This document shows positions 1 to 64,000 of a DNA stretch of 64,000 bases, piece after piece. Within the stretch, counting starts at the first letter, position 1; each line of letters opens with the position of its first letter. Under the pieces are notes generated by a model. The model had not been told where the DNA came from. It was given only the letters and a program-made list of their open reading frames with translations, and did not search any database. Origin of the DNA: Sinomonas sp. ASV486 (GTDB lineage: Bacteria; Actinomycetota; Actinomycetes; Actinomycetales; Micrococcaceae); assembly GCF_030908215.1 (NCBI RefSeq), contig NZ_JAVFJK010000007.1, positions 1 to 64,000 on the forward strand, written 5' to 3'. Both the position numbers and the translations under genes were made by a program.

Positions 1-143
1 GTGCGGAAACGGAACCATGCTACGCGTCCACCATACGGTCCCCAGACAACAAACCCCAGGGAACCAGCCACAACAGAACACACTCACGGAACACCGTGAC
101 CACACACTTCCCCACCCCCACCCCGGGGGCGCGCGGAGCAAGG
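1..143 (+). other. 23S-5S rRNA internal spacer
   Basis: This stretch lies directly upstream of the 5S gene, has no convincing coding frame, and ends in a C-rich then G-rich run just before the 5S start. By position it is the spacer between the 23S gene (outside the window) and 5S. Processing sites cannot be defined without the 23S end. Confidence 0.6.
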
Positions 144-263
144 GTTACGGCGGCCACAGCGTGGGGGAAACGCCCGGACCCATCCCGAACCCGGAAGCTA
201 AGACCCACAGCGCCGATGGTACTGCACCCGCCAGGGTGTGGGAGAGTAGGACACCGCCGGACA
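144..263 (+). rRNA. rrf: 5S ribosomal RNA
   Basis: About 120 nt with the classic actinobacterial 5S layout: a GTTACGGCGGCCACAGCG start, the CCCGGACCCATCCCGAACC core, and the GAGAGTAGGACACCGCCGGA segment near the 3' end. The 5' and 3' ends pair to form helix I. The gene reads into a rho-independent terminator 15 nt downstream, so it closes an rRNA operon whose 16S and 23S lie to the left of the window. Ends are placed by helix pairing and may be off by a few bases. Confidence 0.95.
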
Positions 264-278
264 ACCATTCAAGGCAGA

Positions 279-303
279 ACGGGCCCCACCACGTGGGGCC
301 CGT
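279..303 (+). terminator. rRNA operon terminator
   Basis: Perfect 11-bp inverted repeat (arms 279-289 and 293-303, 3-nt loop), G+C rich, 15 nt past the 5S 3' end and followed by a short T-containing stretch. It is well placed to end rRNA transcription. Confidence 0.85.
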
Positions 304-377
304 TCCCATTTAACTGCTGATCTTCTTCGGCAAGAGCGGACTTCGGCCGAGGATGGGTTGCACCTACGATCGAGTGC

Positions 378-881
378 ATGGACCCACTCTTCTCGCACGC
401 CTCGCAGACCGACGGGGACAAACCAGCCCAAGGTGACGCGCCGCCGTCGCGCGTCTACCGTCTCGCGCTGCCGGTGCCGCGGGACATCGTGTACAACGCG
501 TTCGTCGGAGACCTCCACTTGTGGTGGCCAGCCGCGTACACCGGCTTCGGTGCGGGAACCCATGCGTTCCTCGAAGAAGGCATCGTGGGGGAGGAAGGGC
601 CGGACGGGACGCTCCAGGTCTGGGGCGAGGTGGCCCGCGAGGATCCCGGCGAACTCCTCGAGCTCGTCTGGAAGCTCGCTTGGCGGCCCGATGCCCCGAC
701 GCGGCTCGAGATCGTCTTCGAGGACTGCGACGGCGGGACGGTGGTCACTCTGACCCATGACGGGTGGGCCGCTGGCTCCGAGGGGCGGGAGCAGTTCGAG
801 AAGTACGCCGACTGGCCCGAGATTCTCGGTCGATTCGCCGCGTTCTTCGGTGAGCCGGCCGAATCGGTCGAGACGGTCTAG
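378..881 (+). CDS. AHSA1/SRPBCC-family protein
   Basis: 167 residues with the START-like helix-grip features of the activator of Hsp90 ATPase homologue 1 family: an N-terminal VYRLALPVP strand, a central LHLWWPA segment, the EEGIVGEEGPDGTLQVWGEV beta-hairpin, and a C-terminal helix with WPEILGRFAAFF. Such proteins bind hydrophobic ligands; bacterial members have diverse, mostly unknown roles and no enzymatic residues can be named. The Shine-Dalgarno before ATG 378 is weak, so the start is the longest plausible one. The gene is convergent with the lacI-type gene and their stops overlap by 4 nt. No operon partner. Confidence 0.75.
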   Translation: MDPLFSHASQTDGDKPAQGDAPPSRVYRLALPVPRDIVYNAFVGDLHLWWPAAYTGFGAGTHAFLEEGIVGEEGPDGTLQVWGEVAREDPGELLELVWKLAWRPDAPTRLEIVFEDCDGGTVVTLTHDGWAAGSEGREQFEKYADWPEILGRFAAFFGEPAESVETV

Positions 882-1915
882 CGGAGCGACCGCGGGACGG
901 CAGTGCTCATGCGGATCACGAACTCGGGTTCGACAATGCGGGTTTCGGGCTCGGCTCCATCGGACTCGAGCTCCTTGATCAGCATGTGCGCTGCATCGGC
1001 GCCTTGGCGGGCCGGGGCCTGGTCGAAGGTCGTGAGGCCGAACATCTCACCGAGCTCGTGGCCGTCAATGCCGATCACCGACACGTCGTAGGGCACCTGG
1101 AGGCCCAGCTGCTGTGCGGCGGTGATCGCCCCGATGGCCATCTCATCCGATGCGGCGAAGATCGCGGTGGGGCGTCCGGCAGGGGACGCGAGGAGGCGTT
1201 TGGCCGTGGCATGGGCGCCGGCAATCGTGAAGTCCGTGGGCGCAAGCCACTCAGGCCGTACACGAACGCCGGCCTCGCGCATGGCGGCCTCGAAGCCGAG
1301 ACGACGGTTTGCCGGGAGCGCGAAGTCGCGCTCGAATTCGGGGGTGCCGCTCAGATGGCCGATGTCGCGGTGGCCCAAGCCGAGCAGGTGCTCGGTAGCG
1401 TGCTTGGCCACCGCGAAGTCATCGATATGGAGTGTGGCGACGCCTTCGATGGCGCCGCCGAGTCCGACGATCGGCCGGCCCACGCGCAGCAACTGGGCGA
1501 CCTCGGCGGGTGAGAGCTCGAGCGAGACGGCCACGACGCCGTCGAGCCTCTGGCGGCGCAGGAAGTCCGTCAGTACGCTCTGCCGTCTGCCGGGCTGTTC
1601 GCCCGTGTTGTAGAGGGTGAGGTCATAGCCGGCCTCGAGCAGGGCCTTGGAAACGCCCTCGAGGACGGAGGAGAAGAACCACCGGCTCACGGTGGGCACC
1701 ATGACGCCGATGTTGCGGGTCCGCCCCGAGGCGAGGCTCGAGGCGTTGTACGAGGGCACGAAACCGAGTTCCGCGGCCGCGTCGAGGACCCTCTGGCGGC
1801 TCCTCTCCGAGACGTTGCCCCGTCCGCTGAGGGCGCGGGACACGGTGGCCATTGAGACGCCCGCCGACTGTGCGACGTCGCGGATGCTCACGCTCGTCCC
1901 GGGGTCGTCCTTCAT
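878..1915 (-). CDS. LacI-family transcriptional regulator of maltodextrin genes
   Basis: 345 residues. The N-terminal LacI-type HTH begins near residue 10 (SIRDVAQSAGVSMATVSRAL, then the hinge helix), followed by a periplasmic-binding-protein-like sugar-sensing domain to the end. A good ribosome site (GGAGAAGGG) precedes the ATG. It lies 28 nt downstream of the GH13 alpha-glucosidase on the same strand, so the two are probably cotranscribed. Two LacI-type operators (centres at 3715/3716 and 3790/3791) sit in the divergent promoter that serves this unit and the malE-type operon. This points to an inducer-released repressor of maltose or maltodextrin use. The inducer is inferred from the neighbours. 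Confidence 0.88.
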   Translation of the reverse strand: MKDDPGTSVSIRDVAQSAGVSMATVSRALSGRGNVSERSRQRVLDAAAELGFVPSYNASSLASGRTRNIGVMVPTVSRWFFSSVLEGVSKALLEAGYDLTLYNTGEQPGRRQSVLTDFLRRQRLDGVVAVSLELSPAEVAQLLRVGRPIVGLGGAIEGVATLHIDDFAVAKHATEHLLGLGHRDIGHLSGTPEFERDFALPANRRLGFEAAMREAGVRVRPEWLAPTDFTIAGAHATAKRLLASPAGRPTAIFAASDEMAIGAITAAQQLGLQVPYDVSVIGIDGHELGEMFGLTTFDQAPARQGADAAHMLIKELESDGAEPETRIVEPEFVIRMSTAVPRSLR

Positions 1916-1943
1916 GCGGCCCTTCTCCTCTACGACGTCGGCG

Positions 1944-3677
1944 TTATTCGCCCAGTATGAGCCAGGCGGCCTCTCCGGGGCCGAGATCCGCAGACCCGGT
2001 TTCTCCAGACCGGACTGCGACCTCGAGGAGCGGCAGGGGCACTGCGGACTCGCCGGCGTTCAGCATGACCAGAATAGTGCCGTTCGCGAAGGCCAGGACG
2101 CCATCCCGGCATAGATCAGGGACCCAGGCCAGGCTGCCCGCGCCGAGCGCGCGTTCCCGCCGGTGCGAAAGCACACGCCGGTAGAGGTTCAGATGGGATT
2201 CGGAGGCAAGCGCCTGGGCATCCCGCGCGAGCTCTGCCCAGAGCTCCGGTTGAGGGAGCCAGCTTGCGCCCGTCTCGCTGAAACCGTGGGCCGGTGCCCC
2301 GGACCGCCAGGGGATCGGGACGCGGCACCCGTCGCGGCCCACGCGCTCACCGCCAGTGCGATGGAACGTCGGGTCCTGTCGCTCGTGCGGGGCGATGAAC
2401 GTGTTGTCCACGAGGCCGAGCTCCTCGCCCTGGTAGAGGTAGGCGCTGCCCGGCAGCCCCAGCATGAACAGCGTGGCTGCGCGCGCCCTGGTGCGGCCCA
2501 GAGCCACGTCCGGCTGCGGGTCCTCGGGGCCGAGTCCCTCACCGACGTTCAGGCCCACGCCGGGCAGGCCGAGCCGGGAGGCATGCCGGACCACGTCATG
2601 GTTCGAAAGCACCCAAGTAGTCGGCGCCCCCACGGCGTCGAACGCCTCGAAGGACGCGTTGACGACGGCGCGCAGCGCCTCCGCCTCGAAGGGAGCCCCC
2701 AGGAAGGGGAAGTTGAAGGCCTGATGGAGCTGGTCAGGGGCGACCCACTGGGCCATGCGGTCGAGCGGATCGACGTTCGCCTCGGCACACAGGACGCGGT
2801 CCGGGCCGTATTCGGCGAGGATGGCACGCCATCTCCGGTAGACGTCCCTGAGTGCAGGCTGGCCGAACATCGGAGCGAGGTGCCCCGGGAACCCCGGCGA
2901 GGACCCGCCGTCGGCCTTGCCTCCCCAGTCCGGGAGCCCCGCCGCCTTGACGAGCGCGTGGGCGACGTCGACGCGGAAGCCGGCCGCGCCGCGGTCGAGC
3001 CAGAAGCGCAGGACGCGCTCGAACTCGTCGCCCACGGCAGGGTTGTCCCAGTTGAAGTCCGGCTGGCTCGAGTCGAAGAGGTGCAGGTACCATTGGCCCG
3101 CCGTGCCGTCGGGCTCGGTGATGCGCGTCCAAGCCGGTCCGCCGAAGTGGGATTCCCAGTTGTTGGGCGGAAGCTCGCCGTGCTCGCCGCGGCCGTCCCG
3201 GAAGATGAAGTGGTCCCGTGCGGGGCTTCCGTGTCCGGAGGCGAGGGCCGCACGGAACATGGCGTGCTCGCTCGAGCAGTGGTTGGGCACGAGGTCCACG
3301 ATGATGTGGAGCCCCAGCTCGCGGGCGCGGGCGGCCAGGGCGTCGAAGTCCGCGAGGGTGCCGAAGAGCGGGTCAACGTCGCAATAGTCGGCGACGTCGT
3401 AGCCGCCGTCGCGCTGGGGGGAGACATAGAACGGGGAGAGCCATACGGCATCCGCACCGAGGTCCGCGATGTGGTGGAGCTCAGCTGTGATGCCCGCGAG
3501 GTCGCCGACGCCGTCACCGGAGGCGTCGCGGAAGGATCGCGGGTAGATCTGGTAGATGACGGCGGAGCGCCACCAGTCGTCGCTGGACGATGCCTCGTGG
3601 ACCGGCACGAGGGGGCCCACGATCGGATTCTCGGCCAGGCCGGAGAGCGGAGCGAGGGCGGCAGTCGAAAGAGCCAT
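1944..3677 (-). CDS. GH13 alpha-glucosidase
   Basis: 577 residues from the chosen ATG at 3677, which has AGGA 7 nt upstream. A longer frame to 3737 would run through the operator and lacks a ribosome site. It is a GH13 TIM-barrel enzyme: WWRSAVIYQIYPRSF opens the barrel; DLVPNH is region I; GFRVDVAHAL carries the nucleophile Asp; CAEANVD carries the acid/base Glu; VLSNHDVVRH is the region IV Asp. The GDGVGDLAGI segment is typical of oligo-1,6-/alpha-1,4-glucosidases acting on short malto-oligosaccharides. There is no signal peptide, so it is cytoplasmic and would hydrolyse imported sugars to glucose. It precedes the LacI regulator and is divergent from the importer. Confidence 0.9.
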   Translation of the reverse strand: MALSTAALAPLSGLAENPIVGPLVPVHEASSSDDWWRSAVIYQIYPRSFRDASGDGVGDLAGITAELHHIADLGADAVWLSPFYVSPQRDGGYDVADYCDVDPLFGTLADFDALAARARELGLHIIVDLVPNHCSSEHAMFRAALASGHGSPARDHFIFRDGRGEHGELPPNNWESHFGGPAWTRITEPDGTAGQWYLHLFDSSQPDFNWDNPAVGDEFERVLRFWLDRGAAGFRVDVAHALVKAAGLPDWGGKADGGSSPGFPGHLAPMFGQPALRDVYRRWRAILAEYGPDRVLCAEANVDPLDRMAQWVAPDQLHQAFNFPFLGAPFEAEALRAVVNASFEAFDAVGAPTTWVLSNHDVVRHASRLGLPGVGLNVGEGLGPEDPQPDVALGRTRARAATLFMLGLPGSAYLYQGEELGLVDNTFIAPHERQDPTFHRTGGERVGRDGCRVPIPWRSGAPAHGFSETGASWLPQPELWAELARDAQALASESHLNLYRRVLSHRRERALGAGSLAWVPDLCRDGVLAFANGTILVMLNAGESAVPLPLLEVAVRSGETGSADLGPGEAAWLILGE

Positions 3678-3708
3678 GCGGGACATCCTGACACAGCGAG
3701 GACGATAT

Positions 3709-3722
3709 TGGAAACGTTTACA
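3709..3722. promoter_or_regulatory. LacI-type operator proximal to GH13
   Basis: TGGAAACGTTTACA is a near-perfect palindrome around a central CG and matches the LacI-family consensus AAnCGTTT core. It lies 32 bases upstream of the alpha-glucosidase ATG, where a bound repressor would block that promoter. The same motif recurs at 3784-3797. Confidence 0.75.
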
Positions 3723-3753
3723 GAGCTCGGTTCCCATCGACTAGAAGGATTGC

Positions 3754-3797
3754 TTGGCGTTTGCAGATCTACTGTGTAGTATCTGCAAGCGTTTCCA
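3754..3797 (+). promoter_or_regulatory. Promoter and LacI operator of the maltodextrin importer
   Basis: A candidate -35 TTGGCG (3754-3759) and -10 TAGTAT (3777-3782) are 17 bp apart. Directly over the expected start lies TGCAAGCGTTTCCA (3784-3797), a second LacI-type operator. An extra inverted repeat, TTGCAGAT (3761-3768) with ATCTGCAA (3781-3788), brackets the -10. Repression by steric block is inferred. Confidence 0.65.
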
Positions 3798-3866
3798 ATT
3801 GTGAGGTGCTTCACTTGACTGCCCCGTGCGGACGGCCCTCACGTCGATCCAGAAGGGACACCAACG

Positions 3867-5162
3867 ATGGTGCGAATCACCCCTCAGTCTGCCCTCAGCC
3901 GCCGGAACTTCGTCACCGGCGCTGCCGGGGCCGCGGCACTCCTCGGCCTCGCCGCCTGCGGAGCCAACACCGCAAGCTCCACGGCAACGACCCAAGCCGC
4001 GAAGAACCTCGCCGCGAGCGGGGCAAGCACTATCACGATGTGGCTCGACGCCGAGCGCGCGCCCGCCCTGAAGGAGGTCGCCGACAAGTTCAAGGCGGAC
4101 ACCGGGATCGAGGTCAAGCTGATCGTCAAGGACTTCGCCGCGGTCCGTGACGACTTCATCACCCAGGTCCCCACGGGCAAGGGCCCGGACCTGATCGTGG
4201 GCCCGCACGACTGGCTGGGCAAGTTCGTCCAGAATGGCGTCATCGCGCCCGTCGAGCTCGGCGACAAGAAGTCGGGCTTCCAGGACGCCGCCGTGCGCGC
4301 CATGACGTACAACGGCTCGATCTACGGTGTGCCGTACGCGGTCGAGAACATCGGACTCATCCGCAACACCGCGCTGGTCGACTCGGCCTCCGCCACGTTC
4401 GACGAGGTCCTCGCCAAGGGTGGCAGCGCCGTGGCCGCGGGCAAGGCCAAGTACGCGTTCCTCGTGGGCCTCGACCCCAAGCAGGGCGACCCGTACCACC
4501 TGTACCCGCTGCAGACCTCGATGGGAGTGCAGGTCTTCGGCCTCGATTCCAAGGGCGAGTACGACGCGAAGCAGCTCACCCTCGGGGGCGCGAGCGGCGC
4601 CGCGTTCGCCGCCAAGCTCAAGGAATGGGGCGACGCCGGCTCCAAGGTGCTCAACTCCAACATCACGGGCGACATCGCCAAGGAGAAGTTCCTCGCGGGC
4701 GAGAGCCCGTACTACCTCACGGGCCCGTGGAACGTGCCGGACATGCAGAAGAAGGGCCTCAAGATCGCGGTCGATCCGCTGCCCAAGACCGGTGACAAGG
4801 ACGCCCAGCCGTTCCTCGGCGTCAACGGCTTCTTCATCTCCGCCAAGAGCGCCAACGCCCTCGCGACCAACGAGTTCGTGGTCAACTACCTCACGACCGA
4901 GTCCGTCCAGGATTCCATGTTCAAGGCCGGAGGCCGCCCGCCGGCGCTCAAGGCCTCGTTCGACAAGGCGTCCAGCGACCCGATCGTCAAGGCGTTCGGC
5001 GAGATCGGGGCCAAGGGCGTTCCGATGCCCGCCATCCCGGCGATGTCCTCTGTCTGGGCCGACTGGGGCTCCACCGAGCTGGCGCTCATCAAGGGCCAGG
5101 GCGACCCGGCGACGGAGTGGGCCAAGATGGCCGATTCCATCAAGGGCAAGATCGGCGCCTAG
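3867..5162 (+). CDS. malE: Maltodextrin ABC transporter binding lipoprotein
   Basis: 431 residues. The N-terminus has a Tat-like twin-arginine segment (SRRNFVTGAAG) followed by a lipobox ending LAAC with Cys31, so it is an exported lipoprotein held on the outer face of the membrane. The rest fits extracellular solute-binding family 1 (MalE/CUT1): TITMWLDAERAPALKEV, GKGPDLIVGPHDWLG, and YLTGPWNVPDM near the ligand cleft. Start ATG 3867 has AAGGGA upstream. It begins a binding protein-permease-permease-GH13 operon behind a LacI-controlled promoter. The ligand is probably maltose or maltodextrins, inferred from the two GH13 genes; the symbol is by role, not proven orthology. Confidence 0.88.
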   Translation: MVRITPQSALSRRNFVTGAAGAAALLGLAACGANTASSTATTQAAKNLAASGASTITMWLDAERAPALKEVADKFKADTGIEVKLIVKDFAAVRDDFITQVPTGKGPDLIVGPHDWLGKFVQNGVIAPVELGDKKSGFQDAAVRAMTYNGSIYGVPYAVENIGLIRNTALVDSASATFDEVLAKGGSAVAAGKAKYAFLVGLDPKQGDPYHLYPLQTSMGVQVFGLDSKGEYDAKQLTLGGASGAAFAAKLKEWGDAGSKVLNSNITGDIAKEKFLAGESPYYLTGPWNVPDMQKKGLKIAVDPLPKTGDKDAQPFLGVNGFFISAKSANALATNEFVVNYLTTESVQDSMFKAGGRPPALKASFDKASSDPIVKAFGEIGAKGVPMPAIPAMSSVWADWGSTELALIKGQGDPATEWAKMADSIKGKIGA

Positions 5163-5264
5163 CGGCCGTCCCGACCACCGGCGGCGGCGCGCGCCGAGCC
5201 TGACGCGCGTGCCGTCGTCGTACGTCCCCCACGCCAACCACGCCGAGAACCGAAGGAAACCACC

Positions 5265-6902
5265 ATGGCCCGAGCCGAGCAGCTCTCCGCCCCGACGCAC
5301 GACGGCGCCGTCCCCGCCTCCGAGCCCCCCGCCCCCATGCCTCGGGTGCCGCAGCGTGGCCGGCGCAGCCCGGACTCATGGAAGGGCACCCTCGCCAAGA
5401 TCGTGCTGCTGGGCCTCGTTGACGCCCTCGCCGTGTACATCTGCATGGCCCTCTTCTCCCACTCGTGGGCCGTGCTGGCCATCGCGGCCGCGGTGACGCT
5501 GCTCATCAACTGGATCTACCTTCGCCGGGGCGGTCTACCGGCGAAGTACCTCGCCCCCGGTGTGCTGTTCCTCGCGGTGTTCCAGGTGGTCGTTGTCGTG
5601 TTCTCCGGCTACATCGCGTTCACGAACTACGGCGACGGGCACAACAGCACGAAGGACGACGCGATCTCGTCGATCCTGACCTCATCGCAGAAGCGCGTCC
5701 CCGACTCGCCTGCGTACCGGACGTCGGTGCTCACGAAGGACGGCTCCTACTACCTCCTCGTGACGGACCCGAAGGGCGCCGCGGAGATCGGAACGACGGG
5801 CAAGAAGCTCGAGCCCGCCCCGGGCGCTGTCAAGGATTCCACGGGCAAGGCCAAGAGCCTCGACGGGTACCAGACCCTCGCACTGTCCGACCTCGTGGCC
5901 CACCAGCAGGACGTCCTGGGCCTCGTGGTGCCCGTCTCCGACAGCCCCGGCGACGGTACGCTGCGCACCCAGGACGGCTCGAGCGCCTACATCTTCCGCT
6001 CGTCGATCGCCTACGACGCCGCCTCGGACACCATGACGGAGACGGACGCCGGCACGGTGTACCGGGACTCGGGGCAGGGCGACTTCGTCTCGGCCTCGGG
6101 GGACAAGCTCGCCACGGGCTGGAAGATCGACGTCGGCTTCAAGAACTTCGTCACGGCCTTCACGGACGAGGGCCTGCGCGGCCCGCTCCTGGCCGTGACG
6201 CTGTGGACGTTCACGTTCGCGATCGCCTCGGTGCTGCTGACGTTCGCGCTCGGGCTCTTCCTCGCGGTCACCTTCAACCGCCCCGACCTCAAGGGCAAGA
6301 AGGTGTACCGGATCCTCATGATCCTGCCGTACGCCTTCCCCGCGTTCCTCTCGGGCCTCGTGTGGGCCGGGCTGCTCAACCCGGAGTTCGGGTTCATCAA
6401 CAACGCGCTGCTCGGCGGGGCACACATCGGCTGGCTCACCGATCCGGTCCTCGCGAAGATCTCGGTGCTCGTGGTCAACCTCTGGCTTGGTTTCCCCTAC
6501 ATGTTCCTCGTGTGCACGGGCGCGCTCCAGTCGCTGCCCGAGGACGTCGACGAGGCGGCCCGCATGGACGGCGCGAGCCCGTGGCGGATCTTCCGCTCGA
6601 TCAAGCTCCCACTCCTGCTCGTCTCGACCGCGCCCCTGCTCATCTCCTCGTTCGCCTTCAACTTCAACAACTTCAACGTCATCTACATGCTCACGAACGG
6701 CGGTCCGCGCTTCGCAGACACCACGCGGGACATCGGCGCGACGGACATCCTCATCACGCTCGTGTACAAGAGCGCCTTCGGCGTGGGCACCGGCCGCGAC
6801 TACGGTCTTGCGAGCGCCCTCGCGATCATCATCTTCATCATCGTCGCGACCGTCTCGGCGATCAGCTTCAAGCAGACCAAGGCACTTGAGGACGTGAACT
6901 GA
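5265..6902 (+). CDS. malF: Maltodextrin ABC transporter permease, MalF type
   Basis: 545 residues, much longer than a usual CUT1 permease (about 300). After an N-terminal cytoplasmic tail come two to three membrane helices (about residues 40-115), then a soluble extracytoplasmic domain of about 170 residues (about 120-300), then the standard permease core. This resembles enteric MalF with its P2 loop that contacts MalE. The EAA loop (DEAARMDGASPWRIF) is near residues 429-443 and docks the ATPase. AAGGAAACC precedes the ATG. It lies 102 nt after malE and 1 nt before malG. No ATPase gene is in the operon; the MsmK-type ATPase at 11979 is a candidate. Confidence 0.9.
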   Translation: MARAEQLSAPTHDGAVPASEPPAPMPRVPQRGRRSPDSWKGTLAKIVLLGLVDALAVYICMALFSHSWAVLAIAAAVTLLINWIYLRRGGLPAKYLAPGVLFLAVFQVVVVVFSGYIAFTNYGDGHNSTKDDAISSILTSSQKRVPDSPAYRTSVLTKDGSYYLLVTDPKGAAEIGTTGKKLEPAPGAVKDSTGKAKSLDGYQTLALSDLVAHQQDVLGLVVPVSDSPGDGTLRTQDGSSAYIFRSSIAYDAASDTMTETDAGTVYRDSGQGDFVSASGDKLATGWKIDVGFKNFVTAFTDEGLRGPLLAVTLWTFTFAIASVLLTFALGLFLAVTFNRPDLKGKKVYRILMILPYAFPAFLSGLVWAGLLNPEFGFINNALLGGAHIGWLTDPVLAKISVLVVNLWLGFPYMFLVCTGALQSLPEDVDEAARMDGASPWRIFRSIKLPLLLVSTAPLLISSFAFNFNNFNVIYMLTNGGPRFADTTRDIGATDILITLVYKSAFGVGTGRDYGLASALAIIIFIIVATVSAISFKQTKALEDVN

Positions 6903-6903
6903 C

Positions 6904-7827
6904 ATGAGCGCAGCACCCACCACTGCCACCTCGCCGCGCACGACGCCGCAGCTCGCCTCCCGCCGCCGACTCCCCTTCGGGCGGTGGCTGAGGGAGAAGG
7001 GGTGGCGGCACGCCGTCGGCGTCGTCGTGAGCATCTTCGCGGTGTTCCCGCTCCTGTATGTCCTCTCGGCCGCGTTCAACCCCTCGGGCACCCTCGCCGG
7101 GTCCGCCTCGCTTTTCTCGGACCTCTCCTTGGACAACTTCGCCAAGCTCTTCGGCAACGAGCAGCGCCCCTTCGGCAGGTGGTTCGTCAACACGCTCTTC
7201 ATCGGGCTCGTGACCTCGGCCGCGAGTGTGCTGCTCGGCGCGATGGCCGCGTACGCGTTCTCCCGCATGCGCTTCGCCGGCCGGCGCGTGGGACTGCTGA
7301 GCCTGCTGCTGCTGCAGATGTTCCCCCAGCTGCTCGCCGTCGTCGCGATCTTCCTCCTGCTCAACGGCATCGGCGAGGTCATCCCCGCCCTCGGCCTCGG
7401 CAGCCAGCTCGGCCTCATCATGGTGTACCTCGGCGGGGCGCTCGGCGTGAACACGTACCTCATGTACGGGTTCTTCAACACCGTCCCCGTCTCCCTCGAT
7501 GAGGCCGCGAAGATCGACGGCGCGAGCCACGCGCAGATCTTCTTCGGCATCATCCTGCGGCTCGTCACCCCGATTCTGGCCGTGGTGGGGCTCCTGACGT
7601 TCATCGGCATCTCGAGCGAGTTCGTCATCGCCTCCGTGGTCCTCACCGATCCGAATACGCAGACGCTCGCCGTGGGCCTGTACTCGTTCGTCGCGAACCA
7701 GCGCACCGAAGACTGGGGCGTGTTCGCGAGCGGTGCCGTGCTCGCGGCGCTGCCGGTCATGGCCCTGTTCCTCTTCCTCCAGCGGTACATCGTCTCCGGT
7801 CTCGTGGCCGGCTCGGTCAAGGGATGA
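6904..7827 (+). CDS. malG: Maltodextrin ABC transporter permease, MalG type
   Basis: 307 residues with about six membrane helices: VVVSIFAVFPLLYVLSAAF at the N-terminus, then FVNTLFIGLVTSAASVLLGAM, and so on. The EAA loop LDEAAKIDGASHAQIFFGI is near residue 199. It pairs with the upstream MalF-type subunit to form the channel of a CUT1 importer. Its ATG lies 1 nt past the malF stop, and its TGA overlaps the ATG of the next GH13 gene (ATGA), so translation is probably coupled through the operon. Confidence 0.9.
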   Translation: MSAAPTTATSPRTTPQLASRRRLPFGRWLREKGWRHAVGVVVSIFAVFPLLYVLSAAFNPSGTLAGSASLFSDLSLDNFAKLFGNEQRPFGRWFVNTLFIGLVTSAASVLLGAMAAYAFSRMRFAGRRVGLLSLLLLQMFPQLLAVVAIFLLLNGIGEVIPALGLGSQLGLIMVYLGGALGVNTYLMYGFFNTVPVSLDEAAKIDGASHAQIFFGIILRLVTPILAVVGLLTFIGISSEFVIASVVLTDPNTQTLAVGLYSFVANQRTEDWGVFASGAVLAALPVMALFLFLQRYIVSGLVAGSVKG

Positions 7828-9755
7828 TCCCCGCCACCGCCGTCCCGGGGTTTGAGGCCCATCACGACGGCTCACCGCTGTACCTGCCCGACGGGCACGT
7901 GGGCCTGGGCGCGAGTGCCCGGGTGAGACTGCGCACCCGGGCCGACGGCGGAGTGGTGCGCGTGTGGGTGCGCACGGTCGAGGACGCCGAGCCGCGCCAT
8001 GCGGCCGCCAGGCCCCTCGGAAGCATCGGAGGCTGGGACTGGTGGGAGGCGCGCGTGCGCGTCCATAACCCCGTGGCCCGCTACCGGTTCCTGCTCGAGC
8101 GGGAGCCCTCCGGCTCCGACCCCGAGGCGCGCCCGGCGTGGCTCAACGCCGCCGGGATGTGGACCCATGACGTCCCGGACACGGCCGACTTCCGGCTCAG
8201 CGCCGACGCGCCCGGACCCGAGTGGGCCGCCGGCGCGGTCATGTACCAGGTGTTCCCCGACCGGTTCGCTCGATCGCGGGCGGCATCCCGCCCCGACGCG
8301 GGCTCCGAGGCGCCGCACGTGCCCGAGTGGGCCATCGCGGCGGCGTGGGGAGACGCCGTGGTCCACGAGGGACCCGACACGGCGCGGCAGCTCTTCGGCG
8401 GCGACCTCAACGGGATCCGCGAGCGGCTCGACCATCTCGAGGCCCTTGGCGTCGAGGTCCTCTACCTCACGCCGATCTTCCCCGCCCGCTCCAACCACCG
8501 CTACGACGCCTCGACCTTCCGGCACGTCGACCCCCTGCTCGGCGGCGACACAGCGCTCGCTGCCCTCGTCGAGGCGTGCCACGCCCGCGGCATCCGCGTC
8601 ATCGGCGACCTCACCGCCAACCACACCGGCGACGCGCACGAGTGGTTCCGCCGGGCGGCCGGCGACCGCGCGGCGTCGTCCCGGGACGTTCCCGAGCGCT
8701 CCTATTACTACTTCCGACCCGACGGGAGCTACGAGTCGTGGTGGGGAGTGCCGAGCCTGCCCAAGCTCGACTGGGCATCGGGTGGGCTCCGCCGCGACTT
8801 CGTGGACGGCCCCGACTCCGTGGTAGCGCACTGGCTCACGGAGCCCTATGGGCTCGACGGGTGGAGGCTCGATGTCGGGAACATGACCGGCCGGCTCGGA
8901 GTCATCGACCACCACGCCGAGGTGTTCCGGCTCCTGCGCGCCACTGCGCTCGCGGCCCGACCCGACGCGCTCCTCGTCGCCGAGTCGACGAACGACGCCG
9001 CAGCCGACTTCCAGGGCGACACGTTCCACGGCTCCATGAGCTATGCGTCCCTTACGAGGCCGCTCTGGGGCTGGCTCACCGACGGGACCGCCGTGAACTA
9101 CTTCGGCGCGCCGCTTGCACGCCCGCCCCGCCTGCCGGCCGAGGACTTCCTCGCGCAGTACCGGGCCTTCAGCGCCGCGTACCCGTGGGACGTGCGGCTG
9201 CGCTCGCTCAGCGCGATCGATACGCACGACACCGCGCGGGCAGCGACCGTCATGGTCCCGGGCGGCCAGGAGGTCGCCGCCGTGCTCGCATTCACCCTGC
9301 CTGGCATGCCGCTCGTGTTCGCCGGCGACGAGTTCGGCCTGGCGGGGGTGGACGGCGAGGACTCGCGCACCCCGATGCCGTGGGACGAGCCCGAGCGGAT
9401 CGCCGCGGACCTGCGTCCCCTGTACGCGCAGCTCGGGCAGCTGCGCCGCGAACCGGCGCTGCGCATCGGGTCGCTGCGTTGGCTGTGGGCCGAGGGCGAT
9501 GTGCTCGTCTTCGTGCGCGAGCAGCCCGGATGCACTGTCCTCGTCGCGGCGGCCCGGGCTGACGCCGCCGTCGAACTTCCGCCCGGACTTCTGCCTGAAG
9601 GCTGGGCCGGCGCGGAGCCGGTGCTCGCCGTCGGCGGTCTCTGGCTGGAGGCTGCCGCGGTCGGGAACGCGCACGACGGCGGCGCCCTCCTGAGCGCCGC
9701 TGGCCCCTCTGCCGCTGTGTGGCGTCTCCCGGGACCGACGCCGCCCGGGGAGTAG
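7824..9755 (+). CDS. GH13 cyclomaltodextrinase/neopullulanase-like glycosidase
   Basis: 643 residues. An N-terminal beta-rich domain (about 1-125, CBM34/Ig-like) precedes a GH13 barrel that starts at VMYQVFPDRFARS. GGDLNGIRERLDHLEALG and IFPARSNHRYD are typical of cyclomaltodextrinase, neopullulanase and maltodextrin glucosidase enzymes. Catalytic residues by motif: nucleophile Asp350 (GWRLDVGN), acid/base Glu387 (VAESTND), stabiliser Asp469 (DTHDTAR). No signal peptide is visible, so it acts in the cytoplasm on maltodextrins brought in by the preceding importer. The start overlaps the malG stop. Exact specificity (maltogenic versus glucosidic) cannot be read from sequence. Confidence 0.88.
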   Translation: MIPATAVPGFEAHHDGSPLYLPDGHVGLGASARVRLRTRADGGVVRVWVRTVEDAEPRHAAARPLGSIGGWDWWEARVRVHNPVARYRFLLEREPSGSDPEARPAWLNAAGMWTHDVPDTADFRLSADAPGPEWAAGAVMYQVFPDRFARSRAASRPDAGSEAPHVPEWAIAAAWGDAVVHEGPDTARQLFGGDLNGIRERLDHLEALGVEVLYLTPIFPARSNHRYDASTFRHVDPLLGGDTALAALVEACHARGIRVIGDLTANHTGDAHEWFRRAAGDRAASSRDVPERSYYYFRPDGSYESWWGVPSLPKLDWASGGLRRDFVDGPDSVVAHWLTEPYGLDGWRLDVGNMTGRLGVIDHHAEVFRLLRATALAARPDALLVAESTNDAAADFQGDTFHGSMSYASLTRPLWGWLTDGTAVNYFGAPLARPPRLPAEDFLAQYRAFSAAYPWDVRLRSLSAIDTHDTARAATVMVPGGQEVAAVLAFTLPGMPLVFAGDEFGLAGVDGEDSRTPMPWDEPERIAADLRPLYAQLGQLRREPALRIGSLRWLWAEGDVLVFVREQPGCTVLVAAARADAAVELPPGLLPEGWAGAEPVLAVGGLWLEAAAVGNAHDGGALLSAAGPSAAVWRLPGPTPPGE

Positions 9756-9787
9756 ACGTGGGCGCCGCCGGCACGGAGGATGCTGAC

Positions 9788-10423
9788 ATGAATGACTTCC
9801 AGGGATTTCCCGCGGGCGGCCCCGAGTTCTACGCCGAGCTCGAGGAGAACAACACCAAGGAATGGTGGACCGAGCACAAGGACGTCTACGAGCAGTCCGT
9901 TCGCGAGCCCATGGCGGCCCTCCTGGACGAGCTCTCAGCCGAGTTCGGCGAGGCGAAGGCGTTCCGCCCCTACCGCGACGTGCGCTTCAGCAAGGACAAG
10001 TCCCCCTACAAGACCCACCAAGGCGGCTTCGCCCAGACCGTCCCGGGGATCGGCTACTACCTGCACCTCGACGCGGAGGGGCTCACGGTCGGGGGCGGGT
10101 ACCACTCGCACACGCCAGCCCAGATCGCGAGGTTCCGGGCCGCGGTCGACGCCCCGGCATCGGGCGGCGAGCTCGAGAGGATCGTCGGGGCCCTGCGGGA
10201 GGGAGGCTATGAGATCAACGGTGAGCGGCTCAAGACCGTCCCCCGCGAATACGCGAAGGACCACCCTCGCGGGGAGCTCCTCAAGCACAAGTCCCTCACG
10301 GCGGGAAAGGCGTTCGGCACCCCCGCATGGCTCAGCTCGCCCGAAGCGCTCGAGCGCGTACGAGCCAGCTGGACCGAGCTCAGGCCCGTCGTGGAGTGGC
10401 TCTCCGAGCACGTGGGCGGCTGA
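9788..10423 (+). CDS. DUF2461 domain protein
   Basis: 211 residues from ATG 9788, which has GGAGG 7 nt upstream; the longer open frame from 9719 overlaps the GH13 end without a ribosome site. The protein matches the DUF2461 (TIGR02453) pattern: GFPAGGPEFYAELEENNTKEWW at the N-terminus, PYRDVRFSKDKSPYKTH in the middle, and GYHSHTPAQIARFRAAVD. Function is unknown. It lies 32 nt after the GH13 gene, so it may be read from the same transcript, but a metabolic link is not evident. Confidence 0.85.
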   Translation: MNDFQGFPAGGPEFYAELEENNTKEWWTEHKDVYEQSVREPMAALLDELSAEFGEAKAFRPYRDVRFSKDKSPYKTHQGGFAQTVPGIGYYLHLDAEGLTVGGGYHSHTPAQIARFRAAVDAPASGGELERIVGALREGGYEINGERLKTVPREYAKDHPRGELLKHKSLTAGKAFGTPAWLSSPEALERVRASWTELRPVVEWLSEHVGG

Positions 10424-10447
10424 GGCTCGGCCGCACCCCTCGGCGCC

Positions 10448-11863
10448 TCAGTCGTCGGCGAGATCCTCGTCGTCGATCGCGACGAGGGCTTCGTCGTCAT
10501 CCTCGTCTCGGTGGCGGGCCTCTTCGGTCTCGATCACCTTGAGGAGCGCGGTGTCCGGGTTGAGCATGATCGCGGCCTCGTCGCGGCGGTGCCGCAGGAC
10601 GGTGTCGATGTAGGACTGCACCGTCTCGGCGAGCGGGATGTACCTGTTGAGCTGCTCCGACATGTACCAGCGGTGCTCGATGACCTGGTGGACCACCTCG
10701 GCCGGTTCCAGCTTGCCGGCGAGCTCGCGCGGGATGGCCTTCACGATCGGCTCGAACACATGGCTCACCCACGCGTGGGCACTCATCTCCTCGTCCTGGC
10801 CTGGGTAGTTGTCGGCGCGGAAGCTGTCCATGTCATTCAGGAGGCGGCGGGCCTGGTTCTCCTGTGCATCGATGCCGGTGAGGCGGATCAGGCGGCGCTG
10901 GTGGTGGCCGGCGTCGACCACCTTGGGCTGGAGGTGGATCGTGGAGCCGTCCGGCGTCGTCTTGATCGCGTACTCCTCGACGTCGAAGCCAAGCTCGTTC
11001 AGGCGCCGGATGCGGGCGGCCACGCGCCAGCGCTCGCCGAGCTCGAACGACTCGTTCGCGGTCAGCTCAGTCCACAGGTTGCGGTAGGAGTCCATGATCC
11101 GCTCGCTCGTGGCCACGGGGTCGACCTCTTCGTCGATGAGGCCCCCGTCGAGAAGGTCCATGAGCTCGCCTGCGATGTTCACGCGTGCGATCTCGAGATC
11201 GTACTCACGCTGCCCCGTGGACAGGTCGGGGTACAGCTCGCCCGTCTCGGCATCCACGAGGTAGGCCGCGAAGGAGCCGGCGTCGCGCCGGAACAGCGTG
11301 TTCGAAAGCGAGACGTCGCCCCAGTAGAAGCCCACGAGGTGCAGCCTCACCATGAGGAGCGCCTGCGCATCGATGAGGCGCGTGAGGGTGTCCCTCCGGA
11401 GCTTCTGGGAGAACAGCGCGCGGTAGGGGAGGGAGAACTTGAGATGCCGCGTGACGAGGGCCGTGTCAAGCGGCTTCCCGTCCAGGGTATGGCGGTCTCG
11501 GATGACGGCGACGGGTTCCACGCAGGGCACATCAAGCCGCTGGAGCTTCCGCAGCATGTGGTACTCGTGCCGGGCAACGTGCTCGCTCGTCTCCTTGACC
11601 GCGATGACCGAACTGCCGAGCTTGGCGAAGCGGACAATGTGCCGGGAGATACCGCGGGGGAGGGCCGCAAGGTACTCCTCGGGCCAATCCTCGAGCGCCA
11701 CATGCCACGGGAGGTCGAGGAGCTCCGGATCGGCTGCGGCGGCGGTGATGTTGAGGGAGCCGAGGGCCGAGGCCGGCTCCTCGAGCGGCGCACGCCGTGG
11801 CAGCTTGCCCACCTCGTCGTAGTCGGTGGGCTCGTCCTGCCAGGTGGCGCTCTGGTCGGTCAT
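10448..11863 (-). CDS. DUF4032 domain, kinase-like protein
   Basis: 471 residues from ATG 11863 (an in-frame ATG at 11872 is also possible; GGAAG lies just upstream of both). The N-terminal half is kinase-like: SVIAVKETSEH carries a Lys in the nucleotide pocket, and GFYWGDVSLSNTLFRRD followed by YLVDAETGE resembles the catalytic and metal-binding loops of lipopolysaccharide/aminoglycoside-type kinases. The C-terminal part (DUF4032) is conserved in actinobacteria and of unknown role. The last ~15 residues are very acidic. It is convergent with the DUF2461 gene and downstream of the msmK-type gene, separated from it by a strong terminator. Confidence 0.8.
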   Translation of the reverse strand: MTDQSATWQDEPTDYDEVGKLPRRAPLEEPASALGSLNITAAAADPELLDLPWHVALEDWPEEYLAALPRGISRHIVRFAKLGSSVIAVKETSEHVARHEYHMLRKLQRLDVPCVEPVAVIRDRHTLDGKPLDTALVTRHLKFSLPYRALFSQKLRRDTLTRLIDAQALLMVRLHLVGFYWGDVSLSNTLFRRDAGSFAAYLVDAETGELYPDLSTGQREYDLEIARVNIAGELMDLLDGGLIDEEVDPVATSERIMDSYRNLWTELTANESFELGERWRVAARIRRLNELGFDVEEYAIKTTPDGSTIHLQPKVVDAGHHQRRLIRLTGIDAQENQARRLLNDMDSFRADNYPGQDEEMSAHAWVSHVFEPIVKAIPRELAGKLEPAEVVHQVIEHRWYMSEQLNRYIPLAETVQSYIDTVLRHRRDEAAIMLNPDTALLKVIETEEARHRDEDDDEALVAIDDEDLADD

Positions 11864-11916
11864 GGGTTCCATTCTTCCGCTGTTCGCGGATGCGGGCATC
11901 TGCCGCTGCAGAAATG

Positions 11917-11952
11917 CGACGTGCCCGCCGGGAAGACCCGGCGGGCACGTCG
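11917..11952 (-). terminator. Rho-independent terminator after the msmK-type gene
   Basis: A perfect 16-bp stem (11917-11932 and 11937-11952) with an AAGA tetraloop lies 26 bases past the stop of the transport ATPase. On the minus strand it is followed by a short T-rich stretch. It separates that gene from DUF4032. Confidence 0.85.
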
Positions 11953-11978
11953 TAGTGATGGGTTACTTGGGTCAGGCG

Positions 11979-13067
<1,089 letters not shown>

Positions 13068-13309
13068 CGATCCCTTCACCGGCAGGTACGTGCCGGACGA
13101 TCCGTAGTGAATGGTTCTTGTTGTTCAGTTGTGTTTGCCGGACCGAGGTCCTGCGGCTTCGGCGGCCACTCAGGCCGCCGATGCTGACGTCGCCATTGTG
13201 GCAGATGCTCACCGTGGGCCGCAGTGCCCGCGTTCACAACAGTGAGTATGGCATGCGTCACACGTGTTGGAAAATGTGACGTGCATTACGTCCGCTATGT
13301 GGACAGCTG

Positions 13310-14098
13310 TCAGGGGGTCCGCTGGGCGGGCAGTTCGGAGCGCAGGCTCGCGAGGAGTGCGACGATGTCGGCAACGTCCTCGGGCGCCGCGACCCGGAAG
13401 GACGCCGCGGTGTCACCTTCGCCGACCTTGAGCCCGACGTCGCCTGCCTCGAGGGCGAGGAAGCCGTCCTCATCAGTGACGTCGTCGCCCGCGAAGAAGA
13501 CGGCATCCGCCTCGGTGACCTGACGGAGGAACGCGAGGCCTTCGCCCTTGGTCGCGTGGATGACGGACCCCTCGAGGACCTCCTTGCCGTCCTTGAGAAA
13601 GATGTCGTGCCGCGAGGCGAGCTGCTTCCGTGCGGCGTCGACCGCGGCCGCTGCGTCCTCGCGGTCCGCCTGCCGCGTGTGCAGCACCCGTCCTGCCGGC
13701 TTCTCCTCGACCCACGTGCCGGGTGCCTGCGCGGAGACCTCGGTGAAGACCCTGTGGAGTGCGGCCAGAGCATCGCGCTGGTCCGGATCGAGGGTCACGG
13801 GGTGCTCTTCGCCGCCGAGCCGGACCTCCGCGCCGTGGCTCCCGACGAGCAGCGTCCGCACGTCCGGGCTGGACACTGCGACGAGGCTCGTGAGCGCCCT
13901 TCCGGACACATACGCCGTCCACGTCTGGGGGAGTGCGGCGAGGCGCACGACGGCGTCCGCGGTCCCCGGGAGGGGACGGGCGTCTTCGGCGCGATCGACG
14001 ATAGGGGCGACCACGCCGTCGAAGTCGAGGGCAACGAGCAGCCGCTCCGCGGACGCGAGGCGTGCGAGCGACCCTCGCAGAGACTCATCGATATTCAT
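13310..14098 (-). CDS. otsB: Trehalose-6-phosphate phosphatase
   Basis: 262 residues from ATG 14098, which has GGAGG 7 nt upstream. It is a HAD-superfamily phosphatase: motif I LVALDFDGVVAPIV near residue 20 supplies the Asp nucleophile, SGRALTSL is the second motif, and FFAGDDVTDEDGF near the C-terminus provides the Mg-binding aspartates. It converts trehalose 6-phosphate to trehalose, a compatible solute and stress protectant. The ATG overlaps the otsA stop in an ATGA junction, so the two enzymes of the pathway are translationally coupled. Confidence 0.92.
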   Translation of the reverse strand: MNIDESLRGSLARLASAERLLVALDFDGVVAPIVDRAEDARPLPGTADAVVRLAALPQTWTAYVSGRALTSLVAVSSPDVRTLLVGSHGAEVRLGGEEHPVTLDPDQRDALAALHRVFTEVSAQAPGTWVEEKPAGRVLHTRQADREDAAAAVDAARKQLASRHDIFLKDGKEVLEGSVIHATKGEGLAFLRQVTEADAVFFAGDDVTDEDGFLALEAGDVGLKVGEGDTAASFRVAAPEDVADIVALLASLRSELPAQRTP

Positions 14099-15558
14099 GG
14101 TCTGACCTCCTCGAGCCTGGCGAGGAAGGCGGACGACCATTCCTCGACGTTGTGGACGACGACTTGGCGCCTCATCGCCTTCATGCGGCGTGCCGCGATG
14201 CCACGCGGAAGGCTGATCGCCGTGGTGATGGCGTCCTTGAGCCCCGCGATGTCGTGCGGATTGATCAGGAGCGCCTGCTTGAGCTGGTCCGCCGCACCGG
14301 CGAACTCGGAGAGGATGAGGGCGCCCGTTCCGTCCCGGCGGGCTGCCACGTACTCCTTGGCGACGAGGTTCATGCCGTCCCGCAGCGCGGTGACGAGCAT
14401 GACATCCGCGGCGAGGTAGAGGGCCACCATCTCCTCGACGGGGTAGGAGTGGTGGAGGTAGCGGACCGCAGTGTGCTGCATCGTGTCGAAGGTGCCGTTG
14501 ATGCGGCCCACCGTGCCCTCGATCTCCTCGCGCAGGATCCGGTACTGCTCGACGCGCTCCCGACTGGGGCTCGCGACCTGGATGAGCGTCACCTCGCCGA
14601 CCTTGACACGGCCGTCGGACAGGAGCTCCTCGAAGGCCTTGAGCCGGTGGCGGATGCCCTTGGTGTAGTCGAGCCGGTCAACGCCCAGCATGATCGTTGT
14701 CGGATCGCCGAGATCGCGCCGGATCTGGCGGGCGCGCTCCATGATGTCCGGGCGCTCCGCGAGTTCGGAGATGCGCTGGGTGTCGATGGAGATGGGGAAC
14801 GCCTCGGCCCGCACCTCCCGCGTGCGAGGTGGGCCCGCGCCGTCGTGCGTCGCCTCGGTGACCGTCAGGTGCGTGCCCTTGCCCCCGGCCCCCGCGAGAC
14901 GGCGAGCGGCGTGGATGAAGTTCGAGGCGTCGCTGGGGCGCTGGAAGCCGAGGAGATCGGCGCCGAGGAGGCCCTCGAGGACCTGGCGGCGCCATGGGAG
15001 CTGGGCGAAGATCTCCTGCGGGGGGAAGGGGATGTGGTTGAAGAAGCCGATCTTCAGGTCGGGGCGCTTCCGCCGCAGCATCGCCGGGACGAGCTGGAGC
15101 TGGTAGTCCTGGACCCATACCGTGGCGCCCTCGTTCGCGTGGGTCGACGTGGCGTCAGCGAACCGCTGGTTGACCCGCCGATAGGAATCCCACCAAGCGC
15201 GGTGGAACTCCGGCGGGGCGATGACGTCGTGGTAGAGCGGCCACAGGGTCGCGTTCGAGAAGCCTTCGTAGTAGTTCTCGAGCTCCTGGGCGGAGAGGGG
15301 GACGGGGAGGACCGAGATGCCCTCATGCTCGAAAGGCGTGAGCTCCTCGTCGGGGGCGCCATGCCAACCGACCCACGCGCCGTCGGAATGCTCCATGACG
15401 GGGGCGAGCGCAGTGACGAGGCCTCCGGGTGAGCGCCTCCAGCCTGAGTCCTCACCCTCGCCGACGCGGTCTACAGGGAGTCGATTGGAGACCACCAGAA
15501 AGTCGTAGCGATGGTCTGCGGCCTCCTCTTCAGTCGCAGTTGCGGTCCTCTGGCTCAC
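14095..15558 (-). CDS. otsA: Trehalose-6-phosphate synthase
   Basis: 487 residues, GTG start at 15558 with GGAG 8 nt upstream. It is a GT20 family synthase joining a nucleotide-glucose and glucose 6-phosphate: FLVVSNRLPVDR at the N-terminus, WVQDYQLQLVPAML, and FFNHIPFPPQEIF with the GT20 signature; LGVDRLDYTKGIRHRLKAFE carries the phosphate-binding Arg/Lys. Length is normal for the family. First gene of the otsA-otsB unit; the 230 bases upstream hold no other gene. Confidence 0.93.
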   Translation of the reverse strand: MSQRTATATEEEAADHRYDFLVVSNRLPVDRVGEGEDSGWRRSPGGLVTALAPVMEHSDGAWVGWHGAPDEELTPFEHEGISVLPVPLSAQELENYYEGFSNATLWPLYHDVIAPPEFHRAWWDSYRRVNQRFADATSTHANEGATVWVQDYQLQLVPAMLRRKRPDLKIGFFNHIPFPPQEIFAQLPWRRQVLEGLLGADLLGFQRPSDASNFIHAARRLAGAGGKGTHLTVTEATHDGAGPPRTREVRAEAFPISIDTQRISELAERPDIMERARQIRRDLGDPTTIMLGVDRLDYTKGIRHRLKAFEELLSDGRVKVGEVTLIQVASPSRERVEQYRILREEIEGTVGRINGTFDTMQHTAVRYLHHSYPVEEMVALYLAADVMLVTALRDGMNLVAKEYVAARRDGTGALILSEFAGAADQLKQALLINPHDIAGLKDAITTAISLPRGIAARRMKAMRRQVVVHNVEEWSSAFLARLEEVRP

Positions 15559-15789
15559 GATCGGTCTCCTCGAGTCTGGATGCTTCCACCCTACCGGGGA
15601 GGCTTGAGCGAGACGTCACAGTCGGGCCACGGAACTCGGCCGTGCCGCGGATCGTTGCGGCTTGAGGAAGCCCCCGGCGGGGCAGAGTATGCCGAGGGCA
15701 TGGCACGTTCATGAAAGCCGACGCACTACACTTGGCCCGTCGCCGTCCACGTGTGCCACAGGCGCACCGCGAACCGATCACGAGGAACG

Positions 15790-16686
15790 ATGAGCCCCGC
15801 CAACCAGCCACGACAGACCAAGGCAGAGCGCACCGCTGCTGCCCGCGAGAAGGCCCGCCTGATCCGTGAGGAGCAGCAGAAGAAGGCCCGCCGCAACAAG
15901 CTGCTCCTCCGCTGGGGCGTCGTGGTGGCGCTCGTTGCCGTGATCGCCGTCGTGGCCCTCGTGGTCACGACGTCGATGCGCCAGAACGCGCCGATCGGGG
16001 ACACCGGGCCGCGCGCAGCGAACATGAACCAGTACGGCGGCATCACGCTCGGCAAGGATACGGCCGTGACTCCCGTGCCCGCGTCGACCGTCAACGTCGC
16101 GGATGTGCCCACGGCGTCGTCCAAGCCGACGCAGGGCCAGGCCGCCAACGCCCCCGGCATTGCGGCCTCCGCGAAGGGCGAGCCGGTCAAGGTGGTCATC
16201 TACGTCGACTTCATCTGCCCGATCTGCAAGCAGTTCGAGGACACGTACGCGACCACGCTCAACCAGGACCGCAACGACGGCAAGATCACCATCGAATACC
16301 GGCCCCTCGGCTTCCTGGACCAGCAGTCCACCACCAACTACTCCTCGCGCGCTGCGAATGCCGCGGCCGCGGTGGCCAACTCCTACCCGGACAAGTACGC
16401 GGCCTTCTTCGCCGCCCTTTACGCCCAGCAGCCCGCGGAGGGCAGCGCAGGTCTCTCCGACCAGAAGCTCAAGGACATCGCGAGCGGGCTCGGGGCAGAC
16501 ATCTCCAAGGCCGTTGACGACAAGACGTACCGCCCGCAGGTCAAGTTCGACACCCAGCTTGCCCTCGCTTCCGGGGTGTCCGGCACCCCGACCGTGATCG
16601 TGGATGGCAAGCAGTGGGGCGTCGGCGATGCCACCAACACGCCGTTCGACCAGTTCCTCGCCGCGGCGATCACCGCCAAGGGCTGA
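15790..16686 (+). CDS. Membrane-anchored DsbA-like thioredoxin-fold protein
   Basis: 298 residues from ATG 15790 (GAGGA just upstream). A basic, helical cytoplasmic N-terminus (about residues 1-36) is followed by one membrane helix (LRWGVVVALVAVIAVVALVV) and an extracytoplasmic domain. The thioredoxin-fold active site is VDFICPICKQFE (CPIC), and the DsbA-type cis-Pro region is SGTPTVIVDG near the end. Such proteins catalyse disulfide formation or isomerisation in exported proteins. The partner oxidase (VKOR or DsbB) is not in the window. Single gene followed by a terminator. Confidence 0.88.
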   Translation: MSPANQPRQTKAERTAAAREKARLIREEQQKKARRNKLLLRWGVVVALVAVIAVVALVVTTSMRQNAPIGDTGPRAANMNQYGGITLGKDTAVTPVPASTVNVADVPTASSKPTQGQAANAPGIAASAKGEPVKVVIYVDFICPICKQFEDTYATTLNQDRNDGKITIEYRPLGFLDQQSTTNYSSRAANAAAAVANSYPDKYAAFFAALYAQQPAEGSAGLSDQKLKDIASGLGADISKAVDDKTYRPQVKFDTQLALASGVSGTPTVIVDGKQWGVGDATNTPFDQFLAAAITAKG

Positions 16687-16723
16687 ACCCACGGTGGTTG
16701 AGCGGAGCGTCTGACGAACGACG

Positions 16724-16754
16724 GCGGCCGGTCCCCTCGAGGGGGCCCGGCCGC
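16724..16754 (+). terminator. Terminator after the DsbA-like gene
   Basis: GC-rich hairpin: arm GCGGCCGG (16724-16731) pairs with CCGGCCGC (16747-16754), and an inner CCCC pairs with GGGG around a TCGA loop. It lies 38 bases past the stop and is followed by T-containing sequence. Confidence 0.75.
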
Positions 16755-16964
16755 TCTCGTGTTCTGGTGTGTTCGCGCGGGCGCTGCGGCTACCCTCGTC
16801 CTCCTGAAGTCGCCTTCCCAGAGCAAGTCGCGATTACCTGCACCTCTCGTCGGCAACACGTCCTTCCGTTGGGTCGCTGCCCAACCGGTGCCGATTCCCG
16901 GCCACGCGCCGGTTCACGTTACGCTTGTCCGGTACGTCGAGCCGGTTCCTTCCGGCCGCACCAC

Positions 16965-17041
16965 GCCCCCTTAGCTCAGTTGGCCAGAGCATCTGTCTTG
17001 TAAACAGAGGGTCGCCGGTTCGAATCCGGCAGGGGGCTCCA
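16965..17041 (+). tRNA. thrT: tRNA-Thr (TGT)
   Basis: 77 nt including an encoded CCA. The acceptor stem GCCCCCT pairs with AGGGGGC; the D-arm is AGCTCAGTTGGCCAGAGC; the anticodon stem TCTGT/ACAGA encloses the loop CTTGTAA with anticodon TGT at 16999-17001, reading ACA (Thr); the T-arm is CCGGTTCGAATCCGG. It directly precedes an excisionase and integrase pair reading away from it, the usual arrangement when a tRNA 3' end serves as attachment site. Confidence 0.96.
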
Positions 17042-17220
17042 GAAAGTCGCGGGGACTCAAGGGTTCCCGTGGCTTCTTAGGCTGTGAGATTTGATCCGGT
17101 CATCGAAAACCCATCGCTTTGGCCTCCCTACGCCGTCCCGCCGCTCCTGCACTCCGGCAGGCGGGGGACTGCTCCGGCTGCCTCCGGTCCCTGAGGAGGA
17201 GTGCGGCGCACCTGTGGGGC

Positions 17221-17457
17221 ATGGACACCGAACACACCGGCGAGAACCCCTGGGGTCTGGAGACCCTGCTCGACGTCGGCGAGCTTGCCGCGTACCTGCG
17301 GGTCCCTGTCTCCACGGTCTACGACTGGCGCACGCGGGGCCTGGGCCCGTGCGCCTACCGCTTCGGCAAGCACCTGAAGTTCGCCGTCTCCGATGTGCGG
17401 GTCTGGATCGAGCAGCAGCGCGAGCCCGGGCCGCCCTCCCCGGCGGACGGGAGGTGA
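17221..17457 (+). CDS. Excisionase-like HTH protein
   Basis: 78 residues from ATG 17221. A MerR/AlpA-type winged helix spans nearly the whole protein: LLDVGELAAYLRVPVSTVYDWRTRGLGPCAYRFGKHLKF, with the turn at VPVSTVYDW. This is the usual fold of DNA-bending recombination directionality factors encoded next to tyrosine integrases. It ends 4 nt before the integrase start, so both are probably cotranscribed. The role in excision is inferred from fold and position. Confidence 0.8.
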   Translation: MDTEHTGENPWGLETLLDVGELAAYLRVPVSTVYDWRTRGLGPCAYRFGKHLKFAVSDVRVWIEQQREPGPPSPADGR

Positions 17458-17461
17458 GGCG

Positions 17462-18643
17462 ATGAGCCGCCAGCGCCTGGCGGTCGGCACCTTCGGGGAG
17501 ATCGGCTACCTGCCCGCTGCCGGCGGGCGCAGCGTCGCCCGAGCCCGCTACCGCGGCTGGGACGGCAGGACCCGGCTGGTGCAGGCCACCGGGGAGACCC
17601 GGAGGGCCGCGGAGCGGGCACTGAAGGCCAAGCTCGCCGACCGCAGCCTGTTCCAGCCCTCCTCCTCAAGGCTCACCGCGGACAGCCCGTTCCCCGACCT
17701 GGTCGCGTACTGGCTCGAAGACCTCGACCTCGAGGACCGGCTCTCGAAACGGACCCGGCAGCTCTACGAGCAGAACATGCAGAGGCTGGTCGTGCCCGCC
17801 TTCTCGAACCTGACGCTGCGGGAGGTCGGGGTCGCCCGGTGCGACAACTTCCTCAAGCAGCTCGCGAGGCAGAGCTACAGCCGGGCCAAGCAGGCCCGTG
17901 TGGTCCTCCGACTGGCCTTGGGCCTTGCCGTGCGGCACGAGGTGCTGCCGCGGAACCCGATAGACCACGTCTCCCGCCTGCACCGCCCTGCGTCCACGCC
18001 GAACGCGCTGACCCCGGCGGAGGTCAACGCGATCCGCGCCGCGATCGCCTTCTGGGAGGCTGGCCGGTCGCCCTCCGGGCCCAGGCCGGACGGCCAGCTG
18101 GGCGCGATCGTGGAGGTCATGCTCGGCACCTCTGCCCGGATCGGGGAGGTCCTGGCGATCCGCCGCAGGGACGTCGACATCACCGCGGCCCCGCCCTCGA
18201 TCCGGATCGCCGGCACGATTGTCAGCCACCGGGGAGAGCCCACGGTGCGGCAGGACCACCCCAAGACGGCGAAGTCGCGCCGCACCGTGGCGATCCCCTC
18301 GTTTGCCGCCGAGGCCGTGCGGCGCAGGCTGGTGCAGGTGAAGGATCCGTCTCTGGATGCCCTGCTGTTCTGCAGCAGGGAGGGTACGCCGCTGACGACG
18401 AACAACGTCCGGCGCCAGCTCCGCCATGTGATGGACCTCGCCGGGATCACCGGGGTCACCCCGCACATGTTCCGCCGGACCGTCGCGACCGCGATCAACG
18501 CCGTGGCCGGGGTCGACCTCGCCGCCGAGCTGCTCGGCCACACGGATCCGAAGATCACCATCCAGCACTACATCCGCCGCAATGAGATGGTGAACCCGGC
18601 AACGGCCGAGATGCTCGAGCGTGCGTTCGCGAGGGACGCGTGA
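17462..18643 (+). CDS. int: Tyrosine site-specific integrase
   Basis: 393 residues from ATG 17462 (GGGAGG upstream; the longer frame from 17393 overlaps the HTH gene). The N-terminal SAM-like core-binding domain (about 60-170) is followed by the catalytic domain with Arg in GTSARIGEVLAIR, His-x-x-Arg in TPHMFRRTVATA, and LLGHTDPKITIQHY supplying the second His and the Tyr nucleophile. All catalytic residues are present, so it looks active. It lies 420 bases from the tRNA-Thr 3' end, the probable attL. Confidence 0.93.
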   Translation: MSRQRLAVGTFGEIGYLPAAGGRSVARARYRGWDGRTRLVQATGETRRAAERALKAKLADRSLFQPSSSRLTADSPFPDLVAYWLEDLDLEDRLSKRTRQLYEQNMQRLVVPAFSNLTLREVGVARCDNFLKQLARQSYSRAKQARVVLRLALGLAVRHEVLPRNPIDHVSRLHRPASTPNALTPAEVNAIRAAIAFWEAGRSPSGPRPDGQLGAIVEVMLGTSARIGEVLAIRRRDVDITAAPPSIRIAGTIVSHRGEPTVRQDHPKTAKSRRTVAIPSFAAEAVRRRLVQVKDPSLDALLFCSREGTPLTTNNVRRQLRHVMDLAGITGVTPHMFRRTVATAINAVAGVDLAAELLGHTDPKITIQHYIRRNEMVNPATAEMLERAFARDA

Positions 18644-19047
18644 TCTTCCCCGGCTGCCTGCTTGCGTGCAACGCTGGGTGGGGCGGAGTGCAATGGGACG
18701 AGAGCGGTGCCCAATGGGAGGGCAAGGTTCGGTAAGGGGCGGGACGAGCGGGACTCGCGGGACGCGAGAAGCCGTTCCGGCGGTGCCGGGCCTCCGGTGA
18801 TGGTGGAGCAGGGGGTGGTCTGCTCGCTCACCGGGGTGGCCAGGTCGAGCAAGTTCCTGGGGCTGGAGGTTGAGGACGAGGATGACGTCGACGATGGTGG
18901 CTCCGACCATTTTCCGCGAGCCCGCGCGAGCGAATGGGTCGCGGGCATCGTCGTGCTGCGAATGGGGTCACATGGTGCCGCCACCGGGGCGGCACCGCGG
19001 GAGATGGGCTTATGCCCGCCGACGGTGAACCGCGACGCCGCCCGCCG
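18644..19047. other. Intergenic stretch after the integrase
   Basis: About 400 bases without a convincing gene on either strand: frames are short, lack ribosome sites and show no protein-like composition. It is G-rich on the plus strand and could be degraded coding DNA. Confidence 0.5.
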
Positions 19048-19620
19048 TCATCGCGGCCACTGCAGGCGCCGGTGCGAATGGGGGTGACGTGTTTCTGCAT
19101 GGCGCGGATGCGGGCGAGCGCCTCGGCGGCGAGATGTTCCCGATCGGCGGCCCGGTCTGCGTCTCGGACGCGGGCAGCCGGGCGCGGCCCATTCGGGGGT
19201 TCCCGTCCGCCCTAGCGGTGGGGCCACGGTGGCCCCACCGCACGACCTGGGGTTATACCCGGTGCCGCTGAAATGTGAGTCCTCCTGACGACGGGTGGCG
19301 GCCTCGGCGATCAGGGCGTCGTCGGACAGGAAGCCGCCGAGCGGTTCGCCGATGATCAGCTCGAGCAGAAGGCCCTGTCGCCCGGCAGTGTGCGTCGGGT
19401 CGGGGTTGCCGAGCACGGCGCGCAGCATGACCGGCCACGTGGTGGGGATGTCACGTAACCCGTGGCTCCGGCGGCGCGCGGCCTTGAAGCTCGAGGCCCT
19501 CGAGGAGGCATCACTGAGCCTGGCTCGGTTGTGCTTGACCCCTGTACCCGCTGTGGGTGGGCGCCATCCCGGCCGGGTGAGCTCGCCACGGTTCTTCTGC
19601 TTGCGGCTCGTCGAGCCCAT
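19048..19620 (-). CDS. Hypothetical island protein
   Basis: 190 residues from ATG 19620, which has GGAGG about 10 nt upstream. I do not recognise the family. The first 125 residues look protein-like: a basic N-terminus (GSTSRKQKNRGELTRPGW), then TTWPVMLRAVLGNPDPTH and GLLLELIIGEPLGGFLSDDALIAEAA. The C-terminal 65 residues are Arg/Pro rich and look like non-coding DNA read through, so the original stop may have been lost by a frameshift near 19250, close to a strong hairpin (19216-19240). The protein could be a small DNA-associated or transfer-linked protein; nothing further can be supported. Confidence 0.45.
   Translation of the reverse strand: MGSTSRKQKNRGELTRPGWRPPTAGTGVKHNRARLSDASSRASSFKAARRRSHGLRDIPTTWPVMLRAVLGNPDPTHTAGRQGLLLELIIGEPLGGFLSDDALIAEAATRRQEDSHFSGTGYNPRSCGGATVAPPLGRTGTPEWAAPGCPRPRRRPGRRSGTSRRRGARPHPRHAETRHPHSHRRLQWPR
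19216..19240. repeat. Perfect GC-rich hairpin
   Basis: Inverted repeat with 11-bp arms CGGTGGGGCCA (19216-19226) and TGGCCCCACCG (19230-19240) and a 3-nt loop. There is no clear T-run on either side. It may be a terminator without U-tract, or part of a transfer or attachment site; the sequence does not decide. Confidence 0.6.
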
Positions 19621-19853
19621 CAGCGCGGCACCTCCTAGCAGGGAGGTGCACGCGCGATCCCCGCAATCGAGGTCGGTGCGGTGGCGGGACCCGACATGCT
19701 CAGCTCATCTGGGCTGACCCTGGACGGCGCCCGGTGGACATGCGCAGGTGGCGGCCGAACGCCGGCACGTCCGGAATCCGAAGCGGCCACTCACGTCGGT
19801 GGACAGCAGCGACGGGGCCGGGAGGTGTCGGGCGTGCGCCGGGCGAACCCGGC

Positions 19854-20240
19854 AGGGAGATCGATCTCGAGTCCGCGGTCACCCACACCATGAGCGACCT
19901 CGAGGCCCTGCCCACCGAGGCGGAGCGGATGAAGGCCCGCGGCTTCGTCGAACGCTCCGGCATGGTCGTGGCCGGCGCCCTCCCCTTGGGGGAGATGGAG
20001 AAGCTGGGCCGGGCCGTCACCCTCTCCCGGGCCGAGCAGGCCCGCCTGACCTCCTGGGCCGACCCCGGATCCTGGACCGACGTCGGCGGGAACCGCCGAC
20101 GCGTCCGCCCCGGCCTGGGGAAGTTCCTCTTCAAGGTCGGCGGCCGCCCCGGCATCCCCGTCGCACTGAAGCTCACCAGCGTCGAAGAATCCCTGCACAA
20201 CACGAACAAGCGCTGGAACCTCGAAGGGGAGGGAACCTGA
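19854..20240 (+). pseudogene. C-terminal remnant of a conjugation ATPase
   Basis: About 128 residues in frame with no upstream ribosome site; an internal ATG at 19890 (MSDLEALPTEAE) is the only start with some sense. The sequence resembles, from memory, the C-terminus of ATP/GTP-binding proteins encoded just before coupling proteins in actinobacterial conjugative elements: FVERSGMVVAGALPLGEMEKLG, LSRAEQARLTSW, GKFLFKVGGRPGIPV, HNTNKRW. Those proteins carry Walker motifs in an N-terminal part that is absent here; upstream sequence in frame is not protein-like. It ends TGATG, overlapping the coupling protein start. Loss of this motor would block conjugation. Confidence 0.55.
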
Positions 20241-22009
20241 TGGGCGCACCGGGCAGGGGCCACCGTGCCGCCCAGCCGGCGCTGGAGACGACCCTCCTCT
20301 GGGCCGGCATCATCGCCGTGGTCCTCGTCGTCGGCGCCCTCACCCTCGCCGTCCACCTCGGCTCCCTCCTCTCCGGCGACGGGCAGAGGCTGCCGGCCAA
20401 CCCGTTCGAACTGGCCATCGGGCTCCTCACCCACAGGGTGACCTGGCCTCCGGCCGCGACCTGGATCCTGGCGGTCCTGGGTGCTGCCGTCCTCGCCTTG
20501 GCCGTCCTGGTGGCCCGTGCGGTGCTGCGGCACCGGGCCCGGGGTTCCCGGGTCGACGCCGCCGCCCAGTACATGGCCATGGGCCGGGACCTGCGCGCCC
20601 TGACCCTGGCCGGCGCGATCGCCACCGCCGAAAGGCTCGGGGTGGCCGGCGCCCCCGGCGTCCCGGTCGGGAAGACGGTCCTGGGCGGCCGGATGGTCTA
20701 CGGCTCCTGGGAGGACATGCACATCGACATCTGGGGCCCCCGCACCGGCAAGACCACCTCGAGGGCGATCCCGGCGATCCTCGCCGCCCCCGGCGCCGTC
20801 CTGGTTACCTCGAACAAGCGCGACATCGTCGACTGCACCCGGGACGTCCGCGCAGGGGAGGGGCCGGTGTGGGTGTTCGACCCCCAGTCGGTGGCGCTCG
20901 AGGAGCCCGCCTGGTGGTGGAACCCCCTCTCCTACGTCACCGACGAGGTCCGCGCCGCCCGCCTGGCCGACCACTTCGCCGCCGGCTCCCGCGGCCCCGA
21001 CGCCAAGACCGACGCCTACTTCGACCCCGCCGGCCAGGACCTCCTCGCCTGCCTCCTGCTCGCCGCCGCCCTCGACGGGCTGCCCATCACCCAGGTCCAC
21101 ACCTGGCTCACCCGCCCCGCCGAGGACACCCCGGTGGACATCCTCAAGGCCCACGGCTACACCCAGACCGCCGACGCCGTCGCCGGGGTCGTCAACGCCC
21201 CCGAGAAGCAGCGCGGCGGCGTCTACGGCACCGCCCTGCAGATGGCCTCCTGCCTGACCAACCGCCAGATCGCCCACTGGGTCACCCCCCAAGGAGAGAG
21301 TGACGGGCGGCCGATGTTCGACCCCGCCGGCTTCGTCCGCGGCAAGGGCACCCTGTACTCGCTCTCGAAGGAGGGCAAGGGCACCGCCGGGCCCCTCGTG
21401 ACCGCCCTGACCGTCGCCGTCGTCGAGGCCGCCGAGGAGCTCGCCGCCGCCTCGGCCGGCGGACGGCTCGCGGTGCCCATGGTGGGGGTGCTGGACGAGG
21501 CCGCGAACGTGTGCCGCTGGCGCGAGCTGCCGAATCTCTACTCGCACTACGGCTCCCGCGGCATCGTCCTGATGACCATCCTGCAGTCCTGGTCCCAGGG
21601 CGTCGAAGTCTGGGGCAGGGACGGTATGCGCAAGCTCTGGTCCGCGGCCAACATCAAGGTCTACGGCGGCGGCGTCGCCGAAGCCGAATTCCTGAACGAG
21701 CTCGCCCAGCTCATCGGCGACTACCGCTACACCAACACCACCCGCTCCCACTCCCGCCAGGGCACCACCACCAGCCGGGACGACGACCGCAGGGAACGCA
21801 CCCTCGACGTCTCGGATTTGGCCGCCCTCCCCAGGGGTCGGGCGGTCATGTTCGCCTCCGGCGCCCCCGCCGCCCTGCTCAGGACAGTCCCGTGGAAGGA
21901 CGGCCCCCACGCCGCCGCCGTCGCCGCATCGGCCGCCGCCCACGACCCCGCCAACCGGCCGGGTCCCGGCGAACGAAACCCACCGGTGCCTGCGGAGGTG
22001 TCCGAGTGA
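20240..22009 (+). CDS. TcpA/VirD4-type conjugative coupling protein
   Basis: 589 residues from ATG 20240 (GGAGGG upstream, overlapping the previous stop). Two membrane helices at about 15-42 and 71-98 anchor a cytoplasmic ATPase. Walker A is WGPRTGKTTSRA near residue 165; Walker B is VGVLDEAANVCRW near residue 416; RGIVLMTILQSWSQG follows as the Gln-containing motif. The family (TraG/VirD4, hexameric) brings the relaxase-DNA complex to the transfer channel. The gene is intact, unlike its upstream partner. Its stop overlaps the DUF4913 GTG in a GTGA junction. Confidence 0.88.
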   Translation: MGAPGRGHRAAQPALETTLLWAGIIAVVLVVGALTLAVHLGSLLSGDGQRLPANPFELAIGLLTHRVTWPPAATWILAVLGAAVLALAVLVARAVLRHRARGSRVDAAAQYMAMGRDLRALTLAGAIATAERLGVAGAPGVPVGKTVLGGRMVYGSWEDMHIDIWGPRTGKTTSRAIPAILAAPGAVLVTSNKRDIVDCTRDVRAGEGPVWVFDPQSVALEEPAWWWNPLSYVTDEVRAARLADHFAAGSRGPDAKTDAYFDPAGQDLLACLLLAAALDGLPITQVHTWLTRPAEDTPVDILKAHGYTQTADAVAGVVNAPEKQRGGVYGTALQMASCLTNRQIAHWVTPQGESDGRPMFDPAGFVRGKGTLYSLSKEGKGTAGPLVTALTVAVVEAAEELAAASAGGRLAVPMVGVLDEAANVCRWRELPNLYSHYGSRGIVLMTILQSWSQGVEVWGRDGMRKLWSAANIKVYGGGVAEAEFLNELAQLIGDYRYTNTTRSHSRQGTTTSRDDDRRERTLDVSDLAALPRGRAVMFASGAPAALLRTVPWKDGPHAAAVAASAAAHDPANRPGPGERNPPVPAEVSE

Positions 22010-22422
22010 GCGACGGCCTGCTGGGGGAGTGGGACGACGAGTTCACCGGCCCTGCCGAGGACGCCGGAGGGGCCGAGGGCGCGCCGCAGCTGTTCTACCC
22101 GGACGTCGCCCGCTTCGTCGGCGAGCATCTGGCGTTCGTGTACCGGAGGCACATCAACCCCGGCGGCGGGACCACCTGGTGCCCCCAGTGGTGGAAACAC
22201 GCCGAAGCCATCAGCCGCCTCGAAGCACTCTGGCGCGCCTGGGAACACCTCCGCCTCGACGGCACCACCGGCATGAGCACCTGGTACCGCGACCACGCAG
22301 ACCACCACATGGCAGTCCTCCTCAACACCGACGGCCCCTTCAAAGGCTGCACCCCCGAAGACGGCCACCGCACCAGACTCACACCACTGCCCTGCGAGGA
22401 ACCCCCGGCAGGGCTGTTCTGA
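22006..22422 (+). CDS. DUF4913 domain protein
   Basis: 138 residues, GTG start at 22006 with GGAGG 8 nt upstream, overlapping the coupling protein stop. DUF4913 pattern: LFYPDVARFVGEHLAFVYRR, then TWCPQWWKHAEAISRLEALWRAWEHLRLD, and STWYRDHADHHMAVL. The family is common on actinobacterial plasmids and integrative elements directly after coupling protein genes; its function is unknown. Together the two genes mark the conserved end of a transfer operon. Confidence 0.85.
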   Translation: MSDGLLGEWDDEFTGPAEDAGGAEGAPQLFYPDVARFVGEHLAFVYRRHINPGGGTTWCPQWWKHAEAISRLEALWRAWEHLRLDGTTGMSTWYRDHADHHMAVLLNTDGPFKGCTPEDGHRTRLTPLPCEEPPAGLF

Positions 22423-22702
22423 TCTCTCTGCGGGGACACTGGAGAACTGGTCTGCAAGGCGAGGATCAAGATCTGCACGGCGAGCATGAGGAGTCCCGGA
22501 TATTCGGGCTTGGTTTCAGTTCCTGACCTAACGTGAGGCACACGATGGATTCATGTTAAGTCGCCCGGACGAACCAAGATGCGTCTAAGGAGTCTAAAGC
22601 GTCGCGGACCCCACCACAGCCTTCACTGTGCGGGCCGCGCGCGCAGTTTTCGAGATCTGGCGTCCAGCCAATAATCCAGCTCCGACGGCAGTGGAGCCCC
22701 CC
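22423..22702. other. Intergenic stretch
   Basis: About 280 bases between the DUF4913 stop and the stop of the convergent membrane protein gene. No gene, RNA or clear terminator hairpin was recognised. Base composition falls here from GC-rich to mixed. Confidence 0.4.
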
Positions 22703-23974
22703 TTAGCCCGTCTCCACCTCTCCTGCTGGGTCGATCAAGCTTGCTAATTCACGACTGCTGGCGGCAACATCAGCATCTAGCTCGCTTGAAACGCTCGCCC
22801 ATAGATAGAGCCCAGGGCCTCGGCCCCGGATCCAAGGGACCCAGATAAGTGAAGCTACAAGACTCCAGGCACCAAGGGAAATACAGGCAAACCAGAATGA
22901 GCCTCCGACCAGCAATGGGAAGAAAACGGATGCAAAGTAGGGAATGCCAACCACTGCGGCGCCTACAATGACTGCAGTAGTTCCGTGCCTGCTCCGATAG
23001 GCGCGAGATACGAAATAGTAGTGCGAAAAAACCACAACCAGATAGGACGGCGCACCTGACACGACAATCATTATCAAGACGACAAGCACACCGGCTTGGA
23101 GCCAGTCCCCTAGATCAGAAGCGCGGATGCTTTCTGGGCTAGCGGAAAGCCAAACCACGAACATTCCAGGGACGCTTGCAACCACAGTGGATGCCAGAAG
23201 CGTGCCGAAGAAAATCCGACCCTTATTGTAGCGAAAAGACCCTGAGGCCGGGCCTTTCCATTTTACGACCTCGGCCTCCCAAGCATGTAGGTTCTTGTCT
23301 CTGGAAAGCAGTCTTTCCTCGGCTTCTATGACCTCTCTTTTTCGGAGTGGCTTGCCCAGCGGACTGACGTACATAATTCTTGACGTCAAAGTCGTGAGGA
23401 TTGACAGTGTGAGGAGCGCCAGGAAAGTGCCTGGCTTAGCGATCGTGGTCAGCGAGACAGCAAAACTGAGAGCCGATGCGATAACTGTAAGACCTCTGAC
23501 CATGCCTGCCCATTGCTCCTTCGCGGAGTCCTCATGGCCTGGACTGGCATTGCGGACTCCAGCGTCTGAATCACCGTCGCGGATGAGAAGTGTCGCCACA
23601 TAGGCAATATTGAACGAGACGGTGAATACTAGGAGAGTTGTGGCGATAACGACGGCATCAGATGTCGAGATGGTTGCCTCGGTGTTCCATCTTGCCAGCG
23701 CTTCCCCGAGTGCAGCCCACGTCCGTCCACGATTCTCGGGACTGCCGAGCTCGGGAACGATATCGGCTATGACTTTACCGTTTGCTGCAATTTGAAGCGC
23801 AGAAGCCAATAGCGCAGCCCTGAACGCAAGGTCGGCGGTATGGCGCTGCCCTTCGGACCTCTGTTTCTTCCGACGCGCAGGCCTTGTTCTTTTTGATTCG
23901 GCCCGGCTTCCCGTCGATGGAGCATCCTTGAGCGAGTTTAGCGCTCCCCGATCGTCGTCATTTGAGTCAGTCAA
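22703..23974 (-). CDS. Hypothetical multi-pass membrane protein
   Basis: 423 residues. I do not recognise the family. The N-terminus (about 1-45) is hydrophilic and basic (RTRPARRKKQR). At least seven hydrophobic segments follow, among them AVVIATTLLVFTVSFNIAYVATLLI, GTFLALLTLSILTTLT, AGVLVVLIMIVVSGAPSYLVVV and SLGAWSLVASLIWVPW, with a ~60-residue cytoplasmic loop between. Base composition is clearly lower in GC than the neighbours and AT-ending codons are frequent, suggesting recent transfer from another host. No partner gene is adjacent. It could be an island-encoded immunity, exclusion or defence effector protein, but nothing shows this directly. Confidence 0.7.
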   Translation of the reverse strand: MTDSNDDDRGALNSLKDAPSTGSRAESKRTRPARRKKQRSEGQRHTADLAFRAALLASALQIAANGKVIADIVPELGSPENRGRTWAALGEALARWNTEATISTSDAVVIATTLLVFTVSFNIAYVATLLIRDGDSDAGVRNASPGHEDSAKEQWAGMVRGLTVIASALSFAVSLTTIAKPGTFLALLTLSILTTLTSRIMYVSPLGKPLRKREVIEAEERLLSRDKNLHAWEAEVVKWKGPASGSFRYNKGRIFFGTLLASTVVASVPGMFVVWLSASPESIRASDLGDWLQAGVLVVLIMIVVSGAPSYLVVVFSHYYFVSRAYRSRHGTTAVIVGAAVVGIPYFASVFFPLLVGGSFWFACISLGAWSLVASLIWVPWIRGRGPGLYLWASVSSELDADVAASSRELASLIDPAGEVETG

Positions 23975-24269
23975 GAGTGCCCCCCCCTTCTACACCTGTT
24001 CTGTCAAGAGGGAACTCTACCTGTTCTTCCTTTGTCCACTTCATCGAAGACAGGGCGCAGCGGGAGGGGTTCCTCGGCAACCGCTTGCACTCTGTTTTCC
24101 TGGAGCAAGAGCTGACTGCCTTGGTATTTGGAACTGAGGGATGACATGACGTCAGAGGTGGGACTGTACTTTCAACGGTGGTGCGCCACGAGGCGCTTGC
24201 AGTTCGGATGGACGCAGAGCGCTTGGGCCGGAGTCGTGTCCGGGGCGATACCCCTGCGGCATTCAGGGG
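23975..24269. other. Intergenic stretch, moderate GC
   Basis: About 295 bases upstream of the membrane protein gene (its promoter must lie here) and downstream of the small ORF at 24270-24491. Frames on both strands are short and not protein-like. Confidence 0.4.
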
Positions 24270-24491
24270 TCATGCCTGCCATTCGCACCGTTCAAGGATG
24301 GTCCCGTACGCCACGCGCGCATCGAGCTCGACGATGTAGTGCTGGGGGGATCGGCGGATTACAGCGATCCCGCGGTCACCGCGGCCGCGGGCCTGTTCGA
24401 TGAGGGTGCTGAGGCTTTGTTCGAGCTTCGTCTCGAGATCGCCGCGGGTGTGGGCTTCGATGAGGATGCGCTCCTCGGTCTGCGGGGTCAT
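24270..24491 (-). CDS. Small hypothetical protein
   Basis: 73 residues from ATG 24491 with AAGGAGC about 4 nt upstream. It has a plausible mixed alpha/beta composition: MTPQTEERILIEAHTRGDLETK, then LEQSLSTLIEQARGRGDRG and IAVIRRSPQHYIVEL. I know no family. It stands alone, 515 bases from Lsr2, on the same strand. A short regulator or antitoxin-like protein is possible but unsupported. Confidence 0.5.
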   Translation of the reverse strand: MTPQTEERILIEAHTRGDLETKLEQSLSTLIEQARGRGDRGIAVIRRSPQHYIVELDARVAYGTILERCEWQA

Positions 24492-25007
24492 GGGTGCTCC
24501 TTCAGGGCAGGGGTGCTGAGGGCTGCTGGGTTGGCGTCGGCCGCCGCGCGCACCGGGATCCCGCGGGCGCGCACGCTGCGCGCAGGGGGATGCTCCGGGC
24601 GGGGCGTCGTCGACGCTCTGGAAGGCGTGGGATCGTCCTCGCGGCCGTGCGCGGGTCCGGTGACGGTTCCGGGCTGGGAGTGGCTCGCTCGGGGGTCTTC
24701 GGTGCCGTCTCGGGGCTGGCGGCCGTGGATCGGTCAGGCAGGGATGGGCCGAGGCGGTTGTGCCGGAAGGTGTTGGCCGGGTGTCCCCGGGTTGGCCTTC
24801 AGGCCGGGCCGGTGCCGCGCTGCGGGGAGCCGACGGGCGGTCCGCAGGGACAGCGTAACCCGGGGCGGGCCGGAATGCCGTCTGCCGGCTTCGGACGGGG
24901 GCCCGGGCGCTGCGGCATGCCGCTCGTGCTGGTGCTCGCGGCAGTGTGGGCGTTGCGGGCCGACCAGTGCCCTGCCCGGCCTGCCGCTCAGGGTCGTCCG
25001 TGCGGGG
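24492..25007. other. Intergenic GC-rich stretch
   Basis: About 515 bases between the small ORF and lsr2. Several long frames exist but all are Arg/Gly/Pro-rich readings with no ribosome sites, as expected of GC-rich non-coding or decayed DNA. No RNA gene or array seen. Confidence 0.45.
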
Positions 25008-25322
25008 TCAGGCTGCTGCGGCGATGTACCTGTCGACGACCGTCTGGGGGATCCGGCCCCGGGGGCTGACCTTGATCCCGTGGGCGGCGGCCCAGTCGCG
25101 GATCACGCGCTGCTGCGGCTTCAGGATGGTGCGGCGGAGCCGCGGCGGACCCTGCCTCCGCGCTGCCCCGGCGAAACCGGCCAGTGCCTCGCGCAGGCGG
25201 GCCGCGTTGGCCGTGCTGAGGTCGATCTCGTAGTGGCGTCCGTCGAGTGCGAAGCGCACCGTCTCAGCTGCCGGGGTCCCGTCGAGGTCGTCGACGAGCT
25301 CGATGATCACAGTCTTTGCCAT
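25008..25322 (-). CDS. lsr2: Lsr2-family nucleoid-associated protein
   Basis: 104 residues. The N-terminal dimerisation domain (about 1-60) starts AKTVIIELVDDLDGTPAAETVRFALDG and contains YEIDLSTANAARLREALAGF. The C-terminal DNA-binding domain has VIRDWAAAHGIKVSPRGRIP, with the Arg-Gly-Arg hook that inserts into the minor groove of AT-rich DNA. Lsr2 silences foreign AT-rich genes in actinobacteria. A copy on the island beside lower-GC cargo could silence island genes or counter the host copy; this is inference. Confidence 0.93.
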   Translation of the reverse strand: MAKTVIIELVDDLDGTPAAETVRFALDGRHYEIDLSTANAARLREALAGFAGAARRQGPPRLRRTILKPQQRVIRDWAAAHGIKVSPRGRIPQTVVDRYIAAAA

Positions 25323-25463
25323 GGCTGAGAACCCTACCAGCGGTGCGACGCCCGGGCGGCATCCGTCCGAACGGCTGGCGGCCTACCAGGAGGGACCGCC
25401 CGGATGGTCCCTCAGATGAATATGCAATGAAGGGAATATGCGGAGGGGAGTGGCTGCGGGTGT

Positions 25464-25586
25464 TCAGAAGAGTGTGGGCTGTCCGGGGCCGTCGCTCCAG
25501 CCGGTCAGGGCAGTCCAGGGCTCGCCGAGGTCGGCCAGGGCCTCCTCGATGGAGGTCTGGCCCTCGAGCTCCTCAGCCAAGGCCAT
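25464..25586 (-). CDS. Possible 40-residue acidic protein
   Basis: A short frame, ATG 25586 to TGA 25464, encoding MALAEELEGQTSIEEALADL followed by a short C-terminal half ending GQPTLF. It is acidic and amphipathic, with a composition more protein-like than other frames in this 380-base gap between lsr2 and the vWA gene. No strong ribosome site precedes it. It could be a real small protein or chance. Confidence 0.3.
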   Translation of the reverse strand: MALAEELEGQTSIEEALADLGEPWTALTGWSDGPGQPTLF

Positions 25587-25706
25587 GCTTCTGACCGTAG
25601 AGGCACCCGAGATCCTCCCGGGTCAGGCGCGCGGGCGCTCCTCGGCGGGGTCCCCGCCCCGTGCCGGCAGGGACCCCGGCATCTGGCGGGGCCGTGCGCC
25701 CGTGTC

Positions 25707-26456
25707 CTAGTGGATGTGGCCGCGGGTGCGCTGGTCCGCGAGCCAGCCGGGGTACTCGTCCAGGAGCATGGCATAGAGGTCCTGGGGACTGGTGGCATCC
25801 ACGTCACCGACGGGCTTGTAGTCGGCATTGTCCACGTACCGGCCCTCGAGGTCGTCCAGCTCCTGCAGGAAGGCGATGCTCTCCCTGCCGATGGAGAGGA
25901 ACTGCCAGAACACCGGCGCGTAGGACGCGCGGGTGATCTCCCGGACCGCGGCGGCCTTGCTGTCGGGGGAGCCATCGGTGAGGAACACGGCCAGGACGGG
26001 CTGCCCGTCGCGCGCGTCCACCGCGCTGAAGCCGGCGCTCTTGCGGAAGAGCCCGCCGCCGGCCTTCGGTGCGAGCCTGAAGTGGTCCAGGACGGTGCGG
26101 AACGCAGCGGCGTAGTCGGTGGTGCCCATGCGGCGCTTGACGGTGATCTTGGCGATGGCGTCGCGGAAGTTCTCCAGGGTCACGGTGCCCTCGTGGCGGG
26201 CAGCGCTGTCGAAGGTGAACAGGTCGATCTCGCCGTCGTCGTCCAGGTGCACTCCGAGGGCGAGGATGGTCTGGGTGAGGCGCTGCATGGCCCCGCTCTC
26301 GTACTTGCTGCGCATGGAGCCGGAGTAGTCGAGCACGAGGGCGACCTTGGCCCTCTGCCCGTTCAGGCGGGCGGTGTCGATCGCGTCGGCGGCCGTCTTG
26401 GCCAGGGTCAGGAGTTCGGGGGCCTTCTGCTCTACCTTCTCCAGCGAGATTCCCAT
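25707..26456 (-). CDS. vWA-domain protein (TerF-like)
   Basis: 249 residues from ATG 26456 (AAGGAA upstream; the frame open to 26600 lacks one). A von Willebrand A domain spans most of the protein: the MIDAS motif is LVLDYSGSMRSKY (Asp43, Ser45, Ser47), with RMGTTDYAAAF providing the Thr and VFLTDGSPDSKAA the Asp. It resembles the vWA domain of tellurite-resistance TerF-type proteins and cytoplasmic vWA proteins of phage-defence contexts. No Ter genes or MoxR ATPase are adjacent. Metal-dependent protein binding is the likely biochemical role; the partner is unknown. Confidence 0.85.
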   Translation of the reverse strand: MGISLEKVEQKAPELLTLAKTAADAIDTARLNGQRAKVALVLDYSGSMRSKYESGAMQRLTQTILALGVHLDDDGEIDLFTFDSAARHEGTVTLENFRDAIAKITVKRRMGTTDYAAAFRTVLDHFRLAPKAGGGLFRKSAGFSAVDARDGQPVLAVFLTDGSPDSKAAAVREITRASYAPVFWQFLSIGRESIAFLQELDDLEGRYVDNADYKPVGDVDATSPQDLYAMLLDEYPGWLADQRTRGHIH

Positions 26457-26626
26457 GGTCGGGGTTCCTTTCACGTGGTGTCGTCCTGCCCCCGCGGTCG
26501 CGGGGGAGGAGGGGCGCGTCGTCGGGGGGCTGGCGTCGGCCGGACCCGTCTGCAGGTGGCCGTCGCGGGCCACGAGGGGATAGGCGGCGGCGGGAGGCAC
26601 CGTCCGTGCCTTCCGCCCCGGGCAGG

Positions 26627-27718
26627 CTACTTCTCGCAGGCGATGCCGTCGCCGTCGCGGTCCAGCGCGGGCCGGTAGCCGGGCTGGCCGCGGTACAGCG
26701 GTGCCGCCCCGGCGGCCTTCGCCGCCGTGCAGTTCGCGTAGTAGGCACCCGCCGGTGCAGGCGCCGGTGCCGGTACAGCAGGGACCGGTGCCGGTGCTGC
26801 GGGGGCCGGTGCCGCGGCAGGGGCGGGGGCGGGCTGGTCAGTGGGGGCGAGCTGGTCGGGGCAGTCGGTGAGGATCCGGGCGATGGCGTCATGCTCGGCC
26901 TGGGTGACCCAGAGGCTGTAGGTGGCCTTGACCGAAACCTGCCGGGCCACATAGGTGCACCGGTAGGGCCTGTTCGGCGGCAGCCAGGTCGCCGCGTCCC
27001 CGTCGCCCTTCTGCTCGTTGGTGGGCCCGTCGGTGGCCTGCAGGTTCAGCGGGTCGTTGGCCAGGGTGGTGCGCTGGGCGGGGGTGAGCTGCTGGGCACC
27101 CTTCTGCCACGCGTCCGAGAGGGCCACGACGTGGTCGATCTGCACCGCGGTGCTGGTCGCGTTCCCGCGCACGAACTGGATCGCCTTCCCGGTGTACGGG
27201 TCGGCGAGAGTGCCGGAGGCGACCTTGCAGGGGACGCTGTTCACGTACGCGACGCCGGTGAGGTCGCGCCTGAGGATGTCGTTCCGGGTGTCGCACCCGT
27301 TGTGGTCCACATCCGCCCAGGCGGGGCCGAACTGGGCCCGGTCGTAGCCGGTCTTCGGCGCCCGGCCCTTCACCGGCAGCTTCGCCAGCAGGTCCAGGGC
27401 CCTGGTCGCGTACGCGGGCTGCGCGTTCGGCGCCGACCCGTCCGCCGCGACCGCGGCGTCCGGGTCCAGCGGCTCGCCCGTCGCAGACGGCGTCGGGCTG
27501 GGGGTCTTCGTCGCCGTTGCGGCAGATGGCGTCCGGGTAGGGGCTGCCTGCACCGCCGGCGCGGCAGCGCCGCAGCCGGCCAGGAGCAGCACGAGCGCCG
27601 CGCCTGCAGCGGCTGCCCCCAGGCCCTGCCAGGGCCGGACGGCGCAACGCGATGCGGGCATGCCGGGATCAGTGGGCGTCTTCGGTCCGTTGCCGCACGG
27701 CGGCTGGGCGTGGCTCAT
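26627..27718 (-). CDS. Exported HNH nuclease with Excalibur domain
   Basis: 363 residues from ATG 27718 (an in-frame ATG at 27736 is an alternative). After a basic leader comes a hydrophobic helix ending in a lipobox (ALVLLLAGC), so it is probably a surface lipoprotein. A Thr/Pro-rich linker leads to a GmrSD-type HNH (DUF1524-like) domain: DVDHNGCDTRND, QIDHVVALSDAW, and NDPLNLQATDGPTNEQKGD. A Pro/Ala linker leads to a C-terminal Excalibur calcium-binding domain (YYANCTAAKAAG, DRDGDGIACE). The family is thought to degrade extracellular DNA, or to act in uptake or competition. It is a single gene on the island. Confidence 0.88.
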   Translation of the reverse strand: MSHAQPPCGNGPKTPTDPGMPASRCAVRPWQGLGAAAAGAALVLLLAGCGAAAPAVQAAPTRTPSAATATKTPSPTPSATGEPLDPDAAVAADGSAPNAQPAYATRALDLLAKLPVKGRAPKTGYDRAQFGPAWADVDHNGCDTRNDILRRDLTGVAYVNSVPCKVASGTLADPYTGKAIQFVRGNATSTAVQIDHVVALSDAWQKGAQQLTPAQRTTLANDPLNLQATDGPTNEQKGDGDAATWLPPNRPYRCTYVARQVSVKATYSLWVTQAEHDAIARILTDCPDQLAPTDQPAPAPAAAPAPAAPAPVPAVPAPAPAPAGAYYANCTAAKAAGAAPLYRGQPGYRPALDRDGDGIACEK

Positions 27719-27990
27719 ATTCTCTTGTTCCCCCATGGTGAGAATTTCCGGTCTCGGGCCCCGGCGGTGCGGGCCGGGCCGACAAGGCCTGAGTCTAGGT
27801 CCCGCCACTGCCCACAGGGACGGAACGCGCCGGAGCGGCTGGCCTCACGCGCAGTGCCGGGGTCCGAGGCAGGCCACCGGGCCCCGATCGGGCAACAGGC
27901 TGTTGCGCGATCGGGGTCGACTGCGGAGGGCGCCGGGCTGGGGGCCAGGGGCCCGGAGCCGCTCGCGGCAGCGCGGCCGAAGAGCATCCG

Positions 27991-28735
27991 ATGGAGGCGA
28001 CTAGGGTGATTCCCATGGCACAGCTCGAGCCCAACCTGCCCGGCGGATACGCGGACGCTCTCGCCTCGCTCAAGTCCCAGGTCAGGGCGGCCCAGCACCA
28101 TGCCCAGCGCGTGGTGAACACCGCCATGATCGAGCTCTACTGGGGCATCGGCCGCACGATCCTCCAGAGGCAGGAGACCGCGCCCTGGGGGAGCAAGGTC
28201 CTGGACCGTCTCGCCTCTGACCTGCGGGCCGAGTTCCCCCACATGAAGGGGTTCAGCCGGCGCAACCTCTACTACATGCGCGCCTTCGCCGAGGCGTGGC
28301 CCGAGCAGATTGTGCAGACGCCGTCTGCACAGATCACCTGGAGCCACAACGTCGTCCTGCTCGACAAGGTCCCGGACCACCAGACCCGCCTCTGGTACGC
28401 AGCCAAAACGGTCCAGCACGGTTGGTCGGTGGCGGTGCTCGAGCACCACATCCTCACCCGGCTCCACACCCGTGCCGGGGCTGCGCCGAACAACCTCGAG
28501 GCGCGCCTGCCGGGGGAGGGGACGGACCTGGCACGGGAGGTCGCGAAGGACCCACTGGTGCTGGACTTCCTCGGCCTGACCGAGGAGGCCGACGAGCGCG
28601 CCATGGAGGAGGCCATGACCCTGCGCATGTCCCAGACCCTGGCCGAGTTCGGCCCCGGGTTCGCATTCGTCGGGCGCCAGTACCGGCTCTCGATCGAGGG
28701 CGACGAGGACTACTTCATCGACCTCCTCCTCTTCC
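27991..28735 (+). pseudogene. DUF1016 (YhcG-type) nuclease, 5' part, interrupted
   Basis: Residues 1-248 of a DUF1016 protein; ATG 27991 or 28015 are possible starts. The N-terminal DUF1016 domain is intact: AMIELYWGIGRTI, GFSRRNLYYMRAF, and SHNVVLLDKVPD. The PDDEXK nuclease half begins with FAFVGRQYRLSIEGDEDYFIDLLLF, which includes the metal-binding Asp, then coding is broken by a transposon at 28735. The rest of the gene is at 36483-36817. Joined through the shared TCTTCC hexamer, the halves give one frame of 358 codons (357 residues), the normal family length. As it stands the fragment reads into transposon DNA and stops at 28809, so the nuclease is inactive unless the element excises. Confidence 0.9.
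28730..28735. repeat. Hexamer TCTTCC at the left transposon junction
   Basis: Last bases of the 5' DUF1016 fragment. The same hexamer is at 36483-36488, the first bases of the 3' fragment. Tn554 also leaves a hexanucleotide core at its junctions. Confidence 0.75.
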
Positions 28736-28848
28736 TTATCTACAGCTACGCAATGGCGAGGTCCGTAGTTGTCCAGCGAGACCCAGCCTGTCGTCTGTCT
28801 GCCATGTAACTGACGTAGGGGCGAGAGCTTGTTGCGCGGGATGCCGTC

Positions 28849-28885
28849 TGCAGCGTTTGTATCGGTCAGTGATACAAACGCTGCA
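28849..28885. repeat. 15-bp perfect inverted repeat near the transposon left end
   Basis: Arms TGCAGCGTTTGTATC (28849-28863) and GATACAAACGCTGCA (28871-28885) with a 7-nt loop, 113 bases inside the left end and 169 bases before the KAP gene. There is no T-run after it. It could be a recombinase or regulator binding site, or an RNA hairpin in the KAP leader. Confidence 0.8.
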
Positions 28886-29053
28886 CTCCGTTGGCTCGTC
28901 CGAAGCCGCGAAACGCAAAGCGCCGGTGCGGCCTGATCGATGAGTCTCTGCGGTCCGGGGTCGTAGACTCGGGCAGGCGTGCGACAACAGCCCGAGGGAC
29001 TACCTCCCTTGGGCTGCAAGCGGCGGTGAACCAGACGTGGACTAGGGGGCGTT

Positions 29054-31123
29054 ATGGCAGAGGATCTCGACGAACTGCGACCGCCGGTCGACCACCCGAT
29101 CACCACGTCCAAAGAGGACTCACTCCAGCGCGCTCCGTTGGCGCATGATTTCGCCAAGAGCCTGCGATCACTCAGCACTGATCAGGGCGTCGTTGTCGGC
29201 GTCCTCGGTCCTTGGGGCGTCGGCAAGAGTTCCTTCATCAATCTGATGAGGGAAGAGTTTGCGGCGGATCCCGCCCTCACTGTCGTCGATTTCAACCCTT
29301 GGCTCTTTTCGGGAACACAACAGCTCACGGACTTCTTCTTCGCTGAGTTGTCGTCCCAGCTTCGACTCAAAGACGGCAGCCGTTTCGGCGCGATCGCAGA
29401 TCGCATCGACGAGTACAGCACGGTCCTGAGCCCGTTGGCCCTCATCCCGGGCTTCGGCTCCTGGTGGGATCGTTCGGTCAAGGCGCTTCAATCGGCCAAC
29501 AGCATCCGCAAGAAGCGCGCCAGCGCAACGTCCAAGCGGACCAAGGTGGCAGACGCACTCGAACAGGTTGACCAGCCAATCGTGGTCGTAGTCGATGACA
29601 TCGACCGACTTACAACTCCTGAGATCCGCGACATCTTCAAGCTCGTGCGCCTCACGGCCAGCTTTCCCAACCTGATCTATGTGCTCGCGTTCGATCGCCA
29701 TCGCGTCGAAGCAGCCCTCGACGAAGACGGTGTCCCTGGGCGGGCATATCTGGAGAAGATCATCCAACTGGCCTTCGATCTTCCTGCTGTCCCCGATACC
29801 CTGCTACGTTCGAAAGTCTTCGCGGAGCTCGACAGAATCCTCGAGGGCCTCGAAGACTCTCTCTTCGACTCCACGCGATGGGCCGACATCTACTTCGAGC
29901 TCGTGGAACCACTGATGTCCAACATGCGGGACGTGTCCAGGCTTGCCCTCTCTGCCAAGTCGACGATCAATGCGCTGCACCAGGACGTCGAGCTCGTTGA
30001 CGTCATCGCCCTGGAAGCCATACGAATCTTCCGGCCCGAGATCTTTGCAGACCTCCAGTCAGTACGAGCATTGCTCACCAACATTGGATCATTCACGGAC
30101 CTGCTGCTCAGGCAGCACAAGGCCAGGATGGAGGAGGTACTTGAAAAGTCCGGGAACGCTGATTTCGTCAAGAACGTCATCAGACGACTGTTCCCGGCCG
30201 CCCAGCGCCTCTTTGAGAACTACTCGTATGGCCCGGGTTCATTGAGCCAGTGGCGCCGCCAGCACAGGGTCGCACATGCCGACTTTTTCTCGCTCTACTT
30301 GGATCGGGTCGCTCCCGCAGAATTGGCCTCGTTCCGTTCGGCGGAGCACGCGTTCACTTTGATGACCGAGGCTTCGGAACTCGACGAATTCCTTGATTCA
30401 ATCCCCGATGAAAGTGTCGAGGATACGATTGGCGCGCTCGAGGCATACGAAGGGGAGTTCCCTCTGGAAGCCGTCGTGCCGTCCGCTGTCGTCCTCCTTA
30501 ATCGAATACCGAAGCTACCCCATCGGCCGAATCAAGGGGTCTTCGGGATCAGCCGGCCTGACCTGACCGTCGTGCGGGTCGTGGTGAGAATGCTGCGGCC
30601 CATTGAGGACGAGAGCGAACGCGAGACTATCGTGCGCCGAATTCTCGCCAATGTGCACAGCTATTCGTCTCGGTTTCTCCTCATCCGCTCAATCGGCCAC
30701 ATCGAAGGCAGCGGATCGCGGCTCATCAGTGAGCCCGTCGCGGCGGAGCTGGAGGGCCAACTTGTCGATGAAGCCCGATCAGTCCTGCCCACTGACTCCG
30801 GCCAAGAATGGGACCTGCTTCGCGTGTATCTTTTTGCCACGTCCAGGGACGGAGAAGCCAGTCCCGTCAACGTCTCAGGCAATCCAGAGTTCGTACGGGA
30901 TCTTCTGGCTTCAGCTAAGTCCTACCGTCGAACGCAGGCAATGGGTTCGCGGCATGTGGACATCGAGCCGGAACTTGCATGGGATGCGCTCGTGAAAGTA
31001 ATCGGGGAGGACCAACTTAGGGAAAGCGTCGCTTTGCTCCGCCAGACCGACGCCGAAACGGAGCTTGTCGGCCTTGCAGAGAAGTATCTGTCTGGATGGC
31101 GCCCGCCGGAGTGGCCGGAATAG
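29054..31123 (+). CDS. KAP-family P-loop NTPase
   Basis: 689 residues from ATG 29054 (GGGGG upstream). Walker A GPWGVGKSS is at 52-60, and Walker B VVVVDDIDRL at 177-186, with the DDIDR form typical of KAP NTPases. Between them a weakly hydrophobic segment (about 122-138) sits where KAP proteins often carry membrane helices. The remaining 500 residues are helical without a recognised domain. Characterised relatives include PifA of plasmid F, which blocks phage T7, and QatA of a defence system, so an anti-phage role is possible. GC content is lower than in the host genes. It is the main cargo of the Tn554-like element. Confidence 0.85.
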   Translation: MAEDLDELRPPVDHPITTSKEDSLQRAPLAHDFAKSLRSLSTDQGVVVGVLGPWGVGKSSFINLMREEFAADPALTVVDFNPWLFSGTQQLTDFFFAELSSQLRLKDGSRFGAIADRIDEYSTVLSPLALIPGFGSWWDRSVKALQSANSIRKKRASATSKRTKVADALEQVDQPIVVVVDDIDRLTTPEIRDIFKLVRLTASFPNLIYVLAFDRHRVEAALDEDGVPGRAYLEKIIQLAFDLPAVPDTLLRSKVFAELDRILEGLEDSLFDSTRWADIYFELVEPLMSNMRDVSRLALSAKSTINALHQDVELVDVIALEAIRIFRPEIFADLQSVRALLTNIGSFTDLLLRQHKARMEEVLEKSGNADFVKNVIRRLFPAAQRLFENYSYGPGSLSQWRRQHRVAHADFFSLYLDRVAPAELASFRSAEHAFTLMTEASELDEFLDSIPDESVEDTIGALEAYEGEFPLEAVVPSAVVLLNRIPKLPHRPNQGVFGISRPDLTVVRVVVRMLRPIEDESERETIVRRILANVHSYSSRFLLIRSIGHIEGSGSRLISEPVAAELEGQLVDEARSVLPTDSGQEWDLLRVYLFATSRDGEASPVNVSGNPEFVRDLLASAKSYRRTQAMGSRHVDIEPELAWDALVKVIGEDQLRESVALLRQTDAETELVGLAEKYLSGWRPPEWPE

Positions 31124-31201
31124 GCGCACGACGCGGAGAACCCTGTGCTCTCATGTGCCCGTCGGACCGACTCCGGCGGTCGAGCAGGCAAAGAGTTTGG
31201 G

Positions 31202-31849
31202 CTATTTCTCGAGGGCGGGCATTCCGAGCCGGGCGCAGATCTCCGGTTCTCCCGGGATGACGGCGACGGTGTTGTCAACGACGCATTCGGCCAGATGCGG
31301 GATGTAGTGACCGAAGCGGCCCAACAGGTCTGGGTCCGACGCGAGCGGGTGCCCGTTCTGGTCCTTGTAGTTATGGCCGGGGACGACGCTCCCGGGTACG
31401 GGGGACACGAAGCCCGTGGGGATGAGGTCGTCGGTGAACCCGGCGGGGTTCATTAGCCCCTGACTCCAGACACGGCTGCAGAGGTTCACGGGGTCGCTGA
31501 CTTGCCTCATACCCGCGTTCCTGTCGTCCGGGTTCGGTCCCTTCTGCGCGTCGAACCCCGTGTCGAAGATGCCAGCTGTGATGTACGGCGGCATGGTCGA
31601 CCCGGGGGGCCTAGTGGTGAGATCGGCGTGGAAGTAGCAGCGGATGTCCCGCTTGTCGTTCACCGGTGCGAGTGCCGTGTAGATGCCGGCCGCGGTGGTG
31701 CCGACCAGCGCTGTGCCAGCGACGGCGATGACCGCCGGGAAAGCAGGCCACCTGCGGACGGGCTTGGGTTTGCGGCGCGCTTCCTGGATGAGCAAGTTCC
31801 GGACGCGGTCCTTCGTGTCCTTCGGATAGGTCACTTCCGACAGGTTCAT
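31202..31849 (-). CDS. Membrane protein coupled to ECF sigma factor (anti-sigma candidate)
   Basis: 215 residues. A short cytoplasmic N-terminus (about 35 residues, with no zinc-binding HxxxCxxC) is followed by one membrane helix (AVIAVAGTALVGTTAAGIYTAL) and an extracytoplasmic domain of about 155 residues with three Cys. Its ATG overlaps the stop of the ECF sigma gene in an ATGA junction, the usual arrangement for a sigma/anti-sigma pair. It could equally be a sigma-dependent sensor without anti-sigma activity. It converges with the KAP gene, 78 bases apart. Confidence 0.6.
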   Translation of the reverse strand: MNLSEVTYPKDTKDRVRNLLIQEARRKPKPVRRWPAFPAVIAVAGTALVGTTAAGIYTALAPVNDKRDIRCYFHADLTTRPPGSTMPPYITAGIFDTGFDAQKGPNPDDRNAGMRQVSDPVNLCSRVWSQGLMNPAGFTDDLIPTGFVSPVPGSVVPGHNYKDQNGHPLASDPDLLGRFGHYIPHLAECVVDNTVAVIPGEPEICARLGMPALEK

Positions 31850-32454
31850 GACATCCTCGCTTCAACGATCTTGGCGTCGATTTGGTCGACGTGCTCGGCT
31901 CCGTTCAGTCTGGCCAGCTTGGCCCGTGCCCGGTGCAGCCGGGACTTGACCGTGCCGGGCCGCACGCCGAGGGCCTTGGCAGCCTCTTCCTGGGTAAATC
32001 CGCTCATCAGGCACAGAATCACGACGTCCCGTTCCCCGTCGTTCAGCCCCGCGGCGGTATCAAGCAGCTCTCGCACCACGCGTTCAGCGTCGAGCCTCGA
32101 CGCGACGGCCTCGGCGTGGTCGGCCTCAAGTTCGCCGTGGCGCGGGTCCGAGTACGGCAACCTTGCAAGGAAATCGGCATGCCTGCGGGAAGCCCTGGCA
32201 CGGTTGCGGTTCGCGTTCGTGGCGACCCCGAGAAGCCACGGCAGAACCGTGTCTCTCTCCGGCCTGAGCCTGTTCCGTTGTCGCCACGCCTCCAAGAACG
32301 TGACCGAGACGAGCTCTTCCGCGTCGTGCCAGGACCCACAGCGGGAAAGGCAATACCGGAAGACTGCGTTGGCGTGTCGGTCGAAAAGTACCCCGAAGGC
32401 CTCGGCGTCGCCGGCGATGCACTTGCGCCACAGATCTTCGTCGGGTTCCCCCAT
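31846..32454 (-). CDS. ECF RNA polymerase sigma factor
   Basis: 202 residues from ATG 32454 (AGG just upstream; the frame stays open to 32583 and the start could be up to 43 codons earlier). Region 2: FGVLFDRHANAVFRYCLSR and DAEELVSVTFLEAWR. Region 4: DGERDVVILCLMSGFTQEEA followed by ALGVRPGTVKSRLHRAR, a HTH. It would direct polymerase to promoters under control of the coupled membrane protein. It lies on transposon cargo and its targets are unknown; the KAP gene could be one, but no matching promoter motif could be defined by eye. Confidence 0.85.
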   Translation of the reverse strand: MGEPDEDLWRKCIAGDAEAFGVLFDRHANAVFRYCLSRCGSWHDAEELVSVTFLEAWRQRNRLRPERDTVLPWLLGVATNANRNRARASRRHADFLARLPYSDPRHGELEADHAEAVASRLDAERVVRELLDTAAGLNDGERDVVILCLMSGFTQEEAAKALGVRPGTVKSRLHRARAKLARLNGAEHVDQIDAKIVEARMS

Positions 32455-32551
32455 CAGCCTCATGCCTCGTAGTGTCCGCAGGACCCGAAAAGGTTCCCGG
32501 TTCGCAAAATGGTCTTCGAGACGGTCCATCAGTCCGTCGGGGCCACCCGTT

Positions 32552-32956
32552 TCATCCTGTTGTTCGATTTCGCGGGGCCCCACCAGCCAAGCGGAGCTCG
32601 CCGTAGGCGATTTCGAGTTGTTTGCGCAGTGCCTGGTTTTCCTCGCGCAACTGCTTGTTACGGGCTAAGAGGTTTTCGACCTTCGCCAGCAGGGAGGCGG
32701 GGGTCGTTCGCTGGTTTGTGGGGATCCCAGGCTTTCGGCCGCCATTCGCGTCGTTCAGTTCTCGGAGCGCTGCGATGACGTCCGCCTGGGCGTAGATGTA
32801 GGCGCGGGAAACACCTGCCCTGCGAGCCACCTCGGTGACGTTCGCGGTTTCCCCACTTGCGTGGAGGTCTCTCAGGACGGCGACGACGCGTTCTCGGGAG
32901 GCGGCCTTGCGCTCGGCGGCGGCCTTGGCCAGATGGCGGCTGTTGTCAGCTCGCAC
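32552..32956 (-). CDS. tnpC: Tn554-type transposition protein TnpC (DUF6262)
   Basis: 134 residues, GTG start at 32956, overlapping the tnpB stop by 11 bases. An N-terminal basic helix leads to a HTH (VTEVARRAGVSRAYIYAQADV, about 40-60) and then a coiled coil (LLAKVENLLARNKQLREENQ and onwards). Size and layout match TnpC/DUF6262 proteins found third in Tn554-like operons, where TnpC influences orientation and frequency of transposition but is not strictly essential. It is intact. Confidence 0.85.
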   Translation of the reverse strand: MRADNSRHLAKAAAERKAASRERVVAVLRDLHASGETANVTEVARRAGVSRAYIYAQADVIAALRELNDANGGRKPGIPTNQRTTPASLLAKVENLLARNKQLREENQALRKQLEIAYGELRLAGGAPRNRTTG

Positions 32957-35232
32957 GATTGGCCTCGCTGGCTCCCGTCATTTCGGCCCGGCCGCCCACG
33001 ACAACTTCGTTGGGCGAGCAGCCTCGGCATGCCCCGATGATGCGGGTGAGGTTCTCTAGGATCTCTTCGTTCTTCTCAACGATGCGACTGTGGCCCTTGG
33101 ACTTTGAGACGTCGATGAGCTCCAGCGTCGTCCGCAGTTGGGCCTCGTGCTGGGGGAGGAACTCGGGAGTGGTGATGAACAACGGGCAGGTTAGGCAGGG
33201 GTTGGCGTGCTCACAGGCGCTCTGGACGGGCATTCCGCAGAAGCCGTTCGGGAGGGTCTGCTTCGCCCTGTCCAACCCAGCTCGCGACCACTGTGCGTCC
33301 GCCAGAGGATGGTCCTCCGAAAGGGTGACCTCTTCTCCGCGAGCGTTGATCTTCCGCGCCCTCTCCCAGCTGGCGCGGACGGTCTTGTCATGCAGCCGGG
33401 CGTAGTGGTTGGTCATCTCGGCGGAGGTGTGATCCAGAAGCTGCTGCACGATGTGCTGCGGCACATCCCTATTTATAAGTCGCGTGCCGAACGTGTGCCG
33501 GAACTGGTGGGGCGTGATTTTGACCGGCCGTCCCAGCTCATCAGATACGGCTATGGCCGCGAGCCACCTCTTGAAGTGGTTGCGGAACCCCTCGGGTTGG
33601 AGTGCCTTGGTGCCGTCAGGGTTTGACTTGTATGCGGGGAATAGTACGGCAGCCGAGCCCGCCTCGTAGCGATTCCGGACTCGAAGCTGTTGCGCCTTGA
33701 TGCGCTGGGCGGTTCCCTCGTCCACCGGGGCGTAGGCATCGCGCTTCATCTTGTGGTTGTAGTAGGCCAGATATGGGTTGCCGTCGCCATCGACAACGAG
33801 GCAGTCCAGCTGCAGACCGATCGCGTCTGAGATCCGCAGCCCGCACCGGATCATCAGCTCGAGAACGAGACGGTAGTCGGGATTGGCCATCTTCGCGACG
33901 TTGGCCTCGTCCTCGATCTGGGACATGACGAACTCGCTGACCGCCCGTGCGGGCAGCCGCTCCGTCAGCCGCGGTATGTCCTGGGGATAGATCGTGCTCG
34001 AAGCGGGCAGCCCCGGCGCCCACTCGTACTGATGCACGTCGCGCAGGAATGCCCTCACCGCACACAGGTGCTTCGCCCCTCGACTCTGCCCTCTGAACAC
34101 GCATGCCGAGATCCGCTGCCCACCCTTCGATCAGGGACCTCGAGAGCTCCTCAGCTGAGTGCGGAATGGCGTCGCCCGCCTGGAGGTATTGGCCGAAGTC
34201 CGTGAGGGAGCCGAGGTCGAGCGTCACGGTGTTCACGACGAAGCCCCTGCTGAGCCTGTGGCGGGTCCAGCGCTTGACGAGATCCCGCAGCCAAGGGATG
34301 CGGAAAGGGACGAAGTCCAGTTTCCGCCTCGGGTATTCCGGATGGCCGAGGCGGGCGAGTCTCCACGAATCGCGTTCGTACTCGGTCCGCCACCCGGCCC
34401 CGTTCAGGAGAGTGTCCACCTGCTCATAGCCCCAAGCGAGGAAGGATACCGAGGGGCGGCCCCCCGGCCCGGGATTGATCAGCCTCTTCCACTCCTCAGG
34501 GGTGTGGTCGAGGAAGCTCTGCGCCCCCGTGGAGCGCAGCAAGCGCATCGCGCGATTCCACATGTACACATTGGCGCGGCGCCGCCCGTGGTCCGCCCAG
34601 CATTGGAAGGCGTACTGGATCTCCAACGCGAGCTGGTCCGGGAGGCCCCTGAGATCGAGTGCCGGGACGCCAGCCTCGTAGATCTTCACGACGAAATCCT
34701 CCAAGGTCATGCCCGGATTGTGCACACCGATTCTCTTCCACTGGGCGAAGTGGTTCCCACAGAAGACCTGCTTGCCATCCCTCCACAGCCCGCAGTCGGG
34801 GAACTGGCATTCGAGCTGGGGCCCGATCTCAGCGAGCGGGGACGCCCGGCTGGCCCACTGCGCGGGATCCTCAGCGGAGCCGTACAGCCTCCAGAGTCGC
34901 GCGTGGCGGCTGCACAGGCCGTGGCTCTTGCGGGCGAAGAGGCACCCACTGACGGTGCAGCCGGAATATGTGTGGATCGGGGTAACCGTTGACAGCCAGA
35001 CGTCCCAATCCGCGCCTCGGGCCCTTGCATGTTTCCACCTCTGCGAGTGCGCGTTGCAGAGGTCCTTCCGCGTGAAGGCCTCGTTGTCGCAGGATGCCAC
35101 CTTGCAAATGCCGTACGAGAACATGGGGTGCGCGGCCAAAGCGACCAGGATGTCCTTCCTGAACTCGGGCCGGACAGCCGCGGTCAGTATCCCCAGGGCG
35201 GAGTCGGCCGGTGCCAGAAGAGGGGAGGCCAT
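32946..35232 (-). pseudogene. tnpB: Tn554-type recombinase TnpB, frameshifted
   Basis: About 760 codons in two frames. The 5' part runs from ATG 35232 (overlapping the tnpA stop as TGATG) to about 34100, and carries three zinc-knuckle-like repeats C-x4-C-x(9-10)-C-x2-H at residues 43-62, 92-110 and 132-151. The 3' part (about 34100 to 32946) is one frame over: FRGQSRGAKHLC onward, with catalytic Arg in IRCGLRISDAIG, His-x-x-Arg in TPHQFRHTFGT, and DHTSAEMTNHYARL supplying the Tyr, then a Cys-rich tail. A single-base indel near 34100 explains the break; a sequencing error, programmed shift or true mutation cannot be told apart. If real, the recombinase core is not made in full length. Confidence 0.85.
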
Positions 35233-36371
35233 CACAGTCCTTCCTCGCCCGTCGGTGTTCCCGGCCAAGCTGATTCGAACCAGCCAGCATCCGTCAATGC
35301 CGCTCGCGCATCGGCCGCGGTCAAGTGGCCGTATATGCCAAGGGTCGTCTGGATACTTGCGTGTCCCATCAGCCGCTGGACGACCGCCCAGTCGGTGCCG
35401 CGCCGGATCAGCTCGGTGGCATAGGTGTGCCGCAGCTGGTGGGGGGTGAAGTTTTCGAGGCCTGTCAGCACCCTGAGGCGGAGCACGAGATCGCGCACCC
35501 CGGAATACGTCACCGGATGCCCGCGGCGGCCGCCCCAGAGATTCACGAACACGTAGTCCGAGTCGACGGAGCCGCACTCCTCGTCGATGTAATCGGCGTA
35601 GAGGGTGAACAGCTGGGCGTTGACCGGAACGCTGCGCGCCTTCTGCCCTTTGACCCGCGCGCCATTGCTGTTCTCGCGGGGAACAATGTCGACTTCCTGC
35701 CGCGAGATGCTCAGATCGCTGTGGCGAAGGCCGAGCACCTCGCCGACCCTCATCCCGGTCTCGAACAGCGTGCCAATCAGCAACCGGTCCCGATGCCGGC
35801 CGCACGCTGCCAGGACGCGCGCGATGTCCTCGCGCGCGATCACTTTGGGAGCGGGCCGAGTGACGCCTCGGAGCCGGATCTCACGCCGGACCGCTCCGCT
35901 CATCGCGTGGTCCAGGAACGGCTTGAACCGTCCCCGTCCCGCACCTGCCACCCAGCGGGACATCTGCAGATCCACCAGCGCATCGTGACGCCGCTGGAAG
36001 TCATAGAAGGCCGACACCGCCGCGAGCTTGCGCTCCAGCGATCGCTCCCGAAGCGAGGGGGCCGCCCTCGGCAGCACCGCGACACCCTTGCCCCGGTATT
36101 TAACCGGCGTCCTCAACCAACCAACCCACTCGCCGATGTCCTGCAAGCCCAGGGCGCGCCAATCCTTCTCGGTCTCATCCAGCCACCAGAAGAGGTCTTT
36201 GAGGTCGTGCGCGTAGCCCTTGACCGTGTTGGGAGAGTAGCTCGTCCGCTGGAGGTGGGCGAGAAAAGCCTCGACAGGCTTGACCGGCCTCATTCCCGCG
36301 TCCACAACCGTGTATGAACGCTCATCTGTGTTCGGCAACGCCATCGCCTGCACGCGCATGAATCCAGCCAT
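35232..36371 (-). CDS. tnpA: Tn554-type tyrosine recombinase TnpA
   Basis: 379 residues from ATG 36371 (GAAGG upstream). The N-terminal SAM-like domain (FLAHLQRTSYSPNTVKGYAHDL, about 34-55) is followed by the catalytic domain: Arg in ETGMRVGEVLGLR, His-x-x-Arg in TPHQLRHTYATE, LMGHASIQTT, and the Tyr nucleophile in LGIYGHL. All residues are in place. The gene starts 111 bases inside the right end of the element, as tnpA does in Tn554, and its stop overlaps the tnpB ATG. Confidence 0.92.
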   Translation of the reverse strand: MAGFMRVQAMALPNTDERSYTVVDAGMRPVKPVEAFLAHLQRTSYSPNTVKGYAHDLKDLFWWLDETEKDWRALGLQDIGEWVGWLRTPVKYRGKGVAVLPRAAPSLRERSLERKLAAVSAFYDFQRRHDALVDLQMSRWVAGAGRGRFKPFLDHAMSGAVRREIRLRGVTRPAPKVIAREDIARVLAACGRHRDRLLIGTLFETGMRVGEVLGLRHSDLSISRQEVDIVPRENSNGARVKGQKARSVPVNAQLFTLYADYIDEECGSVDSDYVFVNLWGGRRGHPVTYSGVRDLVLRLRVLTGLENFTPHQLRHTYATELIRRGTDWAVVQRLMGHASIQTTLGIYGHLTAADARAALTDAGWFESAWPGTPTGEEGL

Positions 36372-36381
36372 CCCGCCTTCT

Positions 36382-36416
36382 CGTCGTTGACACGATCAGG
36401 ATGATCGCCAACGACG
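36382..36416. repeat. Inverted repeat at the transposon right end
   Basis: CGTCGTTG (36382-36389) and CAACGACG (36409-36416), with an inner GATC/GATC pair, lie between the tnpA start and the right junction. Likely a recombinase binding site or the tnpA promoter operator; not proven. Confidence 0.5.
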
Positions 36417-36482
36417 CAGTTTTCGGGGTGCCACACCGTGCGTGAATTACATCACTGTCATCCCAGCGAAGGCTCCAGATAA

Positions 36483-36817
36483 TCTTCCACATACCTTCCA
36501 GCCGCTACGTTGTGGTCGAGTTGAAGTCCAAACGCTTCCGGCCCGAGCACCTCGGGCAGCTGAACTTCTACGTCGCCGCGGTCGACGGCATGCTCCGCCT
36601 GGGCCACCATGCCCCGACCGTGGGGATCCTGGTCTGCGGGTCCAAGAACGACCAGACCGTCCGGTACGCGCTCGACGCCTCAGCGACCCCGGTCGCCGTC
36701 GCCGCCTACACCTACGACACCCTCCCCGCCGAGGAGAAGGCATCCCTGCCCTCACCGGCGGCCATCACCGCCGCCCTCGAGCAGGGCACCGCTGCCGGAA
36801 AAGTGGAGCCCGAGTGA
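36483..36817 (+). pseudogene. DUF1016 nuclease, 3' part
   Basis: The last 111 or so codons of the DUF1016 gene cut at 28735. The frame reads HIPSSRYVVVELKSKRF, with the E-x-K of the PD-(D/E)XK nuclease motif, then EHLGQLNFYVAAVDG and the usual C-terminal segment to TGA 36815-36817. There is no start codon or ribosome site of its own. The first bases are the TCTTCC hexamer also found at 28730-28735. Together with the 5' fragment it forms a normal-length family member. Confidence 0.9.
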
Positions 36818-37063
36818 CCCAGGGCCCGCAGCGGATCCCAGCCTTCCCGCGGGTCCGCGTACGAGCCCGTGCGCGTCGTGGCCCTACCGGCGCGGTGCCC
36901 CGTCCGGAGTGGGACGCCTCCGAGTAAGCCAAGCTCCCCGCCTACGAACACCCCTGCCCGACCAGCTGGCCGGAGATCCCGGCCCGATGGCTTGGACTAG
37001 CCTGAGTACTCTAGTTTCTGCCTGGCGATAGCGGCGCTTGGGTGGACTTCCCCGTCATTTGGA
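36818..37063. other. Junction stretch between island and dehydrogenase operon
   Basis: About 245 bases with no supported gene. The island's right attachment site may lie here, but a repeat of the tRNA-Thr 3' end was not recognised. Confidence 0.4.
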
Positions 37064-37303
37064 TCAGCCGCCCGAAGCTGACTCAATTCTTACTCCATCT
37101 CGATGGTCGAAGGCTCGGCGGGGACCGCTGTCGGCGACGACCCAGAGGACTGTCGAATCAGTAGTCTTCGTGTCGACAGTGGCTGTGTATAGGGTTTTGC
37201 GTGGCTCAGTGACTGTGACGCGGTTGCCAGCGCTGAGAGATCTCCAATCCTCGGCTGGCGTCTCAGGTGCAGTGGAGGTCCTGTCCCCCCTTGTTCGAGT
37301 CAA
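37064..37303 (-). CDS. Small hypothetical protein
   Basis: 79 residues if the TTG at 37303 is the start; the true start may be later. The coding core is protein-like and beta-rich: AGNRVTVTEPRKTLYTATVD, then DSTVLWVVADSGPRRAFDHRDGV. It looks like a small barrel or KOW-type fold and resembles short unannotated actinobacterial proteins; no function is known. It overlaps the stop of the upstream reductase by 4 bases, so it could be the last cistron of the 2-oxoacid dehydrogenase operon. Confidence 0.45.
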   Translation of the reverse strand: MTRTRGDRTSTAPETPAEDWRSLSAGNRVTVTEPRKTLYTATVDTKTTDSTVLWVVADSGPRRAFDHRDGVRIESASGG

Positions 37304-38388
37304 GGTATGACCCCATCTGAGCGGTAACGGTCGAAGAGCCCCAGGAAGGAGTCCTCGGTGCGCCGGTAGCCGGTGAATCCGGCGAGGCGGCTCTTGCTCA
37401 TGTCGGCAAGTGCCTCGAAGTTGCGTCCGAGGTCGGCGTCGGTGTGCCACCATGAGGCCACCCGCCGGAGGTCCCGTTCTTGGAGGCTGTGCTCGTCCGC
37501 GATCGTTGCCCAGATCTTGTCCGCGCCGCGCATCTGCTCCACCAAGGGCCGTGGGTCGCCGTTGAAGCCCTCGGGTTCCACGCGGAAATAGGATGCGAGC
37601 TTCGGCCACATCCTTCGCCAACGGAAGACATCGCCGTTGACGATGTTGTAGGCCTCGTTCGCGGCCGCAGGAGTGGTTGCGGCCCAGATCATGTGTTCGG
37701 CCAGCAGGCTTCCGTCGGTCATGTCCGTCAGGCCATTCCATTGGGTCTCTGAGCCGGGGAAGACGAAGGGGCGTCCGAGCTTCCGACAGATGGTCGCCTG
37801 CGCGGCGAGGGTGAGGCCCATGTTCATGGCGTTCCCGACGGCGTGGCCCACTACGGTGTGGGCACGGTGCACCGACCACCGGAATCCCTGCCGTTCGGCA
37901 GCGGCCACCAGCTCGTCCTCCTGCGCGTAGTAGAAGTTGTCCACGGGAAGCCGGGGCTCATCTTCCACGAATGGCGTGTCGGGCATCTGGCCGAGGCCAT
38001 AGGCCTCGAAGGGGCCGATATAGTGCTTCAGCCCCGTCATCAGGGCCACGTGCTCGACAGGTGCGTGGGCGAGCGCAGCGAGGACGTTGCGGAGCATCCC
38101 GGCATTGACCGCGATGTTTTCTTTTTCCGTTGCCTGGCGGGACCACGCGGTGAAGAAGACGTGCGTCGGTCTCTCGTCCGCCAGCGCCTGGGTAAGGCTG
38201 TCGGGGGAAGAGAGATCGGCGCGGATATGGCGGCTGTTCCCGTGGGCCGTCGGTGTTCGTGACAGACCGGCGATGTCCCAGCCGTCCTGTTTGGTTATCC
38301 TCTCGACGATCGCGGAACCGGCAATGCCGCTTGCTCCGACGACGAGAGCCGATTTGCGAAGGCCTGCATGCTCTGCGGTCTCTGCCAT
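37300..38388 (-). CDS. PRISE-type NAD(P)-dependent reductase (SDR)
   Basis: 362 residues from ATG 38388 (AGGAG about 10 nt upstream). An extended/atypical SDR: cofactor motif ALVVGASGIAGSAIVER; TGLKHYIGPFEAYG carries the conserved Lys, and DNFYYAQEDEL the FYY motif of the progesterone 5-beta-reductase/iridoid synthase (PRISE) group, which reduces alpha,beta-unsaturated carbonyls at the expense of NADPH. Bacterial members have few known substrates. It follows the E2 gene by 40 bases in a minus-strand operon, so its product may feed the 2-oxoacid dehydrogenase or detoxify an intermediate; that is inference. Confidence 0.8.
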   Translation of the reverse strand: MAETAEHAGLRKSALVVGASGIAGSAIVERITKQDGWDIAGLSRTPTAHGNSRHIRADLSSPDSLTQALADERPTHVFFTAWSRQATEKENIAVNAGMLRNVLAALAHAPVEHVALMTGLKHYIGPFEAYGLGQMPDTPFVEDEPRLPVDNFYYAQEDELVAAAERQGFRWSVHRAHTVVGHAVGNAMNMGLTLAAQATICRKLGRPFVFPGSETQWNGLTDMTDGSLLAEHMIWAATTPAAANEAYNIVNGDVFRWRRMWPKLASYFRVEPEGFNGDPRPLVEQMRGADKIWATIADEHSLQERDLRRVASWWHTDADLGRNFEALADMSKSRLAGFTGYRRTEDSFLGLFDRYRSDGVIP

Positions 38389-38428
38389 GACTGAGGTTCT
38401 CCTATCCAAACAGGGTGTCGGGGGCGGG

Positions 38429-39715
38429 TCAGAGCAGGATGCTCATCGGGTTCTCGATACGGCGCTTGAAGGCAGCCAGGAGTTGGGCGGCCACGGCTCC
38501 GTCGATTGCCCTGTGGTCGGCCGACAGGGTGCAGGTCATGACGGTCGCGATCGTCAATTCGCCGTTCGTGACAACGGGGCGTGGTTCGGCCGCGCCGACA
38601 GCCAAGATCCCTGCCTGCGGCGGATTGAGGATGGCCGAGAACTCCCGCGTGCCGTACATGCCCAGATTGGTCAGGCTGAAAGATCCCCCCTCCAGCTCCT
38701 GCTGCCTGATCTTGCCTGCGTCGGCGCGCTGTTTGTAGTCGGAGGTCGCGCGGCAGACGGAGCCGATGGACATGTTCTCCAGATTGCGCACCACGGGGGT
38801 GAGGAGGCCGTCGTCGGTGGCGATGGCCACCGAGATGTCCACGCTCCGGAAGTAACGGATGCGGTCGCCCTGCCAGGCGACGTTCGCTGCGGGCACGTCG
38901 ACGAGGGCTCCGGCGAGGGCCTTGAGGATGAGGTCGTTGACGGTGGCTTTCTGTCCCGCCGCCGCCAGGCTCGCATTGACCTGGGTCCGCAGGTCCAGCA
39001 GTGCGTCCATTGTGACGTCTGCCGATGCGTAGAAGTGCGGAACTTTGGTCTTCGATTCGGTCAGTCGCCGGGCGATGGCGCGGCGCATGCCGGACAGCGG
39101 CTTGTCTTCGTAGCCTTCAGTCGCGGCCCGGGGCTCTTCGGATTCCTTGGCCGCGACGGGTTCCTGAGGTGCGGCGGGCTGGGCGGCGATCCTCTGAGCT
39201 GCCGTCTCGACGTCCCGACGGAGGATTCGGCCGTCTGGTCCCGACCCTGTCAGGTCGGCGATCGTGACTCCCATGTCCTTGGCCAGCTTCCGGGCAAGAG
39301 GAGAGCTGAACACTCTGCCGGCGACCTGGGGTTCGGCGACCTCCACGTTGGGAGCTTCGGCGGGGACATGGTCAGGGGCGGGCGCTTCCGTGTCGTGCGG
39401 TACCGGCTGTCCGGCGGCGGTGAGGACGGCGTGTCCGGCGGCGGCGATCTCCCTGTCGATGGTGGCCTCGTCCTCGCCTGCTTGGACGAGCACGGCGATG
39501 GGTTCGCCGACTTCCACCGAGGTGCCGGGGTCGATGAGGAGGCGTCCGACCGTACCTGTGGCCTCTGCTTCCAGCTCGACCGTGGCCTTCTCGGTCTCGA
39601 TCTCGGCAATCGGCTGGCCGACAGCGATCGTGTCTCCGACGGCGACCAGCCAGTCCTGCAGTGCTGCTTCTGTTGCGTCGGCCACGACGGCCGGCATGGT
39701 GATAATGGTTGCCAT
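38429..39715 (-). CDS. 2-oxoacid dehydrogenase E2 acyltransferase
   Basis: 428 residues. The N-terminal lipoyl domain (about 1-80) has the lipoylated Lys at about residue 43 in IETEKATVE. A linker leads to the peripheral-subunit-binding domain (FSSPLARKLAKDMGVTIADL, then GPDGRILRRDV) and a C-terminal catalytic domain ending with SADHRAIDGAVAAQLL, the acyltransferase His and Asp motif. With the fused E1 just upstream it forms two parts of an acyl-CoA-producing complex. No E3 (lipoamide dehydrogenase) gene is nearby, so the general E3 of the cell is presumably shared. The acyl group (acetyl from pyruvate or acetoin, or branched chain) is not decided by sequence. Confidence 0.9.
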   Translation of the reverse strand: MATIITMPAVVADATEAALQDWLVAVGDTIAVGQPIAEIETEKATVELEAEATGTVGRLLIDPGTSVEVGEPIAVLVQAGEDEATIDREIAAAGHAVLTAAGQPVPHDTEAPAPDHVPAEAPNVEVAEPQVAGRVFSSPLARKLAKDMGVTIADLTGSGPDGRILRRDVETAAQRIAAQPAAPQEPVAAKESEEPRAATEGYEDKPLSGMRRAIARRLTESKTKVPHFYASADVTMDALLDLRTQVNASLAAAGQKATVNDLILKALAGALVDVPAANVAWQGDRIRYFRSVDISVAIATDDGLLTPVVRNLENMSIGSVCRATSDYKQRADAGKIRQQELEGGSFSLTNLGMYGTREFSAILNPPQAGILAVGAAEPRPVVTNGELTIATVMTCTLSADHRAIDGAVAAQLLAAFKRRIENPMSILL

Positions 39716-39742
39716 GGTTCTGTGGTCTTTCGGTCGCGAGGG

Positions 39743-41959
39743 TCAGGAGAGGCCGAGGTTGCGGGCGAGCTCGTCGAAGCCGGTCAGGACGTCGTCCAGG
39801 TCGGCATTCGCGGCGGCTTCCAGAACCTTGGAGATGCTGGGCGCAGCCTCCCTGCCCATGACCCGTTGGATCGGCTGGTCGAGGTAGTCGAAGAAGCGCC
39901 GCTGGATCTCGTCGGCGAGCCATCCGCCGTACGAAGTTCCTGACGCACCCTGCTCCACGATCAGCACATTGTTCGTCTTCTTGATCGATGCCCCGATCGC
40001 CTCCCAGTCCAGCGAGGCCTTGTCCAGCCAACGCAGGTCGATGACTTCGGCATCCAGCTGGGAACGCTGCTCCGCGGCTTGCAGACAGAGGCCGACCATG
40101 TTCAGGTAGGTCAGGACCGTGGCGCCCTTGCCCGCGCGTCGGACGGCTGCCCGGCCGACAGGCAGACGGTAGTCGAGATCGCCCTCTGGAATGGGCCCCT
40201 GCGTGCCATACAGATCCACATGCTCAAGCACGAGGACGGGGTCCTGCAGGTCGAGAGCGGTGTTCATCAGTCCGATGTAGTCGCCCGGAGTGGAGGGAGC
40301 AACGATTCGCCAGCCGGGGTTGGTGGCGAAGATTCCTGCGGGGTCCATCGAGTGCTGGGAGCCGTATCCGGCGCCCATGGCGACCTTCGAGCGCAGGACG
40401 ACGGGCATCCCGGACTGGCCGCCGAACATGTGCCTGGCTTTGCCGATCTGATTGAAGATCTGGTCGGCGGCGACCCATACGAAGTCCGAGTACATGAATT
40501 CGACGACGGGTTTGTACCGGCCAGTCATCGAGAGCCCCCCGGCCAGGCCGGCAAAGGCGTTCTCGCTGATGGGAGTGCCGAGCACCCGGTCGGGATGGGC
40601 GTCCTTCAGGCCCCGGGTGGCCCCGTTGGTGCCGCCCTTGAGCCGGTGCACGTCCTCGCCGAGGATGACGACGCCCTGGTCGAGGTCCATGCGGCGGCCC
40701 AGCACGTCGGCGATGGCGTCGACGAAACGCCGCGGCCTGGCGGCTCGCTCATAGTCGTCGGACAGGACCTGGCCCCCGACGACCAGCTCGGCTCTGATGC
40801 CATCGTCGACGGTGGCCGGGTCCGGCCACAGGGCCGGGCGGATACGGCGGGCGCCCTTGCTGCTGTCGGGGTCCTTCTCGGTCAAGGCCTCCACGACACC
40901 GGCGACCAGCTCGGCGATGCTGGACTGCAGGTCTTCCAGCTGCTCCTTCGAGACGAGTCCGCGGCGGGTCATCTCATCGGCGACCCTGCGCAAGGGATCC
41001 CGGTCGCGCCACTGCTTCTCCTCCTCCTTGCTCCGGTAGCCGAAGGCGCTTCCCGGGAAGGGTCCGTTCTGGTGGAAGTAGCGGTAGGTCTCGGCTTCGA
41101 TGAGGGTGGCGCCGCGGCCGGCACGCATATGTCCGACGGCGGCCCGCTGTGCCAGATACACCGCCAGTGGATCCATTCCGTCGACCCGCCAGGAGGTGAT
41201 GCCGAAGCCAGGGCCTCGGGCGGCGAGTCGTGGATCGCCGGTGACCTCTGCAACGTGGGTGGACACCGCGTAAAGGTTGTTCTCGATGAAGAAGCACAGC
41301 GGCAGGCGCCAGGCCGCAGCGAGATTGAAGGTCTCGAGCGTCGATCCGATGTTGGAGGCCCCGTCGCCGAAGTATGTGACGGTCACTCCAATGCCCGATG
41401 CGTCGCCATCCTCCTCCGCGTTCTGGGCGTCCCGGCGCTGGGCCCAGGCATTCCCGGCGGCCAGGGGAACACCGCCGCCGACGATGGCGTTGGTGCCCAA
41501 AGCGCCGGCCTCCATCCACTGGAGGTGCATCGATCCGCCGCGGCCCCCGCTGAAGCCAGCCTTCAGACCCAGGATCTCGGACATCGTGCACCGGAGGAAT
41601 TCGATCAGACGGTCATCCTTGATGCCGTCGGCGAGGGTCAGGCCCTCGGGCCGGAGGTACGAGAGGCCCTTGGCGAGGAACTGGTGGTGGCCGCGGTGGG
41701 TGCCGTTGACTCCGTCAGCCGCGGCCAGGGCGAGCACAGAGCCGACGGCGGCGCCCTCTTGGCCGATGCTGGAGTGAGCAGGGCCGTGGACGAGCCCCTC
41801 GCCCGCAAGCTGGAGGACCGCTTCCTCGAAGGTCCTGACCGTCTGCATCTGGACGAGCATGGTCTCCAGCAGGGCTGGATCCGCTGCGTCCCAGTCGTCA
41901 CGCGTCGTCTGCAGCTCGGTGCAGTCCGCGGAAAGAGACAGGGGAGAAGTAGTGGGCAT
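39743..41959 (-). CDS. Fused alpha-beta 2-oxoacid dehydrogenase E1
   Basis: 738 residues from ATG 41959 (CTGGAG upstream). The E1-alpha half (about 1-370) has PAHSSIGQEGAAVG and the thiamine diphosphate motif VTYFGDGASN to IENN (about 193-226). The E1-beta half (about 410-738) has VVILGEDVHRLKGGTNGAT and FMYSDFVWVAADQIFNQ. Alpha and beta are usually separate genes in acetoin and branched-chain complexes; here they are one chain, as in some actinobacteria. First gene of the E1-E2-reductase operon, divergent from the GntR regulator. Two palindromes in the intergenic DNA probably control it. Confidence 0.9.
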   Translation of the reverse strand: MPTTSPLSLSADCTELQTTRDDWDAADPALLETMLVQMQTVRTFEEAVLQLAGEGLVHGPAHSSIGQEGAAVGSVLALAAADGVNGTHRGHHQFLAKGLSYLRPEGLTLADGIKDDRLIEFLRCTMSEILGLKAGFSGGRGGSMHLQWMEAGALGTNAIVGGGVPLAAGNAWAQRRDAQNAEEDGDASGIGVTVTYFGDGASNIGSTLETFNLAAAWRLPLCFFIENNLYAVSTHVAEVTGDPRLAARGPGFGITSWRVDGMDPLAVYLAQRAAVGHMRAGRGATLIEAETYRYFHQNGPFPGSAFGYRSKEEEKQWRDRDPLRRVADEMTRRGLVSKEQLEDLQSSIAELVAGVVEALTEKDPDSSKGARRIRPALWPDPATVDDGIRAELVVGGQVLSDDYERAARPRRFVDAIADVLGRRMDLDQGVVILGEDVHRLKGGTNGATRGLKDAHPDRVLGTPISENAFAGLAGGLSMTGRYKPVVEFMYSDFVWVAADQIFNQIGKARHMFGGQSGMPVVLRSKVAMGAGYGSQHSMDPAGIFATNPGWRIVAPSTPGDYIGLMNTALDLQDPVLVLEHVDLYGTQGPIPEGDLDYRLPVGRAAVRRAGKGATVLTYLNMVGLCLQAAEQRSQLDAEVIDLRWLDKASLDWEAIGASIKKTNNVLIVEQGASGTSYGGWLADEIQRRFFDYLDQPIQRVMGREAAPSISKVLEAAANADLDDVLTGFDELARNLGLS

Positions 41960-42018
41960 CGTTGCTCCAGAAGGATCGCGAAGGGAGAGAGATGTGTCTC
42001 ATCCCACAATAGTGATAG

Positions 42019-42030
42019 ATTGGATCCAAT
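42019..42030. promoter_or_regulatory. GntR-type operator, copy 1
   Basis: Perfect 12-bp palindrome ATTGGATCCAAT in the divergent E1/gntR intergenic region. An identical copy lies 52 bp away (42071-42082), five helical turns, so two regulator dimers could bind on the same face. The placement suggests repression of the E1 operon. Confidence 0.8.
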
Positions 42031-42070
42031 ACAAGCACCCAAGGGATCTTATGCGGAGAATTTCGGCGAT

Positions 42071-42082
42071 ATTGGATCCAAT
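42071..42082. promoter_or_regulatory. GntR-type operator, copy 2
   Basis: Second perfect ATTGGATCCAAT, 31 bases before the gntR ATG. Probably mediates autoregulation by the GntR/FCD protein encoded next. Confidence 0.8.
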
Positions 42083-42112
42083 GTTAGGGAATTCGTATGA
42101 AGGGAAGCTCTG

Positions 42113-42766
42113 ATGCTGAAGAAGTCAGGGGCGGTGAGCCAGCAGATCGCCGACGAGCTGAGGGCGCGCATCCTCTCCGGCGCGCTGCCGCCCGGCACGC
42201 GCATCCGCCAGGAGCAGATCGCCGAGGAGTTCGGTGTCAGCCGGCTGCCGATCCGCGAGGCTCTGCGCATCGTGGAGTCCCAAGGCCTAGTCACGCTCGT
42301 CGCTGCGACCGGCGCGTGGGTGAGCTCCATGGACCTCGGCGAGTGCCAGGAGACATACCTGATCCGCGAGCGGCTCGAGCCGCTCGCGCTTGGGTTGTCC
42401 GTGAAGCACATGAGCGGGGAGACGATCGAGCGACTCGAGGAGCTGGCGCGTCGGATCGAGGGCTCTGCCTCGGCGGAAGAGTTCATGGACCTAGACCGGC
42501 AGTTCCACCTGCTCAGCGTCCAGGACGCAGGCATGGGCCGGCTGCTTGAGATGGTAGAGCGACAGTGGAACACGACGCAGCATTACAGGCGGGCGTACGT
42601 TCAGCTGACCGGCACCGACGGCCTGCAGGAGACCCACCTCGAACATCGCCTTCTGGTCGCTGCCATCCGCAGGAGGGACTCGAGGTCGGCCGAGGAACTG
42701 CTGGGGATGCACATCCGCAAGACGCGCATCGCCCTGGAGGACCATCCAGAAATCTTCGACCACTGA
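42113..42766 (+). CDS. GntR/FCD-family transcriptional regulator
   Basis: 217 residues from ATG 42113 (AAGGGAAG upstream). The N-terminal winged HTH has GALPPGTRIRQEQIAEEFGVSR and LPIREALRIVESQGLV; the C-terminal FCD ligand domain has ERLEPLALGLSV, DLDRQFH and HLEHRLLVAAIRRRD, whose Asp/His residues usually bind a metal and an organic acid. It is divergent from the E1 operon and flanked by two identical palindromes, so it most likely represses that operon and itself until an organic acid binds. The VOC gene follows 24 bases downstream on the same strand. Confidence 0.9.
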   Translation: MLKKSGAVSQQIADELRARILSGALPPGTRIRQEQIAEEFGVSRLPIREALRIVESQGLVTLVAATGAWVSSMDLGECQETYLIRERLEPLALGLSVKHMSGETIERLEELARRIEGSASAEEFMDLDRQFHLLSVQDAGMGRLLEMVERQWNTTQHYRRAYVQLTGTDGLQETHLEHRLLVAAIRRRDSRSAEELLGMHIRKTRIALEDHPEIFDH

Positions 42767-42790
42767 CGCACGACAGAAGGGAGACTCCAG

Positions 42791-43330
42791 TTGCACGAGT
42801 CGAACACCCCGGCGCCGCGGCGCGGCCTGCCGGGAATCACCGGAACCGACCACATAGGCTTCACCGTCCCGGACATCCAGGAGGCACACGAATTCCTGGT
42901 TGACGTCATCGGGTGTGATCACGTCTACTCGCTGGGTCCCTACCCACGGAACCCGGAGCTGATGAGCCATCGGCTCAACGTCCACCCCGGTGCCGTGATG
43001 CGGGAGATCCGCTTCTACCGATGCTTCAACGGCGCCAATTTCGAGGTGTTCAACTACGAATCGCCGGATCAGCGGCGCGAGCAGCCGAAGAACACAGATG
43101 TCGGCGGCCATCACATCGCCTTCTACGTCGAGGACATCGATGAGGCGATCGCGTACCTGAAGGCTCGAGGGGTTCAGGTGCTCGGCGAGCCGACGCGCAG
43201 CTCCGGGGCCAGCGAAGGTCAGCGCTGGGTGTACTTCCTGTCGCCCTGGGGCATGCAGTTCGAGCTCGTGTCGTTTCCCCTGGGCAAGGCCTATGAGTCC
43301 AATGCGCCCGTGAAGCTGTGGAAACCGTGA
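42791..43330 (+). CDS. VOC-superfamily protein (glyoxalase/dioxygenase type)
   Basis: 179 residues; TTG 42791 is chosen as start because GGGAG lies 8 nt upstream. Two paired beta-alpha-beta modules of the vicinal oxygen chelate fold are visible, with likely metal ligands in TDHIGFTVPD, GGHHIAFYVED and MQFELVSFP. Members act as lyases, epimerases or dioxygenases on adjacent-oxygen substrates. It shares a transcript with the GntR regulator and so is probably induced by the same signal as the dehydrogenase operon. The reaction cannot be named. Confidence 0.82.
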   Translation: MHESNTPAPRRGLPGITGTDHIGFTVPDIQEAHEFLVDVIGCDHVYSLGPYPRNPELMSHRLNVHPGAVMREIRFYRCFNGANFEVFNYESPDQRREQPKNTDVGGHHIAFYVEDIDEAIAYLKARGVQVLGEPTRSSGASEGQRWVYFLSPWGMQFELVSFPLGKAYESNAPVKLWKP

Positions 43331-43401
43331 CGCTGCTGCGCCTGGACGACGAGGAGGTTCCCGCTGCCTGGTCCGGCCTGGGCGCTCCCGGGCGGGCGAG
43401 A

Positions 43402-43437
43402 CAGCAGTGGCGGGGGTCCATCGCCCCGCCACTGCTG
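43402..43437. terminator. Bidirectional terminator
   Basis: Perfect 14-bp stem (43402-43415 and 43424-43437, loop 8 nt) between the convergent VOC and M24 genes. It would end transcription from both sides. Confidence 0.85.
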
Positions 43438-43466
43438 CCCTCTCGAGCAGGTCAGCTGCCCAGGGA

Positions 43467-44867
43467 TCAGGGCACCGTGATGCCGCTCCCCTCCGGGGTG
43501 TTGAGGTGGGACTGGGAGTCGCGGAGGGTGCTCAGGGGTCCGTTGACCGTGAAGTACCGCTTGCCTGCGACGATGAGGTCCTCAGCCGGGAACTTTGTGA
43601 TGACCTCGCAGCCGTTGGCCGTCACGACGACTTCCTCCTCGATGCGGGCCGCGCCGATTCCATCGGCCGAGGGCCAGTAGGTCTCCAGCGCGAAGACCAT
43701 GCCCTCCTCAAGGATCTCGGGGTGGTCCAGGGACACGAGCCGCGAGAAGATCGGCTTCTCCCAGATGGAGAGGCCGACGCCGTGTCCGTACTGCAGGGCG
43801 AAGGCGGCCTCTTCGTCCGGGAAGCCGAACTCCTGCGCCTTGGGCCAGACGCTGACGATGTCCGCCGTCGTGGCCCCGGGACGCACGAGAGCGATGGCCC
43901 GGTCCATGTACTCGCGGGCGCGCTTGTAGGCGTCGCGCTGGGCAATGCTGGCGGAACCGACGGCGAAGGTGCGATAGTAGCAGGTCCGGTAGCCGTTGAA
44001 GCTGTGGAGGATGTCGAAGAACGCCGGGTCCCCGGGGCGGATCAGGCGGTCAGAGAATACGTGCGGGTGGGGGGAGCATCGTTCCCCCGAGATCGCATTG
44101 ACGCCCTCCACGTATTCGGAGCCGAGGTCGTAGAGCGTCTTCGACACCAGGCCGACACACTCGTTCTCCCGCACGCCAGGGCGCAGGAAGGCGTAAAGGT
44201 CCTCGTAGGCTGCATCGACCATGGATGCCGCCTGGGTGAGCAGGGTGATCTCGTCGCTGGTCTTGATCCGCCGGGCCTCGAGGAAGATCTGCTGGCCATC
44301 GACGACGGTGATGCCCGCCTTCTGGAGTGCGAAGAGGATCGGCAGTTCGATGACGTCGACGCCGAGGGGCTCATTCAGGAGTCCGAACTTCTCCAGCTCG
44401 CGCTTGATCTTGGCCGCGACCTTCTCGGCCATTTCGGCGTCGGGGCTGAAGGCTCCGCGCAGCAGGGAGATGCCCGCCCTGGCCCCGGACTCCGTCCGGG
44501 GCCGCGTCGCTCCGTGATGGGGCGCGTGGGGATCGGCGTCGGCCTCCGCCGTGGTCTGGTCCAGCCAGGGGTTGAAGAGCTTGTGGTGCTTCGCGGCGGA
44601 CCCGAAGTCCCAGGAGATCGGGTCGCTGTTCCTGGTCAGCAGGCTGAACCGGATCATCTTGTCGATGGCCCAGGTGCCGATGTGGGTGGCGGTCATGTAG
44701 CGGATGTTGGCGAAGTCGAACGCCAGCAGGGCGCCGACGTCCGAGCGCTCGAGTTCGGCCTTGAGCCGGGCGAGCCGCTCGGAGCGGAGCCGGTCGAAGT
44801 CCAGCCTCTGCTCCCAGTCGACTGCCATGGTGCCGCGTGTGGCGGTGCTATCGAGAATGCCGGGCAT
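43467..44867 (-). CDS. M24-family protein related to DddP/creatinase
   Basis: 466 residues from ATG 44867, which has GGAGG 6 nt upstream; the frame open to 44966 has none. An N-terminal creatinase-like domain (DVGALLAFDFANIRYMTATHIG, about 41-62) is followed by a pita-bread M24 domain. Metal-site residues found: Asp285 in FFDILHS, His in YGHGVGLSIWE, Glu in MVFALETYWPS, Glu in RIEEEVVV. The second Asp expected about 12 residues after Asp285 is Cys296. The FANIRY and FNPW segments resemble the DMSP lyase DddP, but Xaa-Pro peptidase or ectoine hydrolase-like roles are possible. It lies downstream of an SDR gene on the same strand. Confidence 0.75.
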   Translation of the reverse strand: MPGILDSTATRGTMAVDWEQRLDFDRLRSERLARLKAELERSDVGALLAFDFANIRYMTATHIGTWAIDKMIRFSLLTRNSDPISWDFGSAAKHHKLFNPWLDQTTAEADADPHAPHHGATRPRTESGARAGISLLRGAFSPDAEMAEKVAAKIKRELEKFGLLNEPLGVDVIELPILFALQKAGITVVDGQQIFLEARRIKTSDEITLLTQAASMVDAAYEDLYAFLRPGVRENECVGLVSKTLYDLGSEYVEGVNAISGERCSPHPHVFSDRLIRPGDPAFFDILHSFNGYRTCYYRTFAVGSASIAQRDAYKRAREYMDRAIALVRPGATTADIVSVWPKAQEFGFPDEEAAFALQYGHGVGLSIWEKPIFSRLVSLDHPEILEEGMVFALETYWPSADGIGAARIEEEVVVTANGCEVITKFPAEDLIVAGKRYFTVNGPLSTLRDSQSHLNTPEGSGITVP

Positions 44868-44940
44868 GTAGTCCTCCAAGTGGTTCTTGCTATTGCTCGA
44901 GCTGAGATCGGTCCCGACGGCATCGGGGGGCGCGGGCTTG

Positions 44941-45729
44941 CTAGACGAGGACCATGCCGCCGTCAATCATGACGACCTGTCCTGTCATGTAGTCGGAGTC
45001 GGGGGAGGCGAGGAACAGGGCGGTGCCCGCGATGTCGGAGGCCGTGGCGGGGCGGCCGCGGAGTATCCCTTCCGCGAACGAGCTCATGGCCTCTCCCGGT
45101 TCTTTCGAATCGCCGATGTCCATCAGGTCCCGGTCCAGCTTCTTCCACAGCGGGGTGTCCACCACGCCGGGTGCGAAGGCGTTGCAGGTGATGTCGTGCT
45201 CGGCCAGCCCTCTGGCCGTCGCCTGGGTGAGGGAGATCACTGCCGCCTTGGAGGCACAGTATGGGGCGAAGCTGGGGTAGCCCTGCCGTCCTGCCATGGA
45301 GGCTGTGTTGATGATCTTGCCGCCGCGGCCTTGTGCGATGAACTGCAGCGCGGCCTCCTGGGTTCCAATGAGGGTCCCGAGCCCGTTCACGTCCATGATC
45401 GAGCGCCAGTTCTCCTCCGTGACGTCCAGGAGGTGCAGGGGCTTGTTGTAGCCGGCGTTGTTGAACCAGACATCGATGCCGCCAAAGGCATCGACCGCCT
45501 TCTCCACGACGCCTCGGACGTCTGATCGCTGAACGACGTCGGCTCTGACGGCAATCGCCGTTCCGCCGCCGGCGCTGATCTTGTCGGCCGCCTCGCGGGC
45601 TGCCTCGAGGTTGAGATCCGCGATCACGACGCGCCCTCCCTCGGCGGCAAGCACCTGCGCTATGCCCAGTCCTATGCCGCTCGCACCGCCGGTGACGACC
45701 GCGACCCGACCGCTTATCCGTTCGCCCAT
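44941..45729 (-). CDS. SDR-family dehydrogenase
   Basis: 262 residues from ATG 45729 (GGAG upstream). A classical SDR: cofactor motif VTGGASGIGLG, NNAG at about 90, catalytic Ser in INTASMAG and Tyr-x3-Lys in APYCASKAA, and a C-terminal MTGQVVMIDGG. The acidic residue after the second strand (VIADLN) predicts NAD preference. It resembles sorbitol/acetoin/3-hydroxybutyrate dehydrogenases. Followed 73 bases later by the M24 gene, divergent from the XRE-cupin regulator that may control both. Confidence 0.88.
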   Translation of the reverse strand: MGERISGRVAVVTGGASGIGLGIAQVLAAEGGRVVIADLNLEAAREAADKISAGGGTAIAVRADVVQRSDVRGVVEKAVDAFGGIDVWFNNAGYNKPLHLLDVTEENWRSIMDVNGLGTLIGTQEAALQFIAQGRGGKIINTASMAGRQGYPSFAPYCASKAAVISLTQATARGLAEHDITCNAFAPGVVDTPLWKKLDRDLMDIGDSKEPGEAMSSFAEGILRGRPATASDIAGTALFLASPDSDYMTGQVVMIDGGMVLV

Positions 45730-46051
45730 CAGGACTCCTTCAGCTCATCGTTGAGGTTCAAAGCGTTCAGTTCGGCTGTACACTAGATTGGCAACAGTGA
45801 ACATTGTGATTCAGCTCATGTCAAGTGGGGCTTGGGGGAGGCTCGAGGAGTCGCACAAGAGACCGGTTTGCCCCCCCATAAGGATCCATGGGGGCCACTA
45901 CGGCTGCTGCGAATGACACGGATTGCCGATGGAGGGCGCCATGGCGGTCCAGGAGGCTAAACTGTTTAGTGATGTTCAACGACGACGCATTAGGCGGATC
46001 GAGGGCAGGGAGCATGACGTGCTGCACAAGGCCAGCGGGGAGGCGGGCGTG
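45730..46051. promoter_or_regulatory. Divergent promoter region of SDR/M24 and XRE-cupin genes
   Basis: About 320 bases between divergent genes, with a locally AT-richer patch (45770-45830) suited to promoters and repressor sites. No perfect palindrome was found by eye. An open frame from 45923 extends the regulator upstream but has a weaker start signal than ATG 46052. Confidence 0.5.
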
Positions 46052-46759
46052 ATGCCTGAGGACATCGGGCCCAAGATCCGCGCGGCGCGGACCGCGCGCG
46101 GGCAGAGCCTGCGGCAGCTCGCTTCGGAGCTGGGAGTCTCAGCGAGCCTGCTGTCCCAGGTGGAGAACGGCAAGGTCCAGCCATCCGTTGCGACGCTCTA
46201 TGCGCTGGTGAGTGCGCTGGGGATGTCGCTGGACAGCATGCTCGGGGTCGGCGGAGTCGCAGTGGACGGCGGCCCCCGGAGCGCCGGTGCCGCCGCTGAG
46301 TCCTTGGTCCGCGGCTCGACACCGGTTGATGCGTCGGCACATGGTTCGATCCTGCAGCGCGGTGACCAGAACCCCACTTTGGACATGGACAACGGTGTGC
46401 GCTGGGAGCGCCTCTCGGGCAGCAGCACTGGGGGCGACCCTGAAATACTCCTGGTCACGTACCAGGCTGGCGCCTCCAGTTCGATCGACGGCAGGCTGAT
46501 GCGGCACAACGGGCATGAGTACGCCTATCTCCTCGAGGGCACGCTGACCCTGCAGGTGGGCTTCGACATCTTCGAAGTCCATGCCGGCGACTCCTTCAAC
46601 TTCGACAGCACCCGCCCCCACATGTACTTCAATAGTGGCGAGGTTCCGGCGAGGGGCATCTGGTTCATCGCCGGCCGCAACAGTTCGGATCTGCCGCCTG
46701 CTTTCTTCTCGGAGACAGGCACCGCTCACGGCAATGGCCAGGGACGTGGACACGGCTGA
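46052..46759 (+). CDS. XRE-family regulator with C-terminal cupin
   Basis: 235 residues from ATG 46052, chosen for the GGGGAGG site 8 nt upstream. HTH of the XRE type at about 10-60: IRAARTARGQSLRQLASELGVSASLLSQVENGKVQPSVATLYAL in outline, with the recognition helix at SASLLSQVE. A linker leads to a cupin-2 domain (about 150-225): HNGHEYAYLLEGTL, FEVHAGDSFNFDSTRPHMY with a His/Glu metal set. This class (PuuR/SutR-like) senses small metabolites such as amines or sulfur compounds. Divergent from the SDR/M24 unit, convergent with the oxidase gene. Confidence 0.9.
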   Translation: MPEDIGPKIRAARTARGQSLRQLASELGVSASLLSQVENGKVQPSVATLYALVSALGMSLDSMLGVGGVAVDGGPRSAGAAAESLVRGSTPVDASAHGSILQRGDQNPTLDMDNGVRWERLSGSSTGGDPEILLVTYQAGASSSIDGRLMRHNGHEYAYLLEGTLTLQVGFDIFEVHAGDSFNFDSTRPHMYFNSGEVPARGIWFIAGRNSSDLPPAFFSETGTAHGNGQGRGHG

Positions 46760-46782
46760 AGCCCCGTCCACGTCCGGCTATG

Positions 46783-47988
46783 TCACCACACTCCTCGCGA
46801 TCGGCTCCGGCGGAGCCTTCCGGCGAGCTCGGCTGCTATGGGGAGAGCTGCGGTCGCAGCAGGGGAGGGTGCGTTGACGACGTGGAGCATGCGCTCCGTC
46901 TCCAGGAGGACGAAGTCGTGCACGAGGGTGCCGTCAGGAGCCACGGCCTGCGCTCGAATTCCTGCTGGATAGGGTTCCAGGTCCTCGAAGCCCAGAGAGG
47001 GGGAGTAGCGTCGGCATTCCTCGAGATAGCCACGGCGGAAGACGGAGTTTCTCATCTCCGCAACCCCCACGCGGAGGTTCTTGCCCGCCATCCGCCAGAA
47101 GCCGCGGAAGCGCAGATAGTCCAGCACATCGCGACCCGAGAAGGAGAGCTTGGGGTAGCCCTCGCGGGACAGGCCTAGAACGGCATTCGGTCCTACGGTG
47201 ATGGTGCCGTGAACCGTTGGAGAGAGGTGCACCCCGAGGAACGGCAGTGACGGGTCCGGCACTGGGTAGACGAGGTGCCTGACGTGCCTTCCGAGCCGCT
47301 CCGAAAGCCTGTAGTACTCGCCCCGGAAGGGCACGATCCGAGCGGCCGGCCTCAACCCCGCCAGTCGGGCGACACGGTCGGACTGAAGGCCTGCGGCAAC
47401 GACCAGTTGGCTGACGGTGTGTGATCCACGGGCTGTCTCGATGGCGACTGAGGATGCAGACTCTCTGATTCCCCTTACCTCTTCCCCCAGACGGATCACT
47501 CCGCCCAACTCGAGGACGATCTCCGCCATTCGGCGGCTGACCTGCCCGTAGTCGACGATGGCGGTGCTCGGCACGAAGAGTGCGCCCGCGCCGCGGACGC
47601 GGGGCTCAATGCTCTCAAGCCCGGACGGACCGAGCCGCTCGACCTGGATGCCATGGACGGCGGCTCGCTCCTCAAGGGCAGACATCCGGCCCAGCTCTCC
47701 CCGATCCGCTGCCACGATCAGCTTCCCACACTCGTCGAAGTCCAGGCCGTGCTCCCGGCAGAAGGCCTTCGTCATGGCCTCGCCGGCCTTGCTGAACCTC
47801 GCCTTCATGCTGCCCGGCTCATAGTAGATTCCCGAGTGGATGACTCCGCTGTTGTGGCCGGTCTGGTGGGCAGCAGGCCGATCTTCCTTCTCGATCAACA
47901 GCAGGGATGCGCCCGGGTAGTCCTTGAGGAGCGTCATGGCAGTGGCAAGGCCCACTATGCCCCCGCCCACGACACCGAAGTCGTACAC
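46783..47988 (-). CDS. lhgO: L-2-hydroxyglutarate oxidase-like FAD enzyme
   Basis: 401 residues from GTG 47988, chosen because AGGAGGTAAGGGA lies just upstream; the frame open to 48039 has no such site. A DAO-type flavoprotein: FGVVGGGIVGLATAMTLL is the FAD Rossmann motif, AHQTGHNSGVIHSGIYYEPGSMKARF is the LhgO signature in outline, and PFLGVHLSPTVHGTITVGPNA follows. The family oxidises L-2-hydroxyglutarate to 2-oxoglutarate, passing electrons to quinone. It is divergent from the CUT2 operon; a related 2-hydroxy acid substrate is possible. Confidence 0.87.
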   Translation of the reverse strand: MYDFGVVGGGIVGLATAMTLLKDYPGASLLLIEKEDRPAAHQTGHNSGVIHSGIYYEPGSMKARFSKAGEAMTKAFCREHGLDFDECGKLIVAADRGELGRMSALEERAAVHGIQVERLGPSGLESIEPRVRGAGALFVPSTAIVDYGQVSRRMAEIVLELGGVIRLGEEVRGIRESASSVAIETARGSHTVSQLVVAAGLQSDRVARLAGLRPAARIVPFRGEYYRLSERLGRHVRHLVYPVPDPSLPFLGVHLSPTVHGTITVGPNAVLGLSREGYPKLSFSGRDVLDYLRFRGFWRMAGKNLRVGVAEMRNSVFRRGYLEECRRYSPSLGFEDLEPYPAGIRAQAVAPDGTLVHDFVLLETERMLHVVNAPSPAATAALPIAAELAGRLRRSRSRGVW

Positions 47989-48119
47989 AGTTCCCTTACC
48001 TCCTGCCGCAGCTGCGGCTTGATCAGTAAAACTGGACAAGTGGGGGAGCAGCAGACAGGAGTGGATTCTCCCTGCATGCCTGCTCGATCAGCGATTCTAG
48101 CTCAAAGGATCATTTCCGC

Positions 48120-48149
48120 TTGACAACGTTCATCACCCTCGTTCAGTAT
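48120..48149 (+). promoter_or_regulatory. Promoter of the CUT2 transport operon
   Basis: TTGACA (48120-48125) and CAGTAT (48144-48149) are 18 bp apart, upstream of the binding-protein gene, in an AT-richer intergenic patch. A repeated GTTCA-containing sequence around the spacer may bind a regulator. Confidence 0.55.
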
Positions 48150-48205
48150 CAATGTACAAACGAGTGTGGCGTAGAACACGCCAGCCCTACTCAACGAGGA
48201 GTATC

Positions 48206-49534
48206 ATGTCTTCGCTCGGCAACCTCGCAGCATCCCGCCGCCAAGTCCTGCGCGGCGCAGTCGGGTTCGGCCTCTTGGCCTCCACTGCCTCTCTGCTCAG
48301 CGCATGCAATACGGCCCAGGGTGGCGGATCCGCGGCCCCGACTCCGACAGTCACGGATCCGAACGACCCCCGCAACAAGAAGTTCAGCATGATCGACAGC
48401 TTCTACACCCTCGACAACGACTACTTCCAGGGGTGGGCCAAGGGATCGGCCGCCGCCGCGGCGACGTTCCTCATGTCCAGGGACCAGCAGGTGGACAATT
48501 CCAATGTCGACACCCTGAAGTCGATCTTCGAGGCAGCCAAGACCAAGAGCATCCAGGGCATCAGCACCCTCCCCAACACCGCTGCCGCCTCTCCCGAGAT
48601 CATAGGGATCGCCCAGCGGTCCGGCATCTACGTGTCCAGCAACTGGTCGAACGCGGCCTGGAGCACCCCCTTCGACATCGGCCAGTACTACTACTCGTAC
48701 CAGGCCGGCAACGACGTCGCCGGCGCCCGCGAGATCGCCAAGGTCCTCTTCAAGGAGATGGGCGGATCGGGGAAGTTCATCCACATCGAGGGCATCCAGG
48801 GCAACACCGCCTCCGACAATCGCACTGCCGGAGTGGACCTGGCGCTGAAGGAATACCCGAACATCCAGATGGTCGCCCGTCAGCCCGGCGGGTTCAGCCG
48901 CGGCGGAACGCAGCCTGTGATCGAGAGCCTCCTGACCGCCAACCCCGACGTCAAGGGCATCATGTGCCAGAACGACGACTCGGCCATTGCCGCGGTCAAC
49001 GCAGTGGAGTCGCGCGGCATGAAGGACGTCAAGATCGTCGGAATCGACGCCATCGGGGAGTTCCTCGACGCGATCAAGCGCGGCTCCGCACTGGCTACCT
49101 GGGCCCATCACGGCGCCTTCATCGGCGCCTTCTCTACCGTGCGGGTCTTCGACGCCCTCGCGGGCGTCAAGCTGTCGCCGGCGGAAAGGATGATGTACTT
49201 CGGAGGCTTCATCGTCGACACCGCCGACGCCGCCGACGCGTACCAGAAGCTGATGTACTCGGACAAGCCTCTGCCCTTCAACTACGAGAAGATGTCAAGG
49301 GCCCTGCACCCCCAGGATTGGGACCCGCAGAACCTCATGGCCCCCATCGACATCGAGAAGTACTGGGAGAAGCTGCCCAAGCCCTCCGGATACAGGATCC
49401 CAGCCGAATACGCGGCGGCCAAGGCCTCGGGCGAACTCGAGAAGACGGCGTCCACCTACAAGTCCGCATTCAAGTCCGACCCATGGAAGGACGTGCGGAG
49501 CAAGTGCAAGAGCGGCGGACAGGACATCATCTGA
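48206..49534 (+). CDS. CUT2 sugar/polyol ABC transporter binding lipoprotein
   Basis: 442 residues from ATG 48206 (GAGGAG upstream). A twin-arginine segment (SRRQVLRGAVGF) and lipobox ending in Cys34 (LLSAC) make it an exported lipoprotein. The mature part fits the periplasmic-binding type-1/Peripla_BP_4 group (RbsB-like): FYTLDNDYFQGW, SIFEAAKTKSIQGISTLP, and GIMCQNDDSAIAAVNAVE, KIVGIDAIGEFLDAI. Its C-terminus is ~70 residues longer than RbsB. The ligand is probably a monosaccharide or polyol because several dehydrogenases share the operon. Its stop overlaps the next ATG. Confidence 0.88.
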   Translation: MSSLGNLAASRRQVLRGAVGFGLLASTASLLSACNTAQGGGSAAPTPTVTDPNDPRNKKFSMIDSFYTLDNDYFQGWAKGSAAAAATFLMSRDQQVDNSNVDTLKSIFEAAKTKSIQGISTLPNTAAASPEIIGIAQRSGIYVSSNWSNAAWSTPFDIGQYYYSYQAGNDVAGAREIAKVLFKEMGGSGKFIHIEGIQGNTASDNRTAGVDLALKEYPNIQMVARQPGGFSRGGTQPVIESLLTANPDVKGIMCQNDDSAIAAVNAVESRGMKDVKIVGIDAIGEFLDAIKRGSALATWAHHGAFIGAFSTVRVFDALAGVKLSPAERMMYFGGFIVDTADAADAYQKLMYSDKPLPFNYEKMSRALHPQDWDPQNLMAPIDIEKYWEKLPKPSGYRIPAEYAAAKASGELEKTASTYKSAFKSDPWKDVRSKCKSGGQDII

Positions 49535-50313
49535 TGAACGCGATCCACAATCCGGATTTCGAGGGCCGCTCGGCGATTGTCACCGGCGCCGGCAGCGGCA
49601 TCGGGCGAGCAGTCGCCCTCGCCCTCGCCGAGCAAGGGGCCAAGGTCCTCGCGGTCGACATAGACGAGGCGGCCGCCAAGGATACGGCAGCCCTTTCGAC
49701 TGGGATCGTGCTGCCCTTCCAAGCAGACGTATCCGAGAGCAGCGACGTACGGGACTACGCTGCGGGCGCTGCCTCCAGCCACGGCCTGCCCACCCTGTTC
49801 TTCAACAACGCCGGGGTCGAGGGTGTCCACCGCTCGATCATCGACACCACCGAGGAGGAGTGGAACCGCACGGTAGGCGTGAACCTGCACGGGGTGTTCT
49901 GGGGGCTGAAGCACGTGCTGCCCCTCATGATCGAGGCCGGGGGCGGGTCGGTTGTGAACACCGGATCGATCCTGAGCCTCAAAGCCGCCCCCGACCGCTC
50001 CGACTACGTCACCACCAAGCACGCCGTGCTCGGCCTCACCCGCGCCGCCGCCAGCGAGGTCGCCAAGGACGGGATCAAGGTCAACTGTATCTGCCCGGGC
50101 CCCGTGGACACCCCGCTCATGGCCAGATCCGAGACCCTGGTCAACCCGGACGACCCGAGCTTCGAACGGAGCCGCTTCGAAGCCGGGACGCCATTGGGCC
50201 GCTACGCGTCCACGGAGGAGATTGCTGAGCTCGTGCTCTTCCTCCTCCGGCCCGACGTCGCCTACCTCACCGGCGCGGCAGTGAACATCGACGGCGGAAT
50301 CATGGCGGTGTGA
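49534..50313 (+). CDS. SDR-family dehydrogenase
   Basis: 259 residues, ATG 49534 overlapping the binding-protein stop by one base (TGATG). Classical SDR: VTGAGSGIGRAVALALA, FFNNAGVEG, catalytic Ser in NTGSILSLKAAP and Tyr-x3-Lys in DYVTTKHAV, and YLTGAAVNIDGG at the C-terminus. The VDIDE segment after the second strand suggests NAD. Placed between the binding protein and ATPase of a CUT2 importer, it probably oxidises the imported polyol or sugar. Confidence 0.88.
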   Translation: MNAIHNPDFEGRSAIVTGAGSGIGRAVALALAEQGAKVLAVDIDEAAAKDTAALSTGIVLPFQADVSESSDVRDYAAGAASSHGLPTLFFNNAGVEGVHRSIIDTTEEEWNRTVGVNLHGVFWGLKHVLPLMIEAGGGSVVNTGSILSLKAAPDRSDYVTTKHAVLGLTRAAASEVAKDGIKVNCICPGPVDTPLMARSETLVNPDDPSFERSRFEAGTPLGRYASTEEIAELVLFLLRPDVAYLTGAAVNIDGGIMAV

Positions 50314-50318
50314 GGACG

Positions 50319-51881
50319 ATGAGCACAATCCTGGAATCCGGCTCTGCCACTCCTGCGGCACCTCAAACCGGACCGCTCTTGGAAGTGCGAGACGTCACTC
50401 GCGTCTACGGTGCCGTCCACGCGCTCAACGGGGTGAGCCTTCATGTGCACAAGGGCGAGATCCTGGGCCTGATTGGCGAGAACGGGGCGGGCAAGTCCAC
50501 GCTCCTGAACATCATTAGCGGAACTGACAAGCAGACCTCGGGGAGCGTTCTGCTCAAAGGACAGGAAATATCCTTCAGTAACTACAACCAGGCAACCCGC
50601 AGCGGCGTCTTCCGGATCTTCCAAGAGCTCGCGCTCGTCCAGAACATGACCGTGTGGGAGAACCTCTTCCTTTCGCACGAGAAGAAGTTCATCAACGTCG
50701 GGCTGATCAACAGGCGGGAGGGGATCCGCAGGGCCAAGGAGCTGCTGCGGCGGTTCGATCACGGCTGGATCGACCCGGAGCGGAAGGTCCAGGACTATCC
50801 CTTCGCGGTGCGCCAGGTCCTCGAGGTGCTCAAGGCCTTCGCCCTCGCCGACCTGCTGGGCCAGACCGAGCCGGTCATCCTCCTCGACGAGCCCACCGCG
50901 GCCCTCGCTGCAGACGAGATCGAGTTCCTGCGGGACCTGCTCCTGAGGCTGAAGGACCACTGTGCGATCATCTTCGTCTCCCATCGGCTCAGCGAGCTCC
51001 TCGAGTGGAGCGACCGAATCGTCGTCTTCAAAGACGGCCAAGTTGTCGCCGAGGCGGGCTCGCGAGATCTGACCGAGGACAAGCTGCACTTCCTCATGGT
51101 CGGCCGCGAACGCGACAAGGAGTTCTACCGGGAGGATCGGCAACGGATTCCCGCGTCCGAAGTCGTCCTCCGGCTCGAGGGGTTCAGCCATCGCCCGGCC
51201 TTCCGAGACGTCGATCTGGTCGTCCAGCGTGGCGAGATCGTGGGGATGGCCGGTGTCCTCGGGTCGGGGAAGACCGAGCTCGGGCAGGCCGTGTTCGGCG
51301 ACAAGCAACCCGATGGGGGAAGCCTGGAATACCGGGGACGGCTCCTGAGCCGCTGGACCGCCGAGTCCATGGCCAAGGCCAGAGTCGGCTACGTGCCATC
51401 CGAGCGGAAGGAGGACGGGCTGCTGGACACCTTCTCGGTCGCCCAGAACATCTCGTTCGCGCGGATCGTCTCCCAGAAGTCACCCTGGCTCCACCTCCGA
51501 CGCGAGGCGCGGGAAGCGGAGCGCTACATCTCCGAGCTCGGCATCAAGGCGCCCTCGCCCCATGCCTCCATAGAGAGCCTCAGCGGCGGCAACCAGCAGA
51601 AGGTCGTCCTTGCCCGATGGCTTGTCCGCGGCGTGGACCTCCTTATCCTCGACAATCCAACCCGCGGTGTCGACGCCGGGGCCAAGGAAGGCATCTACGA
51701 CGTAATCCGTGACCTCGCCGATGCGGGAGTAGCGATCCTCCTGATCAGTGATGACCTCCTCGAGGTCATCGGACTGTCCAACAAGATCGTCGTGATGAAG
51801 GACGGAGCCATCACCTACCGGGTGGATGCCCCGGTCACGGACAAACCCAAAGAGACTGACCTCGTCGCCACGATGGTCTGA
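50319..51881 (+). CDS. CUT2 sugar ABC transporter ATPase
   Basis: 520 residues from ATG 50319 (GAGGA immediately upstream; a GTG at 50310 overlapping the previous stop is an alternative). Two ABC domains in one chain, as in RbsA: the first has LIGENGAGKSTLLN and ILLDEPTAALA; the second has AGVLGSGKTELGQ, SLSGGNQQKVVLARWL and LILDNPTRGVDAGAK. The first domain lacks a clear LSGGQ (YPFAVRQVLEV), common in this family where only one site is fully active. Works with the next permease and the lipoprotein upstream. Confidence 0.9.
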   Translation: MSTILESGSATPAAPQTGPLLEVRDVTRVYGAVHALNGVSLHVHKGEILGLIGENGAGKSTLLNIISGTDKQTSGSVLLKGQEISFSNYNQATRSGVFRIFQELALVQNMTVWENLFLSHEKKFINVGLINRREGIRRAKELLRRFDHGWIDPERKVQDYPFAVRQVLEVLKAFALADLLGQTEPVILLDEPTAALAADEIEFLRDLLLRLKDHCAIIFVSHRLSELLEWSDRIVVFKDGQVVAEAGSRDLTEDKLHFLMVGRERDKEFYREDRQRIPASEVVLRLEGFSHRPAFRDVDLVVQRGEIVGMAGVLGSGKTELGQAVFGDKQPDGGSLEYRGRLLSRWTAESMAKARVGYVPSERKEDGLLDTFSVAQNISFARIVSQKSPWLHLRREAREAERYISELGIKAPSPHASIESLSGGNQQKVVLARWLVRGVDLLILDNPTRGVDAGAKEGIYDVIRDLADAGVAILLISDDLLEVIGLSNKIVVMKDGAITYRVDAPVTDKPKETDLVATMV

Positions 51882-51895
51882 CAGGGAGAAAGACA

Positions 51896-52894
51896 ATGGC
51901 ACTGAAAGAGTCGACGCCGCCGGCAACGGCCGAACCGCGAGAGAACAAGTCGCTCGCCTTCGCCCGCCGCCACTGGTCCACGATTGCGCCGATCGGCGCG
52001 CTGATCGCGTTGGTCATCGCGTTCTCACTCGCCGACCCCCGCTTCCTCCAACTTGAGAATGGCCTGAACATCCTGCGCCAGAGCTCGGTGCTCCTGGTCC
52101 TCGCCCTGGCATCGACGCTGATCGTGCTCATGGGCAGCATCGATCTCTCCATCGGCTCGATCGTCACCCTCACCGGCTTCACCGGTGCCCTTCTTGCCCG
52201 CAGCACAGGAGACACCAGCGTCCTGCTGCTGCTTCCTGTGATCGGGCTGCTGTGCGGCCTCTTCAATGGCGCACTGGTCGCCTATGGACGCCTCCCATCA
52301 TTCCTCGTCACCCTAGGAACGCTCTATGCCTTCGCAGGCATCGCCCACTACATGGCCGGCGGACGCCCCATTGGGTTGATCGGCGGCGGTGTCGGGCGGA
52401 TCTTCACCGGCTCTCTCGGCGACTTCCCGATCGTCGCGCTCTGGGCGATCCTCGTCCTGATCATCACCGTTGTGGTCGCCCGCTACACGCGGCTGGGACG
52501 ATACCTCTACGCCCTCGGCGGCAACGAGAAGACGGCGCGGCTCTCCGGCGTCCCCGTGGCCCGGTACAAGGTCTACGCATTCATGGTCGCGGGCCTCCTC
52601 GCTGGATTCGCCGGCCTGCTCCAGCTCACCAGAGCCAACAGCGCAAGCCCAGACATGGGCGCTGCCTTCCTCCTACCCGCCATCGCCGCCGTCGTCATGG
52701 GCGGCACCCCCCTCTCCGGAGGCCTGGGCGGCCCGATACGGACGATCACAGGCGTGCTGATCATCGCCATCCTCGGCAACGGCATGGTCATCGCCGCCGT
52801 GAACCCGTTCCTGCAGAACGTCATCCAAGGCCTCGTCGTCATCATCGCTGTGGCGGTCACGATCGACCGCAGGAAAATGGCCCTCGTCAAGTAA
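51896..52894 (+). CDS. CUT2 sugar ABC transporter permease (RbsC type)
   Basis: 332 residues with eight to ten membrane helices: TIAPIGALIALVIAFSLA at the N-terminus, then SSVLLVLALASTLIVLMGSIDLSIGSIV, with the IDLSIGSI motif of the BPD_transp_2 family, and NGMVIAAVNPFLQNVIQGLVV at the end. GGNEKTARLSGVPVARYK is the loop that contacts the ATPase. It lies 14 bases after the ATPase gene with AGGGAG upstream. A single permease gene implies a homodimeric channel. Confidence 0.9.
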   Translation: MALKESTPPATAEPRENKSLAFARRHWSTIAPIGALIALVIAFSLADPRFLQLENGLNILRQSSVLLVLALASTLIVLMGSIDLSIGSIVTLTGFTGALLARSTGDTSVLLLLPVIGLLCGLFNGALVAYGRLPSFLVTLGTLYAFAGIAHYMAGGRPIGLIGGGVGRIFTGSLGDFPIVALWAILVLIITVVVARYTRLGRYLYALGGNEKTARLSGVPVARYKVYAFMVAGLLAGFAGLLQLTRANSASPDMGAAFLLPAIAAVVMGGTPLSGGLGGPIRTITGVLIIAILGNGMVIAAVNPFLQNVIQGLVVIIAVAVTIDRRKMALVK

Positions 52895-52905
52895 GGAGAA
52901 ACACC

Positions 52906-53964
52906 ATGCGCGCAGCTGTGTTCCACGACCGCCACGACATCCGCGTCGGGGAGATCCCCGAACCCTCCCAGATTGGGCCCAGCCAGGTCCGCCTCCGCCC
53001 GAAGATGTGCGGCATCTGCGGCACCGACCTCCATGAGTACGCGTTCGGCCCGATCGTCATCCCCACCAGTCCGCACCCGCTCACCGGCGCCGCGGCGCCC
53101 CAAGTGCTCGGGCACGAGTTCTCCGCTGAAGTGCTCGAGACGGGCCGGGACGTCACCCGCGTCGCCCCGGGGGACCGGGTCTCGGTCATGCCCCTCGTCA
53201 GCTGCGGGAAGTGCTACTTCTGCCTCCGCGGCCTGAACCACCTGTGCACCGTGATGGCCTGTACCGGGCTGAGCTGGGACGGGGGCGGGATCAGCGAGCA
53301 GGTGGTCGTCGAGGACTACCAGGTCTGGCAGCTTCCTGACTCCGTCACGGACGAGCAGGGAGCGCTCATCGAGCCTGGCGCCGTAGCGGCCTACGGCATC
53401 GACCGGACCGGGATGGTCCCCGGCGACACTGTCCTCATCACCGGCGCAGGTCCCATCGGAGCCCTTGCGGCCCTCTACGCCAATGCCGCCGGAGCCAGCC
53501 ACGTCATCATCTCCGAACCAAACCCCCACCGCCGGAGGCTGGCTGAGGCCTTCGGCATCGCCACAGTCATCGACCCCACTGAGGTCAACGTCCGGGAGTA
53601 TATCCACGACCTGACGTCAGGCATCGGCGTCGATGTGGCCGCCGAGTGCTCCGGCAGCCAGTCCGGCCTCACCGCCGCCCTCGAGGGCGTGCGCGCGCAT
53701 GGGACCGTGACCCAGGTCGGTCTCCACGTCAAGCCCGCAACCATCGATCCCATGCACCTGTCGAACCTTGACCTGAGCCTCATCGGGACGTGGTGCTATC
53801 CCGTCTACGACTGGCCCCGAATCACGGCGCTGGTCGCCTCGGGCAAGTATCCAGTAGAGAAGGTCCTCACCGAGGTCATCGACGTGGACAACATCGTCGA
53901 GGGCGGATTCGAACGACTCCTAGATCCCGAAGGAACGGCCCAGAAGCTCTTGGTCCGCGTCTAG
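52906..53964 (+). CDS. Zinc-dependent medium-chain alcohol/polyol dehydrogenase
   Basis: 352 residues from ATG 52906 (AAGGAGA upstream). An MDR-family enzyme: catalytic Zn ligands in MCGICGTDLHEY and LGHEF, a structural Zn site with four Cys in SCGKCYFCLRGLNHLC, and cofactor motif ITGAGPIGALAALYA with an acidic residue (ISEPNP) pointing to NAD. It resembles 2,3-butanediol and sorbitol/threonine dehydrogenases. Located 11 bases after the permease, it would oxidise a secondary alcohol of the imported compound. Confidence 0.88.
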   Translation: MRAAVFHDRHDIRVGEIPEPSQIGPSQVRLRPKMCGICGTDLHEYAFGPIVIPTSPHPLTGAAAPQVLGHEFSAEVLETGRDVTRVAPGDRVSVMPLVSCGKCYFCLRGLNHLCTVMACTGLSWDGGGISEQVVVEDYQVWQLPDSVTDEQGALIEPGAVAAYGIDRTGMVPGDTVLITGAGPIGALAALYANAAGASHVIISEPNPHRRRLAEAFGIATVIDPTEVNVREYIHDLTSGIGVDVAAECSGSQSGLTAALEGVRAHGTVTQVGLHVKPATIDPMHLSNLDLSLIGTWCYPVYDWPRITALVASGKYPVEKVLTEVIDVDNIVEGGFERLLDPEGTAQKLLVRV

Positions 53965-53996
53965 CGCACCTCCCTCCAGCAGCGTAAGGAACGAAT

Positions 53997-54788
53997 TTGA
54001 ACCAGAATCAACTTCATGCTGGCCACGTGGCCCTCGTCACGGGGGCGGCCGGCGGAATCGGCCAGGCGGTTGTCCGCCGATTGGCCGCAGGCGGAGCCTC
54101 TGTCGCCCTGGTCGATGCAGACGCGCGCGTAGAAGGCGTCGCCAAGCAGTTGAAGGGTGAGTTCCCGGACGTCGACCTCCGCGGGTACGCCACGGACATC
54201 ACAGACACCGAGAAGGTGCGCCAACTCGCCCGCTCCGTGGAGGACGACTTCGGGCGGCTCGACTCCGTCGCCCTCGTCGCGGGAGTCGTTCAGACCGCCG
54301 CACCGATCGCCCAGCTGGGGCGAGCCGAATGGGACCGGGTTCTCGGAGTCAACCTCACAGGGCCCTACGAGATGACCCACGCGCTCTCACCGCTGCTGGC
54401 CAGGGACGGCGGGGGCAGCATTACGGCCGTCTCTTCCTGGTGGGGTCGGTCAGGCCATGCCTACTTCGCTGCCTATTGCGCGGCGAAGGCCGGCCTGATC
54501 GTCTTCGTCCAGGCTGTGGCCGCGGAGCTGGCGCCCACGGTCCGTGTCAATACGATCTGCCCCGGCAACATCAACACCCGCATGCATCAGGAGGCGCTTA
54601 GGTCCGAGGCCGAAGAGCGGGGCGTCTCCTACGAGGACATCAAGGCCAGCGAGTGGGCCAAGATCCCGCTGGGCAAAGCAGGTGAGCCGGAGGATATCGC
54701 CGAGGCCATCTACTTCCTGTCGTCCCCGGCCGCCTCCTATATCACCGGCGCCTCCCTCGACGTCAACGGAGGGGTCGTCTTCCACTGA
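53997..54788 (+). CDS. SDR-family dehydrogenase
   Basis: 263 residues, TTG start at 53997 with AAGGA 7 nt upstream. Classical SDR: VTGAAGGIGQAVVRRLA, SVALVDADAR (NAD type), catalytic Ser in AVSSWWGRSG and Tyr-x3-Lys in AAYCAAKAG, and YITGASLDVNGG near the end. Last gene of the transport operon, 32 bases after the MDR gene, and followed by a terminator. Three oxidoreductases in one unit suggest successive oxidation of several hydroxyls of a polyol or deoxysugar. Confidence 0.88.
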   Translation: MNQNQLHAGHVALVTGAAGGIGQAVVRRLAAGGASVALVDADARVEGVAKQLKGEFPDVDLRGYATDITDTEKVRQLARSVEDDFGRLDSVALVAGVVQTAAPIAQLGRAEWDRVLGVNLTGPYEMTHALSPLLARDGGGSITAVSSWWGRSGHAYFAAYCAAKAGLIVFVQAVAAELAPTVRVNTICPGNINTRMHQEALRSEAEERGVSYEDIKASEWAKIPLGKAGEPEDIAEAIYFLSSPAASYITGASLDVNGGVVFH

Positions 54789-54834
54789 GGCCCGGAACGC
54801 CCTGAGGCCACCGGGAGGTGGCTGCCCACGATAG

Positions 54835-54869
54835 GGGGCGGCCGGAGCGCACAGGCGCCCGGCCGCCCC
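54835..54869 (+). terminator. Terminator of the CUT2 operon
   Basis: 11-bp GC arms GGGGCGGCCGG (54835-54845) and CCGGCCGCCCC (54859-54869) with a partly self-pairing 13-nt loop, 47 bases after the last stop, followed by TTCGG. Confidence 0.75.
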
Positions 54870-55271
54870 TTCGGCAGCCGCGTTCGGCGCACGAAACGAA
54901 ACCGTGTCGGCGCTGTGCGTATCGCCTAGTCCGCCGCGGAATATTGTGCCCGCCCAAGCGTTTGTCGAGTGTTCGTGCAAACGGCCCGGGGGCACCCAGC
55001 GGAGCCCGACCCCAGCCGTCCCCGGGTCACCTGTAGCAACTGGAGGAATCGGACGGATATGGCTGTATAGAGCCGATGAGCGTCTTGCAACCCTCGGGAT
55101 ATGAGACGTCTCGTTGGCCGTGCGCTAACGACGACGGCTGCGCCTGATGCACTCGAATTTCCGCGCAATCGCAAGGGCCCGTCCGGGACAGCGATTCTCG
55201 CAACCATGTCTCACAACCTTGTGATTGAATCGGCGTATCCATCGTTGGTTGCGAGACACATCGGAGCAGGC
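54870..55271. other. Intergenic stretch before the recombinase
   Basis: About 400 bases with no supported gene. Base composition is mixed and differs from the flanking operons. It may contain resolution (res) or inversion sites of the adjacent serine recombinase, but no clear repeat pair was found. Confidence 0.4.
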
Positions 55272-55853
55272 ATGGGGAAACTGATCGGCTATGCGCGCGT
55301 GTCGACCCGGCAGCAGTCCACCGACCGGCAGCGGGCGGATCTGTTGGCTGCCGGCGTCCGGCGCGATGACCTCTACATCGACCACGGCGTGTCCGGGGCC
55401 CGGGCTTCACGCCCCCAGTTCGACCGGGCGCTCGATGCGCTCATCGAGGGCGACACCCTGGTCATCACGACGCTGGACAGACTGGGAAGGTCCACCCAGA
55501 ACATGCTCGCCTTCGCCGACGAGCTCCGCGCCCGAGGCGCGGGCCTGCGGGTCCTGAACCTCGGCGGCGGGGACGTCGACACCGCCACACCCATGGGGTC
55601 GATGCTCTTCACGGTCATGGCCGCCCTCGCCCAGATGGAATACGAGATCAAACGCGAACGAGTCACCGATTCCATCAGCAAACGCCGAGCAGCCGGAAAG
55701 GACCTCGGCGGGCGACCCCGCCGGATCAGCGACAGCCAGATCCGGAGCGCCGCCCGCCTGGTCGAAGGAGGCGAGCCCGCCGCGCAGGTCGCCCGCGACC
55801 TGGGAATGTCCCGGGCCACCTTCTACAGAAGGTCACGAGCACTCACGGACTAA
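55272..55853 (+). CDS. Serine recombinase (resolvase/invertase family)
   Basis: 193 residues from ATG 55272 (GGAGCAGG upstream). The catalytic domain begins IGYARVSTRQQSTDRQ, with the nucleophile Ser11; VITTLDRLGRSTQNM carries conserved Asp/Arg residues; the long E helix spans MAALAQMEYEIKRERV. A C-terminal HTH (AAQVARDLGMSRATFYRR) binds DNA. It matches Tn3-type resolvases and DNA invertases. No transposase is nearby, so it may be a leftover of a Tn3-like element. Confidence 0.9.
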   Translation: MGKLIGYARVSTRQQSTDRQRADLLAAGVRRDDLYIDHGVSGARASRPQFDRALDALIEGDTLVITTLDRLGRSTQNMLAFADELRARGAGLRVLNLGGGDVDTATPMGSMLFTVMAALAQMEYEIKRERVTDSISKRRAAGKDLGGRPRRISDSQIRSAARLVEGGEPAAQVARDLGMSRATFYRRSRALTD

Positions 55854-55985
55854 TCGGGACGGCGCCCCAAGGCGACGCCACGCCGTGGCGCCGCGTCGCG
55901 AAAGAGCGGCCAATCCACACATGCCCAGCTCATCGCAATCGGGGGTGTGGTCGGCGCTTGAATCCGCCGGTCCTGAGGAGAGGGA

Positions 55986-57323
55986 TCACTCTTGGAGGGA
56001 CCGAGTGTGGGGAGCGGGCCGGGTCCTCGGGCTGGCGGTCTCGCGGACAGTGAACGCTGTAGCGAGTGCGACGAGGGCGACGGCCATCAGGTAGAAGGCC
56101 GGGGCTGTGGGGCTCTTCGTGACGTCGACGAGGTAGGTCGCGACGATCGGGGCTGTGCCGCCGAAGATGGCGGCGGTGATGCCGTAGGCGAGTGCGAAGC
56201 CGGAGTAGCGCAGGCGCGTGGGGAAGAGCTCGATCATGGCCACGGCAGTGACGCCGGTCGCTGCTCCGCGGATGACGCCCATCAGGCTCTGGCCGGCGAT
56301 CGCTGCCAGAGCGGTTCCCTGCATCATGACGAGGTAGGCCGGAAGGGCGAGCACCAAGGCCGCGACGATGGCTGCGATGAGGACGGGTCGCCGGCCGAAG
56401 CGGTCGCTGAGCCGGCCCGAGAGGACGGTGAAGGCCATCGCGATCAGGGAGGCGACCAGGGTGGCCAGCAGTGCCTCCGATTGGGGCACGTGCACGGTCA
56501 CCAGGAGGTAGTTGGTGTTGTAGGTCTCCATCAGGTAGACGGGGAGCAGTGCGATGAGCGCGAGACCGGCGCACTTGAGCAGGCTCCGTGCGTGGCCCCG
56601 CAGGACGGTTCGCACGGGTGCCTGGTCGACCTCGCCGGCCTCCAGGATGGCGCGGAAGGCCGGGGTCTCCTCGAGGCGGCGACGGATGTAGAGGCCGATG
56701 AGTCCCAAGGGGGCGGCCAGCAGGAATGGAACGCGCCATCCCCAGGAGCTCATGTCGGCCGGGCTGAGGACGGCCGAGAGGACGGTGATGATGCCGAGCG
56801 CGAGGAGGTTGCCGACGAACGCGGCTGCCATGACGAGGCCCACCATTCCGCCGCTCCTGCGTTCGCGGGCGTGCTCGACGATGAATGCGAGGACGCCGCC
56901 GAGCTCGCCGCCGAAGGACAGGCCTTGGAGGATCCGGAGGATGACCAAGAGGATGGGCGCGGCCACGCCGATCGCGCTGAAGGGCGGCAGAAGGCCGATG
57001 GCGACGGTGGCTCCGGTCATCAGCATGATGACCAGGACCAGCGTGCGCTGGCGGCCGAGCCGGTCGCCGAGCGAACCGAAGAGCAGGCCGCCGAAGGGAC
57101 GAGCGAGGAAGGTGATCGCGAAGGCCGAGAAGGCGCCCAGCAGCGAGGCCGTTGGGTCCGCCGCCGGGAAGAAGGCCTTGCCGATCGTCGCTGCGAGCAG
57201 GCCGAAGGCGATGTTGTCGTAGAACTCCACTACATTGCCTGCCGAGGCGGCGATGACGGCCTGGGAGATTGATGGGCTGCTGATTGCGGTTCCGGTTTGA
57301 GTGGGCCGTGGTGAGGGGCGCAT
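55986..57323 (-). CDS. MFS transporter, metabolite:H+ symporter type
   Basis: 445 residues from ATG 57323 (GGAGG upstream), with twelve membrane helices. It fits the MHS group (ProP/ShiA/KgtP-like): NVVEFYDNIAFGLLAATIG opens helix 1, LARPFGGLLFGSLGDRLGRQ is the loop 2-3 signature, and LSGRLSDRFGRRPVLI is the matching 8-9 loop. MHS members import organic acids such as shikimate, benzoate-like compounds, citrate or betaine. Last gene of the O-demethylase operon (after a 197-base gap), it probably brings in the methoxylated aromatic acid; that substrate is inferred. Confidence 0.88.
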   Translation of the reverse strand: MRPSPRPTQTGTAISSPSISQAVIAASAGNVVEFYDNIAFGLLAATIGKAFFPAADPTASLLGAFSAFAITFLARPFGGLLFGSLGDRLGRQRTLVLVIMLMTGATVAIGLLPPFSAIGVAAPILLVILRILQGLSFGGELGGVLAFIVEHARERRSGGMVGLVMAAAFVGNLLALGIITVLSAVLSPADMSSWGWRVPFLLAAPLGLIGLYIRRRLEETPAFRAILEAGEVDQAPVRTVLRGHARSLLKCAGLALIALLPVYLMETYNTNYLLVTVHVPQSEALLATLVASLIAMAFTVLSGRLSDRFGRRPVLIAAIVAALVLALPAYLVMMQGTALAAIAGQSLMGVIRGAATGVTAVAMIELFPTRLRYSGFALAYGITAAIFGGTAPIVATYLVDVTKSPTAPAFYLMAVALVALATAFTVRETASPRTRPAPHTRSLQE

Positions 57324-57520
57324 TTGGCATGCCTCCAGTCGGTAGGGCCGCCGAGCCTCGTTGCTGCGGCGGCGGGCCGTATTCCATAGCGGACTTCGGT
57401 GTCCGCAGAAGTGTCAGCGCATCAGCGGCATCGGCCGCCGATTGCGTGGGTGCTTTGGGTGTGCACCGGCCGCCGGCCTGACATGGGAAGGCCGGCGGCC
57501 GTCTCAGCGGTAATGGCCTG

Positions 57521-58495
57521 CTAGTGCGTGTGCCCGAGGGCTGGCTGCCGCACGACGGGTGTGCCGTGGGTGTGGAAGGTCTCGATGGTCTTCATGCCCC
57601 AGGCCTGGCCCTTCCTGCGCTCATCCTGGGTCCATTCCACGACGGGGGAGTCGGGGTCGAGCAGGAGGCGCGCGCCGGCGTTGGCGAACTCGATCCGGTT
57701 CCCGCCGGGCTCCCAGACGTAGAGGAAGAAGGTCTGGTTGATCGCGTGCTTGTGCGGGCCGGACTCGATGTGGATGCCGTTCTCGAGGAAGATGTCCGCG
57801 GCCTTGAGGATGTCCTCGCGCGTGTCCGGGGCGAATGCGATGTGGTGGAGCCGGTTGCCGTGCTTGAGCCAGTCGTCGGAGTACACGATGTCGTAGGACT
57901 TGTTGTTGAAGTGGAACCACCAGGCCGCGTACCCGCCGTCGTCGAGCCTGATCCGCTCGGACTCGCGCCCGGCGAGGGCCTTCGCGACGAACTCGCCGTT
58001 GGCGACCACGTCCTTGGCGAGGAAGTTGATGTGGTCAAGGCGCCGCGCGTTCACGCCCCGGCCCGGGAACGCGGAGGCCTGGTTCTTCAGGGCCGGCCGG
58101 TCGTCGGTGGCGACGTACCGCTCAGTGTCGTAGTAGATGCCCATGTCGTGCCCGTCCGGGTCGCGGAACGCGTAGGTCCGGCCGGTGCCGACCTCGCCGT
58201 CCTCCCAGCCGATGCCCAGGCCCATCTCCTCGATCGCCGCCACGCGCCGCCCGAGCGCCTCGGCGCTCGTGGTGCGGAACGTCGTGCGGCCCACCCCCGC
58301 GTCGTCGGAGGCGGTGAGCTTGATCGTGTACCGCTGGTACTCGTCCCATGTGCGCAGGTAGACGGAGTCCCCTTCCTCGGCGACCACCCGCATCGCGAGC
58401 AGGTCCTTGAAGAACCACAGGCTCTCCTCGAGCTTGGGGGTGAGGAGCTCGACGTTGCCCAGATGGGCGACGTCGAACGAGGTGTAGTCAGTCAT
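57521..58495 (-). CDS. Extradiol ring-cleavage dioxygenase, homoprotocatechuate 2,3-dioxygenase-like
   Basis: 324 residues from ATG 58495 (GAGGA upstream). A type I extradiol (VOC) dioxygenase of four beta-alpha-beta modules. Metal ligands by motif are His155 (RRLDHINFL), His218 (RLHHIAFAP) and Glu269 (GNRIEFANAG), close to the positions known for the Mn/Fe homoprotocatechuate dioxygenases of Arthrobacter and Brevibacterium; His248 fits an outer active-site His. It opens a catechol ring next to the diol, using O2. The gene lies 27 bases after purU in the same operon, so the catechol is probably the product of O-demethylation by the LigM-like enzyme. Confidence 0.88.
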   Translation of the reverse strand: MTDYTSFDVAHLGNVELLTPKLEESLWFFKDLLAMRVVAEEGDSVYLRTWDEYQRYTIKLTASDDAGVGRTTFRTTSAEALGRRVAAIEEMGLGIGWEDGEVGTGRTYAFRDPDGHDMGIYYDTERYVATDDRPALKNQASAFPGRGVNARRLDHINFLAKDVVANGEFVAKALAGRESERIRLDDGGYAAWWFHFNNKSYDIVYSDDWLKHGNRLHHIAFAPDTREDILKAADIFLENGIHIESGPHKHAINQTFFLYVWEPGGNRIEFANAGARLLLDPDSPVVEWTQDERRKGQAWGMKTIETFHTHGTPVVRQPALGHTH

Positions 58496-58522
58496 GGTGT
58501 CCTCTCAGAGTGACTCGGCCGG

Positions 58523-59401
58523 CTAGCGGCGGAAGATGACGGTGGTGTTGCCGTCGCGGAGGATGCGGTCTTCGCTGTGCCAGTCCACGGCCTTTGCCAG
58601 GACGAGGCGTTCGACGTCGGCACCCCGGGTTGCGAGGTCTTCGGCGGTGTGGCTGTGGGCGACGCGGAGGACGTCCTGCTCGATGATCGGGCCCTCGTCC
58701 AGGTCCTCGGTGACGTAGTGTGCGGTGGCTCCGATGAGCTTCACGCCGCGGTCCTTGGCTTTCTGGTAGGGGCTGGCACCGATGAAGGCGGGCAGGAATG
58801 AGTGGTGGATGTTGATCACCGGCACGCCGACCTCCGTCAGGAATCCGGGCGAGAGGATCTGCATGTAGCGGGCGAGGACGATGAAGTCGACGTTGCCCTT
58901 GAGCAGTTCGAGGTGGCGTCTTTCGGCTTCTGCCTTGCCTCCCGTGGGCACTGGGACGTGGACGAACGGGATGCCGAACTGCCGCACGTCCGCGGAGAGG
59001 TCCGGATGGTTCGAGATGACCATGCTGATGTCGATGTCCAGGCTTCCGCGTCGGGCGCGCCAGAGGAGGTCGAGGAGGCAGTGGTCGAACTTGGAGACGA
59101 AGAGTGCCACACGCTTGCGCTCCTTCGCCTCGATCAGCGTCCAGTCCATCTCGAGCTCCCGGGCGGTCTCGCCGATGGCTGCCAGCAGGTCCTCGATCTG
59201 CGAGCCGAGCCCGGGGAGGTGGAATTCGGTGCGCTGGAAGTACCGGCCGCCTTCGGGGTCGGTCGAGTACTGGTCGAGCGAGACGATGTTCGCCCCGAAC
59301 TTGGAAAGGAGGGAGGTCACGTTCGAGAGGATCCCCGGACGGTCCGCCCCTTGGATGAGCAGCCTGCCGACATCGGTCAGGTGCTCTCGCGATGTGCTCA
59401 T
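58523..59401 (-). CDS. purU: Formyltetrahydrofolate deformylase
   Basis: 292 residues. An N-terminal ACT domain (about 10-90; RLLIQGADRPGILSNVTSLL) is followed by the formyltransferase-fold hydrolase domain: FVSKFDHCLLDLL, VISNHPDL, PVINIHHSFLPAF, and GATAHYVTEDLDEGPII with the catalytic His and Asp. It hydrolyses 10-formyl-THF to formate and THF, releasing THF for further demethylation. In the operon it follows the MetF-like gene by 44 bases. The copy fits a catabolic, not biosynthetic, use. Confidence 0.92.
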   Translation of the reverse strand: MSTSREHLTDVGRLLIQGADRPGILSNVTSLLSKFGANIVSLDQYSTDPEGGRYFQRTEFHLPGLGSQIEDLLAAIGETARELEMDWTLIEAKERKRVALFVSKFDHCLLDLLWRARRGSLDIDISMVISNHPDLSADVRQFGIPFVHVPVPTGGKAEAERRHLELLKGNVDFIVLARYMQILSPGFLTEVGVPVINIHHSFLPAFIGASPYQKAKDRGVKLIGATAHYVTEDLDEGPIIEQDVLRVAHSHTAEDLATRGADVERLVLAKAVDWHSEDRILRDGNTTVIFRR

Positions 59402-59445
59402 GTGAATCCTCTATCCGCGCCGGAGGCCGGCACAGTCAGGGCCGG

Positions 59446-60306
59446 TCAGCGCAGGGACGCAAGCATTTCCCTGCGCCACTTCTCCGTTCCGGCGATCTCG
59501 TTGAAGGTGAACATCCGCAGCCCCTCGATGTTCGTCGGGCTGGAGGCCTGCCCGAGCGCGAGGTCCCTGAGCAGCCGGTTGGGGCTGAAGCCGCCCGGGG
59601 TGAAGAACTTCCGGAGGAGGCCGGGCTGTTTCTGGAGGACGCGGACGGACTGGCCGAGGCCGATGCCGGCGGTGACCCGTACGAGCTTCTGGCGGCTGAC
59701 GGGGCTGGGCACTCCGACGATGATCGGGACCGAGATGCCCGCCTCGGCCACGTCGCGCGCCCAGCGCAGGGTGGTGTGGGCGTTGAAGCAGATCTGGGTC
59801 ACGATCCGGGAGGAGTAGGGTGCCTTGCTCCGCAGGGCATCCCACAGGTCTGCCTCCGGGACGCGGGCGTGGCCCTCCGGGTACCCGGTGACGCCCGCCT
59901 CCAGGGGACGGCCCGTCTCATCCAGTGCCCGCAGGAGGGACACGGAGTCCGCGAACTCTCCTGCGGGCTGCGCGGCGTCGCCTCCGACGACGAAGACGCG
60001 ACGGATCGAGGCTTCCCGCAGCCTGGCCACGATGTCCGAGAGCTCCTGCCGGTCGCGGATCTGCCGCGCGGGCAGATGCGGGTTCACCCCGTAGCCCTTC
60101 GCGCTCAGGCGCTCCGCGAGATCCAGGGTGGGCTCGAGGCCCTTGGCCTCGGTGACCGTGATGGTCAGCTGGATGTGGTTCGGCACGTGCTCGAGGACAT
60201 CGTCATACGTCTTCTTGAACGGCATGACCTCGTAGCTGACGTTGCCGATGAGCCCGGCCAGCGCCTCTCGGGCAGAGGAGCTGTCGATGCGTCTGGTCAA
60301 TTTCAT
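59446..60306 (-). CDS. MetF-like methylenetetrahydrofolate reductase
   Basis: 286 residues from ATG 60306 (GGAGG upstream). An FAD-dependent TIM barrel of the MetF group: FKKTYDDVLEHVPNHIQLTITV, VFVVGGDAAQPAG for the flavin site, and VTGYPEGHARVP, SRIVTQICFNAHTTL in the typical places. N-terminal ISFEFFPP is altered to VSYEVMPF, as in MetF paralogues of O-demethylation clusters. Here it would oxidise 5-methyl-THF, formed by the LigM-like demethylase, to methylene-THF. Located between that demethylase and purU. Confidence 0.85.
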   Translation of the reverse strand: MKLTRRIDSSSAREALAGLIGNVSYEVMPFKKTYDDVLEHVPNHIQLTITVTEAKGLEPTLDLAERLSAKGYGVNPHLPARQIRDRQELSDIVARLREASIRRVFVVGGDAAQPAGEFADSVSLLRALDETGRPLEAGVTGYPEGHARVPEADLWDALRSKAPYSSRIVTQICFNAHTTLRWARDVAEAGISVPIIVGVPSPVSRQKLVRVTAGIGLGQSVRVLQKQPGLLRKFFTPGGFSPNRLLRDLALGQASSPTNIEGLRMFTFNEIAGTEKWRREMLASLR

Positions 60307-60336
60307 GTCGCCTCCGTCCTGGTCCGTCTTTCCGGC

Positions 60337-61710
60337 TCAGCCCTTGCGGTAGGTGTCGCGGGCGAATGCCGCGTAGGGGGCCGAGGCGACGGTCGCGCGG
60401 ATGGCGACCTGCCGGTGCTTCTCGACGGTCGGCTTGGCCGAGTTCTCCTTCTCTCCCCACAGGACGGTCACCTCGGTGCCGGGCTCGCTGAGTTCGGCGT
60501 CGAGGGAGGCGAGGGAGATCATCAGGTGCTCGTTGGCGATGTAGCCGGCGTCCATGGAGAGGCCGACACGTTCGCCGTCCTTGAGGACCTGGTCGATCTG
60601 GAAGAGGGCGTAGCGGGCCTTGGGCATCTCGATGTACTTCGCCGGGGTCCCGGGGCGGTAGAGGGAGCCGATGGCGTCGGTGACGTCGTCGCTGTTCCAG
60701 ACGAGGGTGACCTTCTCGCGGTGGGGCCGGTCGGCGATGTTCTCGAGCGCCTCGCGGCCGACGAACTCGTGGTCGAAGGCGATGAGGCGGCCGTAGCCGA
60801 TGTCGTAGGGGGTGACGTAGTAGTCCTGGACGTCCTGCGAGTCCATGCTTCCGCCGAGGGAGCCCATCTCCTTCACATCGAGCCAGGCGCGGTAGTCGCG
60901 CAGGTTCTCGCTGAAGATCGCCGGCATGGGGGAGGGGATCCACGCGGATTCGAGGTTCGCGGTCGAGTAGGCCTTGGCGCCGGCGCGGACGAGCCCGTGC
61001 CCCTGGCCGGCCTCGAGCAGGGCGGCGAGGACGTCCTCGCCCTCCTCCCAGGGGCCGAAGAGCTCGAAGCCGGGCTGCCCGGCCATGCCGTGGCGCAGGC
61101 CGCGCACGCGCTTGCCGGCGATGGTCACGTCGATCATGTGGAAGAACTTGACCTCTGGGACCGGCTGCCCGGTTGCGGCCTCGAGGACCTCCACCGCGGT
61201 CGGGCCCTGGAGCTCGTAGCGGTAGACCCTCGGCGGCAGTCCCGCCTGGCGGTCGTAGGAGTTCTCGTCGCGCTCGAGCCGGACGTCGTAGTCTCCCGCA
61301 GCGGCCTTGTACTGCAGCCAGTTGTGCACCATCGGGTGCCCGACCAGGTCGAAGCTCTCCTCGTCGAGGTAGAACAGCACGGCGTCGCCGATGAAGTAGC
61401 CCTCCGGGTTGACCGCCACGTACTGCTTGGCCTTGCCCGGGGTGAAGTCCTTGAACGAGTTGATCCCGTGGTCCATAAGGAGGCGGAACGCGTCCGGACC
61501 GGAGATGTAGAGATCTGTCATGTGGTGCGACTGGTCCAGCAGGGCACAGCCCTCGCGCCACGCAGCCTGCTCGGTACGCCAGTTCGTGAACTCGGCCGCC
61601 ACCGGGAAGGTGTGCGGACGGATCGGGGAGTTGCGAAGCAGCTCTACGGCTCCTCCGGCGCGCTCGATCGCGGCCTGGAGCGCCTCGGCCTTAAGGCTCT
61701 CAACAGTCAT
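60337..61710 (-). CDS. ligM: THF-dependent aromatic O-demethylase, LigM/DesA-like
   Basis: 457 residues from ATG 61710 (AGGAGG upstream). A GcvT-fold aminomethyltransferase homologue: FTNWRTEQAAWREGCALLDQS, LYISGPDAFRLLMDHGINSF, and GLRHGMAGQPGFELFGPW for the folate pocket, with the GcvT C-terminal barrel. Length and features match vanillate O-demethylase LigM, syringate O-demethylase DesA and dicamba demethylases, which move a methyl from an aryl ether to THF. The MetF-like and PurU genes just downstream recycle the methyl-THF, which supports this reading over glycine cleavage (no GcvH or GcvP nearby). The exact aromatic substrate is unknown; the symbol is by role. Confidence 0.8.
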   Translation of the reverse strand: MTVESLKAEALQAAIERAGGAVELLRNSPIRPHTFPVAAEFTNWRTEQAAWREGCALLDQSHHMTDLYISGPDAFRLLMDHGINSFKDFTPGKAKQYVAVNPEGYFIGDAVLFYLDEESFDLVGHPMVHNWLQYKAAAGDYDVRLERDENSYDRQAGLPPRVYRYELQGPTAVEVLEAATGQPVPEVKFFHMIDVTIAGKRVRGLRHGMAGQPGFELFGPWEEGEDVLAALLEAGQGHGLVRAGAKAYSTANLESAWIPSPMPAIFSENLRDYRAWLDVKEMGSLGGSMDSQDVQDYYVTPYDIGYGRLIAFDHEFVGREALENIADRPHREKVTLVWNSDDVTDAIGSLYRPGTPAKYIEMPKARYALFQIDQVLKDGERVGLSMDAGYIANEHLMISLASLDAELSEPGTEVTVLWGEKENSAKPTVEKHRQVAIRATVASAPYAAFARDTYRKG

Positions 61711-61880
61711 GGGGTTCCCTCCTGAGGGTCAGATTGGCACCAGCGCCAAGGGCCGCGCCCCGGCGGCTCTGGCGAGTGGGGATACCCGAAAGCCTAAAAA
61801 CTGTCGAACTAGATTGTCAATAATTTTGTTGGTGAATGATCCCGTGCATGAGGGAGGTGGTACGGCAGGCCTGGGCCGGG
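61711..61880. promoter_or_regulatory. Promoter region of the O-demethylase operon
   Basis: 170 bases upstream of the LigM-type gene with an AT-rich patch (61796-61836) containing ATTGTCAATAATTTTGTTGG, which shares TTGTTGG with the palindrome at 62605-62617. The GntR protein encoded next could bind both. Confidence 0.5.
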
Positions 61881-62570
61881 CTAGGCGGAGAGGGGGGCGG
61901 TGAGGGCGCCGTTCCCCCCGAGGCGCAGGGCTTCGATGACGCTCTCGATGTGCTTGCGGGCGGCGAGCTCGGCGCGGGCGGGGTCCCGGGCGGTCACGGC
62001 CTCGATGATGGCCAGGTGCTGGGGCAGGGAGACCTGGGGGCGTCCGGGGCGCAGCGAGAGCTGGAACTGGTGGCGCACGATCTGGGACCGCAGCCTGTGG
62101 ATCAGGTCGGCAGCGACCTGCTGGTCGCCGATGTCCGCTACCAGGGCATGCAGCTGGGAATCCAGCCGGGGCAGGGCGGTGACCTCCCCGGCCTCGACGG
62201 CTTCCTTCATCCTCTCGCCGATGTCCCTGAGCCTGCGGGCCTGGTCCTCATCCACGCGCTGGGCGGCACGGGCGGCGATCAGGCCCTCGAGGACGCCTCG
62301 GCACTCCAGGATCGCCACTGCCTCCTCGAGCGAGACCCGGCGGACCCTTGCGCCGCGGTTCGGGATGCGCTCGACCAGCCCCTCTGCGGCGAGGTCCTCG
62401 AAGGCGGAGCGGACGCTGCCCCGTGTCACGCCGAACATCTCCATGAGCTCGGCTTCGACGAGACGCTGGCCGGGGGACATCTCTCCGCGCAGGATCGCGG
62501 CCCGCACGCCCTCGACCACATGGCCTCGCGCCTCGGCGCCCTGGCGGACGCCGCCGCTGTCTCCCCGCAT
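61881..62570 (-). CDS. GntR/FCD-family transcriptional regulator
   Basis: 229 residues from ATG 62570 with GGGAGG 6 nt upstream. Winged HTH: LRGEMSPGQRLVEAELMEMFGVTRG, then SVRSAFEDLAAEGLVERIPNRGARV. FCD domain: LECRGVLEGLIAARAAQ, LDSQLHALVADIG, and QHLAIIEAVTARD with metal-type Asp/His residues. Same strand as and upstream of the O-demethylase operon, so it likely controls it in response to an aromatic acid. The frame is open further upstream into the FUSC gene, but that is a chance run, not a fusion. Confidence 0.9.
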   Translation of the reverse strand: MRGDSGGVRQGAEARGHVVEGVRAAILRGEMSPGQRLVEAELMEMFGVTRGSVRSAFEDLAAEGLVERIPNRGARVRRVSLEEAVAILECRGVLEGLIAARAAQRVDEDQARRLRDIGERMKEAVEAGEVTALPRLDSQLHALVADIGDQQVAADLIHRLRSQIVRHQFQLSLRPGRPQVSLPQHLAIIEAVTARDPARAELAARKHIESVIEALRLGGNGALTAPLSA

Positions 62571-62604
62571 CGGGATCCTCCCAGTCCAGGAAAGTCGGAC
62601 AATA

Positions 62605-62617
62605 TTGTTGCCAACAA
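62605..62617. promoter_or_regulatory. GntR-type operator
   Basis: TTGTTGCCAACAA, a perfect palindrome around a central C, 35 bases upstream of the gntR start. Probable autoregulatory site. Confidence 0.6.
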
Positions 62618-62653
62618 GTCTAGGCGGGCGCCGGCGCGCCCGAGGGCCTGCAG

Positions 62654-63716
62654 TCAGCTCGGGCCCCGCGGGCCGCGGATGCGCGTGGCCAGCAGGATTG
62701 CCACGGCGGCAGAGACACCGAGCAGGGACTTGTCGAGCCGTCCGCCGATGAGCGCGTCCACGGGCGCGGGCGAGCCCAGCTCGGTCAGGAGGAGCGCCAG
62801 CGGCGTGATGCAGATGACGGCAATGCCGTAGTGGCGCGTCACGAGCAGTTCGGTCGCGACCTGGAGGGCGCCTATGGCGAGCACAAGGACCGCCGCAGGC
62901 GGGTGCGCCGCCAGCAGGGACAGCGCGAGGAGGCAGCCCACCAGGGTCCCGGCGAGCCTGTGGGCTGCCCGCGCCAGCTGTGCCGCGAGGGTGCTGCCGA
63001 CCAGGGGGACGGTGGCAGCCACCGCCGCCCAGTGGGGATGGCCCAGGCCCATGACGGTGACGGCGGAACCTGCAGCGAGCGGACCCATCGCGTGCTGCAG
63101 GAGCTGCCTGCCCAGGCCATGATGGGGCCAGCGGGGGAAGTCGGTGCTCGACGACGCCGGCCGGTGCCCTTCCGAAGAGGTTCCCGAGCCGGCCGATCTG
63201 GCCGAGCCCGGCACTGGCCACCACGGCGGTGGCCGCAACCGCGGCACCCAGGGCCACGTCGGACCAGCCGTGGGGCGCCGAGGAGGCCGTTCCGGCAGCG
63301 AGGACGAAGAACAGGGCGGGATTCGGGAGCCAGCCCGAGACCCTGGTCGCCAGCACGCCGGCGGCGGACATCGCAGCCATCACCGCCACAGCGGCGGCCG
63401 ATCCCGGTCCTGACATGGCGCTGGCGGCGGTCCCGGCCGCGAGGGCGAGGACGAGCCCGCCGCCCATGCCCAGCTGGGCGCGGAGACGGCCTCCGCGGTC
63501 AGAACGCTTCCCGTACACGGAGCACAGGGACCCGCATACGGCGTAGACGGCCCAGCCAGGACGGCCGAGGGCGAGCACCACCCCGAGCGCGGCCGCGACA
63601 GAGAGACCGACCCGGACCGCGCCCCAGCGCGTGCCCGCTCCCGGGCGCACCGCGAGGAACTCGTCCCACCAGAGCCTGGCGAACGATCTGCGCGATCGGG
63701 GCTCGGCGACGGCCAA
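62654..63716 (-). pseudogene. FUSC-family membrane protein, frameshifted
   Basis: The coding span is 1063 bases, one more than a multiple of three. The 5' part from ATG 63716 encodes SFARLWWDEFLAVRPG and several membrane helices (GLSVAAALGVVLALG, LGMGGGLVLALAAGTAASAM). Homology then passes near 63133-63137, a run of five G, into the next frame: WPHHGLGRQLLQHAMGPLAAG, then LVGCLLALSLLAAHPPAAVLVLAIGALQ to GPRGPS. Joined, it would be about 353 residues with a typical FUSC (aromatic acid exporter-like) repeat. The indel in a homopolymer may be a sequencing error. It adjoins the aromatic operon's regulator, so an export role is conceivable. Confidence 0.75.
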
Positions 63717-63885
63717 GGCACTCCTCTGCTGTGCTCTTGCTCCTCCCGGGCCGTCACGTCGGAGGAGCCGGGGCCGCCCGTGCGGCGGACTGGTGCCACG
63801 AATCGTACGGGAATCGCACCTTTTGCGCCTCCCGATCCCGGATTATCATTTAGGAAGTGAATCATCGGTCCTAGGAGGCAACAGC
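63717..63885. other. Divergent intergenic region
   Basis: 169 bases between the FUSC gene and the ROK gene. The AT-richer patch at 63838-63860 is a likely promoter for the ROK gene; no clear operator. Confidence 0.4.
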
Positions 63886-64000
63886 ATGGCGCATGAGCTC
63901 GGGAACCAGGGTGGGCAGGGCGTCCGGCAGGCGAACGTCCGGAAGGTGCTGGACGCACTGCGGCTGGAAGGCCCGTCCTCCCAGGCCTCCCTGGCGCGGA
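63886..64000 (+). CDS. ROK-family transcriptional regulator, 5' end only
   Basis: 38 codons from ATG 63886 (TAGGAGG upstream) to the window end. The visible N-terminus (GQGVRQANVRKVLDALRLEG, then SSQASLAR) is the winged-HTH start typical of NagC/XylR-type ROK repressors in actinobacteria. The sugar-binding or kinase domain lies outside the window, so the family call rests on this short segment. Confidence 0.7.
   Translation, partial: MAHELGNQGGQGVRQANVRKVLDALRLEGPSSQASLAR

Follow-up and report, generated by a model that had tools for sequence, protein, structure and literature searches.

A Tn554-like transposon interrupts a DUF1016/YhcG nuclease gene of Sinomonas sp. ASV486 in the stretch of DNA analysed here (64,000 nucleotides, hereafter the window). 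It very probably arrived by site-specific insertion into the codons for the conserved D-L-L-L-F-H residues, and would represent a stable, cargo-carrying knock-out of the nuclease gene and not a switch. Direct observation covers the gene content, the borders with their hexamers and terminal repeats, homologues that lack an interruption, and a copy in another species of the genus (genome G121) whose left end lies at the same base; the features are listed in Table 1.

The 5' piece of the nuclease gene ends within the codon that follows Asp244-Leu-Leu-Leu-Phe, and the 3' piece, which contains Glu259-x-Lys261, starts at the codon for His249; the letters after the second TCTTCC read ACATACCT. Joining the flanks at one TCTTCC yields 1,074 bases in one frame. 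The first-pass annotation had located the borders and both TCTTCC copies correctly to the base, and its length and single frame hold, although the 358 codons without a stop that it counted are 357 sense codons plus a terminal stop. It had also proposed that uninterrupted DUF1016 genes should span the joint and that the halves should align as N- and C-terminal parts of one protein. Both pieces indeed match a single Pfam model, YhcG_C, as its two parts (positions 2-67 and 75-155 of 157). A search of the family yielded 29 homologue loci, of which 26 give a single alignment over the joint, ungapped between residues 244 and 261. The two closest homologues read DLLLFHIPSSRYVVVELK in this region (18/18 residues identical). 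One of these two genes (in G175) has a premature stop elsewhere. The other three of the 29 loci (L020, L023, L031) are broken in other ways. In two of them DUF1016 also stops being continuous just after D244, and these were inspected for the ends of the present element: L023 (genome G111) has a one-base frameshift and no insert, and L031 (G105) has neither TTATCT nor AGATAA in the 107 bp before the contig end.

Table 1. Features of the element and of the interrupted gene (positions in the window; G121, genome of another species of the genus).
Feature	Position	Strand	Evidence
Tn554-like element, 7,747 bp	28736..36482		terminal inverted repeats; homologue alignment over joint; identity step at 28738
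TCTTCC hexamer, tnpA-distal border	28730..28735	+	TGTTCC at same place in G121
TCTTCC hexamer, tnpA-proximal border	36483..36488	+	sequence reading
tnpA-distal terminal repeat TTATCTACAGC	28736..28746	+	terminal repeat comparison
tnpA-proximal terminal repeat GCTCCAGATAA	36472..36482	+	AGATAA/AGATAT equally far from tnpA in relatives
Perfect 15-bp inverted repeat, 7-bp loop	28849..28885		conserved in G121
DUF1016/YhcG nuclease gene, 5' piece	27991..28735	+	Pfam DUF1016_N 1.6e-43; YhcG_C 2-67/157; PADLOC PDC-S02 6e-95
DUF1016/YhcG nuclease gene, 3' piece	36488..36817	+	Pfam YhcG_C 75-155/157, 9.3e-20
KAP-family P-loop NTPase, 689 aa, PifA-like	29054..31123	+	Pfam 2.4e-48; PADLOC PifA 1.4e-62 over residues 12-444; 97% identical in G121
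215-aa cargo protein overlapping sigma gene	31202..31849	-	no Pfam, NCBIfam or PADLOC match
ECF-type sigma factor, 245 aa	31846..32583	-	Pfam Sigma70_r2 4e-15, r4_2 1.5e-13; TIGR02937 above cut-off
tnpC-like gene (DUF6262)	32552..32956	-	Pfam 5.3e-10
tnpB downstream frame with tyrosine-recombinase domain	32946..34100	-	Pfam 1.1e-25; 46-51% identity to C part of four relatives
tnpB upstream frame	34101..35232	-	31-33% identity to relatives; out of frame with downstream part; frame border approximate
tnpA, 379-aa tyrosine recombinase	35232..36371	-	Pfam 1.9e-35; 43-50% identity to relatives

The two ends of the element match as inverted repeats at 9 of 11 positions, a level reached by 51 of 200,000 random 11-mer pairs. 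TCTTCC is not rare by itself (the window has 31 of them on its + strand) and counts as a border mark because it lies directly outside these repeats. In G121, a diverged DUF1016 allele carries the left end of the same element at the identical base, which strengthens the case for the clean, site-specific Tn554-like insertion described in the first-pass annotation. Between the two genomes the host flank is 85.6% identical and the element 96.6% (Fisher p = 3.8e-14). Since identity changes most sharply at 28738, the best breakpoint, 2-3 bp from the predicted left border, this border is supported independently of the predicted ends; an assembly artefact was rejected, as G121 has the same left border. 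Within the stretch read, tnpA, tnpB, tnpC and the 3' half of the nuclease gene are missing from the G121 copy, and the DUF1016 remnant also lacks the gene start. The left end of the element was detected in two of 295 family genomes (own genome included), both times in DUF1016 and at the same base (2/2 copies), and the one other genome of the same species has neither gene nor element. As judged from the sequences, use of the same base in a diverged allele suggests targeted insertion, although both insertions could descend from a single one followed by recombination of the flanks, the left border alone being comparable. No relative with more than about 50% identity to this TnpA turned up, which leaves two copies as the basis of the target rule for this lineage.

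D244, H249, E259 and K261 are invariant in all 26 homologues crossing the site, and the insertion parts the invariant Asp from the Glu-x-Lys of the nuclease core. DUF1016_N and YhcG_C with D...ExK provide a PD-(D/E)XK nuclease signature spread across the two pieces, and no intact protein is encoded in the strain. The assignment of the active site draws on residue conservation and on general knowledge of the family; the DUF1016 N part had no match among solved structures at E <= 1. Because Asp is separated from Glu-x-Lys, the nuclease should be inactive. We consider it very improbable that the truncated product, or the two pieces together, retain function and that the insertion is a domestication instead of a knock-out. 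It is true that the 5' frame continues into the element and stays open to 28809, giving 272 aa (the DUF1016 N domain plus 24 element-coded residues), and the N part shows no elevated dN/dS, but a recent insertion gives the same, the truncated product lacks Glu259 and Lys261 of the nuclease, and the remnant in G121 is without a gene start as well.

The gene order tnpA-tnpB-DUF6262 is common to the window and the annotated relatives, and DUF6262 carries the label TnpC in PMC11947258. With TnpA, the TnpB pieces and TnpC, no NCBIfam model scored above its cut-off. The reading frame of tnpA is open and both recombinases keep their Pfam recombinase domain; tnpB, however, is frameshifted near 34050-34110. 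This may be a sequencing error, and programmed frameshifting was rejected, as four relatives have one frame. By analogy with Tn554 and the strand-biased circularising integrative elements (SEs; PMC10214605, PMC9345347), TnpA and TnpB would act on a 6-bp spacer, and because of this the tnpA-proximal hexamer would be the host's own and the distal one a carry-over from the site occupied before, probably in another DUF1016 gene. Movement would proceed via a circle, usually without loss of the donor copy, so that the host gene would stay off; the present copy is probably stuck because its tnpB is frameshifted. The element would then be a stable knock-out that carries the PifA-like KAP NTPase and the ECF sigma gene.

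In the first-pass annotation, gene function was instead regarded as recoverable and the element as a possible genetic switch. In such a switch, precise excision would bring the nuclease back in a fraction of the cells or in response to a signal, perhaps with the element's sigma factor involved. Exact restoration of the frame, an open tnpA, the retained recombinase domains and split halves without raised dN/dS relative to homologues would fit such a role, but exact restoration is expected of any such coding-site insertion, is read in relatives too, and is therefore no sign of use. Moreover, unless the tnpB frameshift is a sequencing error, the machinery for precise removal is not intact, the G121 copy lacks both the tnp genes and the 3' half of the gene, and SEs are reported to form circles and leave no empty site (PMC10214605, PMC9345347); for Tn554 itself this question is listed as not tested in PMC10214605. 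A reversible switch is thus highly unlikely, and a stable knock-out is the reading retained here.

Cargo and non-coding sequence make up 3.8 kb of the element. From a model match over residues 12-444 only, the KAP NTPase is predicted to be a PifA-like phage exclusion protein. It was found in 2 of 396 genomes of the order sample at E <= 1e-120 (own genome included), the other protein being 43% identical. TnpA was present in 2 of 396 genomes of the phylum sample at E <= 1e-90, again including its own, in which it is the only one of its kind at E <= 1e-60; searches with TnpA gave one distant locus (25% identity) in genome contigs and none in viral contigs.

To place the insertion in a wider context, 24 relative elements were examined (L079, a duplicate of L074, was left out). 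Both ends were called in 14 (L045, L047 twice, L050, L051, L052, L054, L057, L060, L074, L075, L076, L078, L080), one end in three (L044, L055, L077) and none in seven (L046, L048, L049, L053, L056, L058, L059). Thirteen of the 17 with a called end lie in transposase, recombinase or transposition-ATPase genes, a count that is not independent, as the two L047 copies and L078 are one element type and L075 and L080 likewise. No DUF1016 gene was found near the 17 relative loci L044-L060. The flanking hexamers fit the SE/Tn554 rule that 6 bp are brought from the previous site, and three donor-to-copy links are consistent with distal 6 bp taken from the donor's tnpA-proximal side; in the window the two hexamers are equal, so the rule cannot show there. 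This equality would also be expected of an ordinary insertion with a 6-bp target-site duplication at a site chosen by chance by a transposase. We give this explanation very little weight: no DDE transposase was found among the annotated frames of the element, the same base was used in a diverged allele of another species, and the hexamers are unequal in 9 of 15 elements (window counted). Both L047 copies are among these, although their sequences share 99.2% identity over 4,080 bp; in L057 only 3 of 6 letters agree. For L051, L057 and L060 several distal candidates existed, and choice by end motif and host continuity could favour similar hexamers; the proximal end of L076 (TTCTCT) was called by eye.

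At somewhat less than an even chance, we propose that actinobacterial Tn554-like transposons form lineages, each of which homes, in the manner of inteins, to the codons that vary least within a single gene family. The victims would mostly be genes of rival mobile elements (transposases, recombinases, transposition ATPases), and in the present case a candidate phage-defence nuclease. The carried 6 bp would differ from those of the new victim mostly at third codon positions, making the hexamers a pedigree of jumps, and the DUF1016 lineage would disable one candidate defence gene while bringing a PifA-like NTPase. The insertion provides a poorly studied transposon class with a precise target, namely active-site codons in a family of nucleases, and the relatives point to a general rule of target choice. 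The hexamers would reveal the parent of each copy and render the empty-site question for Tn554-like elements testable in actinobacteria, and a defence-like gene is seen broken by an element with another defence-like gene. Neither the DUF1016 active-site target nor the relatives' pattern was found in the part of the literature covered; the transposon class itself is already known.

Its genes (TnpA, long TnpB, TnpC of the DUF6262 family) place the element in the actinobacterial Tn554-like class. The names TnpA and TnpB follow Tn554 usage. Actinobacterial Tn554-related transposons are described in PMC3414803 with a recombinase of about 350-380 aa beside an abnormally long one and a TnpC-like partner (TnpA and TnpB there denoting the long and the short protein, the reverse order). 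The same pair and partner are present here, but the section of PMC3414803 on these transposons gives no target genes, whereas our element targets the DUF1016 active site and its tnpB is frameshifted. The element has a short then a long tyrosine recombinase, both on the minus strand, a TnpC-like third gene recognised via the DUF6262 label, inverted repeats with mismatches at its ends, and a 6-bp spacer at each border. Tn554 of Staphylococcus differs in its target (radC, not DUF1016), host phylum and cargo. It shares tnpA, tnpB and tnpC, imperfect terminal inverted repeats, a site-specific target and the transfer of 6 bp from the donor site's left side (PMC10214605). The best-studied mechanistic relatives are the SEs, which resemble the element in two tyrosine recombinases, terminal repeats, a 6-bp fingerprint and a small number of preferred targets (insJ of IS3 is entered by SE-6945 too), and differ in a fourth gene (tfp) plus srap and in being reported in Gammaproteobacteria (PMC10214605, PMC9345347). 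RIT elements (recombinase in trio) are likewise tyrosine-recombinase transposons but have three recombinases; one interrupts a different DUF1016 gene (L061) at a site about 20 residues downstream, and is not this element. Inteins and homing introns likewise target the best-conserved codons within a gene family, but here there is no splicing, the host gene is destroyed and entry would be by tyrosine recombination.

To the base, the borders and sequence of the split DUF1016 nuclease gene were as described in the first-pass annotation. The frame starts at 27991, its 5' piece runs up to ...CTCCTCCTCTTCC at 28735, and the gene resumes past 36488 with ACATACCTTCC. Rejoining the flanks at a single TCTTCC gave 1,074 bases, coding for 357 residues and a terminal stop, which confirmed that removal of the transposon restores the frame. 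The halves are N- and C-terminal parts of one protein, as the left piece matched positions 2-67 and the right piece positions 75-155 of the Pfam domain YhcG_C (157 positions). Uninterrupted homologues, proposed in the annotation as a check, were sought in 295 genomes, 92 of which gave a DUF1016 match at E ≤ 0.001, and 29 loci were fetched besides the window's own. The joint was crossed by the alignments of 26 of them, all ungapped from residue 244 to 261; of the remaining three, L020 lost its alignment with the gene at residue 211, and L023 and L031 are described below. The insertion point is the H249 codon, between the Asp and the Glu-x-Lys motif that make up the nuclease active site in this family, and D244, H249, E259 and K261 are identical in all 26 homologues crossing the joint. 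The split gene also matched the PADLOC candidate defence family PDC-S02 (6e-95), a label which alone does not establish activity.

Insertion-free copies from the same genus were found in genomes G037 and G175, the latter with a premature stop. Relative to these two copies, dN/dS was 0.29 and 0.29 for the N part (0.37 between the two homologues) and 0.12 and 0.12 for the C part (0.10 between the two). Because dN/dS is raised in neither half, the insertion looks recent relative to the divergence from these copies. The two other homologue loci that failed to align across the joint change near the same place. L023 (genome G111, around 2082-2091) carries a one-base frameshift directly past codon D244, within a few bases of where the element sits in the window. 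The gene in L031 (G105, another genus; 2213-2330) diverges directly past the D244 codon, with GAT then TGTTCC; the end motif of the window's element is absent from the sequence past D244, and the contig ends 107 bp beyond the DUF1016 match. A different DUF1016 gene, in L061 (G022 contig 14, 894-5447), is interrupted about 20 residues downstream of the window's insertion point by a RIT-type element carrying three consecutive tyrosine recombinases (434, 333 and 340 aa).

The element (7,747 bp) has a G+C content of 63.1%, compared with 67.1% for the window. Between its ends, TTATCTACAGC and GCTCCAGATAA, 9 of the 11 positions are matched, and an equally good match was obtained for 51 of 200,000 random 11-mer pairs drawn from the element. 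From the right end inward it carries tnpA (379 aa), tnpB and tnpC, the last being a DUF6262 gene; the passage on this family in PMC11947258 labels it TnpC and ties it to Tn6188 of Listeria. The cargo comprises an ECF sigma factor, a protein without family assignment whose gene overlaps the sigma gene, and a KAP NTPase matching the PADLOC PifA model over residues 12-444 (1.4e-62). Near the tnpA-distal end, at 28849-28885, lies a perfect 15-bp inverted repeat, TGCAGCGTTTGTATC, with a 7-bp loop, which is unchanged in G121, a genome of another species of the genus. Elsewhere in the window, a 753-aa frame (19748-22009) has by eye the look of a conjugative coupling protein. Since about 19879-22420 shares about 80% identity with type IV secretion genes of Arthrobacter-group plasmids, this region may be part of a plasmid or conjugative element.

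In G121, DUF1016 is broken at the same base and followed by the same left end and the KAP NTPase. Identity between window and G121 was 85.6% in the host flank (48 differences in 333) versus 96.6% in the element (93 in 2,716; Fisher p = 3.8e-14), and the best single breakpoint, 28738, lies close to the predicted border 28735/28736. Moreover, the hexamer in G121 is TGTTCC versus TCTTCC in the window. The element therefore has a history separate from that of the host gene, either through two insertions or through one followed by flank recombination. The G121 stretch lacks the DUF1016 start, the DUF1016 3' half and the tnp genes, and no TnpA was found in that genome at E ≤ 1e-60. Among the 295 family genomes the left end was present in two, the window's own included, both times within DUF1016; the same-species genome G207 gave no match to the DUF1016 gene, TnpA or left end.

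Across Actinobacteria there are TnpA relatives with identities of about 41-50%, many showing the same tnpA-tnpB-DUF6262 order, and DUF1016 was nearby in none of 17 such loci (L044-L060). Of 24 relative elements surveyed, 14 had both ends called and 3 had one. Genes of mobile-element type (recombinase, transposase, ATPase) were interrupted in 13 of these 17. The 13 include repeats of one element type (both L047 copies and L078; L075 and L080), so they do not all count as independent. The insertion in L050 lies inside a frame without gene assignment, and no gene was seen at the sites in L054, L055 and L057, which were outside the Pfam scan. In NZ_CP108868.1, the record of a linear Streptomyces plasmid, the same 10.5-kb stretch occurs twice with 100% identity, once in the middle and once at the end (L074/L079).

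Genes interrupted by the element of the window and its relatives. IS family names beyond the Pfam matches are presumed.
Locus	Element coordinates	Interrupted gene	Identification
Window	28736-36482	DUF1016	
L047	4459-8448 (minus)	tyrosine recombinase	above Pfam cut-off
L047	10887-14876	tyrosine recombinase	above Pfam cut-off
L076		tyrosine recombinase	above Pfam cut-off
L078	8887-12876	tyrosine recombinase	below Pfam cut-off
L045		TniB-type ATPase	
L074		Tn3 transposase	
L075		serine recombinase	
L080		serine recombinase	weak match and similarity to L075
L051		IstB-type ATPase	E = 0.001, below cut-off
L052		IS1380-type transposase	below cut-off
L060		IS3-type element	HTH_21 in downstream frame, orfA motif by eye
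L044		IS256/Mutator transposase	one end only
L077		DDE_Tnp_1 transposase, IS5 type	one end only

With the window counted, both ends were available for 15 elements, and their proximal hexamers matched the distal ones in 75 of 90 letters. Shuffling the distal hexamers among elements gave a mean of 33.3 agreeing letters and never reached 75 in 200,000 tries, which is support rather than a strict test, as four elements have one common target type and some ends were hand-picked. In 9 of the 15 elements the two hexamers are unequal by 1-3 letters, for which a fresh target duplication would not account: the L047 copies share 99.2% identity over 4,080 bp, yet within each copy the hexamers differ at 2 of 6 positions. 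Seven of ten differences fell on third codon positions (binomial p = 0.02; judged by eye, not independent, and counted in genes with an identification, leaving out L050 and non-coding sites).

For strand-biased circularising integrative elements (SEs), the accounts in PMC10214605 and PMC9345347 describe that the 6 bp adjoining the donor's intA-proximal end are put at the new distal end. Three links fit this rule: the distal hexamer of L047 copy 1 equals the proximal one of copy 2 (TCCAGC), that of L047 copy 2 the proximal one of L078 (TGCAGA), and that of L080 the proximal one of L075 (CGGCCA). For the element present in three copies this gives a chain L078 -> L047 copy 2 -> L047 copy 1. Both L047 copies are tied to L076 as well, copy 1 on one side and copy 2 on the other, again through TCCAGC; because L076 is a different, longer element, these links probably reflect shared target sequence rather than descent, which shows that hexamer links are possible without descent. 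In L044, L047, L051, L060, L075, L078 and L080, a second TTATCT motif is present upstream of tnpA, 79 bp inwards from the tnpA-proximal end; it may be an internal site for the recombinase and has only a weak counterpart in the window.

If the element works as Tn554 and SEs do, strand exchange by TnpA and TnpB would take place at a 6-bp spacer. PMC10214605 describes SEs as leaving no empty site and some GInts as leaving one, and enters Tn554 itself as untested. The tnpB of the window is in two frames, versus a single continuous long TnpB in four relatives, with the change near 34050-34110 and the recombinase domain in the downstream piece; either a mutation or a sequencing error may account for the break. 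The proposal that the element acts as a genetic switch was not supported: it is unlikely that the nuclease is restored in a regulated way, because tnpB is frameshifted here and the G121 copy is without recombinases and half the gene. Precise restorability is a consequence of such insertion and carries no information on use.

Actinobacterial Tn554-related transposons have already been defined by one long and one normal recombinase with a TnpC partner, in a section of PMC3414803 that gives no target genes. DUF1016 as a target of such an element was not found in searches of open-licence literature. The element of the window is a new member of this known class. What is put forward as the novel case is that such elements repeatedly insert at conserved codons of mobile-element genes, a pattern drawn from few elements.
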